Below, in pieces: positions 1 through 64,000 of a stretch of 64,000 bases of DNA. The stretch's first letter is position 1. Each line of letters begins with the position of its first letter. The DNA is taken from contig JBAJFG010000572.1 in assembly GCA_037903475.1 (NCBI GenBank), positions 124,001 to 188,000 of the forward strand, written 5' to 3'. A program made the position numbers and the translations under genes. Below the pieces are notes generated by a model that worked only from the letters and a program-made list of their open reading frames with translations, did not search any database and was not told the DNA's origin. This stretch comes from Ancylostoma caninum. Lineage: Eukaryota > Nematoda > Chromadorea > Rhabditida > Ancylostomatidae.

Positions 1-3000
1 GTACAGTTAGAAAAATATTCAACGAGAAACCATGCATAATTTGCTCTAATGACCAAGGCAAGAAGAAGAAAAAATAGGCAACTATCGTGGAAGAATTTCC
101 AACCTCGGCAGCCAGCCTTTTCCTAACGGGTCTTGACAGTAGGTGCGCGACGCACACTTCGCCCAGGCGACACGACAGTGCGAACAGAGCGGTCTGGAGA
201 GGTGGTGACAACACTATCGGCACCTCTACGATGCCCACCTCGTCCAACTCGAGCCGTTCCCATTCCTGAATTGAAATGATTAAAAAAGCAAATTTATGAC
301 CAATCACAAAAGCAGCTACCAAGGCCAACAGCATTCCATGGGCAGGTTTGGTGCAAGCATCGACGTACGGACGGAGGCTCGGCTGAGAAAGACACTCGTT
401 GGCTGCATCGCATGCAAACTTGCTGCAAGAACAAGCGAATCAGAAACTCTGAGAAAAATTGCTGGAACTGAAACTGGAACAGTTAGAAACTGTCAGTTCG
501 AACAAAAAAAATGAGTTTCAAAAACTTTGTCAGAATGAAAATTGGGAAGTTTGGACTGAAATAACAAGAAAGAGAGAAGAGCACAACATGAAATGAAAGC
601 AAATCTGCGCCCTATACAACTAGAACGAGCAAAAAACTGCTTAATAATTATTTATTCATTCCGTGCACCTAATCCGCGTCTTCAAATAAAAGTAGAGTCA
701 TCAATCGTCAACACGCAGCTTGGGTTAGAAATGAGATGACATAACGATCACAAAAGAAGAGACTCAGAGAGAAAGAGAACTCCTCACCGACTTTCAGGGT
801 GAGATTTTACTTAACATGAAACGCAAATGTAGTTAGGCAGTTCGCGTAGACAGTCGTTTTCGACTGGTGATCGTGTGAATTATCAAGCTGTAACAAATTC
901 CATGCAAGATTCGATCACATACCCACTTTCTCAATTGAATTCACATAATGGAATCTTCTAGATGAAATCTGTTGTTTTGTTACTGTTCTTCTACCACAGA
1001 ACATTTCGCCTCGCAACGAAACGTGTAGCTTAAGCAAAACTTAAGATCTAATAACCGCAGTCCTGCTGTTCTGCGCTTAGCATCCCATAAAAAAGACTAG
1101 AGAGAAGAAAAATCAGACATTTATGCAGATAAAATATTTCGTCGTGACGAAGATCCTCCTATACAGCATTAGAATAAAATTTACATTGCAGTGACAACGG
1201 CGTATGGCGCTACTTTAAAGACAAAACTAAAACCATCACTAACAGTAACGCGTAGCACGTTTTCAGGTATTTTAATGTTCTAATATATTTTTTGCTCATA
1301 GAAAGAATAGCTGGCTACCCCAGAAAGTCAATGAGGACCAGGAGTGGGTCACGGTTCCATGTGATAGTGCGATTCGGGAAACCGGTCACGGAGAGCTACC
1401 CAATCGCAAAACGCCTCCACAAATGTGGTCGGTACTGCAAAAAAAGTAGGACGGTGAACTTTACGCGCCGTTTACGCAAATTCTAGGTTTCCTTGTTCAA
1501 CATCTATATGGTACGCCTAAACTCACAAGAATAAATACTTACTGAGAGGGTAGATGTAGCCAGCGCTCTAACTCAGCAAAACATTTTCTGAAAGAATGTG
1601 CACGCAACCACGTTTCCAGTAGAAGTTCAGAGCGTGTAACTATTATAGTTTCCTGGAAGGAACGATGACTAAAAATAATTAGCAGTAGGCTCAGAGACAA
1701 AGATATTAGCGCTTCGCTCTGCAATTGGGAGATGTCGTGCAAACCTAGAAGTTAGAAGGTGACTTGTAGAAGGGCAGGTCTCAAAGATGTTGAGGCAGTA
1801 AGAACGCATTTTGTAATCTCTGCCATTGCAGTTCCATGTCATTTACGAACTTACCAATATTGTAGACAGGTAGAAATCACAAAAAGGACAATTTTGTGGT
1901 ACACCTGCTTTTGAGAGGTGGGAGTAACAACAAATTCAATCTATGTCAAGCCATCAAAGCCCTGTAGCGGAGGATAACATCGCAACAAGGTAAAGAATAG
2001 CAATCATAAGACCTAGTCCAATAGTTAGCCTCTTGCATTCCTGCAACCTCAACATCCGCTCCTTCGATATTTTGTGTCTATAGATCCCAGTGATCCATTC
2101 CACCCGCAGAAATCCATCCCAGTGCCAATTTCTTCGGTGAGGAAGACTCAATTGCTGGATAATGAATAACTGAACCTTCATGGGTGTTGGTACCTATTCA
2201 TAAAGCAATCTCAAACTACATTCCCAGAAAATAAATGGGACAAATCTTTTTTTTTAACACGGACTTGACAAGCCCCGTCAAAGTGATGCACCCCACTGCT
2301 CATTTTTTTTTCTAAAAGCAAAAAAATGCAGTGGTTCCCTATTCCTGAGAATTTCCGAGGAAACCATTTTATGCATTCAAAATTGTGGGAAACCGATGCA
2401 TTCGAGACTAAATTTCCATTTCAAATCACAGAATCGATGAGAATTTTCGATGCCAAGCACTGAGAAAGTCAAATTCAAAGGTCCAATTCAGAGATAAAAC
2501 TTGACTAGTTTGAATACATGTGAGTAGAGCTGATGTTACTGGATACGACTTACCTACGGTAGAAAAGTAGAAGATTGCCTGTCCTTTTCGTAGATGTGAT
2601 TACTTCCAGAAACTTCAGTGTATAAATAAGAACAGAAGAATAGGTAGAAGAGCATAAGTAATAACTGCAGCAGCTGCCTTCAACTTCAAGCAAAAACAAA
2701 GGGGAACGATAAAATCAGCAGTTAGAATTGCTACGAATGGGAGATGCGGCTTTGCAGTGTTTTTACTAAAGAAAATAAACCACGCAAACAGTGAAGGATG
2801 CTCTGCTTAAAAATATTTAGAGAAATCAATGCAATCCTCCTACCCTGTTAATCGTAATGAATGAAGTTCTTCTCCAAACCAAGAGGTTGAGACCGCGCTA
2901 TTTTACCGAGAGCCTTGCAAGAAGAAATATTCAGAAAGCGATAGGGAATTCTTGGGACCTACAGCAGATGCTCCTTCCCTTTCCCTCTCGTTATGAATAC

Positions 3001-4924
3001 CAATGTAATCGTATAGCAAGCACTACGTCGTCGAGAACGCTCCAGAATTGAAACATATGCCATTAATGTTTGTAGGGCTTTGAGTGTACAGACTAGAGAA
3101 AAGGTATCCAATAGAAGGATGAGGCGTTTGAGGGGGTAGACCACTCATGTGTTTGATTTTCCCGGGTATGACGAAGGCGACAACGCCAAAAAGATAGCCG
3201 CAATAAAGGACAAAAACTATCTTGGCTAACAGCTTGAAAGTATTTTACTGTATGCTATTACCGCCAGTATTAACGAATAAACAAAATTTTAAAGAGAAAC
3301 GAAAAATTACGAAAGTTTTCCTTTTCTGTTCCACACAATAACTCTTTATAAGGAAAAAAGCTTCAGGAATCACACACAGCTTCCAGCTATTCGCCCGCAC
3401 AGCTGCAACCAGCCTGCCAGGCCACCTCGCCGCAGCCGGTGCCGCGAAACCAGAAAGTCCCTGCACATGGATGCGCCGGCGCCGGCATGCAGTGCGGGAA
3501 CGACGTGCGCACAGTTCGCGCCGCGCCGCGCGGCCCAGCGGCGCCGCGTCGCGGCGGAATCGCGTCGCGCCGCCGCGGCGCATTCCAGTTTCAATGGTCC
3601 GATAGCGGCGCTGCGATCGATAATCGCAAGGCCCAATGGCCGCGCGCCGCCTCGCCATCGCACACGGCGCCAGTCGGCTGTCACCATAACGACCGTGCTG
3701 CTGCGGTCGTCGTCTGTGCGTGTCTGTACTGCTTCTGCCGGCCACCACCAGCACCACATCGCAGGTCTGCCCTTGTGCCTTCGCTCCCCACGTCGCTCCC
3801 TGTCGCTCCCCCACACCTTTACCACTTCTCCTAATTCGATCAATTCGAGAGCGAGTTCTGGGCCTGTTCCGTGGGTTCCATGGGCGGTGGCCCACTCGCA
3901 GCCGAGGACGACGGATCAATTGGCGGGTCCTTCGCCCCGCACTCACGACGGCTTCGATCGTCTCTCCCCGATCCGTGATTTTGCATGTGTCTCGTACAGA
4001 ACTCGCCTCTGACCGTTGCACACACGTAGGCTCCAGTCCTCAGCTCTGCTCTATGTCGATTTAGTAACGCGGCCACCATACTCACCGCGTCCGTTCCCTT
4101 ATCAGTGACTGATCAGCACGAGACCGTGACCTCAAAATGGTGGAATTCCCCATAAGTCACCGCGAGAGTTGTCTGTCTCTGCACATTTTGATTAACTGCT
4201 AGATCTTTTGACCGTTTTCGAACAAAATCGTGGCTGAAGATCATGGAGGGAGCGAGCCTTCACCCTTAATCCACTTTAATTCAAAAAGGATGTTGATCTT
4301 CGTGGGCGTACTGGTCGGTCGACCGTCACATAATCAGTTGCTGCACTAGTTCAATGAAGGAACCAGCCATGTATTTTTTTTTAATTACAAAAGAACAAAA
4401 GTTATTGAAAACAAGTCATTTATAGTAGAAACGACAGGAGATTCTTTGTAGCACCTCTGTGAAAAAAAAAGAGCAACTGCCTCCCAACATGGCTCTATGA
4501 AAATTTAATGCACAAAAGTAAAATGAGAATAAAATGAAAAACTTTGTTTTGACCTATAATGCACTGATTTCCTTCCTTAAGACCATGAAGATTTGGAACG
4601 AAAAAGAATTCCGCCAAAATCCTCTCTGAAGATAATTTGTACAATGGGAACATCTCATTTTTCGACATTTGAACCACCCATTTGAACCTTTACAAAATCT
4701 CTAGGACAAGTGCAGAGACTTCAATAAAGCTTTCGTGTCTATTCAGAAGTCATTAGTGCAAATTTGTCCCAGTGGTTTGAATATAGCACTCCCAGAAGAT
4801 TAGCAGAATTTTCTAGGCTTCCCCTCGTATCTTCCCTGAGGCATTCCAACAAACCAAGCGCTCTAGAACTATCCCAAGCCGAATTCTTCATCCCATAATT
4901 TTTTTAACAAGACATTAATCATAA
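1..4924. other. Intergenic stretch without a supported gene
   Basis: I see no exon chain with agreeing splice phases on either strand. Most of it is AT-rich and carries only short, stop-limited open frames. The exception is a GC-rich patch at about 3400-4085, listed separately. The upstream regulatory sequence of the transposase-derived gene that starts at 4938 probably lies in the last kilobase, but I recognise no specific promoter element. Confidence 0.6.
3395..4085 (-). other. GC-rich patch with overlapping open frames; possible exon or CpG-rich promoter
   Basis: Base composition jumps well above the flanking AT-rich DNA, with many CG dinucleotides. Several frames are open at once on both strands (for example 3245-4021 and 3840-4085 on minus, 3467-4012 on plus), as expected when stop codons become rare by composition alone. 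The minus frame ending near 3840 reads as a proline/serine-rich tail that could be a real C-terminal exon, but no splice partner was found. It may instead be a CpG-rich first exon or promoter. No function is assigned. Confidence 0.25.
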
Positions 4925-4937
4925 CTATCTAGGCTCA
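4925..4937 (+). promoter_or_regulatory. Candidate spliced-leader acceptor before the transposase-derived gene
   Basis: A CTATCTAG acceptor-like site ends at 4932, five bases before the start codon at 4938, following a T-rich run. In nematodes such an AG a few bases upstream of the first ATG is typical of SL trans-splicing. This supports the chosen start but is inference. Confidence 0.45.
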
Positions 4938-7900
4938 ATGGACATACTGGAATCGCTATTTCAAACCAAAAACGCCGACTATAATGCAAGAAAAGACGGA
5001 AAAGAAGACGAGGAAGTTGCAGATGAGGTTGGAAATTCTCAAAGTTCACGATGGAAGTAATGCTATAAATGTTCTTTCTATTCAAGGCAGAGTCCGGCAG
5101 TGATGAGGCAGACGCAGAGGAGCAGAATGGCGAGCCGCCACCAAAAAGGGTCAAACGCGACCCCAAACCGCTCCTCGCCAATCGAAGGTTCGAATTTACG
5201 CTCTCTGCCTAATTCCTATTCCACCTTCGCTCATCCACACAATCTCAGTAGTTACACAAAGGCACTACACTGTATGTATCTTGAGTAAGTTAACAATGTA
5301 CGTCTCAGAAGCCATCGCCTTCACAAAACCAGCATCCTATTGACTAAGCAAACAAAAAACAGCAGCTCTTAGGAGTACTCATAATAACATGTTCCGCTCT
5401 CTCGTAAGGTCGTTCTGGCTGGATGCCAGCTGAACAGGTTGCGTACTTGCGTCCATAGCCGCCCGCGCTGGCGTCACGATCAAGCGCAGCGTCCGAACTC
5501 ATTATAAGCATCGCAAAGTGCATTGCGCAATTTTTGATGAGGCAGGCTACTTCGAAAACTGCAGTCTACAGCAGTAATTTTCACTGTAGTCATGCTCATT
5601 CAGCTTTCAGATGCAAGACGCACGTTGAGAAACAGGAAGCTGCACAACACGCGAAAACTAAAACGTGTTTTGCCAGCAATTGAAAACCAGCAATTTCCTG
5701 CCTAGTCCGCAGTCCCCGAAAGGCGCATCGACGCTGCTTGTGAGCAAAAGTATAATATAAACATCTCCGAGGGTATGCAACAGGTCAATCAAAGCAAGAG
5801 GTTTCACAAAAACAGCGTTTGTACTTCTTGTACTTTGAAACGTGGGTGCGACCTTTTCTGTCAACTGACACTCGCACAGCCACAGCGACGTTTTGTTTCC
5901 AATCAGATACTGTTCGTCTTCGTGTTCAAACCTCTTTGCTACCGAAAAAATCTAACACTTTTACGATCGGACGAGTAAAGGGACTGGACCGGCGGTGCTG
6001 CAGTGAAATTGATTCCTGCTCGGCTGGCTGCATGAGGCGATGAGCTGTTTTCCGCTGCTGCTGGCGCCGCCGCAGTACAGTGCATGTTATGGAATCAGCG
6101 AACAGCGATGATGACGTCACGATTACAAGTCTCCGTTCCGTTCCGGATCGATCAATTTCAATCCGCGATGGCTTCGCTCCCCTTACCAAAACCAGTGTGG
6201 TCGATCTCAACTGTGGTATGGAGCTTCGAATCTCCTCAGAAAAACTTGTCGTTCCGGCTTTATAGGCAACGATGAGCGGTGAGCACACTTCCAGACTAGC
6301 AGTGCTCGTACTTTGTCACCGCTGGAGATTATCCACACTATTGCAAGCATTTTGACTCAATTAGCAAGAAAACTATATTATTCTGCTTATACCGGTGCGA
6401 TTAGACGTTCTACAAGACATATGTGGTTCAAGTGCTTGAGAACTCCAACTCAGAGCTGAGCCGCGGGTAATAAATGCCGTCAAATCCATCCCAGCTGTCG
6501 GCCAGTTTTCATGAAGTTTTTTTGAGGAGCAGCCGCTCACAGTTAAGCCCAACGGAAACTAAAAGTGCATTATAACCTGACCGACGGACAAGAGGCAAAG
6601 CCCCTCCCTCCATATTCCATCACTTCTCTCGTCACTATCCCCTATGCTAACAACTTCCAACAGCGCACATCGACTAGTCCTAGCTATCATCCGAACAGGA
6701 TGGCTCATGTGGATCGGCGAAGCAGATCATGACGCAAGAGCCAATGCTTTGCAGTGCTTGTAGAATCTCGATCAGCGGACTAGAAAAAAGAAACGCCAGC
6801 GCTCATTTCTCCTCGCGAACAACAAAAACAGAGCGCGGCCGTGCAAAGGCGGAGAGCATTCTGTGAAAGTGCACGTTCCCAGGCTAAACGCTCGTCAAGC
6901 CTGCCAGAAGAAAAACTCGGAGCCATCGGAACTGACCGAGTTACACGTTAATGTTTGCGTATGGACGAGGGATGGTGGCTGACAGAGTGAACACTACTAC
7001 ATTTTCTTAACCACAACTATCGTTTACCTTCTTTACAGAAGCCGCCCTGAACGTGGCAAATTCACGATTCTCGATGGAACGTCGGTAGCTGAACCCGATG
7101 AGATTCTGGACATTGACTTTGATGCTGACCTACTTCAAAGGATATTTCGAGATTCCAGAGTAGGGTAGGATCTCATATCTATGCTTCTGAACCTTACTTT
7201 AAATTCATCAGTCTTTGCTGGTTTAGCATTCAATTTCTGGCACGTTATGGAATAATTCCCAATACGAGAGAGTGCAAAATTGAAAGCTGTCCAAAGGAAC
7301 AGCTGATGAGCTTGATAAAGCATGCAAATGGTTTTGTGGTGAGTTGGTCGTTCTGCTCATTTCTCCTTGTTCCCAGTAAATCCTCAAAAACAGATCTTTG
7401 CAGTGGCGATGTCGCTCCTGCCGAAAACGACGTGAACGTCGTGTTATAACAAAAATTTCTGTCTATGAGGGGACTTTCTTGTTCTTTTCCCGGATGCCTA
7501 TGAATAAGGTTGGTTTTTTAGGAAATACTAGGCACGCCTGTTGTCTGGCTATCTTCTTCTGATGTTCCAGTTCTTCATCTTTATGCTTGTTTGGTGTGAG
7601 AACGCTGGCTATACCGCTTCCGAATACAATCGCTTGCTTGGCGAGTTTCGTTTGGTTGAGGAGACCATTCACAACACCATCGGCTTCATTCGAGATCATA
7701 TTCAGAGCTGGTAAGGACTATATCTCCACGCTGTGCTTAACTGCGGACTATCTGTCCGCACTTTGCGTGACAGCTTCTCCACCATCCTTGAGAATTTTTT
7801 TCCTATCCAGGTGTCTCCTACGATCCTCCCACTACCCCATCGGTGGAAAGGGTCACATTGTCGAACTTCTCGAGACCTTGCATACTGAAGACGTCTCCGC

Positions 7901-9749
7901 CAAGCATCGTAGTCGACGAGAACGTCGCTTTACCATGCGGCTAGTGCTCATTTGCTGGAATACCGACGAGATTGTGACTGTCGAACTTCCTGACAGACAG
8001 GTAAACAACCACTTCATACCTCTGTCAGGAACGGAGAAAGCCTGCAGTTTCTAGTTCTTGCCAACCACTTTGATCAAAACGGTGGAGAACAATGTGAAAG
8101 AGGGCTCGACAGTTGTAATGCGAGATCTTCTACTGAAAAGATTCGGAGAAAAAGAGGAGGTGGGTGGAACCAACAAAGACCATATATCATGGGAGACTAA
8201 TGACTACATTTCAGCTTGACGCGATGCTTGAAAACCATACACTGAAGACAATAGCTGATGTGTGGTGTGATCTGGACGAGGAGGAGAAAGACAAGTAAGT
8301 TACAGGGAGCAGCTTAAAGGATAAAGGATAAAGTGGTCGGCGTTAATCAATCCCGTCACGAGGGATGCGCCACGCATTCGACTTCATCTGAGCATCGTAG
8401 AGGCACTGAATGCGTATGTGCCCTGTACAATGACTTGCGGGGGGCACCCGATGTACCAAGTCAGTGCTTCATCCTCCCAGACTCCTCTGGTACCAATTTA
8501 CTGACCCCGGAGGGATGGAAGGCTTGGTTGGCCTCGGGCGGGATCGAACCATCGATCGTGTGCGTGCGCAGCGAGCCTCTTACCACTGCGCCACACGCGC
8601 CCAGGGAGCAGCTTATTAGGATAAAACAGGATACAATCCCTACATTTTCGAAAAACTGCTGGGAGATTGAGTCTTAATGATTTAACTGTTCGTTCCGAAT
8701 GATTCAACGGTTCAAACCACTGAATTAAGAAATTTCACGAACAAAAGAGAACAGAAGAGGGGCCTAAACCGGATCATTAGAAGAATGCCCTTTTCGCCTC
8801 CTGATGCCGGTGTATCTCTTAAGTCTGCTATGAAGATCAATATAGAGTGGTGTTGATCCCGCCTTAGTCAAAAAAGTAAACACTAAAGCTGTTCCCAAGT
8901 CCGGTCGACTCTAAACCTCGGCTTGGTTATCCAGCATGATTCAGAAACAGGCGAACACAAAATTCTCATGCAATATTACGGACATTACTGACAACCTCGT
9001 GTCCGGCGAAAGGGGCTTTATAAATTGTACTGAAAAATCCAATAATTCGACTATTACTTTGTGAATCAGTCCGACTATCCGTAAAGCTTTTCTCATTTTT
9101 TCTCGTCCTCTCCAGAGATGTATTGATTTTTCGGCATTTGAATTTTCGAATTCCAGTACTTATGATACAATATTCGATCCTTACTATAGAGCCATACTTA
9201 GATAGCGCTGGCATATGGGGAAGGTGGGAGGTCTGCGAGGAGTGAGGGAGGTAGGACATTTTCACAAAAAAGACCTGAACAGCCGGAATTTTAGACCTAA
9301 AGCTTGTCAAAATTGAATGTAGGCATATATTTCAATTGCATTTGGAAAGGAAAATTATTTTTTGAAAGTTTTCGATCCTCCTTATTTGAAAGTGGGTGGG
9401 ACGGCGACAAATTTTTTGGTGGAAAACCAAATTTCGCTCCCCCCCCCCTGTAACGACTTGACCATATGACCGTATATGGGTATTGGATAACTCTATGGAT
9501 AAATCTTGGAGCTCTCGCAAAACCTCGAAACATATTTGTCGTTGCTTTGTCCACAAACTATAACTTATTGTCAGGCAATTCATGAAGACCCTCATGGAGT
9601 CGGTCCAGCCGTTGCCAGCTGAGCCATTCGCTTACGAGTACTACTTCCGCAGGACGTTCATCGAAAAGCCGTTCAACAATCTGCTCAAAGCAATCCGTGA
9701 GCTCTACAGCGCTCACCACGTCACACAGAACGACCTCTCGTCTTTGTAG
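4938..9749 (+). CDS. ISXO2/Merlin-like (IS1595 superfamily) transposase-derived protein, ten exons
   Basis: Exons: 4938-5027, 5087-5187, 7039-7164, 7227-7338, 7404-7508, 7571-7710, 7811-8000, 8055-8159, 8215-8294, 9575-9749. All junctions are GT-AG, phases agree throughout, and they encode 407 residues. Residues 1-60 are acidic and then basic (PPPKRVKRDPK, a probable nuclear localisation signal). A zinc ribbon follows (C122, C127, C146, C149; WRCRSCRKRR), then the transposase fold with the IGGKGHIVE signature and a C-terminal EYYFRR helix typical of the family. The usual first catalytic Asp in the V-E-I-D-E motif is Leu (residue 245), and the third acidic position in the T-I-E-x-x-W motif is Ala (337); Asp312 may match the second. 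With many introns, no terminal repeats seen and lost catalytic residues, it looks like a domesticated host gene. Likely role: DNA binding, otherwise unknown. An AATAAA at 10086 may be its polyadenylation signal. Confidence 0.88.
6089..6265 (+). other. Short open frame inside intron 2 of the transposase-derived gene
   Basis: A 58-residue frame starting ESANSDDDV and ending in a stop at 6265 lies inside the large second intron (5188-7038). The minus strand is also open across most of it. Composition is coding-like, but I found no family resemblance and no splice partner. It could be an alternative exon, a small separate gene or chance. Confidence 0.2.
8303..8615 (-). mobile_element. tRNA-derived SINE with perfect 14-bp target duplication
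   Basis: The body is 8317-8601, flanked by CAGGGAGCAGCTTA at 8303-8316 and again at 8602-8615. Read on the minus strand it begins with a tRNA-like head containing an A box (TGGCGCAGTGG) and, about 35 bases on, a B box (GGTTCGATCCC), the internal RNA polymerase III promoter. It ends at low coordinates in a short tandem TTTATCC tail. The acceptor stem does not close, so this is not a functional tRNA gene. It sits antisense in the last intron of the transposase-derived gene. The intact duplication implies a fairly recent insertion by LINE machinery. Confidence 0.9.
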
Positions 9750-10352
9750 CGAAATCACAACTGCTTCTTGCCTGCACCGCTATGTTACGCATAGTCAGTT
9801 CGTTTATTCGGTTCCCAACTGATGGAACAACGTTCCCCCGGTAACTCGAGTCGTTCCGTTTATTTTCGTTAGTTTCGCCTTGCAGAGTTTTCACATAATC
9901 TATTAATACCTCGTTGGCAGGTACGTCTTGTGATTCTGTACCATTGTGATCGTTATGTTGCCTTCCACAATCGTGTCTATGCGATGTTTAGAGGACGGGT
10001 TCTGTATAGATTTTGAAGGAAAAAAAGTATCAAACATATTCTCCTCAGAGCATCCTTCTCCGCACAGGTTTCTAGATTCTAATACAATAAATATTTTTGG
10101 GCTGCACTGTCGTAGTTTATAGGAGAGTGAACAGAAAGAGAAGAGAAAAATAAAAAAGTGAGCATGAAAGCCACGAAAAATTCGGAAAAAAACTAATATT
10201 GAAAACGCCTCTAGGAGTTGCAGAAATAGAGAAAATCATGAATGATATCAACATTAACACCTAATTTTCCGAGCTTGAACGTCATTACCATCCCCTATGC
10301 ATTCACCAACCTTTTCCAAACTAATATGTATATGCGCTTCAAGTCTAACTTC

Positions 10353-10710
10353 TCATTTCAGGCAAGACCTAATCATGTCAATCAAGTCCTGGAGCACAGC
10401 TCCGTAGGGATCACTTGCACCACCCAAGTGTGTGACTAGTCACTGGCCAGAAACCGGCTTTCTATACGTACTGGGAGTGACACGGTTGTCATAAACATGT
10501 GTTGGGTCCTCTGCGATCTGCTGCGAGACGAACGGCACTTGTGCCTCTGTATGCGCGTGAAAAAGAAAGAGATGCAAATCGTAGAGCACGTAAACAGCAA
10601 CTGCTAATAGTTGCGCGCCTTTGACACGTGTGCGTGAATGCGAAAAGTTGCGAAAAAAACTTGAAAAAAATCGCGGAAAAAACCCCAAATGGTTGTGTGA
10701 ATGACGCACG
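10353..10710 (-). other. Possible C-terminal exons of cogc-1
   Basis: Downstream of the last confident cogc-1 exon, the minus strand carries a frame containing VLYDLHLF, which resembles the LLYDLRYL region of metazoan COG1. A further frame near 10353-10430 ends in a short helical tail and a TGA at 10353-10355. Splice junctions linking these to the exon at 11474 could not be settled. It may equally be intergenic sequence. Confidence 0.25.
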
Positions 10711-11059
10711 TATCCAATCTGAATTGGCCTTCAAGATGTATAGAAAACATCACTTGTCCGCTCCCACATAGGAAATCCGCTTCCGTAACGACACCTTGGT
10801 GGAGCTGCATCTCTGCATACCATCAAAGTACATTCAAAGTCAATGCAGGCAATGCAGTCCATGAAGCTAAAACCTCGCTTCTGCATGGTGCTGTCTCAAA
10901 CGTCAGTTATCCGACTGGAAATGCGAAACCATGACAGCCTATAGCCGGGCTTGACAAGACGTGGAAGAAAACAAAAAGTGCCAGTGGTACTCGAAATGGA
11001 GCAAATTGCAGTCTAACCAAACACTGCAAAGGGAAGCAGAAAGTAGAAATCAAGTGGTG

Positions 11060-14000
11060 TTATGAAAGGATGATATGAAAGACAGATTCATGTTGAACGT
11101 AAAACATTCTAAAGATCGTGGAAGACTGCTTTGAAGCACTATTTTTGAGGAACAGCAGATTAACTACCGTCAAAAGGGAACTACCAGACAATAATAACTG
11201 TACAGAAAAACTAGAAAAAAGGCACAACAGTAGTCCGGCCTGAAAAGTGGATGAGGCAACGAACCTCAACGACTCCTCAGCAGCTGCCTTTAGGAGACGG
11301 CTGGCTCTGGCTACTCGCTCTCCATCCTTGTTCATCGCTTGACAAAACGAAGCTGAGTCGCAATGAAGCAAAGCTAGGCAAAGGCGAGCCCGTGATAATT
11401 CGCCAGCAGGATCACCGTCAGCATCACGTGGGCGTAATTTCGATAGTCTGGTACTGAACTGTTGGCGAAAAATACTGCAAAACATGTTCACATCTTTTAC
11501 CGTTCAACAACAGCGAAAAGCTCAGTGGCAAGCGCCTCTCGCACTCTTTCCGGCTGCGAATCCATTTCTACTTGCTCGTACTTCGCACAAGAGTCACGAG
11601 CGCTCTGTACTCCAGCGTAAAATGAAGAAATGCACCTGCGAAAAAGCTTGAGTACCAGCAAATGTACATAATAGCGAACTCTTTGAACCTGCATACCCTT
11701 CCAACGAAGGAGAGATTCCTACTCCAATGAGTGCATCGAACTTCTTCGATGTTTTCTCAAACAGAGGCGAAGGCTCGAGATTAATTGACTTTAGCTGGGA
11801 AATCAGACGTTTCTCCAGTTCGCACAAATCATGGGAGATGATGCCCTAGAAAAAATAGGAAACGTCTCGAAAATGACAGAACGCATCAAAACGTTCTTGT
11901 ATTAATACCGTGAACTTCTCGAACAAGATGTCTCCAAAAAGATGCTGGTAAACTGTTGAATAAGAGCTTATACGTGGCCAATCCTGAATGATCAAGCAGA
12001 TTTGAGCTTGTGCAAAAAAAAGAAGTGGGAATGAATAAAAATTTGTTCAACCCACTAACTATGGAAACAAAATTACTTCAAAAAAACATATCCTCACCGT
12101 GCGCAAGATCCCACTCAGAGCGTGAAGGAACTCGATAATATCACTTGCCTTCTCGTAGAAGTCACAAATTGAAACTACTGGTTCGCGAGCGAAGCTACAC
12201 ACACTGCAATAAAACAGTGAACTTGAAATGTAGTGAATTCCGAGCATTTGTATGGGATCATTACTTGATACTAGATGGTGTACCCGGCTTCGCTCAGATG
12301 TTCTATTTCTGCTGGCTATGTAAAGCTGATACCAGCATTTGTTGAGGCAAAATATCCCTCTCAAGGTGTTCATCATTTGGTGATCAGCTTAAAGGCAGCA
12401 CTTACGGAAATTTTCACTTCAGAAATGAGTCGCTCACCATGTAGCCGGCCGCTGGACAATCGCAGCAGTAAGTTGAACACCTTGAGTGGCCGCCTACCTG
12501 CGAAGATACTGCCGTGGACACATCTGCCGCTCTGGACATTAGGGTTCCGTAGCGCCAACTAACGCCGTTGACAGGGTGTGCGCATGTGGTTCAGCGGGGG
12601 CTTATTTATGAAGTTCGTACCATTTGCAGGGTGTGGTGAGACCCATCACGGAACACGCGCTGTGTACACACATGAAATACCGCCATCATTTTCTGTTTTT
12701 CGCGTGTTTCACGCTACTTCATCGTTGCCAATCAGTTCATCGACCCTAAAAACCCCGATATACCGCGAAATCTTCAACCCAAAAATTTCCGTGAGTGCTG
12801 CCTTTAAGTGGCACTTCTTCACCCCGTCCCCTTCTCTCAAAAATATGGCAAACTTGCTTGACTGGTTATACACACATAAACACATATACACACATACACA
12901 CACACTTTTATATAAAGTCTGTCCGAAATGACTAGTCCGCCCACGCACGTGGAGATCGAGAGGCGGCCACGCTTGCCAGCTCTCCAAGTCGTCATCTCTA
13001 ATTTGCGTATCACGTTTCATCGTTATCTTTAAGGTATCGACCAATGATTTGGCTGTGACGTGCTCGACTTGGCAGCTAACATCACACGTCCCAGCCGCGC
13101 CGCCTCTCGATCCCCGCGTGCGTAGGTGGACTCGTCGTTCCAGACAGCGTGTATACAGATAAATGAGAAGAAACTGCTAACGTAAGGGTTCTGTAGTATC
13201 AATCTTTCAGCGAAAAAATCCTATAACCAAAGTTTCTTATAAAGCGGTGGCAACTAAATATTGAGAAGGATAAAAATGCAACTGTATCTTCATTAACTAA
13301 GAAATATTAATAATAAGAGAAGAAATAAACTTAAAAAAATAATAAAAAAAGAAAAGAAATAAACTCGAAAATAAAAAACGAATTTCTCACCGACCAATCC
13401 ACTCTGAGCATTTTACGTTGATTTTTTGTGGCAGAAGTGAGCTGGCTTTTGATTCTCTCAGCTGCCTGGTAACCTTTTCCGCTTCTGATGTAAGCATACG
13501 ACCAAACGAGAACGCTTCATCACCAATCAACGCATCAATCAAGTCTAGAGCTCAACGATGATAAACAAGATGAAAACGCTAAATTCCTCAACTTCGAAAC
13601 TCATAACAACCTGGTCGGTAACTAGGACATCCAGCGGCTTGAATAATGCGGAAGAGCTCTCCTTGTACGAAGAGTTGCTCAACGACTATTAGAGTTTTCT
13701 TCAGCTCATTGACAACATTCAAGAGGGAGCTTGATTCAGTGATCAGATTCGCAATGAAGTTCTAAATCAGAATAATGCGACAAAGTGATTTATTCGAGAA
13801 ACACACAAGAACTATGAAGACAGTGAATCATACCTTTCTTCCTTCAAGGTAAAGATCAAGAAGCCTTTCATAGTCAGTCCCCTGCAGCAAAGCCAAAGCA
13901 GTGAGCTGGTTCGCAACCCAATCCGGCTCCGATAGCTCACCAATTTCATCTTCCAGATCAGTAAGAAGTTGGCGACGAGTACGAATAACTCTTCCAGTAA

Positions 14001-15234
14001 GACCAGACACAACAGAGTGCATCTGCAACAAATGAGAGCAGTTATAGTTGTAGAGTGCGAGGGTGGCAGAGAAGGATGGAAACCCATTCTGCCTGAATTT
14101 CAAAAAAAAAAGTCACTAGAAAATCTATTTCAGTTTCGTTTTCAAAGAAAATGTGGTGAAAATGAACTATAAATCAACTATGAATAAGCTAGCAAAAAAT
14201 TTCATCGAGCAATTTTGAAAATTCTTTTTTTTTTACAATTTTGCAATTTTTGAATTTTGCGAAATCTTATCCACTTCCAGGACATGGAGGGGTGTCTTCC
14301 CCGTGCAACAACTACGGACACAAGGCAACCGCAATAAAGGATCTCAAAATACAAATTATGAGAAAACAGTTAAGAAAACAGTAAGGTTAAAGTGAAGGAG
14401 AAGGTACAGTAAGAGGATATCCGAGACTAACGACAAAATCCTCAAATTTGCACAAACCGATGTAGTTAACGGTTCTGTGGCAAGCTGTTTGTGGAGGAGT
14501 TCCGCCAAGGTGAGGGCGAATGCGTCGCTGAGGGCATCTCCTTCAGGTTCTCCAATCATAGCGATAAGCCTGTGCAAAGCAATGAAGCGTTGCACCGAGG
14601 CTTGCTGCTCTCTAGACATAGGCCTAAAGAAATCCTTTTTTTTTGTTGCACATCTTTGAACTAGTGTTCATTTATAACCTCGGCTCGACAACAGACTGTG
14701 TCGTTCTGGCACTGGAGACAGCTTCAGCGAGTTTTTCTGCAAGTTCTCTGACATTTCGTACCTAAAAAGTGATGTACGCAGCATCCGCTTCCGAATATGG
14801 GAAGCAAATCCTGTCATAGTAATAGATGACAAGAAAGCCAACCTCACTAGAAGCCTCTAACACATCACGATATCGACGCCCAACCATTTCGCGAAGTTCT
14901 TCCTTTTTTCCCTCCATTTCCGTTCTTTAAACACAACTATGTTATTTTTCATGCGAATGAGGGTGTGAGAGATTAAGTGCATTATTTCTAACATTTGAGT
15001 TGCTTTTCTTTTCTCACAGTTGGTGCAGTGCAGTGTATTGTGGCGTACTTTTCTCTAAAAGTACGCCACAGTACACTGCACTGCACCAACTGTGAGAACT
15101 TCTTCAAATTTACCCCCCCCCCAAAAAAAAATGAATGCGGCTCTCGTGAAGAGGAAATCAACTGACTGTAGGTTCCCCTGTATGTGTTGGAGTTGTTCGA
15201 CCGTTAAGTCTTTCATCAAACGTTCAACATCCAT
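11060..15234 (-). CDS. cogc-1: Conserved oligomeric Golgi complex subunit 1 (COG1), C-terminus unresolved
   Basis: COG1 is part of lobe A of the COG tethering complex, which acts in retrograde vesicle traffic at the Golgi. Exons in transcription order: 15167-15234, 14843-14924, 14679-14761, 14428-14623, 13834-14022, 13611-13761, 13391-13544, 12088-12203 (or ending at 12098), 11909-12006, 11697-11845, 11501-11635, and a last recognised exon from 11474 to about 11250. The N-terminal block EGKKEELREMVGRRYRD matches the COG1 motif KKEELRQMVGERYRD of vertebrates. Later exons keep weaker similarity (an ARLC helix near the end). The boundary of exon 8 is ambiguous: the better-looking donor GTGAGG does not keep frame, while the GTTTTT donor does. 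The open frame after about 11250 down to the stop at 11060 is hydrophobic and probably unspliced intron. Recognised exons cover roughly 550 residues against nearly 1000 in human COG1. Confidence 0.82.
12389..12807. mobile_element. TTAA-flanked MITE family A, copy 1
   Basis: Bounded by TTAA, with inverted termini AGGCAGCACT...AGTGCTGCCT. The left end reads TTAAAGGCAGCACTTACGG and the right end is its inverse. The interior is shared with the copy at 44633-45062. No coding frame is conserved. It lies in the intron between cogc-1 exons 8 and 7. The TTAA duplication suggests piggyBac-type mobilisation. Confidence 0.85.
12868..12912. repeat. Imperfect CA-rich microsatellite
   Basis: A run of CACA/CATA units lies between the two MITEs in the cogc-1 intron and ends directly at the TA-flanked MITE that follows. 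Confidence 0.7.
12913..13153. mobile_element. TA-flanked MITE family B, copy 1 (diverged)
   Basis: Starts with a decayed form of the terminus TATAGTCTGTCCGAAACGAC and ends with its inverse. The interior (GTATCACGTTTCATCGTTAT) is shared with the copies at 32375 and 33237. It lies in a cogc-1 intron right next to MITE family A. Its more diverged ends suggest an older insertion. Confidence 0.75.
15011..15098. repeat. Near-perfect 42-bp inverted repeat (hairpin) in cogc-1 intron 1
   Basis: Arms 15011-15052 and 15057-15098 are inverse complements with one mismatch (a G:T pair in RNA), separated by the four bases CTCT. It lies inside intron 1 of cogc-1 (14925-15166). As RNA it would form a long, stable stem. 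It could be a foldback element, a hairpin RNA precursor or a cloning/assembly snap-back. Confidence 0.85.
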
Positions 15235-15414
15235 GATCCCAGTTCACTCGGCTGAGCTTCGTGTTACAGAAGATAACGACGATTTGGTCGGAGCGTTGTT
15301 TTTGCTCAAATTCTACAAAATTTGCATCACTAACAACAGGGCAACTTGTGAACGACGGTAGTACGCCGACGATTAAAACTCAGAAATCAAAACAGGCGCT
15401 GAAAATTGTTGGAC

Positions 15415-15624
15415 CAGGGATGAGCGGAAGTACTGCGTAAGAGCGGAAGTCGAACGTCGGAAGTTGGAGGAATTTTGAATCCTGCCGAAAATTTGAAGGG
15501 ATAAAACAGAATGTATAGGTTGGCGTAACTCAACCAATGTCAATCCTCCAGAAATTCAGAAGTCAGAAGCTCGCATAACGCCAGGATTCGGGAACTTCCA
15601 AAACCGGAACTCCGCTCATCCCTG
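15415..15624. mobile_element. hAT-like MITE (CAGGGATGAGCGG family), 210 bp
   Basis: Inverted termini CAGGGATGAGCGGA and TCCGCTCATCCCTG. The flanking octamers TGTTGGAC and TTTCGGAC agree at six of eight positions, consistent with a decayed 8-bp hAT target duplication. It lies between the 3' end of txl-1 and the 5' end of cogc-1. The copy at 17293-17502 is the same length. Confidence 0.85.
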
Positions 15625-16110
15625 TTTCGGACCCCAACAACAATCTTCAAGAGATGTGATTGTATGAAACTACAACTTGAAAGTCAATATGGATGGGTGT
15701 CTTTCAACCAAACAATTTTAATGTAACCACACGATCGGATAAGCATTTATTAGGCATGTACACCAGGAACATTACAAAGAAAAGGAGAAAAATTAGGAAG
15801 GGACGCCGTAAACACAATGATAACCATAAGCTAAACATTTCCAACCATAGGTGTAACGTAGACCACGAAAACGTGTATTTTTTCTCATGGTTAAGGCGGG
15901 ATAAGGCGAATGTGCAAGTACACGCTCCTTACCAAGCTTTCAGTTTGCCCTTATTTGGTAAATAAACTTAAATGGTGGACACATCAAAGCAAACGGAAAG
16001 AGTATGAGATTTCACATGCATATAATGTCACACCTGTGGTAACGACAGAAGAGAACCAGTACTTAAACAAAAATCATTTGCAGCGTGTTGAAGACAGAAT
16101 TGGCAAAATC

Positions 16111-18741
16111 CTAATGACCCACTTCGCCCTTCTTCCCAGCCACCTGCAAACGAACACTTTGACACAACTTCTGAAGAATACAACCAAAGGAAAAAACCAA
16201 ACTATAGACGTTTCAAACGGATGGTAGCCGAAGTTATGCCCTACAGCTTTTCTACATTGTCCGACGTTTTTTGCAAAGATTCCTCACGACAGGCGCTAAT
16301 TACTACGCTCGCCACGTTGCGATACAAGGTCGCACATGAATGACTTCGCTCTTTGGCCAGGCTGTCGCTTACGCAAAACCCACGTGGCGAGCCACGCAAT
16401 GTCCATCGAAAGCGCGAGAAGACGCGCATAACCACGGTCTGTCGGAGAGGAAAACACCACTAACCCGTTTGAATTCGTTCATATTTACGCCGCTCAACGG
16501 TGTTCCGTAAATCCTCAGTTTCTCAATCTCAGTCACCTGTAACGAAATGTCATCAGTTAGCGTTACAAGTGCAATCAAAGTCGATCAGAATAGAAGAACA
16601 AACATCGCCGCCACCGTGATTGTTCTCAATGAAAAGCTGGATATTATTGACGTTCTGGAACTTCACATACTTCAGTGGTTGCAGCTCCGGCTCTAAATAT
16701 CTTCAAGTTTAGACAAGATTAGGCCTGAGTGTTAAATATCTCCTGCCAACCACGATCTAGTCAAAATTTAGACGTAAAAGTGTGGCTTATTTCATGTCTA
16801 GGATATGGGAGGATTTCTTTGATGTTAGCAATATGTACATATCAAAGTAATTGTAAAGTTTTGATACAGCAAATGGGCGTGGGTAACAACAGAGTTGCTA
16901 TGGTTTGTGAAAGATGCATTAACTGAAGTGGAGGAGGAAGCAGACAGTAGTACTTGGAGAAGGAAGGAAATCGAGAGCGATAAGGGGGATAAACATGCCA
17001 AAATGAAGAATGTAGTCTAGAAAGCCCCTTTAAGGGTGTCTTTTAAGCACAAACAATTAAGCTAGGCTTCCAAAGCGTCCAATATGGAGTCTATTATAAA
17101 TGAGTGGTATGTGTCAGAATGTATCGGAATGCTTCAAAAAACGTTAGAATTGTGAAAGCATGTCGCAGCTAAGCCGCGTCGCGGCGAAACGTTGCTAGCG
17201 AAATTAACAAAACTAAATCAGGCCAATCGCATTTAAGAACAGAGGCAAGCGTGAAATACAAGATAAGTATGAACAATCCGCATGCTCCCCACCAGGGATG
17301 AGCAGAAGTACTGCGTGAGACCCGAAGTCGGAAGTTGGAGGAAGTCCGAAATCTGGGGATATTTGGGGAGATTAATACAGTATGTCTGAGTTGGCGTGAC
17401 TCAACGACTGCCAATCGTACAAAAATCTAGAAGTCAGAAGCTCACATGAGCCCAGAATTCAGAAACTTCCGGCTTCCGAAACCGGAATTCCGCCCATCCC
17501 TGATTCCCACAAACGATTACCACAACTGTAACCATCAAAGACCTCATAATTCATGAAAAAAGGAGAATTTCAAGCAATACGTTGACTTCTGAAATAAGTG
17601 AGCAAAAAGGTGGAAAGGAAGGAAATGCAAGGTGCAAAAGGCTGCCAAAACACTGCGGCACTCTTTCGCCATTTCAAATGTCATCCTTTACTATCTAGTT
17701 AGGTACCATGTCATTGGTATACATGATGAGTAACAGGCAGGTGCATTTGGTTAAGTGGAGAAATCCCAGAAATACCGCTTACCATTTTGTGCTTTCTCAC
17801 TGAACTCTAACACCTGAACTGCTTCAACAGAAGATGCACCATCGAAGTCGAGCGTTTTTGGAAGATTAGAGAATACTCGCACAACCTTCGGTGTTTTATT
17901 GTCGGTGCCCTTAAGAATAGAAGCCTAGAATAGTAGTCAACCCGGTAGCATTCTGTATTTACCTTCAACATGATCGAGTGTACTTTGACAGGCTGCGTAA
18001 AAGGAAGAGAAATGATCAGCTGTTCGTCACAGTCTGATCTGAGTACGTTCTCTCCTGAACTTTGAGCAGTTCAAATGTATGTACTTGGAAGCGGAAATGA
18101 CTGCGAATACATACCCTCGAGGAATCCGGCTAATGGCGTGCCATCATCCCCGTTAAGACATTCCATCTGTTTCTTATCTACCAAGCAAGTGATATCTGAC
18201 TGTCCAGGGACATCCCCCGAGGGTTGTGTGTCCGCCCACTTCTGCACCATTGTCTCAAGACCGTTGGTGTTGGCACCACGCAATGAATCCACTTTGGTGC
18301 TGAAGCGAGAGTCAATTCAACATTTTGCCGGAATGAGTGCTACTAATAAGGCATCAGGCCAGTTGAACAAAGCGTACCCGTTCACAAAAACAATGAAAGT
18401 CGGCATAGCAGAAACCCCATTCTGAGCTGCCGTTTCTGCAAAAAGGGTAAATGTGAACTGAAAGCAAATTACAAATGGAGAACAAGAGTACCTTCACATT
18501 TGTCGACATCGACTTTGAGAAAGACCATCGACATGTACTTATTGGAAAGGCTTTCAAAAACTGGTGCGATCATTTTACATGGCCCACACCTAAACAGCTG
18601 ACAATGAATTCCTTAGAATAATTAATTTACTATTACACAAACTAACCACTCCGCAGAGAAATCAACCACTACCGGCTTTGCTCCTGCTTCTGCCATTGCA
18701 GATTGGAAATCGGAGTCGTCCTGACATACTCTGACTGGCAT
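16111..18741 (-). CDS. txl-1: Thioredoxin-like protein 1 (thioredoxin plus PITH domain)
   Basis: Nine exons in transcription order: 18647-18741, 18492-18589, 18378-18435, 18115-18299, 17963-18054, 17783-17924, 16604-16692, 16465-16536, 16111-16143. All are GT-AG with agreeing phases and give 287 residues (human TXNL1 has 289). The N-terminal thioredoxin fold carries the redox motif WCGPC (cysteines 33 and 36) and the cis-proline segment MPTF. The C-terminal PITH domain shows [17 protein letters not shown] and NMNEFKR, and the last exon encodes the family's short basic tail (AGKKGEVGH). Family members are cytosolic oxidoreductases that associate with the 26S proteasome. It lies upstream of, and in the same orientation as, cogc-1. 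From memory, the C. elegans orthologues are also adjacent gene models. Confidence 0.95.
17293..17502. mobile_element. hAT-like MITE (CAGGGATGAGCGG family), second 210-bp copy
   Basis: Termini CAGGGATGAGCAGA and TCCGCCCATCCCTG. Flanking octamers CTCCCCAC and ATTCCCAC agree at six of eight positions. It lies inside intron 6 of txl-1. The interior matches the copy at 15415-15624. Confidence 0.85.
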
Positions 18742-18757
18742 TTGTTCTAAAAAAAAA
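18742..18757 (-). promoter_or_regulatory. Candidate spliced-leader acceptor of txl-1
   Basis: On the minus strand a long T run ends in TTTTTAG, and the start codon follows five bases later (AACAA ATG). This polypyrimidine-AG arrangement immediately before the first ATG is typical of nematode SL trans-splicing. It supports the chosen start at 18741. Confidence 0.55.
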
Positions 18758-21461
18758 AAGTGGTAACAGAAACCCATATTCAGGAAGACCGCAACTTGAA
18801 AACGCATTTACACAGAAAATACAAAGATTAAACATTGTTTTGATATGACTTTAGCGGTATAATTTAGCCAACGCTATCTAATATCCATAGAATTCCGCAA
18901 AAAATAAGGATCGAAGAAAAGCAAAAACATCAGGTTGTATGCAATATTTTCAAGCAAACAACGAAAATATCCATAAGCCATAGATGCATGAGGATTAGCT
19001 GAGGAAACTGTACCGATTTACCGTCCAGTTGAGATCACTCAAAATTATCCTAGACGAATTACGGATACCGGTAAAGCAACGTAGCCTATAGCCGTACTAC
19101 CCAAAATTTACACTAATTTGCAACCATCAGAACCACTGAAACTTAGTCTGGGACTGTTCCCCTCACGTAGGCCAACCCGTCCAACTCATTGGTTAGGACA
19201 TCCCAGCGAGGTTTGCAGGGTAGGCCATGAAATATTGTGTATTTTAGGCAATTCTCCACTCCTGATTGATAATTTGCACTGGTTTTTTTTTCTGTCGAAC
19301 AAAAAAGAAATGAAGCGCTTTTGAGTCAAAGCAAATTTTCGCTGTATCCTTCGCCACAAAGTTATCGGTTACAACACATATTTTCGAAAAGACGTCTTCA
19401 TCTCGAAAATTACGGAATTTTCAAGCAGGACCTTTCGCTTTCAGTTGTTTGGATAGAGATAGAGTTAACCTTCCGAGCATACCAATGCCTTCTATGAATT
19501 TCACTTAATGAACACACGGGAAAGAAAAAGTCACGGCTACAAAAAATCCGATCAGCGCATTTGGCAGTACCACAAATTAGGGCGGGGAACGTTAACCGTG
19601 ATGGTTCATCCAAAACGGTGGGGCCATTGATACGGTGGGAAATCTAGAGGCGGCGCGGCCGACTTCGCAGCTGTTTGGAATAAAACTAACGAAGAAACTG
19701 ATCGTACAGAAAGGCAGTGGTAGCAAAGATGATAAGGTGGTAGAAAGGAGCATAATATTTAAAAAACCAAATAACACAATATGAGCTAACCGAACAGGCA
19801 TACTATGCTGTCATGTCCAGATTTACCACCGCCCCACCGGCCCCACCGTTTGGGATGGATTGTATATAATCCGCTCCAAAAACACGCTTGTTGAGATTTT
19901 GTGCCCATGATCTGCACTTCTCGCCTCTCTCGCCTGCCTACCAAATACATTTTCACGCGCTCCCTCCTTTACTATCTTCACAACTATGTTCCCTGGCGAA
20001 ACACACCATAGTGCACACCTTGCAATGAGAGCAGCGCAACATTACTCATTAGGCCACTTTAACACTTCAACCAGCCACTTTAACATTTACCCACGCGAGC
20101 TTCTTTGCTATGACTCAAGTTTTTAGAAAGCGTTTAAGAAAAAGCACAGTTTGAACCCAGTATATGCTAACCCTCATGACTTACAGCAACTAAAAGTATA
20201 AGACTAGAGCTAATGAATAAGTCGACAACTGGCCCTTTCTACAGTCTTTCTCAAAAATCCTTGCCTCACACCGCACCACCCGTCGCTCATCCACGCCACA
20301 TCACTTCTGCACTATCATGCGTGGTGTGACGTGGGCGGTGCGACGACATAAGGTAAAGATTTTTGAGAAAGTCTTTATAATGATCGTTTCATGGTCTTTA
20401 ACACCCCGATTTCACAGCTACTGAAGAGCTCTACAGCGGCATCAATCGCCTATCCAAGCCCCAGCATGCAGCACGTCACTAACACTACATTATGTACTAG
20501 TGCAGTCCGTCCTGGCGGTTTATTCGACTGACACTCTACATACATACCAAAGTTCTGGCCTGCCAAGAAACAACCTCAATTTTCCTATTATCTTCCCAAT
20601 GATGCTGCTCTTCTCGGACCTAGTGCCTTTGAATGACTAGTAAGAATAAACATCCAAACAGCACCACCTCAGCATCCCATAATTCCGTTTCATTTCCAAA
20701 AAATAAAGTAATGAGGTACATACATTTGAAATTGAAATGTTAACACATTGATAAAGATTTATGAAGACATTGCATGATTGTGAGCTTAACCATCACATTG
20801 GGAATCGATGAACAACGACATTATGTGATGAGCTGACCAGATACGACCACAAACACGAAGATGTGCAGATGAATTCAGCAAGTCAACTGAGCATGGAGAC
20901 AATGCTAATCCAACATCCAACAGCAAATCCACGGTGTGGTAATGGGCGAACATTGAATAGTACAAAGTGGGGCATTTCATAAAGTATACTTCAACAATGA
21001 ATGAGACAAAATGAATTGCAATCACAGTTATACGTGAACAATTTTGTTACAAGACCTTTAATTCGCCGCAGACGCTCATAAATTCTGTACAAAAGCACAC
21101 TAAAGAATACGACAGCCGCCGCAATGACGATATGGCTAAAGCTTGCCGAAGGCAACTGTGACTTAACTAGGAATAGAGTACTTAATATTTTAGAAGATTT
21201 GATTATCGGAAATAAGAGCAGGAGAATAATTCAGTAAGCCAGAACAAGCAATAATTTACGAATCGACTAAACCATAAATTAGATCTATTGAAGAACTCAC
21301 GATACCGTCTAAACTAGCATGAAGCGGTAAGCAGTGAGTGGCCAAGCAAAACTGTTAATTGAGGAAACGTATTCTTTTATAAGTAGGCTTTAAAGTTTAA
21401 GGTACAAAACCGAGAGGATCAACCCTTATTCAAAGAGCAGTGCTGGAGGAGGTTTTCAGTC
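18758..21461. other. Intergenic stretch between txl-1 and the SH3 adaptor gene
   Basis: No phase-consistent exons were found on either strand. It contains the short inverted-repeat element at 20244-20373 and otherwise AT-rich unique-looking DNA. The promoter of txl-1 would lie at its low-coordinate end, and the 3' untranslated region of the SH3 adaptor gene at its high-coordinate end. Confidence 0.6.
20244..20373. mobile_element. Small inverted-repeat element (TTTCTCAAAAATC termini)
   Basis: The left end CTTTCTCAAAAATCCTTGCC is inversely repeated at the right end (GGTAAAGATTTTTGAGAAAG), enclosing GC-rich DNA with a second inverse pair around GGTGCGG. A related, decayed copy is visible near 62220-62335. 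No coding capacity. It is probably a short MITE. Confidence 0.65.
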
Positions 21462-24400
21462 TCACCGCTTCTCGAGTTGAGCAATGCGTGCCTCTAGGCT
21501 CGCAAGGCGAGTGAGCAATTCGTTGTATTCCTTGCGGGACACCCATTCCGAATCCACTGAGGAGGAGACAGACGTGGTCACTGACGAATGTCCAGTTGCA
21601 GATACCGACGATTTGGTACCTAAATGGAAAGCTTTCTTTGCTGCTCTAACCGGAATAAAGACAGACAAAGGTGTAAAGAAATGTGTTGCTAATGGCACAA
21701 AGGACACAAAGAGGTGCCAACAAAGGAGTGAAGCTATGCTGTGACGAAGAAACGCTTCAAAACGTTCAACGAATCGTTACAGAACCCTGACTGCAGATAC
21801 AGCTCCCAAACAGAAGGAATGGTTGATAAGTTACTGTAGGACGTTTGTGGACGTACACATTCATTCATCAGATTTCATGCTTTGTGATGATTCATTTCTC
21901 ATTCAATGAAAAGAGCTGAACTTGAGTTAAACGAAATTCTCACAAAGAAATGGTGTCCTTAAGAACAGTTAACTCCCTTGCAGATTTCGAGAATAATACT
22001 ACATCACGGGGCATTGCCCTCACACAAAAATTCCAATGAAAATTTGGAAAAGAAGGTCCAGAACCACCCTGCGACATTACGTTTTACGTTATCCTTCAGA
22101 ATTAATTTCGGAAAACTTTTCTGTTGAAGAATAGGCGACTCATAAGTGTATGCGTAAGAATTTATCGACGTACAAAGACCACTTTGCATTTACTACTAGG
22201 TTGATGCGAAAGAAATAGCTTTCGTATTGACTCTATTTTCTTCTACAACATCAATGAACGATGATAAATTCGGCAAACCATGAAGTTCCTTTAATTAGCA
22301 GGGACCATTTCTTATCGCAAAAGCAGGTCGATGACGCCGTAGGCCTATATCTCATGGAAGAGCGAAGCCCACAACAATGAGAACCTCGTTCTCATATCGT
22401 CATGTTTCGCGAATTTTTTCTCGTGGACTAAGAGTCTCTGGTGCTGGGAAAAGCGGCAGGAATACGACAATCTTTCTGAGGAACACGAGGACTACTCAAA
22501 TGTTTCCCAATTAAATTACCATAATTCAAGTCAAGTCCAAGCTCGGAAGCAAATTTTCGCCGAAATTTGGGGTTCAGAAAATGCGCTTTAGAGCATCTCG
22601 AGTATTTTTCCAGCAGATAGCTCGCGACTTTTTGGGGAAAATGAGAGCAATAGGTATTGCTGGGAGTGTACTTTCTGGAAAGTAGCTTGGAGAGAGTCAT
22701 CCAATAGAAATTCTGGAAATACTGAACGAAGGCTTCAAAAAGTGCTCATCTGCGTTTCCCTAGAAGCGAAGTCATTGCACCACAACTCACATGTGGACTA
22801 GATTGTGACGTCTTCGCCAATTACAAAGAATGAATTTTAGGCTGCATTGCTTGTAGTATTGTAGAAAAATCAGGGAAATTTGAAAAATTGAGAACGAGGT
22901 TTTTGGAGATTTTCAATTATTTTACGTCTGCTAACTGCAGGGGAAATCTCTAATACTCAAGAATTAAAGAGCTTTTTTTGTTCTACAAGCATTTGAGCAG
23001 ATCTAAATGTGACACTCTGTCCAAAAGGAATTATGTGCTTTTGGAAAAAGTGGCGCCATTTCTTTTGCATCAACCTAATATCTTGTGATAGCACACGTGC
23101 TGAACTACTAAGCATGAACGAGAAAGGAGCAATCTTTTAACGAAATTTGCATGGCATAGCCGTTCTTGAAATCGGACACCACTTTGCGCCGATGTTGCAT
23201 CGTCACCATCACATAAACATAAACATGAGAAGATGTCTCATCGTAAAGAAAGACATGATTGAACAATGCGTTTTCGATTTATAACACGGTCTGAATCATA
23301 AATTTTGGCTTTGTTGAGTACCGCTATGAATTGTCCATGTTATTGAAGCTTTCCAAATATAGCCTCAACCAGAAAAAATATTTCTTATACTATGAAGCAA
23401 AAACCGCCTTAACGTTAAATGTGGAATTACTTCAGGGAAGTAAATTAGCAAACGTCAAACAGTAACTTAGTGTCTTCATGAGGTTAAATAAATGGCGTTT
23501 AACGAATGTACTCGTTGAAACATACACATGCGTGGCTACACCTCTACAATCAAGAGAAGTTGGATATTGTGTTCTAGCTATGTTAACGTGACCAGGACAT
23601 CCTAGGTTTTAGAATAAACAACTTAACATCTCCACCTGAAGTAAAGATCTTCCTCCTCTCTTTACTAAAGCTATGACTTGTAGCAACATTTGCTGGTGGA
23701 TTGGTTGAGGAAGAAACAACTTTAGAGGGCAAACTCTGAAGTGAAAAGAACTAGCAAACTGTATTAACAGCGATAGCTCCTTCTAAAATCAAATCTACGA
23801 CCACATCGCAGTGGCTAAACGAGTGGGAGGAGGCAAAACGACAGTAATCAAACTGACGCGGAACTCATATATTGTCGAATCTGGAGTCGGTGAAGCGGAA
23901 GAGGATAGCGTTACAGTGTTAGCTCTCTTGGTAATATTTTTCTCCACTAAATCACTCGATGTCGATATAGAGGAGCGTTCTGGAAGATGGCAAGTGCAAA
24001 CAAAGCACTGTTCGTACCACCTTGGAGATGGTACAGAAGAAATTAAAACATTGCAAATTTTATGAAGCGCTTGCGTGAATCCTCTCCAGATGAGTGAGTT
24101 CGTGCAGAATACCACAACATTCCCGCCATTTCTCGAACTATCGTATTAGATGAAGGTTAACATCCTAATTATCTTCTGTTCCTGTTTTTATCTTCTGATC
24201 TGTATTACTCTATTCTCTATCCTCCTTTTATTCTGAGATGCGGACAACCTTATGTTTGAATACTGATGAGTTTCATTTCGAGACACTCTCATTTTTGACT
24301 GAGCACTTCCTTCTCACTGGTGAGTACAGAAGAAGCCATTTGCTTTCTGAATTCATCCGCCATTATTTCAAGAAATATGTTAAACTAAGAGTAGTAGAAA

Positions 24401-27400
24401 CTCTGTATAAACATGCATCAGTATTTGAAATACGTTCAGACAACGTCCTCTACATGATAACTGTTTGAAAAAGAGCACTCAAACAAGAGTTGATGAAAGA
24501 AAGAACATAAACCGAACATCTTGAAGAAGAATTAGTGAGCTCACCTAGACCTTGATCTCTTTTTTCATCCTTCTTCATTTCAGCTGGTGGAGGCCTCACC
24601 GGCACAACCTTAGCGGAAGATGTAGTTGAAGACGACAACTTTTGAGAAAAGTTCTGAAACATATGTCGAAAAAATCGAAGATGACGATGTAAATCCAAAT
24701 AACAATCCATTTGCCCATTTTGCTACCAATTATGAGAATTATCATCAACAGTAACTATATGGAAACGGATGAAAAAACCAAACGATAAAACGCTACAAAT
24801 CAAACTGTAGCTTGATGTTATGCCGCAACGAACCGCTGAATGTGATGTCGGAGATGTTGATGCAGGCACTGTCGATGTGATAGCAGCGCTGAAAGTATTT
24901 TTTTCCACAACATCGCTCGAAGCCGGTTGAGTGGGGCTTTCGAGAAGATTGTCCAATGACTGAAATACCGATGTGATGAAAGATTCCAAAGAAAAAATTA
25001 AATGAAGCCAAATGACGCACTCCTTTCTTCTTGATCAGCAGCATACTAACGGGTCGTTTTCCTGGAGGACGAACTCTAGTCTTCGTTACATGACTTAAAG
25101 GGCTGGCGACTTCATCAGACGCTTCTTCTGCTTCAATACTGCTAACTGGTCTAGCAGTAGCAACAGATTCTTGTCCTGAGGACACTATCACGGATTTCGT
25201 TAATTTTGAGGACACCTGACCAGGCTGCCCAACGATCAGGTCCTGAAAATCAAATAGTGAGTATTGATTCCATTGCTTTCAAACGAAATAAGGAATCGAA
25301 CCTTCGAAATTCGATCTCGAGCAGCAGCAAAAGCTGAATTCTGCTGTCTCACTTGAGACGGTAGAACAGGTGATGGGCTGGCGGTAGCATTAGAAGAGGG
25401 AGGTGATGCTCCAGCGCCATTGATAGACGTGGAACTTTCCGATAGTTTTTGCTTCAGCGGTTTGGCGGGCACCGCGGGAGGAACGACTCCAGCCGGATTC
25501 ACTGCCGGTGCTTTTGCTATCACTTTAGGATGGTGGGTCGTGGGCGGATGGTAGATGGTACCAGACTGAGTGCTGAATGGCACCTAAGATGACAGCATTA
25601 AACGCACACAAGTCAGATGAGCAAACCAGCAAAACAGTACCCGCTAAATTTCTCACTCACTTGAACAAGTTCAACAAAATTATCCGGGAACAAGCCACGT
25701 CGTCCATTGATTTCTCCTTCAAACCACCCTGCATCGCCGCAGTCCTTTCGGATAATAGTGATTAACTGTCCAATCTCCCCTAGTCGAAGTTCATCGCTAT
25801 GTTGCGGTTCATATTCGAACTTCACCCGTGCCATCTCTGAAACACTCATGTTGAGGAACTCTGTTAATTGTATTCAGACTGAGTTCAAAAAAAAAGCAAA
25901 CAATGGGATGAATCACAGATAGATATTATCTTGGTAAATCAAAGCAAAACAAAATTAGGAAATCGATGACTCAACATGTCTGCCAACTTTGAAGATTGAC
26001 ATAAAAGAAAAGATGATCTCTTCGAATCGCTATCCAGGAGAAAATCGCTGAATGTGGCGATTCCGCATCATCTCTCCATCAGAAATGTGTGAATTATGAC
26101 AATGAAATATCGAGTTGGTGCAGAGGTTTTGTCGTTTTTTTTTCAAAAATCTATAATTCTCCCTAGATGGTGTGTAACGAGAGGAATGGCAAAGGACTTG
26201 CACGACAGATCTAAGCTCTTCTTTCCTGCAGGTAAAATAATAGTCCATTTCAGTTAAGAGGCAGAAAATACCTGGAAAATCACAGGCATTGCAATTCCAA
26301 CTTCAATTTTCCGTTTTCGCATGAAGTCCCAGTGAGACCACAAACGATTCGATTCCAAACATCTTCCATCATTCAACCTAAAGCCTACTACCAATTCCAC
26401 TGTCAAGCTCTGGCTTGACGGCTTCCATATTAGAGGAACGCAGAAAAGTACTTTTAAAGCATTTTCTCTGTTTGTTTTGTAGAATTCTCGCTAGATCACC
26501 TGATTCGTGCCGCTGATTCGAAACGCCTTACTGCTTACCTACTTAACTGGTCCAAAAAGTTGAAGACCCTCACTAGAAAAACGCTCAAAATGGTTGAAAG
26601 TTTACTACCTGCGCGGCTAAAATAGGCCAAAATTCGCTTCCAGGACATATCTTAAATTTCGATAATTTTGCTGGGAAACGGTTCATTGTCTGTCATATTC
26701 TCTACGAATTTTGCATTATGGTTCTATCTTCCTCCAGAATTCATAGGATAAGAAATCTATTGCTATGCAAGGAAAAAAACGCCAAACATGATGTCTCAAA
26801 AATAGCAGTTTCCGATTTTCGCACATCGTAGTTCTCAATGTTCCGTACATTGGACGCCAGCGACGTGCTCATAAAATAAGTGATGGTCTCTGTTAATCAT
26901 ATAAATTATAGCGCTGCTCAAGATTAATGGTTCGGTAGTTGTATAAAGCTGAAAAAACGACAAAAACTTCCACCAACCCAATAAAAACAAGATAATATAT
27001 TTCTTCGGAAAAGTCCTGATTTGTCTTACATCAACAATCTTATGCGGAAAAGATCATGCTTCCAAAAGTTCGAGAAAAGATGAATATAATCTGAATCATC
27101 ACCGCCAAGAAAAAAAAAAGTTGACGGCTCAACAAATTAAACACGCACCTTTGGTCCGTGGCTCTTCTTTGGCTTCGACGTGGGGAGTCCTGCTAATAAA
27201 AGCATTGGTTCCTCCAATCACAGAAGGTGTTCGTCGATTGGCCTCTGGTAAATCAGCTTCGGCTGTGTGCCTAATCACTACTTTATCATCTTCTCGAACA
27301 GAAGTAGCTGCTGATGGGACTGAACCAGAATCAAAACAAGGTGGATTTTTCAATTCAAAGAGAAGCTGTGAGTAGCCTACCATCGGGCTTCACAAAGTTT

Positions 27401-27909
27401 GTGGGAAACATTCCAACGAGCCCAGTTCGTAGCTGGCGTCCTCGGCTCCAACCATCCTCCACCTCTTCCAAAACCTAACAATAAAAAAATACAATAATTG
27501 GTATAGGACAGACGACGAGAAAAAGAACGAAGCACTAAACCATAGTAACAACCTCAATGATATCGCCTAATTCCAGAGTAAGTTCATCATCCTGCGCAGC
27601 GCTATAAGCAAACGTTGTTATAACATGCGGTAGATGAGGATTCGGCTTCGAAACCATTGCTAAAGAAAAAATATGCGACTTTCTCTTCCAAAGAACTTCC
27701 CGACCACAAATAACTAACGTTTTCGTGTTTCGTGGATTGAAAGAGGTGGTCTGCTGGCCGAAAAGTCTTTTGATAAACGATCAACAAGACTTTTCACGTT
27801 ACCAACCATTATGTCACCCTAAAGTCGGAAATGTGGAAAAAAAGTGGTCGAAGAGAATAACAGCAATAGGAAGAAACTATTTATGTATGGATACCTGAGC
27901 TGCAGACAT
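21462..27909 (-). CDS. CIN85/CD2AP-like adaptor with two SH3 domains and a C-terminal coiled coil
   Basis: Thirteen exons in transcription order: 27895-27909, 27719-27818, 27553-27659, 27381-27474, 27149-27319, 25661-25836, 25302-25583, 25051-25242, 24834-24959, 24545-24653, 23858-23979, 23636-23735, 21462-21619. Phases agree throughout and give 583 residues. SH3-1 (about residues 50-105) has [14 protein letters not shown] and [12 protein letters not shown]3-2 (165-221) has [26 protein letters not shown] and [10 protein letters not shown], close to CIN85 SH3 domains. Residues 222-557 are rich in Pro, Ser, Thr and Ala with basic proline motifs ([19 protein letters not shown]). The last about 26 residues form a heptad coiled coil ending [11 protein letters not shown]. 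The family links endocytosis, Cbl and actin regulators. Vertebrate CIN85 has three SH3 domains; a third is not visible here. Confidence 0.87.
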
Positions 27910-27958
27910 AGTAAAGGGTTAGATCATTGACACCACCACGGCCTCCCTGAAAGAATTT
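27910..27958 (-). promoter_or_regulatory. Short 5' leader and candidate spliced-leader acceptor of the SH3 adaptor
   Basis: On the minus strand AATTCTTTCAG ends at 27947, and the start codon lies 37 bases further at 27909. The strong TTTCAG with no matching donor or coding exon upstream is consistent with an SL trans-splice site. Confidence 0.4.
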
Positions 27959-27959
27959 A

Positions 27960-29555
27960 TCGTAAGAAGGACGCGAATTAATCCACGCAAATCGTTGCGA
28001 GAATGTCTAGGGAAAAACTATTTCGAACCGAAGGAAACTAACTACACTATAATAAAATGAAGTGGCGTTATGAATATTCAGCAACATCAAAATAGTCACA
28101 AGATCAATGAAATCCTATCGAAGAAGGCGAAATTGCTGTGACAGTCAAATAAAAACGTTTGAAATGACAATAAAAAGAAAACTCCAGCACTTCGTACGAA
28201 TCATCAGTGCTAAAACAGCGAGCCACTGCGGACGACATCTACATGTTATGACTAACGAGTGTTTTAAACAAAGAACGGAACAGAATATGGCGATTTGTTG
28301 GTGCGATGAAGAATGCAATGAAAGGAGAAGCAGAAATAGGCATCTTCAACTACAGCAAACAGTCCTGATTGAGTTTTCGTACGCGCGCAAAAAGCAACGC
28401 ATTAATGCTCAATAGGAGAAGTGAAAGGAGAAAATACTGCAAAAAGTATCTTGAGAATAGATGGGAAACAGTGAGAAAACAAATGCATTACATTCCATAT
28501 TCAATTGCAAACGTGATACGTTCCACCATAGCGAAAGACTACGGGGCTTTTTGTAATTAATGAATTGTATCGCTGTTTTCCCTAACATGACTAGTTTGCT
28601 CTCCCTAAGAAACACATTGCAAACCTCGTAAATACAGAAACATGAAGGAAAAAGTTAGAAATAACGAATTCCCCTAAGGGGAAGAAAAAAAAACGAAGAA
28701 AATATTAAAGATATCACTTAACCACGTTCAACTAGGTTCTTTTTTTTTGGAATATTTTTGCAAACGTATGCAGATCTGGAAAGGAAGTGGGGCAGAAAAG
28801 TCAGGGGCACCTTGACTCCACATGTGCGACCACCTCATATCAGTGTCCAGCAAGTAACCCGGTTGAGAAAGCCTCAATCAATCCCAACCATGTCTTTTTG
28901 CAGCTCACGTGAATATGTCGCAGTAAAACAAGAGCTGCAATGCGATAACATGGATTTGCCACTGACATCGGAGAAAGCAAGCAATTAACAAGCAAGCTTG
29001 CAAAATGTAATGTAAAATTGTTAGAATATTGGATGGTGTTGGAAAAAAAGTACACGTGACAGAATTGAAGTCCTGAATAATGTACTGTTTAATGAGAAAT
29101 TATAACGTCCCACATGCAAACGGCACTTCATAGTAGATGCATGCGACAGTTGCGCGTTAAACGCACGCACATCTCCGCGGAGGAATTTGATGAAGACCTG
29201 TTAGCACGACACGTACACCCTAGATGAAAATACCGCGCGGTTGCAGCGAGACCACAAACGCGTGCGTCTCAGCTGATTCACGGCTCCGTCAGGGCCGCGA
29301 CTGAGCCTATCCTTCCTCATGTCAACGCCGGCCCATGGAATGCACGCATCCAGTATAAATTGCCCTTAGCTCACAAAGCACTCTTTATGCTTCCAGAATA
29401 TCCGAACCGAATGTAGACCAGAAGAAGAACTGCTTGAAAATCCAGATATAGTATTATACTTTCACATAAAACTGGCTTTTCTAATGAGCATCAGGAAAAA
29501 ATCAGGGAACCATCCGTAAGTGTTCAAAACGAACGGAAAGGGAAGCAAATGAACA
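27960..29555. other. Intergenic stretch without a supported gene
   Basis: AT-rich DNA upstream of the SH3 adaptor gene. Short open frames on both strands show no splice-phase partners and no recognisable motif. Its low-coordinate end probably contains the adaptor's promoter. Confidence 0.55.
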
Positions 29556-29861
29556 TATAGTGGAGTCGTTTTGACAGTGCTTTTTCCGCGACAGCGGCTC
29601 CCTGGCATTGGAGCACGCAGCGCGGTCGGTCAAGAAGTTGACCTATGATTCATCTAGTATCTTTGAAAAGTTTTGTAGCTTGTTTCTCCTTATATATTTC
29701 TTTCTCAGCTCCTAGAACAAATGAAGAAGGGAACAGACGATAAAACCCATCAAGGAAGCCGGATCCATCGTAGATCAACTGTTTGACCAACCGCACTGCG
29801 TGCTCCAATGCCAGCGGGGCCGCTACCGCGTACAACGCACTGTCAAAACGACTCCACTATA
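29556..29861. mobile_element. MITE with long terminal inverted repeats (TATAGTGGAGTCG)
   Basis: Left terminus TATAGTGGAGTCGTTTTGAC and right terminus its inverse complement. The inverted arms continue inward, with scattered mismatches, for about 90 bases on each side (shared blocks include CTGGCATTGGAGCACGCAG). The centre is unique. No open frame is conserved. TA at both ends suggests a TA target, as for Tc1/mariner-type elements. Confidence 0.85.
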
Positions 29862-30159
29862 CATATATGGAGCTCATCCCTTCATTCCTGAGCATATTTC
29901 CACTGTACAGAGGAAACAAACTTTCGTCAGTCAGATGAAATGAGAATGATAGCATCGAAAACCTAAGCTGAAGTGATGATTTAGTGGTGAGAAGAAACTC
30001 CAAAACAGCAACAAAAAGACGTCTGGTTTCGTAATGAAACTATCCTCCCAAAGGTTGTTTCCATCTATTGCGAGGACAAAAAATCCATGAGGTACGCAAT
30101 ACTTTGATGAAAATCGTGGAACCGGAACCTGGAGCCTGCAGAAGCAAGGATATATGGTC

Positions 30160-30387
30160 TATTAGCTCACAGAGGGCACCTGATCCGACTTTGCCTGCAA
30201 TTACGACTTTGCCCGCAAAATGCGTCCGGAAGGATATTTTAGCGAATGGCAGTAGGGGAAAATCCGCATGGAAGGGATCACACCATATGCATATCAAAAA
30301 AGTGCAAAAAATAGATCAGTTAGCCGAAAAAGTGAGGAGGTCATGAATGTGGCCAAAGTCGGATCAGCCGCCCTCTGTGAGCTAGTA
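30160..30387. mobile_element. Inverted-repeat element with GATCCGACTTTG arms
   Basis: A 34-base left arm (30160-30193, containing CTCACAGAGGGC) is inversely repeated at 30354-30387 with three mismatches. The roughly 160 bases between them are unrelated to the arms. No coding capacity. Probably a MITE or foldback element. Confidence 0.75.
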
Positions 30388-30699
30388 GACTGTACACATT
30401 GTCAAGATTTCCAGGTTAAAAACCACACAGCATGAATATTGATACATAAAAATTGCATTGTTACACTAAAAAAGCTCCAAGCAACCTCCTCTGTGAATAG
30501 CACAAACCTAACTGAGCAAATCTAGTATGTTGCTTACCTTTGTAAATGAGCAAGCCAAGACCAGGCACTGCTAACAAAAAAAAAAAGTGCGACTAATGCC
30601 GGCGACGCAACGGGAGATCCGAAGTAAATGGACTAATAAGCAGCGCAGTCAAATGACACACTAAAAATACATCGCTGCCCTATTTCTTTGCCGCAGAAC

Positions 30700-31045
30700 C
30701 GCGTTTGATGAAGAAAGCTCCGAGAAGTATGACCCGTCAGCTGACAGTCCAAACGACTCGACAGTATGTCCAACAATGAGCAGCGGATTCAACAACTGCA
30801 TGGAGCCCCAGCACGGCTAGAAACTGATTCGGACAGACAGGCGCGTGAAGCGACGAAGAAGTGACCGGAAGAGTGGCGAGAGGGCGCGGTCCTGAGGGCG
30901 AGCGCGGTGACTCACCCGATATGCCTTCGCCTATCGATCACCGAGGTAATTCCACCACCAGCAAGCGAGACGACGACGAGAACGAACGTCGCGTTCCGAT
31001 GACTCACTCCGTCTACAAGGAGTATTCGCAATGGCATCCATAACT
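30700..31045 (+). other. Unassigned coding-like exons on the plus strand
   Basis: After a TTTGCCGCAG acceptor, an acidic frame (FDEESSEKYDPSADSPNDST) runs to a good GTATGT donor near 30762. A second frame (GERGDSPDMPSPIDHR) runs to a GTAATT donor near 30945. Both have coding-like, low-complexity charged composition, but their phases do not join cleanly and I recognise no family. They could be exons of a nuclear or regulatory protein, or chance in a GC-rich patch. Confidence 0.25.
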
Positions 31046-32374
31046 CTTCAATCTTACCCGTTTGTCTACCTGGAAGCCGGCCGTCAGCAGCGCGGTGCAA
31101 CAAGCAGAAAACGACTGCTTTTCGATAACCGAAGCCTGTTGATAATAGCCTGTCGTTGGGAAAGAATGTCTTGGAAATATTCGAATGCGAATATCCGACG
31201 GTGGAACAAGATAATATCCACTGCGCTGCAGGAATTTCCCTGATATTTGGGATTTTCAAATCTGATTCTAAACAGCTGGTCAAATCATTTGAATTCCTCA
31301 GTATTTATTTGGCCCTACTGCTGCTGCTAAGATGCCTGCGAATGCAAACAAACAGAGAAAAATAAAGGCAAAATAAAGGCACACAAAATGTATTCAGCAT
31401 CGGTATGATGCGCCAAAATATCCCAAAATCCACCCGAGGTGATACAAGCCCGTTTTTCCCGGTTACGAATGAAGCGACTTTCAATAGCGGACAATGAGGA
31501 GAGTTCGTTGAGCAGGATTGCGAAATCGCTGTCACACCGTTGATGTTGTCATCGTTTGTTTTTTCATTATTCTATAACAAAGCCCACGCTTACAACGTTG
31601 ATGTCTGACGCGGAAATCACGGCTACACAAGAGGGATGCATGTGTCAGAGGTCGAACTGAAATTTAATGGACCAAACTCCACGGTGAGAAAATGCAGAGA
31701 TGAACAGATTGGAATAGAATGGTGATCACATCTCTAAGCTATACTCACATCCACAAGAAGGAAAGAAACGAGGAAGGTGTAATCTCGTAAGTGTGAATAA
31801 TAATGATCAAGAGGGTAGTGACAAATTGACCAGAACGGATCTGCGCTTGAAATATATGGAAAAAGTTTATTTTAAAAGGCAAGAAACACAAAAAAAAACA
31901 GAGAAAGGAAGTGCAGTTTTGATGGGGAAGACCAATAAAGCTCGATCTCGCGAAAGTCGTAATCGGTTGACGTGGTAGGTGCAGCTGCAGAAATCATGCT
32001 TCACTTGACGCGCAATACTGGGAACTCTGAGATGGATGCAAGAATAATGTTACATGGGTTTTTCACTGCGTAAGATTTGAAGTTTCATCTATATGTAGCA
32101 AACACAGCATAGTGATATTAATGCTTTTCGTGTTTGAAGTTCTGCTGAACTCTGAGCTCATGTTTGTTAAAACTGCGTGGGACCTAGAGGAAACACAAAA
32201 AAACAAAAGAATGAAGTAGTTGTCCTTCGTGAGTTCGAAGATGCGAACGAGGGTCCCCCTTTAAAAGTTCATGGGTCCCACCGCGAAAGAAGAAGCACAC
32301 TTTATGGGCGTCGGGCTGGAGGTAACGGATCCTGTGTAAGCTGGCGCGTCGACAAGGCTCGAGCACAGACAAGG

Positions 32375-32615
32375 TATAGTCTGTCCGAAACGACGAGTCC
32401 GTCCACGCACGCGGAGATCGAGAAGCTGCCACGTTTGCCAGCGCTCCACGGCATCATTCCTGATCTGCGTATCACGTTTCATCGTTATCTTCATGGTATT
32501 GAACAATGATTTGGCTGTGACGTGGGCGACGTGGCAGCCAACAGCATCCGTCTCAGCCGCGCCGCCTCTCAATTCCCGCGTGCGTGGGCGGACTCGTCGT
32601 TTCGGACAGACTATA
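32375..32615. mobile_element. TA-flanked MITE family B, copy 2 (241 bp)
   Basis: Starts TATAGTCTGTCCGAAACGAC and ends in the inverse. The interior is shared with the copies at 12913 and 33237, including GACGTGGGCGACGTGGCAGC. The TA dinucleotide at both ends fits a Tc1/mariner-like target. No coding frame. Confidence 0.9.
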
Positions 32616-33236
32616 GCTGCAATCACGAGACTGAATATATTAAGCGTACATACTCACAGGGAACGCCAATGACGGTTGCACCTCTCGCGATCTGGAGCAC
32701 CATACCATCTACGCGGTGCAGACGATGCGACACTCGACATTCACACTGCCTGGCCGCGTGGGGGAAGGGGGTGAAAAATAAGGCTGGGTCTTCATCACTT
32801 TGGGGACTCGAATACCAGGAATTAATAAAGTAACTATAAACATCAATTTTAGCACTAAGTATTTCACAATAAATATTTAAAAAAAACAATTATAAAGGCA
32901 AGAAATTAAAATGAGCAGAAAAAGACTTTTAACCATTTTGCAAAGTATTTTTGAAATTCTTTTTCAGCTCATTTTTGGAATGAAGGCCGTGTTCAGTCCC
33001 GGCATTTTGTATTGGATTCGAAGTATAGATGTTGCTGGAAGAGTCGTCACAGTAGGTATACAACACTGGCACATGCTCATTTACGACCCAGGAATGCGGG
33101 ATCTTTGTGTCTTTTTCTCGATGCATAATGACAGCGGTGGAACCTGAAGCGCGACAAACGACTTTTGTCCTTAGTGATTGGCCCTTGCTGGGGAAGTTCA
33201 AGACGGTTAGGGGTGGCCGTTGGATAATCCCTATGC

Positions 33237-33474
33237 TATAGACTGTCCGAAACGACGAGTCCGCCCACGCACGCGGATCGAGGAGCTGCCACGTTTGCCA
33301 GCACTCCACGTCATCATCTCTGATCTGCGTATCACGCTTCGTCGTTATCTTCATGGTATCGACCAATGATTTGGCTGTGACGTGGACGATGTGCCAGCTA
33401 ACAGCTTACGTCCCAGCCGCGCCGCCTCTCGATCGTGCGTGCGTGGGCGGACTCGTCGTTCCGGACGGACTATA
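33237..33474. mobile_element. TA-flanked MITE family B, copy 3 (238 bp)
   Basis: Starts TATAGACTGTCCGAAACGAC and ends CGTTCCGGACGGACTATA. It is aligned end to end with the copy 620 bp upstream at 32375. No coding frame. Confidence 0.9.
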
Positions 33475-33984
33475 CCACTTACTAGGCATGCTCATATTTC
33501 TGGAAACAGACTAGCAGTAAGAAAGCTCTACTGCAGATGTTTGGCATGTTCACGAATAATATACACAAAAATATCTACCAATAATTACGTGAAATTGCTT
33601 GCAGTGGTAACTGTTATTGTAGTGCACACAAAAGGGGCCGCGCTGCATCACAACTGCGGCGCGGCAGACCAGGTGGGACCTGTAATTCTCAGGCGTGATT
33701 GGAGCTGCTGCTCTGCTTATTTGTTTTGTCTCTAGTTGAATGCACAAACATAAATGAACTATATGTGCAAGGAGGAAACAAGCAAGTAAGCGCAGTTAGG
33801 CCCGAGAGCCGCGGCGCCCAGCCGCGCCGCAACAGGGGCGCGATGCGGCCCCTTTTTCCTGCACTGCAATAACAACTGGCGTTCACTGTCTGGTCGAGTT
33901 GATAGTGGAAACATTATGGTGGAGAATGAAAAAATATGTATATTGGGACGCCTGGATAATAAATGGGCCCGTAGCGCAAACGGT

Positions 33985-35165
33985 CTAGAGGTTCGGCGCA
34001 TCCGTTGTAGTGTTATTTGTGTATTCTTCAAAATATTTCGGTAGAAGTGGTTGTCGATTGCAATTCAAGCAAGCGACCTTGTTGAGTTCTGCACCTGCCT
34101 CTTCTTGTAACCTCATTACTCGTTGTTTGCGGCTGTTGGCAACGTTCTTGCAGTTTTTCACTTGATGAAGTGCTTCGTCCTGCTCTTCCACTGTATGTAT
34201 GTTCACTTGAAGGAAGACAGAGTTTGAAAAACTATGAATTACTGCTTCCTATTATCCTCGAGTGGTTCGAGCAGTCATATAATGATGCTTCGTGAGACCT
34301 ACAAGAAAAGAACAATCTAGGGTGAGAATGTCGAGTTCTGCTTCTCGTGCGTCAGATACGAGTGCGTGCATCCCGGTCAGTTCTGCATTAGAGAGACTTG
34401 AACGGCACAACGGACGAAATGGACTTCGTTGATGAAGCCTGAAGCTTGAAAAAAAGTCAACTTTAGTGAGGAAAGTCGGAGAGTCGAGAGGATATTGTGG
34501 GAAGATGGTATCAAAATACATTGATAGGGAACATAATTACGATGCTAAACAGTGATAGGCGCATGAAAGGAAAGCAATTTTCATCTACTCTATTTTCGGA
34601 ATTTCGATGGCTCTGATCTCCAAATTGGCGGAAACCCCTGCACTTCTTCTCACCCCCTCCCCCACTCCCTCCTTAATTGCATGCGCCACTGATTTTTACC
34701 TGAGCACTGGAACACAGGGTCTTTGTATGGAGGTGCGAATCGCTTTGTATACATAAGTCACCTGTATGTTGTATACAGTGGCGGGTGCAGGAAGTGGGCG
34801 AGGGGTTTGGGAGAGAAGGTGGGGTAACTGCCGTTTTGGAGACCCAGATGGAAAATAAAAATAATGAGATAATTACTTTTAATAGTAGACAATTAAAAAT
34901 AAATATTCAATTGTCATAATAAAGATAAACATTTGAAAATAAATTAATACACGATTTTCATTCGTTTTATAGAGCAATTTTAGAAAATCTCAGAGGAGTG
35001 GAATGCTATGGCCTATGCTTTCCAACGCCCGGATTTATGAACAAACGGACGAGGTTTGCTCTCTTCTCGCTCGTGCTCTTGGCGGGTAACGAGAACTTAC
35101 CTCGAAAATACCTCAAATCTTTTTGCCTGTTTAATGAATGCCAACTCTATATCCACGGAAGTAAT
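33985..35165 (-). CDS. Unidentified protein, three phase-consistent exons (5' end missing)
   Basis: Exons in transcription order: 35101-35165 (acceptor ATGTAG, donor GTAAGT), 34299-34444 (or starting at 34438), 33985-34205, ending in TAG. Phases agree at both junctions. The product is about 140 residues as seen: an amphipathic segment, then a charged helical stretch (EEQDEALHQVKN, MRLQEEAGAEL), then a CLNC pair near the C-terminus. I do not recognise the family. Exons further upstream are expected, because the first listed exon has an acceptor and no start codon. Confidence 0.55.
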
Positions 35166-35699
35166 CTACATGTATGAAAGTAGCAACTTCCTAGCAATAT
35201 TCATGAATACGGGCATGGAACACTGCCAATGACAAAGGCTTGTAGGTGCTGAAAAGAAGCCGAGCACTCCCCGAATGACTCACAGTTATGGGAGATCTAT
35301 ATTCAAGAATGGCAGAGCTAGAACTCGCGAAAAAGGTGGGAAGATAGTGGTGATAACTGCCAAATTATTCAGAAAATTGCAACAGTTGGATGAGATTATT
35401 CGGGCCCCACTGCCAAACCATTTGCTCACACATTTTGAAAGACACTTTCGAAGCACTTCCCATGAAATCTAAAAAAAACGTGAAACTTGGTCCGGCCTTT
35501 TTTCGACATCTGCTATTTGAAATCAAAATATTTGCGAACACCACTCAAATGTAGTGGATCCCCAAATAAATCTCAACACGCTAAAAGAAGCCACTCGCAA
35601 AGAATGAAATACATCGGCTTTTCCTATTTATGGACTCAAGCAGCCTTTCACAATACTAGCCGAAAAGAATCGATGGACATATGAAATCAGCAATCTTTA

Positions 35700-36060
35700 G
35701 GCGCAAGCGTTTCTGGAGATTTACTTTTCAAGATAAGAAAAAAAGGATTTGCGTACCAATGAACAAGCTGGGGTTAGAGATTATACAACATTTAGATGCA
35801 ACGCTAATCGCTGAGCACATTTCTATTACGAGCTACGTACTAGGAGACACACGTGGTGGCTATCAGATGGGATCCCTTCCTAAACTGGATTCATGAACAT
35901 CCCTCGGAATCTTGTGACCTGCCTCTTTATTAGAAAGAAGTTCAGATTGGTTCAGAAAGAATGAAAAAAAAGATAGGATATAATTGCCCGTAAACAGAAT
36001 TTATGAAACTTTGCTAGGAAAAGCGGTCAGTTCTGGATAAAGGGCACGTACACGTAACCT
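35700..36060 (+). other. Short open frame of uncertain status
   Basis: A plus-strand frame ending at 35896 reads as a plausible peptide (GLEIIQHLDATLIAEH) but has no recognised family and no clear splice junctions. It may be part of a gene or chance. Confidence 0.15.
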
Positions 36061-36096
36061 TACCGGTGACGTTTGTGAGTTCCGGAGTCACCGTAG

Positions 36097-36230
36097 TTCC
36101 TGGGCCCGCATGCATCATTGAGATTACCCAGGGTAAACATGCGAACACGACATAAATTTACCCATCGCCAACGTGGGCGTCAACACGTTTACACGGGTAA
36201 TCTCAATTATGCATCCAGGCCCTGGTGGCC
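36097..36230. repeat. Palindromic repeat, copy 1 (GCATCATTGAGATTACC core)
   Basis: Left arm CATCATTGAGATTACCC and right arm GGGTAATCTCAATTATGCAT are inverse complements around a spacer. The same structure recurs at 40221-40345 and 42655-42774. No coding capacity. It is probably a short MITE. Confidence 0.75.
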
Positions 36231-37534
36231 GTGAATAAAACAAAAACACGAGCATCATGCTCGTTTTCGCTGCGCATTGTGCAGTGAATGGTGTTGTCGT
36301 GAAGTGCAGCAAATGATGTGTGATGCATATGCACCGCGCCCGAGGTTCTGAGTATCATGGACTTCAAAAGGAAAGCCTCACATCTTTAGACCAGTCGTGG
36401 TCACGGGGGGAGGTTGGGTTGGGAGAGGGGTGCGGGGAAAAAAGGGAAAAAACTTCGTTTTAGGGGGGGGAGGTGATCCCTCAGTCCACCACTGTATGCT
36501 ACTTGTAATCATTATCAATTGACAGCATTATTTTGCTTGAATTATCTTGAAATGTATCATTATCTAACTATTGCCATATATAGTAGCAATAATTATCAAT
36601 GCCAGTAAGGCAACAATTTTTTTATAACTTATGAAAGATATTTCTGAAAATTCCCGACCCACACGAGAAGAGGCGACCCAATCTCGCTCCAACTGCCTTT
36701 GGAATGGCAAATGCTCCCATCGTAGTGGTCTAACATTAAGCCGTAGACGTGTTTCAAGTGAAAATTTTGAAAAGTTAGGAAAATGCTTGCCCTACAGTGT
36801 GTGCTGTCAGGTAACTATTTTCTATTCGTTGGTTTTTGCTGTATTTTTGGTGGGAAAGATGTAATTATTCATTGGATTTTGTACTGATTTTTGCAGTAAT
36901 GTTCCTAAATGAGGACGGAAACGGACAAGTAAGTCTTGTATTTAATGAACGTACTCGTATGCCTCCTTCCCTTACGGATGAGCACAGAGAGAGGCATATT
37001 TCTACGGTTCTCTTGTCCGTATAAGGGTTTGTTCTGCAAAATGATGAAATGAACTTTTTATTTGATTTTCTTAGTAATTTATCAGTAAATCGATCGAGAC
37101 CTTATGCCAATGCCGAACAAAAACTTGTTCAAGTCAACTAATGGTTTTGTTCGAATAGATGTGCGCAGAAAAGTGATATACTTAAAGCATGAATCTACAA
37201 CATCAAAGAAACCAGGAAAATCCTGAAGCTAGTGCGGATAGGAAAGGCTTTGAGGGAATGACTAGTTCTGGGAGTTGGCGAATTTACGTTGAAGAGAACT
37301 AACGAGCCCATGTAGTAACTCCGAAATGTAGCCGGATTCTGGGGGACTGCAGCGATGACAAAACGTATGCACGGAGTGCCACGGTCGACTCCACGTCAAC
37401 AACGCACTCGAAAAATGCGCGGAATGTGAGTGTTCGCACAGAGGTGAGACGTCGAACTGGGCTGGATCGCACTCGCACGTACCAGTAACCGAACCAGCTG
37501 CGGTGGCGGCGAATTGGCCGGGTGAAAGCAGTGC

Positions 37535-37822
37535 TTACGGGCGAAATCCGATAACATCGAAGCGCCCGTCAATCTCGGCTCTTTCGCCTCTGTTTCGCGG
37601 CCAATATTTGCGTCCAAACTTACGCAGCAGCTCATCGGAAGTGAGCCGGAGGAAGTGCTCCGCGAGCCATAACGGCCGGCGCGGACGCGGATGAAAACGC
37701 GAGCCAGTGGGGTCGGGAAGCTCGTGGTTGCGGACGGGAAACGACAGTGAACCGCACGGAGCGGCGTGTTTCGTACGATCAATAGAACCAAGATAACAAC
37801 TGCATCGCAGTCAAATATGGAA
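37535..37822 (-). other. Candidate internal exon, unidentified
   Basis: A minus-strand frame without its own ATG is open from about 37822 to a TAA at 37535. The segment WLAEHFLRLTSDELL is followed directly by a strong GTAAGT donor near 37645. Composition (Arg/Pro-rich, GC-rich codons) looks coding. The upstream acceptor and downstream partner exons were not resolved, and the overlapping plus-strand frame is likely its shadow. Confidence 0.35.
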
Positions 37823-39004
37823 AAGTGCAGCAAGGGCGAGATTAGGACGTCAAAAACCTGATGACACCACGTTACTACGACAGCGATGCGAGCAGAAGCT
37901 AGCGAAGAGCGCTCTCTTGTCTAGTACTCCAGAAAGACTCACGAATTTCCAGAGTGGGGGCTGCAGAATGCCTTTAAACTACACATAAACACAATCCTCA
38001 TCAAATTCCCAGGACATTTCGCCCAAGGGACAGCCTGCGAAATATGCCTGGACTAGCATCCATGGAGCAATAACCGATCGAAACCAAGTTAACAGACTAA
38101 CTTTCGCGTGTTGTCCCCCCCCTGAAATCACATAGACTATAGAATAGCCAATCAAGCTAACCATCCTTGGTTTCTCTAGTTAACGTTTCACGAATTCCAT
38201 TCCTGGAGAACATGGAACTCGTCCCTAGTTTTCTGAGTCCAGAAAACAAGAGTCGAGCAATCACTGCGTTCAGAACTTGGGCCGTTCAGATCTTCCTTCT
38301 GAGATGGAACAGTTCGATTCTGGCATGTCGGAACTCTGGCCCTCGTTAGGGTCCTCGAAATATCTGTATAACTATTAATGGATCTCGAAGGCATAGGATC
38401 TAGACACAATGGCTACGCCATTTCGAGATAAGAAGAAGAAATCTGAGCTATTCCAACAACACCTTCAACAATGTGTTCTCTTCACTTATGAAATGATGAA
38501 TATTCAGATATAGGTAGAATAGGGGGATTAAGAAAGACTCCCATGACAAGCGCGTTATAGAAGGTGCTTACAGCTACAACTAGCCAGTAAGTATCAGCCA
38601 GAACGAAACCCTTCACAAAACTTTTAGAAATCATCATTTTCGTAGTCACATTAGAGATTAGAGGCTACCAACATACAGAACATACTTGAAGCTCAAGAAT
38701 TACCCAGAATTGGGAAGATATTAAATGCAGCAGGACCCCCAGCTGTTTAAAAGTTTCGTGACTTTTAGAAAGGCAACAGAAGGATGGGAAAAAATTTTTT
38801 GGAGGTGATGACTTGTGAGGAGGTTCAGTGGTAAATCCATACGTATGTATATCAAAAATTCCGCTGATTTCCGAAGGCGCAAAAATTAGTTATTTTACGT
38901 GTTGGGCGTAAATTTCGAATCAATGACTCATTGGAGGCGTAATTGTTTTTTAATAGTTAAGCATGAGTCAGGCCAATGAAAAAAAAAACTCCACTGCTCG
39001 GGTC

Positions 39005-42000
39005 CTATGCGTATGCGTCTCGCCTCATTGGATAAGTTAGAACAGGAAACAGGTAGATTGGATGAGACTGAAAACAGTGATATCAAAGAAATGTGTGGAC
39101 ACGTAGACAATCAGAGTGAATGAGGGGTACCGCGGGTGAGCAGGCATAGCCCACCTGAATTTCCTGTACCTGGCTTTATTTACCCCTCCCACCTTTAAAT
39201 TTCAATTTGAGACCGAGCTCAGTGAGCAGGATCCTTGGAACCAACGATTGGTTTCAAACTCAATCTGAGGAGCTTTCCTCCTCTATGGAGTTCCCCATCA
39301 CCGCCTATGACGGTGACGTCGCAGTGAGCAATGCTTGCATACTTTTTATAGCGCCAAATCCCGCTTAGTTTTAATCCCACCATCGAATGTTATCTAATCG
39401 AGAAGTGAAGCAGCTCAAAACCCTCCATCAGATCAGCAATGACCTAGCATCGCAAATTTTCTTTCTATCTGCTGCAGGGATGGAATTGGGGGTTAGCATA
39501 CGTGGTCAGTAGAAAAGATGTTTTCCAAATGCGATGTGCGGTTTTTAAATGCTCAAAAAAATCAGGTTTTCATAATATCGGGACTTCAAATTTCTAAACA
39601 ATATCAATCGAAAAGTTTTTGGCGTTGTTAAATAACCACGTTGAATATTTGAAGGAATTCCAAAGGAAACGAAGGAAATTCCGGAGGACCATGACATAAG
39701 TAGAACGTGCTTGGTTTGCTCAGCCAGCGATGGCAGTGGTTTTGATATGAATCGAGTGAGAGCGGCCCTTCACTGGCGCTGTGGTCCTTGTCATGGGCCC
39801 AGAATTTTGGTCGCTATACTCTTCGATGAGTATAGCAGCAGCGTCAGTGCTTTTTGAGATAACAAAGGAGGACCAAAGGCATCAAGTACAAGATTGGTTC
39901 AAGCACCTCTCTTTGAGGATGCACTGGTTCGGTTTCGGTGCAGACCGGTAGCAGTGACAAACCACCGTCAATTATAAGGGCTGGATCCAGCTGAGGATTA
40001 CGATTGGAAGCAAATTTCCAGTCTGCAACTGCAATGAGACAGGAGATGAGGCTGCCTTGATGGCTCTTCCACGCAGCACCTGGATGTTCGACAAATGTGA
40101 GAGCACACAAAAGAACTGCACCGTTGGAGCGATGGTAGAGCCGCTCCGTCGCAGTATGGTGATGGTGCAGTTGTTAAAAATGAAAGATATCGTCGTCTGA
40201 GGTGGATATGCTGGAGTTCTCCATGCATCATTGAGATTATTCAAGATAAATGTATTAATAGCACACAAATTTATCCGTCACTAACAAGGGCGTTGAACGT
40301 TTACCCTGGGTAATCTCCATGATGCATCCAAGCGCAGGCCCCTGGAGAACAACACTTACGTAATGACAGTTTAGCATCGACAAAACAGCGCAAAAGCTCC
40401 AGCTTTCGAGGATCAGCATGTGTAAGCGTGATTGCATCTCCGGTCTTGCGGTAATTTCCCATGAAGCTCTGTACAATATCATCTACGGTGTACATTCTAT
40501 AAATTAGCTAACATTGAAATTTGGAAAAAAATAAATGACGCATAAGTAAAGCGGGCTTTGGGGATTGCAAATGACAGACATCATGAGGTTTAAAGAAAAT
40601 ACCTCAGTCCACCGCTGTTTCCAAAAGTTCCAAGTAACTCGAATTATCAGGAAACCGTGATCACAATTACATACGTTACTTCCTGTGAAACACCAAAAAA
40701 TCCCATCTGAACCCCTTATTTTGTGAAGAATTTGGGCCGAGCATCCACAGGATAGCGACACATCTGCCACAAATGCATCACGTAGCGGCACGCTCGGTGA
40801 TCATTCCAGCACAGTGGTGGAGTCGCCTTCGAATACATAGATGTTCAGCCCTGACCCTCCGCAAAATAAGGAACTCAAGGATGGTTTTTGAGCATTTATG
40901 TAGGAGGACATGCAGAAGCGGAGGACTAAGGGTTTGAGAGGATAACTGGGATATCCATCAAAGAGAATTATTGAATGAGTAGAATTTAAAAAATAAAGCA
41001 ATTAAATTATGAATTTAAAATTTAAACTGATCAAAAAGTTAACAAGTAACGGATGTAAAGTATTAAAAGCAAATATTCAGAAAACACTAAAAAATAAGCG
41101 GTTGAAAATGAGCAAAGAAAAATTTCTATCAATTTTGTGAAATAAATCTTGAAAATTCCGCCAATCCATTTTCCGGGGAGAAGGGGAGGGTGAGAGGAAG
41201 GAGAGGTATTGGGGTGTACTAATGAGGTTAGCGTGAGCTTACACTGCATACTCCTATAATAAAGGTATCGGGTCGGGTATCCAATACATAATAACTTCGG
41301 TTTGGAATCAAAAAATAAAGCTGACGATTTTAACAGAGAGTTGCAAAAATAAGGTCCTCAACATCGCAATTCTCCGGGAAGAACGGCAGTGTGGACCAAT
41401 CTTTGGCCCTCAGGTTCCATCACCAATTACGTCGCGCGCATGAGGCGAATGGTCGCGACAATTGCCAGAGCAACGAAAGTCACCGGAACTCCCGAGGGAG
41501 CACCAGAGCGCCGCCATTCGTCCCTTCTCGATTACGAAGTCAGCTGAAGGCAGATTTTCAGCAGGAGATGACTGAGTGCGGGACCAGCACGTTGGCACAT
41601 GAAGAATGACATCCCCAGGGCAGTGTATCATCGACGCCTTGTATGATATCCAGAAATGGTCGGACGGGAGTCGCATGGGGCCCCGCACACCAGCCCCGCG
41701 CCCCCGGCTGACGCATTTCATTATTTACGTACAGGAGCAGGATGAGTGTACTGGGCCGAGAGTTCGTAAAGCAAATGGAGATACTGGTGTCAACAGAACA
41801 GGAGGATCATGGAGCTGGACATGAGGCTCAGTACGAGCGGGCACTTCCATTTCCCGAGAAAATGCGCCTTGTACAATAGCTCAATGTCTGGCACGGATGG
41901 ATCTAGGTGCGATATGAAGGCTTTTTTCGGAAAGGAATGTAATTGCTCGGCATCGGGCCGACCACCGATGCCAGCGTAAAGGTCGTGGATACGCGTGTCA

Positions 42001-43793
42001 CGAAGAACTCGAGAAATGCACCAGTTCGCGACCTCGTTTCGCGCGACCCTTAGATGACTAATGCGGAACCACGAAGCGACAATCAATCGCCCACAGCAGA
42101 AATGAGCGCCCGATGCGTAACAGCACAGCGAAACATGCACAAGAAAAAGTGAAGACAGCACGCGATGACTGAGGTACGACGGCCGGCGAGCTGTGCGGGG
42201 CCGTTTCACCACTTGTGCTTTCCAAATATGTCGGAGGATGAGCGGAGTGAGCGTGCGGAACGACGACGCGCAGACACTCGATGTATCACGCCGCGAGGCC
42301 CGCGCCAGATGCGTAGAGCGGCCAGGGACGCAGCGCTACAACAACACACGAATTCTGTCGGAATCAATCTCGGGTGTGCGTCGAACTGGAGATGAACATG
42401 CCCGGTGCGTCCGGCTGAGTCCACGAATGCGACCTGCGATGTTCGCTTTACTTTGAATTGTCAGTCGCGCGTGTCCATGTATCCATGGGTGTTTCCGGGA
42501 AAATCCTGAGTTTCTGGCTCTATCAGAGTGGATGAGTCTCTCGCGCGAATCTGATACACCTCGTTATTTTCTGAGACATATTGCCTTAACAAACTGTATC
42601 CATTTTTGCCCAGAGAACTCTGCTAACTTTTACGAGCAGGTGGGTCGCAACCTTCGCAAGCATCATTGAAATTACTCGGGGTAATCGTGTTGACATCCGG
42701 GCTAATGATGGGAAAACTGAGGGAGTATTAACACGTTTTTCAGGGGTAATCTCAACCATGCATGCGGTCCCAGGAAACGCTCGTGAACACAGGATCTGTA
42801 TTGGGGTTCGTGAACGTTCTCGGAAAGGCCGTAACCCGTGCATAAGTCCGAGATGGGCTAGCCTCTCAAGTGAAAATTGGAGCATTTTATTTGAGAATTT
42901 CGTTATAGCAAGAGAAGTAAATTGATATCCACAACAATGAAGTAGAGCAGTTTTTGTCCGGAAATCTCGTCCCTTCTGAACAAGCTGCAAAGTTGCAATC
43001 TTCCCGGAAAGGTTTATAAATTCCGCTACTGGTCTTTATTCGACCTACTTGAGGTATACGTAGCTATCCTCGATCATGTTTTGTGAGACATTCTAAGTGA
43101 GCCTAAGTTTCAGCATGTCTAAAACGGCCGAGTTTTATCAGTGAGATTAATTTTGCCCGGGAAATCCCATACAAAGTTTAGCCCTTGGCAATAATACCTT
43201 TCCAGGCCTGTTGTAATTTTGGTTAATTAGAGGGAGATGGTTAACTTATCTTAGGTTTTTTACACTTATTTTTTAACAAAACAAATCTTGTTGGCTGAAT
43301 TTGATCATGTTGGACAAGCCGTAATTTAGCAATTTCAATGATGTTACCGACTAAACAAGAATAACTCACGGTGGGCATATCTGATCCATGCACTTCCATG
43401 ACAGATTTAGAGCATTCCGGAGTGGTACTTCGTTACTGTAGATGTCAACTTCATATTTTTGCTTACCACCCGTTAGCATAGCATTTGGGCGGGCCATCCA
43501 GTTGAGGGTCTGGAAACTGCTCTTCTCGCGAACTTTCCAAAAATGGCAGTTCAGCATCTATTCAGTTTTTTCCTGCGGTAAGTGTTTGTACATAAACGCA
43601 TCGCTCTGTGTACTCACCTCCCACGCGCGGTAGATCTATACATTTGGTACATTTAACAGCCAACGCGCCACCATTTGCCCACGAAGGCACGCGCGTCTTA
43701 TAATCGCGCAACAGATTAGCTGCATTTTCCTTGAAAATTCTATGTGTATACCATATGTGATTGAGTGGTGCAGTATAGTTCGAGGTAAATTCA
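39005..43793 (-). CDS. Unidentified multi-exon protein with paired cysteines
   Basis: Phase-consistent exons in transcription order: 43618-43793, 43467-43557, 43370-43435, 40360-40496, 39907-40115, and a likely terminal exon 39005-39067 ending in TAG. The first three contain CTKC, CYANGC and MDQIC cysteine pairs. The fourth reads YTVDDIVQSFMGNYRK. The fifth is a hydrophobic, probably helical domain (FVEHPGAAW, ISCLIAVADW). The intron 43436-43466 is only 31 bases. The 2.9-kb gap between the third and fourth exons carries a palindromic repeat and may hide further exons; the 5' end is not found. I do not recognise the family. Confidence 0.55.
40221..40345. repeat. Palindromic repeat, copy 2
   Basis: ATGCATCATTGAGATTATTC on the left and GGGTAATCTCCATGATGCAT on the right, as in the copy at 36097. 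It lies in an intron of the unidentified minus-strand gene, directly after a donor site. Confidence 0.75.
41391..42456. other. GC-rich region with coding-like frames on both strands
   Basis: Frames at 41391-41609 and 41606-41824 (plus), 42228-42395 (plus, starting MSEDERSERAERR) and 41790-42212 (minus) have protein-like composition. None shows a recognised family or phase-consistent junctions. The plus frame starting at 42228 could be a first exon and is highly charged. It lies in the large gap between exons 3 and 4 of the minus-strand gene, so some minus frames could belong to that gene. Confidence 0.2.
42655..42774. repeat. Palindromic repeat, copy 3
   Basis: CATCATTGAAATTACTCGGG on the left and GGGGTAATCTCAACCATGCA on the right, the same layout as at 36097 and 40221 but more diverged internally. 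Confidence 0.7.
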
Positions 43794-44405
43794 CTGTTAA
43801 CCAACTAAGCACTGCAGCACATTCAGCTAACAAAGAATGAGAAGAAACTAGTCCCCCGAGACCCGTGATAAGCTTATTAGCGGGGAAATACTGAAGACTC
43901 CACCCTAGCGGGTGTGGCATACCTTATCTCAATTTTTCAACAGCACAAAGAACGTTTCGGGGCTGCTACTATCTCAAACAAGTGCTGAACTACGACCCCT
44001 CCCCTCACTGACTTTCCTCTGGAGTGGAGCTACGACCGAGGACAACAGCCCAAAATAAACCCGCGCGCTCCCACGGAGGGTCCGCAACATCATTTCCGGC
44101 GGCGCAGTCTCTGATCGCGCACACTCATGGCTGTGTGGTCTTTGATGCTCATTATCGAAGTCCTGCGACGGATGAAATCGCCACGAAATGAGAGTGCTAG
44201 TTGCTTCAGTAAGGTGAAATTTCTAGTGCAGGGGAGGGGGTGCTTCCCTAGAGTTGAACGAGAAATTCTTTAAAATTTTCAGAAGGAGGTGAAAGGTTTG
44301 GCCTCGTGACGTTTGTCACCTATTGTTGACCAGTTTGAAACAGTATTCCAAGGGCCAAACAGTATTCTTAAAGTCCAATTTGGCCAGTTTGATCGAGCAG
44401 GAAAC

Positions 44406-45691
44406 ATGCCACGTAGCCCTCCACAGGAGTTCTGTAGCAATTGTGGAAAACGGATTCGTAATCAGCGTCGCAAACTGCATCTGACTAAACACATTTCCTT
44501 GTGAGTCGTCATTCCCCCATATAAAAGATAAAAGTGACATAAGTGACGACAGAAAGCTTTTTTTGCGCAGCATCACATTATCCTACGTAATTTCCAGGAG
44601 CATCGCTGGACGCAAATGGTCGCACACACGGTTTAAAGGCAGCACTCACGGAAATTTTCACTTCTGAAATGAGTCGCTTACCATGTAGCCGGCCGCTGGA
44701 CAATCGCAACAGTAAGTTGAACACCTTGAAGGGCCACCTACCTGCGAAGATACTGCCGTGGACACATATGCCGCTCTGGCCATTAGGGTTCCGTCGCGCC
44801 AACTAACGCCTTTGACAGGGTGTGTGCATGTGGTTCAGCGGGGGCGTGTCTGTGAAATTCGTACCATTTGCAGGGTTCCGTGCCGGGACCCATCACGGAA
44901 CACTCGTCCGCGCTGTGGACACACATGAAAAACCGCCATCTTTTTCTGTGTTTTTCGCGTGTTTCACGCTATATCATTGTTGTCAATGAGTTCATCGCCC
45001 CTAAAAACCCCGATATACTGCGAAATCTTCAACACAAAAATTTCCGTGAGTGCTGCCTTTAAAGAGCTGGGAATTCTTCCCTTACGAATTGCTCCGTATA
45101 ATGTCTCAATTTAGCGCAGGCGTTTGGTAGAACGAAGAACGAGGAAACAATAAAGAGTGCATAGGAGGTGATAAATCTAGCCTCAGCTTCAATACATAAG
45201 CGATGATAGTAGGAAAGGCTTCTTAGTGAACAATGGCAGGAACAAAAACGGTTCCTTATTGAAGAATTAGATTTCGTTGGTTACAAATGCCTCAAGAATT
45301 AGTGCGGCTTTCTTCGCGAGTTGAAAATTAAGCTTCTTGAACGAATTTTTCATGTAAACAATCCTCTTTTTTCACTTGGTAAAGGTGCTATGGAAAATTG
45401 TATTCACATTCACCATCACATGCCTTGCCACTTCGGAAAAGCTTGGAATGCAGCACAGTCATTCCACGATCTCGACGAAATTTTGGCTGAAGAAAACACA
45501 GCAAAGCCAAGTCGTAAAATATTTGAACAATTCAAGTAGGAAGATGCAATCCTATAGGTGAAGAGGGAAGAGCTCTACGATTAAATCTCCACGACCAGGA
45601 ACTCTTGGGAGCATTGGGAGGGAAGACAATTGACCAGATTCCTCAGAAATGGAGCCTGCTCGTTTTGCTGCCGAAAATCGGTGGAAAGTGA
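44406..45691 (+). CDS. Zinc-finger-like protein, unidentified, with an in-frame stop
   Basis: Exon 1 (44406-44500) starts at ATG and encodes FCSNCGKR...LHLTKH, a C2H2-like finger (C-x2-C-x11-H-x3-H), ending at a GTGAGT donor. Phase-consistent continuations are 45227-45510 and 45558-45691. The second exon reads EQWQEQKRFLIEELDF and then meets an in-frame TAG at 45300-45302, after which the same frame continues coding-like. Either a very short 27-base intron removes the stop or the gene is damaged. A TTAA-flanked MITE (44633-45062) sits in the first intron. The product is unidentified; nucleic-acid binding is inferred from the finger alone. Confidence 0.45.
44633..45062. mobile_element. TTAA-flanked MITE family A, copy 2
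   Basis: TTAA then AGGCAGCACTCACGG on the left, and the inverse CCGTGAGTGCTGCCT then TTAA on the right. The interior is closely similar over its full length to the copy at 12389-12807 (for example CATGTAGCCGGCCGCTGGAC). No coding frame is conserved. Confidence 0.88.
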
Positions 45692-45882
45692 ACAATGTTC
45701 CTGTCTGAGAGTTCATGATGACCCATTTGGCCAATCGTCATGCTCTTCTGAGCCTTCTGACAGGAAATACCATGGTGGAACGGTCCATATTGAAGAATTC
45801 AAGAGTTTTTTTTTAGCGGGTAAGAAATGTATGCGCTTCCTGAACGATGTAAATAAAACCACAAATATCAGCGAATATGTGC

Positions 45883-46125
45883 TCAGACATTCGGACGTTT
45901 GGAGCGCCGGTGAATCTGCCCACTTTTGACCGATGCAGGCTTCCGGTAGGTAGTCGCGAGTGGAGCAGGAATACTTGTTGAAGGTGCGGATGAAGCAGGA
46001 AAACTTGCTGTGAGCACGCATGAGACAGGGTATATGCAGGTTAAAGGCAGTGTGTCACCTCGTTTTCGTGTCTGAGCTTTTACCAGATTCTGAATTTCCT
46101 GGACACGCTGAATCCAACGGTACAC
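45883..46125 (-). CDS. C-terminal two exons of an unidentified protein
   Basis: Exons 46059-46125 (after an ATTTTAG acceptor) and 45883-46007 (after a GCTCACAG acceptor) join in phase. They encode a basic amphipathic helix (WIQRVQEIQNLVKAQTRKR), then a Ser/Pro/Thr-rich stretch and a basic tail ending in TGA at 45883-45885. Upstream exons were not found. The LINE beginning near 46360 lies only about 230 bp upstream and may have separated or removed them. Function unknown. Confidence 0.45.
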   Translation of the reverse strand: MYRWIQRVQEIQNLVKAQTRKRGDTLPLTCIYPVSCVLTASFPASSAPSTSIPAPLATTYRKPASVKSGQIHRRSKRPNV

Positions 46126-46359
46126 CTAAAATGTTGCTCATTCTGGCTCTGCACCGACGGTGAGCGGTCGTGTGGACTTTGCCTTCTGCTAACCCTTCCG
46201 GCCATCCTATTGATCCTGGACCCCTATATTAGGGCATTTACTTAGTCTAGCCCACCTGTCGTCAGAATTATTAGATCGTCTTCTGCTTCGGATTCAGAGG
46301 GTTACTCTTCTAGTGCCGTCAGCCAACTTGTACTGATCAGCTCTCAAAACTGCGATACC

Positions 46360-47283
46360 TTGGTGGCAAGAGGTAAATCACTACTGACACGTCGATTATT
46401 GCCACCACACGAGATGAAGTGTTCCTGTTCCTCGTTTTTTGAGTTTGATCGTACCATCTTGTGTTCGATCGTCTTCGCTTTTGTCCATCTTTTTATTGTT
46501 CCGGTGCAAATTTTCGACATGGGCAGATCTGTTCGCCGAAATCTTAAGGAAACAAATGGTCAACAGATCGATTCGCCTCCACCATCGCCTGCGCCGCTTA
46601 GCCTTGAGGAAGCAATGGAGCAGCTGTACGCATCTCCACGAGTTCCTGAATGTATCAAGAAGGCCTTCGGCTCTCTAGTCAACGAGCTGTCATCGGTGCG
46701 GCAAGAAAGGGACCAGCTGCGTGAGGAGAATCGCCTGCTCCGCGAACAGCTAAGTTTGTCACACGCTTCTAAGCAGTGCTCCACGCAATCCACTGTTGAT
46801 CATGAACCTTTATCTCCCTCTCCTCATTTGGATTGTCATGAAACTGAGAGATTGCGTTCTATTGTAGTCGCGGGAATACCTGAATCTAAGAGTCCTTTTC
46901 TGAAGCAGAAGTTAGAATACGATTACAGTAGTGTAATGAATGTACTCTTTCATTTGGATATCCAGTGTTACCCTGTTGCAATTTGTCGTCTTGGTAGGCC
47001 GAAAGAAGGTGTTAACCGACTGCTGAAAGTTGTCCTACCCACTAGGTTCTTTCAACGTCTTGCTGTACAGAGGGCTTTCTGGCTCAGCTCCTTTCCGAAA
47101 AAGGGGATTTTCCTTCGTGAATCCCTTACAGCGTCGGAAAGAGAGCGACGCAAGAAAGCCAGGCTTAATCTTACCAATCCCACCGACCATAACTCTTTAC
47201 GGTTTTCTTCATTGGAAGTCTCAGAATCTAACATGAATATTGTTGTATCGAATGCTTCTTCTTCGAATGTTTCGGGAAACTAG
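46360..47283 (+). CDS. LINE ORF1 (CR1/Jockey-like), plus-strand copy
   Basis: An open frame of 307 codons. The middle carries a leucine-rich coiled coil (residues about 105-140, RQERDQLREENRLLREQL). It is followed by a conserved block (IVVAGIPES, VAICRLGRP, KVVLPTR) shared with the ORF1 of the minus-strand LINE at 60085-60642. ORF1 proteins of this type coat the element RNA. The true start may be the ATG at 46519 (MGRSVRR), since upstream residues are not shared with the other copy. ORF2 begins about 50 bases downstream. Confidence 0.82.
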   Translation: MVARGKSLLTRRLLPPHEMKCSCSSFFEFDRTILCSIVFAFVHLFIVPVQIFDMGRSVRRNLKETNGQQIDSPPPSPAPLSLEEAMEQLYASPRVPECIKKAFGSLVNELSSVRQERDQLREENRLLREQLSLSHASKQCSTQSTVDHEPLSPSPHLDCHETERLRSIVVAGIPESKSPFLKQKLEYDYSSVMNVLFHLDIQCYPVAICRLGRPKEGVNRLLKVVLPTRFFQRLAVQRAFWLSSFPKKGIFLRESLTASERERRKKARLNLTNPTDHNSLRFSSLEVSESNMNIVVSNASSSNVSGN

Positions 47284-47333
47284 ATGCATTTCGTCGGACT
47301 GTTACTCCTCGGGCCACTACAGACCTATCTGTA

Positions 47334-48755
47334 TTGTCGCTTTCGTGTTTTTACTCTAATATAAGATCGCTTCCAAAGAATTGTACTGATTTAAATTTGT
47401 CTCTCGGACCTAAATATGATTTATACCTTTTTTCCGAAACGTGGCTCAAGGATCATCATTCGATTACGTCAATGTTTGATGCCTGGGTGAATGACTATGT
47501 CATTTTGCGTTGTGACAGAGGCCAGAAATCCGGTGGGGGAGTAGCTATCTTCATACGTAGTAACTTAACTCACTCCGTGGTTTTTAATGAATCAGTTCCA
47601 AATGGGTATGAAATTTTAACTGCGGACATTTTCCATGCTGATATGTGTTTTAGGGTTATTTTGATATACAGACCGCCCTCTGCCTCAGTTGCTGTCACAG
47701 AGCAGCTTGCTAAGGTTATTGGTGATCTATCCACTACGGAATCGCCTGTCATCTTAGTCGGCGATTTTAACTTACCTGAAATTCAATGGGCAACGTGGAA
47801 TGATCAGAATCACTTTGCCGAAAATTTTTCAGTTATGCTTCACTGTCACGATTTCAAGCAATACTTGTCGGAACCAACCAGAGGAGCTAGTTTCTTAGAC
47901 CTACTGTTTTCAAACAATGCAGATCTACTCCACAAAATCTCTGTTCAGTCACCGGTTGGTGGGAGTGACCATTTTAGTGTATCCTTCGAGGTGCAAGGGT
48001 TTGGTATTGTACAAACACCTATTCTTAAGAGACTATTCAATAAATGCGATTACTCTGCCATTAACAGCTATCTATATAATGTTTCTTGGGTCGACTCTTT
48101 CGAGTCGGTTTCTTCGGTGGATGAAAAATACACTATGTTTCTCTCTATTCTCGACCATGTAATAGATCAGTTCGTTCCTTGGGCTTATGTATTCCCTAAA
48201 AAACCAACCTTCCTAGATATCTCCAAAACATGTGGGACCATAAAGATTGTCTTTTTCACTATGCCAAAATCAGTGGTGATTGAACAGAGTACAAGTCTTT
48301 CTCTCAAAGATTTTCGAATCAGATCAAGAAGTATAATAAGAGCATAGAAAAAAGGGTAGTGGGATCTAAAAATCAAGAGCGTTTTTTCAAGTATATGAAA
48401 AATAGACTAGGAACGAAATCTCATTTCTCAGGTTTGAAACTTAACGGAGAGGTTTTACTTAATGATCACGACAGAGCTAACGCACTGGCACGTGAATTCA
48501 ACACCGTCTTCATTGAAGATGATGGGATCATTCCTGCCTATCATCTTGAGCCTGTAACCAATGAAAGTGATTTCCCACACTTTGATGCGCTTGAGGTTTA
48601 CGAACACCTAGTCAAATGGCCACATTTCTATTCTGTTACACCTGATAGAATCCCTTTCTTATTCATTAGAAATGTTGCTCATACTATTGCATACCTCCTT
48701 TCTTACATTTTCAACCAGTCAATAATGTTCTCGGAAATTCCTAGACTATGGAGAG
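47334..48755 (+). pseudogene. LINE ORF2 (endonuclease and start of reverse transcriptase), truncated
   Basis: 47334-48347 encodes an apurinic-type endonuclease: the N-terminal SNIRSL, FSETWL, VGDFNLPEIQW and GGSDHFSV motifs are present in order. The frame then shifts; 48359-48750 continues the linker and the first reverse-transcriptase motif region. The sequence stops being LINE-like at about 48755, before the catalytic YxDD region. The element is therefore truncated at its 3' side and unable to copy itself. The break coincides with an inverted repeat and the start of BEL/Pao sequence. Confidence 0.82.
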
Positions 48756-48783
48756 CACCTCTCTCTCTCCATAGTCTAGGAAT
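48737..48783. repeat. 19-bp perfect inverted repeat at a transposon junction
   Basis: Arms 48737-48755 (ATTCCTAGACTATGGAGAG) and 48765-48783 are perfect inverse complements around a 9-base spacer. The left arm is the last recognisable LINE ORF2 sequence, so the right arm looks like an inverted copy made during repair or rearrangement. Confidence 0.9.
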
Positions 48784-48829
48784 CCCAGTGAGAGCACCTG
48801 AAGAAACAAATCACTCCCGCCGATTTAGC

Positions 48830-49440
48830 TAAGAGCGAAAACCAGAATGTCCTAGGAGTGTTGTGGAACAAAAGATGAGCTTGTCCTTTCGTGCAACTAC
48901 CCTCCAAAAGCGAAAGTGACAAAGCGATCAGTATCCGAACAAGTTGCAGCAATATACGATCCCCTTGATTGGCTAACTCCACTCACGATGGCCGGTAAAA
49001 GATTTCTCCAATCCCTATGGAGATTCGACTACGGCTGGGACGTGGAGATATCTGAGAAACATCAGAAGCAGTGGAAGGATATCATCCAAGTAGTCAACGG
49101 ATTGCAGTGTGTGATACCACCAGAAGTCGCTCAAATTGACACGCCAACAAAGCTTGTGCTGTTCGCGGATGCGAGTGGACAAGCAATGGCAACGTATGCT
49201 TACCTTGTTCCTCACCTTGGAAGCAATCCACTTGTTGGCAAATCAAAAATTCCCTCCATCAAGGAAAAGGTGACTACTCCAAAATTGGAGCTCAACGCCA
49301 TCACAGTGGCTACCCGAGTTGCACACTCAATCTTTGCTGCAATACACCACCGCACGAGGATTTCAGAAATGGTCATCCTGTCCGTTGGCCACTGCTCCAT
49401 AGTTTTTCGAGTGGTTTTGGCCCGAAACCTACCGGAATAA
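48830..49440 (+). pseudogene. BEL/Pao retrotransposon pol fragment (RT/RNase H connection)
   Basis: Translation contains the BEL/Pao hallmarks LGVLWN, then after a one-base frameshift near 48865 AAIYDPLDWLTPL and KRFLQSLW, and further on FADASGQAMATYAY and PKLELNA. These belong to the region between reverse transcriptase and RNase H of nematode BEL/Pao elements (Pao retrotransposon peptidase family annotation). No protease, integrase or LTR is adjacent, so it is a fragment. It abuts the truncated LINE directly. It may come from the same element as the 3' part at 51944-53270, separated by later insertions. Confidence 0.85.
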
Positions 49441-50342
49441 GACGAATTCAGTTGGAGATGTGAATGTGAACGAACTTGGACGCGTCGAATGTGTTCTAGG
49501 TAGTGATTTTGCGAGCTTTTTATGTACCTGATGTTGTCTTCTGTTTATGAGCGGTTACTACTTACAACTTGTCAGCCGAGCTGTGGAAGAACACAATGTA
49601 GGTATACATGTTACATCTATATATTGATCTAGAGATTTTGTTTTGAATTCGAGTTATCGGAATCGTTTCCCTTTCAAGTAGACATCGTTGTACAGGTGCT
49701 TCAGAACAGTGTTCGATCGGTGCAGTATTAACTTGTAGGTAAATGTGGGATGGTCCTGCGCTCCGACACTTCTACAATTTTTCACGTTCCGGTGTGGTTT
49801 TGTGCAAGACCCCCCCCCCCCCCCCCCACAGAAATCACAGGATAACACGTCTAACCAGTGAAAGATTGGAAAAGATCAAAAGCATGGGGCTAGAGCATGA
49901 CTTAGTGAATGGAACTCCCAACTAGGTCAGAAAATCATACAATCGACCTGCACAGGACCAAAAAAACATCAAATCGGGGCACTGGAACAACGAATACTTC
50001 CAACAAGGAAAACCCTGGCAGTACTACTAGAACACACCTGAACAGTGAAAACAATACACAAAGTGTCGAAGCAGGGGACTACAACAATGTATGAGAAAAA
50101 CCATTCTGAGAACTCAAATGCAGAAAAAAATCTCTGAACATACAAATAAATGAGAAAAAACCGCAGTGCTTACTTTCATGTCTTGGAAACAAACATCCTT
50201 GGCGAGGAACCCGGCTCAAAATTGCAGTCCCCGCAGAGATCACCACTGAAATTCGCTAACTTTCTCTAAACATTCTAGACCACAAACGGTACCACGAGGT
50301 CCAAAACAGTCTATGGAAACCCATGATCCCCGCTATATCGGG
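49441..50342. other. Spacer between BEL/Pao fragments, no supported gene
   Basis: Contains a C homopolymer of about 17 bases near 49810-49826 and short open frames without motifs. A pseudogenised remainder of the BEL/Pao element is possible but not recognisable. Confidence 0.4.
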
Positions 50343-51616
50343 GTGTGCATCAGGGATGAGCGGATTATCCGTATCCGGTTATCCGTTTAGCCGTTATCCG
50401 TGCGTTTTGGCCTATCCGTTATCCGCACCGTTATCTCGGCGCCGGATAACGGTGCGGATAAGGCCGGAAGCAGTGGCTTCATATCACACGTTTCCAGTAG
50501 AGGAGAGCTTTCATTTCAAAAAATTCAATCGTATCCCTCGCCTAGCGTGTTTTCTGTCATATGATTTGGAATCTTGAATTGAGGTAGGAAGAGGTAAAGC
50601 TGACTTGTAGATGCCTGGAAAGAAAGGCTCTTGCTCAGGTTCCTTGGGGTGACCGACAATGTGAGGCAATAATCTAGGAAGTTACCTACTTGTGAGATTA
50701 TCAACAACGTTGCCTAACGATGTGACCATTAAAAATGTTGAAATTAATGACCTCACAGCTCACCGATGAGCAATGCTTCTTCTTCACGTTTTTCATCTTA
50801 ACCAGACATTGAATCCTACTGTTTCCATCAATTTTCGCATCTATTAATCAAATAGCGTTTAGGACTTCATACGATCATAATAGTCAGTACCAAAAAGTTC
50901 ACCAGAATGCCGCGAAAAAAAATATATGAAGCAGGCTTAAATGAGGGCACACAAAAAATCGCGTTGTCATCAGTGGGTTTAGGAACGAAACCTTGAAAAG
51001 CCTTTGTCATGGAAACCTTTGTACTGGAAATGTCGTGGGCATGTATCATCTCAAGCAATAGTATACCACTCAAAATATAGAACATCCAAACATCACTGGG
51101 AACTGTTGTTTTTATGGCAAACTCTAGGTACCATGCACGTACATACTAGACGTTTGAGTCGACGGGATTTTTTTCGAATAGTCGACATTTCGAGTCACTC
51201 GAAAGTCGATTTATTCGAAACTCGACTCGATTTGACTCGGTCTAGTCAAATGTCTAATGCATACACCTCTTTATGCGCCATGCCCAACGTCGTTCTGAGA
51301 GTGTCGAATTTCGATGACTGACGAGATGAGGAATTCGTGCTAATTCTCTTTCACAAAATTCATGTCGTATTTCCTCTCTATCATTTTTAGTGTTGTAGAA
51401 GGTGGTGTTATGTAGCATATGGGACTATCCATTATCTAACATGTCATTCTGTTGAAAGTTAACGAAAGAATACGTGTATACAACTCATTCGTTGCTGAAC
51501 ACTTATCCGTTATCCGTTATCCGGTATCCGTTATCCGGTCATTTTTGGCCTATCCGTTATCCGCACCGTTATCCGGGTCGTGGAAAATTTCGTATCCGCT
51601 CATCCCTGGTGTGCAT
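50343..51616. mobile_element. hAT-like non-autonomous element with perfect 8-bp target duplication
   Basis: Element 50351-51608 is flanked by GTGTGCAT on both sides (50343-50350 and 51609-51616). Termini CAGGGATGAGCGGA and TCCGCTCATCCCTG are the same as in the 210-bp elements at 15415 and 17293. Each end carries a cluster of TTATCCG units, in the style of subterminal transposase-binding repeats. The interior shows no transposase frame. It splits the BEL/Pao remains. Confidence 0.9.
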
Positions 51617-51943
51617 GTGATTTTGCGTGGGTACGTAAATGAGCGACGTTCAGCAAGGCGCGACGGGGCGACGCAACGGCTTCGTTACCCGTCGCGTCGC
51701 GCGTGTTGTGGTGAAAAAAGTATAAACACTCGTTTAAGTCAAGTCACGAGTATACGGAGCGTTTCTGGAAGCGCGAACAATATCTCAGCGGCCTTCGAGA
51801 AACACACAAACTCGGGATCAATAGCAAGCGAGGATCACGAATAAATACGGCGGTAAACAAAGAGGTGCTTATTTCAAACCCAGTAGCCACGTAATTCATG
51901 GAAAATTGGAAAAATTCGTAAACTGAAGCAATCTCCAACGGCA

Positions 51944-52159
51944 GTGGTACGTGAAGCAGAGATTCAACTACCGAAAGGACGCCTCATTGGCCGACCTGTT
52001 AATCTCCTCGTGCCAATTGAACTGGGCGACAGCGAAGGAGATACCAACAAAGAAGGTACCAACAACAGAGACGCATCAAACTGTCATGGACGAAACTCTC
52101 GAAGTTTCCGAAGGGATACGCTACAATTTACGTGTAACGCAAAGGCTCGACTACAGTAG
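51944..52159 (+). pseudogene. BEL/Pao integrase C-terminal tail
   Basis: The frame contains a VREAEI...LPKGR...RPVNLLVPIEL pattern, the usual end of BEL/Pao pol just after the integrase. The envelope-like region follows on the same strand in an overlapping frame. Everything upstream in the integrase is missing here, probably because of the hAT insertion and decay. Confidence 0.75.
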
Positions 52160-53270
52160 TCTCCTCCACGGTACCGCTAACATGCAACTGACAAGAACGT
52201 TTCCAACAACACTTCAGTTCCTCTCATTGTTAACACTGTTCAGTGCACCAGTCAGAGCAGTTTCAAGCCCATTATCTTTCGTTCGGGGTTTCGTATGGTG
52301 CTCTTCAAGAGGAGTTGAACTAACATCGTTCAATATCCAGACGTACGAACTATGCGCTGGAGAATACTGCATCATTAAAGAAAACCCGCCGAAGAAGGAA
52401 ACAATACAGTGACCTCCAGAGATCACCTTGCAGGAGTATTCCATTCAGTGGAAAATTTCCGATGGCTAGCAAGTGACAGTTGTTGAAACCACCGCGCTAA
52501 ACCCAGAATGTTCACCTCGAGCAACGATTATAGTCATCGCGGTCGGTCTTTACCTTACTAGTGCACTGATCTATGTTCTTTGCTACGTTCCGGAAAGACT
52601 AGGACTACTATGTCGAATTCTCTGCAACCTTCTTGCCCTCTGCATTAGAGCAGCACCGCGAGCAGGTTTCCGACTCTGGCACCACCTTCGACGCAGACGA
52701 GAACAATTCCGAAGAACACCAAGGATAGACGTGTTCCTCAACACTCCGCTTCTTGCGGTAGTTCTCCTTGCGTGCATCTCAGCTGCCGAATCATGCCAGA
52801 AACGTTGACATTTTCGAGCTGAAAACCAACGTATGCATCCTGTCATCTACTGGCAACGAGACATGCACGATCGACACGACGCAGATGCTGAAGTTGAACA
52901 CATTCCATCAACAAGCCTGCTTCAGAGTACAAAAGGAAGGAGAACGCTCAAAGAAATACGACTAGAATGGAAGAAAATTCAGCTGATGTGTGACCGACAG
53001 ACAATCATGTTCACGAGAAACACACAACAGAAAGTGGTGGACTCAAAACGATGCCCTCAATCAGGTAGTTGTAAGGAAGAAAAATGCGCACGAATTAACA
53101 CTACGGCGCTACTTCCTGAACTACGACAAGGGAACGATTTCCCAGGAGTCACATTCTGTGTGGAAAGCTGTGGGGGACCAGGCTGTGGATGGTTTTATAT
53201 CAATAGCGGCTGCCTGTTCTACAGAGTCTTCGCAACGTGCTATGCCAAAACGACGTGCAAAAGATGAGCT
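51951..53270 (+). pseudogene. Phlebovirus-type envelope-like gene of a BEL/Pao element, broken
   Basis: Directly after the pol tail come frames 51951-52412, 52473-52808 and 52833-53267, broken by stops and frame changes. The first holds a signal-peptide-like hydrophobic segment (LQFLSLLTLF). The second has two strongly hydrophobic segments flanking an Arg-rich linker. The third is cysteine-rich, with a CGGPGC core followed by a GCLFYR segment, the pattern of the phlebovirus G2/Gc-like fusion glycoprotein domain known in nematode Cer-type BEL elements. This would be an envelope-like membrane fusion protein of the element, here inactive by visible breaks. Assignment rests on the cysteine pattern and position after pol. 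Confidence 0.75.
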
Positions 53271-54100
53271 TGGAGATCAACCTGATGCAAGGGAGGCTCA
53301 GAGCATTGAGAGTATCCTGACAAAAAAGCTGACGACTACACCTCATCAACAGCGCCGGAAGCCCACTCGTAGCAGTGTGGAACGCGCGCGGACCGAGGAC
53401 ACGCCGCACTTCACCAGAGATTATACCCTCACGAGCACAGGAAAGGACAGGTCGTTCAACGTCAAGAAGAACTCGTACACCAGAGATTCGTCATCGTTCT
53501 CGATCAAGACGAGCTCGCACTCCAGCTCCGAGAATGAGATCGCGCACGCGAGGAAGCAGACACCATGGGTCGACACGACGATCGCCTGAAACAAGCCCAC
53601 GCCACCACCACGACGAGTCCCGTCAAGGACCAAGCCACACCAGCGGCTACGACGATCGCAGAGGCATCGAACGAGACCACGAGGATCAAAGACGGAACCG
53701 TCATCCCTCACCAGAGGATCAGCTGCGCCGGGGAGTATAGAGAGTCGCAACTCTCTAGTGATCTCATTTATTGCTTATGTATCTCAATATTAACAATAGC
53801 TTTCTATGGATGTAATCAATCAATGTATCTGTAGCTTGACTTTGACTTGTTATTCAGTTAAAAGTGCACAGCTGCGTCTCTGTAAGAAACTGTCTTTCCT
53901 TCAAAAAAAGGACCAGGTGGCCCAGCTGCGACCCCGTCTCCATGAGCACAGTATAAATAGGGTTCGCAGCTTCGATGTAGTAGTTCCTCTCTTTCCTCAC
54001 TTTTACTTTCAGTTATCCTAGCCTGAATTATTATCTGTACATTGAAATGTAAATATAGATAGTGATATAATAAAGGTTTAATTACCCAAGTTTGAGGCGT
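53271..54100 (+). other. Arg/Ser-rich frame and probable 3' end of the BEL/Pao element
   Basis: The plus frame 53375-53740 is unusually rich in Arg, Ser and His (repeated RS/RT/RR pairs); an overlapping frame (52990-53589) is also open, so coding status is uncertain. Further on, 53860-54095 has an AATAAA-type signal (54070) and could be the 3' LTR, but no matching 5' LTR was found, so this is not established. Confidence 0.35.
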
Positions 54101-54203
54101 GGTTTGCCCGAGAGGCATAGACTGTTGGGGACAAAAGACCCACGTGGCAACGGCAATCAACTGGTGAAGCGAAAGCTAATTTAGAGGTTCAAAAACCCTC
54201 ATT

Positions 54204-54344
54204 TCGGGACATGCGGAGGAGGGAACCGGGAATTGCGGAGGAATAAATCGGGAATTGCGGTGCGTAATGTACCGGCTCTCCTGACCAAGCCCTCCGGGTG
54301 CCCTGCAGTAGTCCTACGCATGTGTGCGATACTTGTCTGAGATT
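54204..54344. repeat. Dispersed repeat (GGGACATGCG...CCTGCAGTAGTCC), copy 1
   Basis: About 140 bases are shared with 61990-62132, including the block CCCTGCAGTAGTCCTACGCA. No coding content. It lies just upstream of a TTAA-flanked element, as does the second copy at some distance. Confidence 0.75.
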
Positions 54345-54509
54345 GCTTCCTCTATGAAAAAAGTGGCCTCTTAAAAAAAGGGTCACCCTTTTTGAGGTCT
54401 GTCATGGATACCATCGTTTACGCCAGCTCACACTAAAACTTTCTCACCATAAAAATCTCGGAAGCGATTTCTGAGATAAGACTCTGTTGCTGTTAGGGCA
54501 CATACAGAG

Positions 54510-54974
54510 TTAAAGGCAGCAGGAGCTGAAATTCTCGTCTCTGAGCTGAGCTGCGGGTGGTGAAGTACAGACTCAGCACATCATAAATGTGAAACGAACA
54601 CAGACAATGATGGCTTACCTGCAGAGAAAATGGAACATTCGTCGCGAACACGCCTGGCCGTGTTCGCGCGCGGACGAGTTTTCCCCGGAGCGAAAGCCAT
54701 TGGGGCGCGTGGTTTTGGCCCAGTCCCGTCATGAAACCCTGTGAATTGAATGCATTCCGTTCTCCCTTTGCGCCAAACCACGCACCGCAATGGCTTTTGC
54801 GCCGGGGAAAACTCGTCCGCGCACGAACACGGCCAGGCGTATTCGCGACGAATGTTCCATTTTCTCTGCAGGTAAGCCATCATTGTCTGTGTTCACATTT
54901 ATGATGTGCTGAGTCTGTAATTCACCACCCGCAGCTCAGCTGAGAGTCGAGAATTTCAGCTCCTGCTGCCTTTG
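54510..54974. mobile_element. TTAA-flanked palindromic element family C, copy 1
   Basis: Begins TTAAAGGCAGCAGGAGCTGA and ends with its inverse (the right flank is mutated to TTGAA). The two halves are inverse copies over about 200 bases, including CTGCAGAGAAAATGGAACAT and the opposite strand of it. No conserved coding frame; open frames seen on both strands are by-products. Shares the AGGCAGCA tip with MITE family A. Confidence 0.88.
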
Positions 54975-55329
54975 AAAGCGCTACATATGTTCTGTGTCAG
55001 GAACCAAAATAGATGCTTTCGTGAGTAGGAAGTCCGCTCAAATTGCAAGAGAGACACTTCAGAGAATTAAACAATGAATGCCGTTTTTAGAGTGAATATG
55101 ACAATAAGAAACTCAATACACATTACTATAAGAGAAATTTCCAGAGTGATTATGATTATAAAAAGCGTATTATACGTTATTATAGGAGAAAGATGGAATG
55201 CGGGGCAACAAGTTGTGGGAAAATAGGCAGAACTTACTGCTCTGTGATGTCTGCCCTCGGGAGGTTCTCGGATTATCTGCCATGTTCCTCCGCAGCCGTC
55301 AGAGGCTTTTATCAAAGTTCGGGGGTATG

Positions 55330-55560
55330 TCGCACCCCCGACTATAGTCCTGTAGATCAGGAGGGAAGGATCTCCGCTTGCACTATAGTCCTCGAGGACT
55401 GTAGCACCTTCCGTCGCCGTCGCCGGCGACTGTGAGGCCGATACGCATCGATTGTGGGCGGAGCGGTGGCGGCGGCAGCCGTCGCCGGCGACTGGCCATC
55501 GCCAACATCGGCGGCCGCCAATGTTGGTGACTGTGGCGTCGGTGCGTATCGATTACTCAG
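55330..55560. repeat. GC-rich repeat with GCCGTCGCCGGCGAC units
   Basis: CGTCGCCGGCGAC recurs here and again near 61150, together with the palindrome CTATAGTCCTCGAGGACTGTAG. The wording of both loci is similar enough to be one repeat family with rearranged pieces. No gene. Confidence 0.55.
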
Positions 55561-55698
55561 ACAAAGCGCCGGAAATTCCGCAGCAGAATACCGGAACTTC
55601 CACAGGTAACCAGTTGGTTTTTCTGCTGTTCTGCTGTGGAATTTCCGGTATTCTTCTGTGGAAATTCGTGTTCTGCTGCGGAAATTCCGAAACGATGG

Positions 55699-55700
<2 letters not shown>

Positions 55701-55791
<91 letters not shown>

Positions 55792-55799
55792 AAAAAAAT
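55701..55799. repeat. AC dinucleotide microsatellite followed by an A run
   Basis: Uninterrupted AC units from 55701 to 55787, then about a dozen A. The open frames through it on both strands are artefacts of the repeat. Confidence 0.97.
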
Positions 55800-56775
55800 T
55801 AGGTGAGGGGCGACCGAATTACCGAATTAGACGGTCACAATCCAGATAATGCGTGCACAAGCTGCTGAGTTTGAGATCCTACCAATGGATCTTGTATTCG
55901 TTACATAAAGACTGGAATATGGAAAATTTGAAATTGTGAGAAGATGTGACAGATGAGGAGCAACAACGATGATGTGAATAGGTTATTTATTTATTTATTT
56001 ATTTATTTAATACGCTCAAAAAGCGCACCAAGGACTAAAATAACTAGACTAAACGAGAAAGTACTGCATCTTACCAAAAAATAAGTAGAAGCAGTGTGTC
56101 TATAAGTGGGACAGCGGGGATCAAGCATTACGATTTCGACGTTATAATAAATAATCATTAGCTGAAGACAAAGCAGATGTGGTAGTACTAGAAGGCCGAG
56201 GCTATGGAAATAAAATATGATCAATGCCAAGAGAAGCGTAAAGCGAGTGGAACTAATGTCAGGCCCCACATCAACCAGCAAAATGCCCTCGTCCATTGAT
56301 AGGGTCATAGGAGCCACACCGGAAGTTCGACAAGCGGGTATACTGGTTAACCCCGCTCAACCGGTGGACTGGTGCCGACATATAGCCATACCCACGCTTG
56401 CTAGGCACGTGAAACGAACATGATAAGAAGAGCAAAGGTACACCACTTCTACCGAAGATCCAGCTGCTCCCGTAAGATGAAGACTAATGACGAAAAGTGT
56501 GCTTGATCCATGCCAAAAGAACAAATTCGTGAACAAAACAAACTCAAGACAACCATCAAAACATTGCAGATCTTTAGTACTGGTATTTGTCTAAGTGGAC
56601 CTCAATTAAAGCACCGAGAAGGAAAACAACACATTTCTAGGGAATAACTAGAATGATTAATCATCTCCGAGGGTCTAACGAGCAGAAACACAGATCGCTG
56701 GATTGAAACCAAATCAAGAAGCTGACATACCTAAACAGACTACAAAGTAAAATTGAGTGTCATCATTCGCAGAAA

Positions 56776-57547
56776 TCAGGTATTACTAGCACTAGAAAGA
56801 CGAAGAACTTGTGTGATGTTTAGCCGAAAAAGTTTCCTCTTGAATACCGAGCTATTTTTTGAATAAAGAAGTTCAGCCGGTAACAAGTCAAACCATCTTG
56901 CAGTACGCCACATAAGCGAGTTAAAGAGTAGCGAGTGTTTTTTGCGCTGTATCTTAGCGTACTGCAAGTTAAACCTACCTGATCGTGTGCTGGCCGGTCT
57001 AAAGATCCAATACTTACTGGCTATCAAATTTACCTCTTTTCTTAGTATGCGAAAACAAAAGGCAAGGTCATTGACTGCTCTTCTGTGTTTTCAAATTGAT
57101 TAATTTCAAACGTTCTTCATAACTTGGTAAATCAGTATATCTCGTCGCAGGAAATAGTCTCAGGAAAAGAATTCTCGTTAATGTTTGCTGTACTTTTTCA
57201 ATTCTTCAGATATCTTTCCTGCGGGTCGGACTCCACAGCTGTGAGCAGTATTCTAAGTGCGGGCGAACATAGACTTTGTACAAGCGAAGAATTATTTTGG
57301 CATCCTTTGCATGGATATTCCGGAAAATCAAGAAGAGAGCGGAGAAAGCTTTCTCAATCACATTATCTATATGGTCATTGAACGAAGGAGTTGAATTGAA
57401 AATGACGCCTAGATCTCTGACTGAGTCACATTTCTTAAGAAGAATGCCGTTAATTTCATATGAGAAGCTTGCTTCTTCACCAAGATGCATAACGCAACAC
57501 TTATCCGCATTGATTGGTAAATTCCAAGCTGCTGCCCACGCTGACAT
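56776..57547 (-). pseudogene. LINE ORF2, C-terminal part
   Basis: 57547-57206 encodes the thumb-like end of the reverse transcriptase (the segments INADKCCVMHLG and RDLGVIF, then YVRPHLEYCSQLW, are typical of CR1/Jockey elements). 57027-56776 continues with the C-terminal basic helix and the SLMWRTARWFDLLP segment. Frames are broken between and upstream of these blocks, so the protein is not intact. Confidence 0.8.
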
Positions 57548-57808
57548 ATTTTCAAGAGATTGTTTTAGTGCACAGTGGACAGTATCACGACTTTCGCTTT
57601 CGTAAATACCGTAAATCTTTATATCATCAGCATAAATTTGTACTTTAACATGAGGTGATGTTTTCAGAATTGATGCGAGATCGATGGTTAAATTGGAAAT
57701 AGAAGGGGCGAGAGAACGCCCCCTTGGGAAACTCCACTGGGGGATCGAAATCTGTTCGAGAAATTCTGCCCACTCTTACAGAGAAACACCTGGATGAAAG
57801 GTACGATC

Positions 57809-58279
57809 TTAAAGGCAGCAGGAGCTGAAATTCTCGACTCTGAGTTGAGCTGCGGGTGGTGAAGTACGGACCCAGCACATCATAAATGTGAAACGAGCAC
57901 AGACAATGATGGCTTACCTGCAGAGAAAATGGAAGATTCGTCGCGAACACGCCTGGCCGTGTTCGTGCGCGGACGAGTTTTCCCCGGCGCTAAAGCCATT
58001 GCGGCGCGTGGTTTTGGCCGAGTCCCGCCATGAAACCCTGTATATTGAATGCATTTCGTTTTCCCTTTGCGCCAAACCACGCACCGCAGTGGCTTTTGCG
58101 CCGGGGAAAACTCGCCCGCGCGCGAACACGGCCAGGCGTGTTCGCGACGAATGTTCCATTTTCTCTGCAGGTAAGCCATCATTGTTTGTGTTCGTTTCAC
58201 ATTTATGATGTGCTGAGTCTGTACCTCATCACCCACAGCTCAGCTCGGAGTCGAGGATTTCAGCTCCTGCTGCCTTTAA
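57809..58279. mobile_element. TTAA-flanked palindromic element family C, copy 2, nested in a LINE
   Basis: TTAA and AGGCAGCAGGAGC at the left, the inverse plus TTAA at the right. It has the same two-armed structure as the copies at 54510 and 63233. It interrupts the reverse transcriptase frame of the minus-strand LINE within the catalytic domain, so it inserted after the LINE. Confidence 0.92.
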
Positions 58280-60004
58280 CCAGGATAGAAGCTGACCACG
58301 TATTCCTAGTTGTTCCAGCCTCATAAGTAGTTGTGAATCCCAAACTCTGTCGAATGCTTTCGAGAGATCAATATAGATAATGTCAACAGATTTCTCGTTA
58401 TTAAGAGCTAAATACCAATCAAAAATGCTATCTACGAGATTTGTAGCAGTTGAAGAGCCTGCTACAAACCCATGCTGTTCCGCTGGGATGACATGAAATC
58501 TGGAGAACCACGACTGCATTTTATCCCTTAGTATCATTTCCATTATTTTAATCGGAACAGGTGCAATGCTGATTGGCCGAAAATCAGATACAAGTTGTGC
58601 CCTAGGTGTTTTCGGAATTGCAGTCACAATAGCCTCTTTCCACATGTCAGGTACTTCACCGAGAAGAAAAGATATATTGAAGATATCCGTTAGAGGGCCA
58701 CAGAGAGATGTAGCACACTTTTTAAAAATTATAGACGGGATACCATCGTAGGTTTCAAAAAGAGAAGGTTTTAATTTTTTAAGGAATCTAAGCGTATCGT
58801 GAGGATGGAAGAAAATGCAACTGAGAGAGGGCAGAATGCGTCTGTCTAAATCGGGTAGTTGAGAACAGTGGTCTTCGTCTGCAATATAAACGCTTGAAAA
58901 GTATTGTGCTAAAGCAGAAGATTTGTCAACATCGCTCGTGAAAATTGATCCTGAAAGATCAGAAAGGGTTGGCAACACAGCATGGGATTTTGTTGCTCTG
59001 AGCAAATATTCAAACAAGGATCTCATGGAAGGTTTGGATGCCATTCTTTTCTCACGGTTTGCAAGAAATTTATTGATATGGTGGTCAATATCGGAACATA
59101 CTTTTTTGTAGAGTGGATCTTGCAAGGGATGAGCAAGTTGTTCAAAAAGTCGTGTTTTCTGTTCAAAAAGAGATTTAATGTGAGATGGATATTTATCTTT
59201 ATGTGGACGTGGGAAATAGAACGGCACAAACTTGGATAAAGCATTATAGACGCACAAACAAAAGCGACGGTAAACGTTACTGGCAGAAGAGTAGTTGTCA
59301 AAGATTGAAAGCCAATCGATAGCGGCCAGATATCCATTTAGGGAGTTGAAGTCGGTTCGCAAGAAATCTGGTTTGGGGGGAAGGAGTGTATGTGAGGAAA
59401 TACCAGCAACATTGAAGGATATAATGCTATGGTCGGAGTTGGAGAGAGGAGCATTGTTTCGAACGTTAGAGATAATATTTGATGTACACAGGACAAGATC
59501 GAGAATGTTTTCACCATGGGTGGGCTGTAACACGAACTGTGATAGAGATGAATTCGTAAAGAAATCAAGAAAAGAACGCGCCTGGGAATTAAAAGCTCTA
59601 AGGTTCTGCCAATCTATTTTCAAGTTGAAGTCGCCAAGAACAATTGTTTGTAGGTGCATAGATACAAGATCAGCCAGCAAGTTCAGTAGATTTTCATCAT
59701 CAATATTTGTAGAATTAGGTGGCCGGTACACTAAGACAAAGCAAATTATTAGCGAAGAAGCAGGAGTTGATACATCTAGACATAGAACATCAGAGGACAA
59801 CTTTGATGAAAACTGAACTTCTTTATCGTAAAAATTATGCTTGCTGATACAGCAAACCCCACCCCCTTTTCTGTTACCTCGATCAACTCGAAAAATAAAA
59901 TATGGCAAACTACCTAAAATTTCAGCATCCAGAATTCTACTCGTTAGCCACGTTTCCGTCACAAAAACAAAATCGAACTTGGCATCGCTAATAAATTTTT
60001 GCAA
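58280..60004 (-). pseudogene. LINE ORF2, endonuclease and reverse transcriptase N-terminal part
   Basis: From 60004 downwards the frame is open for about 575 codons. It shows endonuclease motifs (FVTETWL, VLGDFNLKIDW, SNSDHSII) followed by reverse transcriptase motifs (SDFRPISIAPV, EQHGFVAGSS, IYIDLSKAFDRVW). The last codons of the open frame past 58280 come from the inserted palindromic element. The YxDD catalytic box would lie on the far side of the insertion. The protein resembles ORF2 of nematode CR1-like elements. Confidence 0.88.
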
Positions 60005-60084
60005 AACAGGAACCTTTTTGATTAAACTGCGTGCATTTAGTACAGCACAGCTGATGCTCTGCCTAGTAGAGGTACCACGCGATT

Positions 60085-60642
60085 TTACTGGTTTCCCGGC
60101 TGCCTGCGGTTAGAAAGTTCCGAAACATGCTTTATCTCGCCGCGATATACCACCCATTCTTTCGTTGCCTTACCGTTATTCCTTTCACGGACTTGCTGCC
60201 GTAGCTCGAAATCTTGTCTCCGTTCTTCAGCACTCATACTTCTGCGTATAAATATGTTGGAAAATCCTGCATTCCTTAGAAGATGCGCATTCGCAAGGGC
60301 AGTTCGCCAGTGAGATCTTGTAGGAAGCAAGACTTTAACGAGCCGCGGTCGAGCAGGGTCTGGCTTTCCCATGCAGAAGACCTGGACAGGATGGCATTCA
60401 ACCTTCAGCACGTCTAGCAAGTCGTCTACTTTCTGGTCAAGGTCTCGTTGACGTTTCGTTGGTGGGAGGCTAAGGTCGGCTTCTGGAATCCCGCTGATTA
60501 CAATGCTCCTTGATCTCCGATCTTCTTCTGCACAAAGTGCATTGTCGTGAGGAATCTTCGCCGAAAGCGCTAGGACTAATTGCTTGATGGCGGGATCCGG
60601 ATTTAGTTCAAAAATGCATCTCACTATTTCATTCGCTGACAT
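60085..60642 (-). CDS. LINE ORF1, minus-strand copy
   Basis: An open frame of 185 codons containing SRSIVISGIPEADL, VFCMGKP, LVKVLLPTR and MSAEERR, matching the ORF1 block of the plus-strand LINE at 46360-47283 (SIVVAGIPES, RLGRP, KVVLPTR). It lacks the N-terminal coiled coil of the other copy, so the real frame may start upstream through a damaged region (60643-60770). Nucleic-acid-binding role inferred from position and family. Confidence 0.75.
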   Translation of the reverse strand: MSANEIVRCIFELNPDPAIKQLVLALSAKIPHDNALCAEEDRRSRSIVISGIPEADLSLPPTKRQRDLDQKVDDLLDVLKVECHPVQVFCMGKPDPARPRLVKVLLPTRSHWRTALANAHLLRNAGFSNIFIRRSMSAEERRQDFELRQQVRERNNGKATKEWVVYRGEIKHVSELSNRRQPGNQ

Positions 60643-61079
60643 CGAGTTATAATCTTCTGCGGTGAACTGGCTAGGAACCTGCTATGTCAGATTACCTGAA
60701 TTATTAGATGAATTTTGACTCATTTCAACAGAGGATCCCTTCTTCTTAGCAGTTTTGGGTGGCATCGTCAGGATCAAAATACAATCCAATCAATAGAGAG
60801 ACCAGGCAGCAAGAACGATTGAGGTTGTTCAAGGAAGAAGAATGGTTAAATGAAGATTCACCCACTGTCAGGCAGTTAAGTGTGCGAGAAAGATATAGTA
60901 GCAAGGGAGAAAATGGAAGAAAATGATGTAAGAATTCGGATAAAGGGATGAGAAAAGGATATGATGACAGAGCTGCGGTAACGCAGCCGCACGGTACCAG
61001 CGCACGTTCGGATCCTCTGGTAATGATGAAGGTTCGCAGCAAATTCGACCAGCCAATCAATCAATGTGCCGCTTCATTA

Positions 61080-61205
61080 GATGACGTGTTCTACTGCGGA
61101 ATTTCCGGCACTTTGTCTGAGTATGAGGGGTCGCCAACATTGGCGGCCGCCGTCGCCGGCGACGGCGACGCAAAGTGCTATACTCCTCGAGGAGTATAGC
61201 GGCTA
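61080..61205. repeat. GC-rich repeat with a perfect 22-bp palindrome
   Basis: Contains GCCGTCGCCGGCGACGGCGA, related to the 55330-55560 repeat, and the perfect palindrome CTATACTCCTCGAGGAGTATAG near 61178-61199. A weaker relative of the palindrome (CTATACTCTTCGATGAGTATAG) is at about 39815. No gene. Confidence 0.65.
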
Positions 61206-61504
61206 CCTTAGAATCCTCCACGTTGTTCCACGTCGTTATCTCCAGCGAGCAGATCATGGGTCGACATGTTAGAGATGACTGAAGACAACGTTCGACCGTG
61301 ATACGCAGTTATGTCTAAAATGTTAATAAATGATCTTCTTGTTAGAGATAATGAGTGGAGGATCAAAAGCGTTGCGGAGATCCTTCCGTCTGAATATACA
61401 GCACTATACATCCTCCACAAGACCCGATGGTTTTTCGGGCCTAGATTGCACCCCTCGACTACCTCTTCCGAAGCAGGCGGTCACCGCATGACTAATAAAC
61501 TTCC

Positions 61505-61793
61505 TTAAAGGCACCAGGAGCTGAAATCCTCGACTCCGAGCTGAGCTGTGGGTGATGAAGTACAGGCTCAGCACATCATAAATGTGAAACGAACACAGAC
61601 AATTATGGCTTACCTGCAGAGAAAATGGAACACACGGCCGGGCGTGTTCGCGACGAATGTTCCATTTTCTCTGCAGGTAAGTAAGCCATCATTGTCTGTG
61701 TTCGTTTCACATTTATATATGACGTGCCGAGTCTGTACTTCACCACCCGCAGCTCAGCTCAGAGTCGAGGATTTCAGCTCCTGCTGCCTTTAA
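61505..61793. mobile_element. TTAA-flanked palindromic element family C, copy 3 (internally deleted)
   Basis: Both ends are intact (TTAAAGGCACCAGGAGC and the inverse with TTAA), but the middle about 180 bases present in the other copies are missing, bringing the two CTGCAG motifs close together. No coding content. Confidence 0.9.
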
Positions 61794-61989
61794 GAAATGA
61801 GGGCTTTCGTCCTCCGTATGTCCTGACATTTTTGTCTGAGTAGTGGATGCCTCGACTAGCCCTTCGGTTGCGGGCATGGAGCAGAGATGAAGCAGCAGAC
61901 TGGGAGGCAATCGAAGAGCAATGGTAAATGATCGGTGGATCAGTTCGAAATTTCCGAGCGTTGGAGTTAGTGATAAGTTTTTTTAACCC

Positions 61990-62132
61990 ACTTCGGGACA
62001 TGCGAAGGATGGTACCGGGACTTCCGAAGGACTGAATCGGGGCTTGCGGTCTGTAACAGACCGGATCTCCTGACTAAATCCGCCGAGTGCCCTGCAGTAG
62101 TCCTACGCATGTGTGCAATACTTTGTCTGAGT
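61990..62132. repeat. Dispersed repeat, copy 2
   Basis: Matches 54204-54344 over its length, with the shared block GCCCTGCAGTAGTCCTACGC and similar flanks. No coding content. Confidence 0.75.
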
Positions 62133-62134
62133 TG

Positions 62135-62722
62135 GGCGTTATTTATGGTTGATGCGCGTCGAATTTGACGCGGTGATATACAGTCCTTCTCTAAAATATG
62201 TACTTGCCTCACGCTTCACCGCTCATCTGCTAAGCCGCGCTGCATCACCTGGTATGCATTATCATACGTGGTGTAATATGGTTAAGCTGACGGGCGGTTC
62301 AGCGTGGGCAAGAATTTTTGAGAAAAAAGTTATTCATGCTTGCGGCGCGTCAAAGTTTACGCGCCTAGACAAAACTCCACGAAGTTTTCGTGCCGACCCA
62401 AAGCGGCGAAAATAGAAACGCGGTTCGTTCGCGCGGCAGTCGCAACGGCGAAGCTAGGAACATTGCTGACCTACTAGGATTTGTCTTCTACCTCCCTCCT
62501 TAGCACTGTGTATCCCGCAAGCATGAATAACTTTAAAGACTATACAATGCAGAATGGAGGAGAAGAGAACTCTTGGTAGGAAGCGAATGTTTCTGGTTTT
62601 GCCGTCGGGAGGGCCGCGCGAACAAATCTGCATCTCGATCTTCGCCGCATCAAGACATGAACACTACGTGAAATTTCGAGCTGACGCGTCAAATTTGACG
62701 CGCATCAACCGTACGTAAATAC
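62135..62722. mobile_element. TIR element (TTTATGGTTGATGCGCGTC), longer copy
   Basis: The left end TTATTTATGGTTGATGCGCG is inversely repeated on the right (GACGCGCATCAACCGTACGT). The interior shares ACAATGCAGAATGGAG and CGCGCGAACAAA with the shorter copy at 62989-63217, but holds an extra about 330 bases, part of which resembles the small element at 20244. Confidence 0.75.
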
Positions 62723-62988
62723 GGCCTTACAATAGCAAAATTCGGAACGTGTAGAATATCTGCTCCAATCGAACTTTCCCACGCCGTCATTGCGCTGCTC
62801 AAAGTACGAGCAGTCTTCCTGCAAGCTTTCTTCGGTCTTAATTCTTGTAGCTGTGAAAGTTTAATTTTTATTGTGGTTTTTACCGCTTGCATATCCAAAG
62901 TGAGCTTCGGAAAGTTTCTCTTCTTCAAAGGGGATTTCTTTTTGATTTTGGGCTGGACAAGACCTCGTGCTGGGGCCTGTTTCGAATA

Positions 62989-63217
62989 CGGCGGTTATTT
63001 ATGGTTGATGTCAAATTCGACGGGGTGATATACAATGCAGAATGGAGAGGAGAAGAGAATTCTTGGCAGGAAGCGAATGTTCTTGGTTTTTTTCCGTCGC
63101 GATGGCCGCGCGAACAAAACTCCGTTTCGATCTTCGCCGCATTGAGACGTCACGAATCCCTCGTGAAATTTCGGGCCGACGCGTCAAATTTGACGCGCAT
63201 CAACCATAAATACCGCC
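62989..63217. mobile_element. TIR element (GGCGGTTATTTATGG), shorter copy, 229 bp
   Basis: The left end GGCGGTTATTTATGGTTGAT and right end ATCAACCATAAATACCGCC are inverse complements. A TAC triplet is found outside both ends. No open frame is conserved with the longer copy. It lies immediately before a TTAA-flanked element. Confidence 0.85.
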
Positions 63218-63232
63218 TACGACGCGCTCCTA

Positions 63233-63703
63233 TTAAAGGCAGCAGGAGCTGAAATCCTCGACTTTGAGTTGAGCTGTGGATGATGAAGTACAGACTCAGC
63301 ACTTCATAAATGTGAAACGAACACAGACAATGATGGCTTACCTGCAGAGAAAATGGAACATTCCTTGCGAACACGCCTGGCCGTGTCCGCGCGCGGACGA
63401 GTTTTCCCCGGCGCAAAAGCCATTGCGGTGCGTGGTTTGGCGCAGAGGGAAAACGAAATGCATTCAGTTCACAGGGTTTCATGGCGGGACTCGGCCAAAA
63501 CCACGCGCCGCCGTGGCTTTCGCGCCGGGGAAAACTCGTCCGCTCACGAACACGGCCAGGCGTGTTCGCGACAAATGTTCCATTTTCTCTGCAGGTAAGC
63601 CATCATTGTCTGTGTTCGTTTCACATTTATGATGTGCCGAGTCTGTACTTCACCACCCGCAACTCAGCTCAGAGTCGGGAATTTCAGCTCCTGCTGCCTT
63701 TAA
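63233..63703. mobile_element. TTAA-flanked palindromic element family C, copy 4
   Basis: TTAAAGGCAGCAGGAGCTGA at the left and the inverse at the right with TTAA. Full length, and closely similar to the copies at 54510 and 57809. Frames crossing it on both strands are not genes. Confidence 0.92.
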
Positions 63704-64000
63704 GGCAGACTACCCCGCACCAAGAAGAGACTATTTCCACATATTTAATTCGGCTCCTTGGCAAATGCCAAGGCTGGCAGCGTTCATTGCTGGACCCTTG
63801 TACTCACGAACGCTGCGGTCTTTCGAACACTGTGTTAGGGAAGAGTTTGGAATAAGTTGTTGGTCCAGTTGAACAACTTTCCGTCCTCTATCAGTGCTCT
63901 ATCATTCTGTCAGTGTTCTGCTCTTCGCATTGTGGGCATTCCGACTAAGTATCAGACTGAACTTGAGCTTGGTAACATCTAAAATCTGTGCTGAAAATCC
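63704..64000. other. Window end, no supported gene
   Basis: About 300 bases after the last TTAA element. I see only a small palindrome (CCTTGGCAAATGCCAAGG near 63751) and no exon. Confidence 0.5.

What the first reader, a model, noticed from the sequence alone, without database searches (positions are those of the whole stretch)
51944..53270. BEL/Pao element carrying a phlebovirus-type envelope-like gene
After the pol tail the sequence holds a signal-like segment, hydrophobic segments and a cysteine-rich block with CGGPGC and GCLFYR, the pattern of phlebovirus-like fusion glycoproteins reported for some nematode BEL (Cer) elements. It suggests a once envelope-bearing, possibly infectious retroelement lineage in this species.
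Basis: partly seen in the sequence, partly recalled or inferred. Interest (0 to 1): 0.75.

Follow-up and report, generated by a model that had tools for sequence, protein, structure and literature searches.

The report
Decayed hookworm retroelement with viral envelope
A hookworm genome carries the broken remains of a virus-like jumping element whose envelope gene resembles the entry protein of phleboviruses; the kind is already known from a related hookworm, and this copy is dead.

Summary
Stop-free pieces at 52762-53264 match Pfam Phlebovirus_G2 (6e-8 and 6.9e-37). The best solved-structure match is 7a4a, Gc of Atlas virus, the belpaovirus of the hookworm Ancylostoma ceylanicum (PMC9094657). 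The block lies in a broken BEL/Pao copy: Pao peptidase, nested repeats where integrase should be, pol tail, Gn-like part, Gc cut off mid-domain near 53237, then (linked by position) a 448-bp LTR. The only other copy found by DNA (C153) has peptidase, integrase, pol tail and Gc in that order. The two differ evenly over codon positions (51/45/47), as expected of unconstrained decay. The genome, probably A. caninum, has 123 scored Phlebovirus_G2 places over cut-off, and at least one insertion with identical LTRs. This is a new dead member of a known kind. One lead goes further: the nearest env subfamily carries a 545-residue open frame (ORF X) between env and the 3' LTR, related to hypothetical proteins of three Ancylostoma species. 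My literature searches (listings and passages) showed no report of it. Whether the window copy ever had ORF X is unresolved.

The parts
48856..49384 (+). Pao-type peptidase (Peptidase_A17) remnant of pol
   Evidence: Pfam PF05380 E 1.8e-32; 48969-49384 is 91% identical to the collinear piece at C153
49400..51711 (.). repeats where integrase should be: repeat A (49400-50350 plus 51608-51711) interrupted by repeat B (about 50344-51613)
   Evidence: own-genome DNA search, 40 of 1871 candidates scored: query 1-951 and 2209-2312 recur next to each other at many places, query about 945-2214 recurs separately
51735..52147 (+). pol C-terminal tail (DUF5641 region), read in two frames
   Evidence: Pfam DUF5641 only below cut-off (E 0.0084); tblastn 35-55% to pol tails of other copies
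52122..52409 (+). N-terminal (Gn-like) part of env, with a signal-like stretch from 52182
   Evidence: tblastn to L007 (E 1e-7 with, 2e-8 without composition correction) and L061 (E 1e-11 without) in the collinear place
52476..52802 (+). Gn-like transmembrane segment, basic tail and second hydrophobic (Gc signal-like) segment
   Evidence: tblastn to L003-L008 (E 2.5e-9 to 7.8e-6 with composition correction; 3e-11 to 2e-7 without); hydropathy peaks
52798..53237 (+). Gc fusion-protein remnant (Phlebovirus_G2, about profile 3-148 of 324), split over two frames, with CGGPGC and GCLFYR
   Evidence: Pfam; 7a4a E 1.3e-12; alignments and tree
53333..53735 (+). Arg/Ser-rich open stretch before the LTR; possible remnant of a gene downstream of env
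   Evidence: 53497-53735 is shared with another LTR-bearing place, C398; similarity to ORF X inconclusive
53736..54183 (+). LTR of 448 bp, preceded by GGGGAG; taken as this element's 3' LTR by position
   Evidence: recurs genome-wide; four copies, L055, L057, L058 and L060, have matching 5-bp flanks; a 30-bp core (54068-54097) occurs in pairs about 8.2 kb apart. Not found beside env at C153

Best explanation
A dead, fragmentary insertion of an env-bearing BEL/Pao element (belpaovirus) of the Atlas-virus kind in a hookworm genome, probably Ancylostoma caninum. Shown: Pao pol remnants followed by a phlebovirus-type Gn-Gc env region, on one strand and in the order seen in other copies; no continuous reading frame; repeats where integrase should be; Gc lost past mid-domain; even divergence over codon positions from the only near copy. 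Inferred by position: the LTR at 53736-54183 is its 3' LTR. Inferred from what is known of Atlas Gc (PMC9094657): the ancestor made a Gag-Pol-Env polyprotein whose Gc, a class II fusion protein, inserted a fusion loop into acidified endosomal membranes, allowing spread between cells or individuals. This copy does nothing now.
For: Pfam G2 and Peptidase_A17; 7a4a and phlebovirus-type Gc chains as PDB matches; relatives from Nippostrongylus and Cooperia; collinear second copy at C153 with integrase; collinear pol tail, TM and G2 in L003-L007; codon-position differences 51/45/47 against 23/17/59 for L003 and L006 and 39/32/100 for env of C160 and C13; a Cys of the CGGPGC block present in 51 of 51 other rows but replaced in the window (one place counted twice among the rows).
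Against: DUF5641 in the window piece is below Pfam's cut-off. Peptidase and env are 2.3 kb apart and are joined by inference from C153. DNA similarity to C153 stops at 53211; neither the window LTR nor the C160 LTR is found at C153, and C398, which shares the LTR and 239 bases before it, shows no env or pol-tail match in the 4.2 kb fetched. So the LTR is tied to env by position alone, and 53238-53496 by nothing else. Only one LTR is present, so no LTR dating is possible.
Confidence: 0.93

Rival explanations
1. The LTR at 53736-54183, with the Arg/Ser-rich stretch before it, belongs to a different BEL element that landed next to the env fragment.
For: The window LTR is not found at C153; at C398 it occurs with 239 bases of shared upstream sequence but no env or pol-tail match in the 4.2 kb fetched; its 30-bp core also occurs in BEL elements with no env found.
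Against: Same strand and right place; LTR start and preceding GGGGAG agree with C160, whose env is the nearest relative of the window's; Arg/Ser-rich frames precede the LTR in both.
Confidence: 0.15
2. The G2 block is a domesticated host gene: an env copy kept by the worm for cell fusion or antiviral defence.
For: Some own-genome G2 places have long open frames; Atlas Gc has fusion activity (abstract of PMC9094657).
Against: In the window the frame is broken, Gc is truncated, a conserved Cys is replaced, and divergence from the nearest copy is even over codon positions.
Confidence: 0.02
3. An endogenised fragment of a real phlebovirus M segment, inserted without a retroelement of its own.
For: Sequence similarity to phlebovirus Gc chains in the PDB.
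Against: Stronger similarity to nematode proteins and to Atlas Gc; env follows a Pao pol tail, as in other copies.
Confidence: 0.01
4. Peptidase and env pieces are a chance pile-up of separate BEL fragments.
For: The region is rich in nested repeats; the pieces are 2.3 kb apart.
Against: Both occur in the same order and strand at C153, 91% and 84% identical, with integrase between.
Confidence: 0.02

Closest known systems
Atlas virus, endogenous belpaovirus of Ancylostoma ceylanicum (PMC9094657; Gc structure 7a4a)
   Same: Pao-type pol followed by Gn-like and Gc-like env; G2 sequence similarity; hookworm host. An own-genome place, L002, is nearly but not fully identical to 7a4a over 321 residues.
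   Different: The window env is far from that clade (37% identity to L002 over 89 columns), is broken and truncated, and its presumed LTR is 448 bp against 271 nt reported for Atlas.
C160 and C312 elements of the same genome (L062, L061)
   Same: Nearest G2 rows: 74% and 73% identity over 97 columns, support 0.988; GGGGAG before the LTR and a TATA start as in the window (and L061 sequence).
   Different: Env and ORF X frames of C160 are open where fetched (235000-239000 was not); in C312 the frame changes before Gc. C160 has a 520-bp repeat 100% identical at both ends and GGCTG on both sides. Both carry ORF X. The C160 LTR shares little with the window LTR beyond a 28-bp stretch.
C. elegans BEL elements with phlebovirus-like Env (Cer13 per PMC9094657; Cer7 recalled)
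   Same: Reported phlebovirus-like Env; Cer13 is the nearest RT neighbour of Atlas (PMC9094657 section 6).
   Different: No Cer sequence was available here, so no direct comparison was made.

Membership tests
Belpaoviridae (BEL/Pao) | Pao-type pol domains | tested here: met
   Peptidase_A17 E 1.8e-32; pol-tail similarity; integrase is present at C153 and missing in the window
Belpaoviridae (BEL/Pao) | flanking LTRs of 0.2-1.2 kb (PMC8742986) | tested here: inconclusive
   one 448-bp LTR on the 3' side, linked by position; no second copy in the window or on contig C157 among the 35 matches
Belpaoviridae (BEL/Pao) | polypurine tract of about 10 nt before the 3' LTR (PMC8742986) | tested here: inconclusive
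   GGGGAG directly precedes the LTR in the window, L054 and C160, shorter than 10
Belpaoviridae (BEL/Pao) | primer-binding site and reverse transcriptase motif | not testable with these tools
   the 5' end and RT core were not found in the window; tblastn with an own-genome pol frame hit only the peptidase
Phlebovirus-type Gc (Pfam Phlebovirus_G2) | profile match over the family cut-off | tested here: met
   32.5 and 127.6 bits against 22.9
Phlebovirus-type Gc (Pfam Phlebovirus_G2) | complete ectodomain with C-terminal anchor | tested here: not met
   homology ends near profile position 148 of 324
Phlebovirus-type Gc (Pfam Phlebovirus_G2) | conserved cysteines of the CGGPGC block (taken as the fusion loop from recall) | tested here: not met
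   one Cys, present in 51 of 51 other rows, is replaced in the window
Atlas-like Gn-Gc env following pol | pol tail, Gn-like segment with TM, then Gc, in order | tested here: met
   collinear with L003-L007 and L061, though broken across frames

The most novel reading that the evidence does not exclude
A clade of hookworm env-bearing BEL elements, the clade nearest to the window copy, carries a fourth gene, ORF X, between env and the 3' LTR: a mostly helical protein with an Arg/Ser-rich region. It could be an accessory protein working on the element's RNA, as CERV does for the unrelated Cer1 element. The window's Arg/Ser-rich stretch before the LTR would then be its last remnant.
Probability: 0.35. 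Interest if true: 0.6.

Novelty: new member of a known kind. Interest (0 to 1): 0.35.

Why it matters
Phlebovirus-type envelopes are not a curiosity of one element: this genome has at least 123 G2 places over cut-off, from dead relics such as this one to an insertion with identical ends. That gives a fossil series for studying how a retroelement lineage that captured a viral fusion protein expands and decays. If ORF X is a real gene of these elements, invertebrate retroelements with genes beyond gag, pol and env become directly testable in hookworm RNA data.

Tried and rejected
IMG/VR viral contigs with the 152-residue piece: 3 stretches matched a pattern, none confirmed. Repeat search in 47000-56000, self-comparison of the window and repeat search in L011: no LTR pair. 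Neprosin_AP on the G2 piece, DUF7622 on the Gn-like piece and COG6_N and similar on ORF X are below their cut-offs and were set aside. Structure prediction of the A. duodenale ORF X relative, from an alignment of 3, gave a low-confidence helical model (mean pLDDT 60, pTM 0.25), so no fold search was made. ORF X as a copy of gag: tblastn on the C160 gag region gave 23% over 86 residues, E 0.002 without composition correction, and not in the gag frame. ORF X against the 3' domain of the C148 family: no blastp match. Window tail as ORF X: 32-33% to L061 and L062 at E 1e-7 and 6e-9 without composition correction, nothing with it. In shuffles (five subjects) the score against X of L061 is reached by 80 of 1000 local shuffles and nearly by the reversed sequence (93 against 95); P0005 23 of 1000, P0006 81, P0007 5, and the A. 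ceylanicum relative P0008 0 (109, reversed 70). I call this inconclusive. The literature search on accessory genes listed mostly irrelevant papers; on A. caninum LTR elements listed nothing on this subject.

Full report
What was checked. The stated motifs are in place. Scanned piece by piece, 52762-52962 and 52809-53264 match Phlebovirus_G2 at 6e-8 and 6.9e-37, in different frames; 48856-49437 matches the Pao peptidase at 1.8e-32; 51887-52156 gives only a sub-threshold DUF5641 match. In the PDB the 152-residue piece finds 11 distinct sequences up to E 1: 7a4a first (1.3e-12), then ten glycoprotein sequences whose names include RVFV Gc and SFTSV Gc. A protein search scored 8 candidates and kept 4: Nippostrongylus, two from Cooperia, one unnamed.

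Precedent. PMC9094657 (outline and abstract, part 1 of 10 of the text, and sections 6, 7, 15 and 17 read) describes Atlas virus of A. ceylanicum: a Gag-Pol-Env polyprotein with Gn-Gc env and identical 271-nt LTRs, one of nine complete elements, with an active class II fusion protein, PDB 7A4A. The ICTV profile PMC8742986 (whole text) gave the family features used in the membership table. PMC11445058 and PMC3118150 were seen as passages, PMC10309623 as outline, abstract and passages.

Which element. The window is C157:124001-188000 of a 348-Mb genome. A DNA search with 51880-53300 found two places: itself and C153, 84% identical. At C153 the peptidase piece (91%) and the pol-tail and env piece (84%) lie in the same order and strand, with Integrase_H2C2 between and Phlebovirus_G2 beyond. 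So these window pieces are one element. The place of integrase is filled by two repeats, one nested in the other. DNA similarity to C153 ends at 53211 and protein similarity to other copies near 53237.

Decay. In the window-C153 alignment 1248 of 1454 aligned bases agree. Of the 206 differences, 143 fall in five segments read in the window frames, 51, 45 and 47 on the three codon positions (summed). As a control, 7 of 28 pairs among L001-L008 had over 300 aligned bases; four of these are near-identical, and the three informative ones (L003, L004, L005 against L006, nearly one comparison) show strong third-position excess, such as 23, 17 and 59. Env of C160 against C13 gives 39, 32 and 100, against the broken C227 copy a milder 33, 32 and 47. 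Similarity in the window runs through all three frames, with stops between the Gn-like pieces. A Cys of the CGGPGC block present in 51 of 51 other rows is replaced. The copy is dead.

The LTR. Window 53736-54183 recurs: of 35 matches, six places besides the window match 410 or more of its bases at 83-87%. Four copies, L055, L057, L058 and L060 (the last interrupted), have matching 5-bp flanks; L059 matches with one mismatch; L056 is truncated and L054 has internal sequence on its 5' side (my reading). A 30-bp core (54068-54097) occurs in pairs about 8.2 kb apart on C148, C180 and C75, 10 kb on C90 and 2.3 kb on C333; for C148, 260 bp at the two ends are identical. Against the link to env: this LTR is not found at C153, and C398 shows no env or pol-tail match in the 4.2 kb fetched.

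Genome-wide. Phlebovirus_G2 gave 497 candidates, of which the best 123 were scored, all over cut-off; by my count 104 of these 123 have no stop inside the match, a set chosen by score. The window copy is not among them. In a tree of 52 rows (window, 48 locus rows with one place counted twice, 3 proteins; 40 loci picked by me from the 123) the window groups with L019 and L022, from C160 and C312 (support 0.988; 74% and 73% identity over 97 columns). The rows are about 100 residues long, so deeper branches are weak. L011 was dropped because its match held a stop, P0004 because it was short, L009, L010 and L012 were not used.

Species. ORF X of C160 is 99% identical to an A. caninum protein (65% of the query covered), 85% to A. 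duodenale (72%) and 69% to A. ceylanicum (58%); L002 is nearly but not fully identical to Atlas Gc. A. caninum is the likely source; this is inference.

ORF X. The C160 element has a 520-bp repeat 100% identical at both ends and GGCTG on both sides (my reading), a Gag with DUF1759, zinc knuckle and protease, and env with Phlebovirus_G2 1.3e-91 plus Phlebo_G2_C; 235000-239000 was not fetched. The base run after its 5' LTR looks to me like a tRNA-Gly primer site, from recall only. Between env and the 3' LTR, overlapping the end of env in another frame when read stop to stop, lies a 545-residue open frame (560 in C312). Pfam finds nothing over cut-off. A genome search gave 10 matches among 20 candidates: the two open frames, five broken pieces at C227, two diverged pieces at C13, one at C15. 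At C13 and C227 it follows env; at C15 no env or pol was found in 5.5 kb. It was not found in L001-L003, L005-L007, L010, L011, L054, L063, L064 or window 50001-55000, some of which hold little sequence past env. Between C160 and C227 it differs 73, 53 and 83 by codon position, and against C13 0, 1 and 5 over 50 bases, mild evidence of coding constraint. C160 against C312 gives 5 synonymous and 5 non-synonymous, uninformative. Whether the window had ORF X is open.

Literature on ORF X. Searches over open PMC text (listings), and a term search inside PMC9094657 (accessory 0, overlapping 1, about C. elegans elements), showed no report of such a gene; subscription papers and preprints are not covered. 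The parallel with CERV rests on the abstract of PMC10309623 and is an analogy of place and possible role, not of sequence, which was not compared.

Verdict. The copy is an ordinary dead relic of a described class; ORF X is the part worth following.

Noticed in passing
L062:408-2042 (minus), L061:2778-4457 (C160 and C312): ORF X, a 545-560-residue open frame between env and the 3' LTR of env-bearing BEL elements, with relatives annotated as hypothetical proteins in three Ancylostoma species.
   Followed up: partly
L063:2-2533, with near-identical L082 and L083 (C148, C180, C75): A BEL family with no env found in Pfam scans of L063 and L082, whose pol frame runs on after DUF5641 into a long extra stretch with a Cys/His-rich end that weakly resembles the zinc-knuckle region of the C160 Gag (22%, E 4e-4); the 5' frame of C148 has DUF1759 but no zinc-knuckle hit at E 0.01.
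   Followed up: partly
window 46246-48344 (+) and 57206-60681 (-): Frames of non-LTR (LINE-type) elements: endonuclease matches at 47232-48344 and endonuclease plus reverse transcriptase at 58232-60109; the neighbouring frames are assigned by position.
   Followed up: no
window 54512-54973: Long near-perfect inverted repeats (120 nt at 95% and 82 nt at 96%); similar reading frames recur near 57850-58240 and 63150-63855.
   Followed up: no
G000:C3:281109-282068 (L001) and G000:C223:2114919-2115881 (L002): The two best-scoring Phlebovirus_G2 places of the genome; L002 is nearly identical to Atlas Gc 7a4a.
   Followed up: partly
P0009 (A. caninum): An annotated A. caninum protein that joins a G2 part to an ORF X part, probably a gene-model or deletion fusion.
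   Followed up: no
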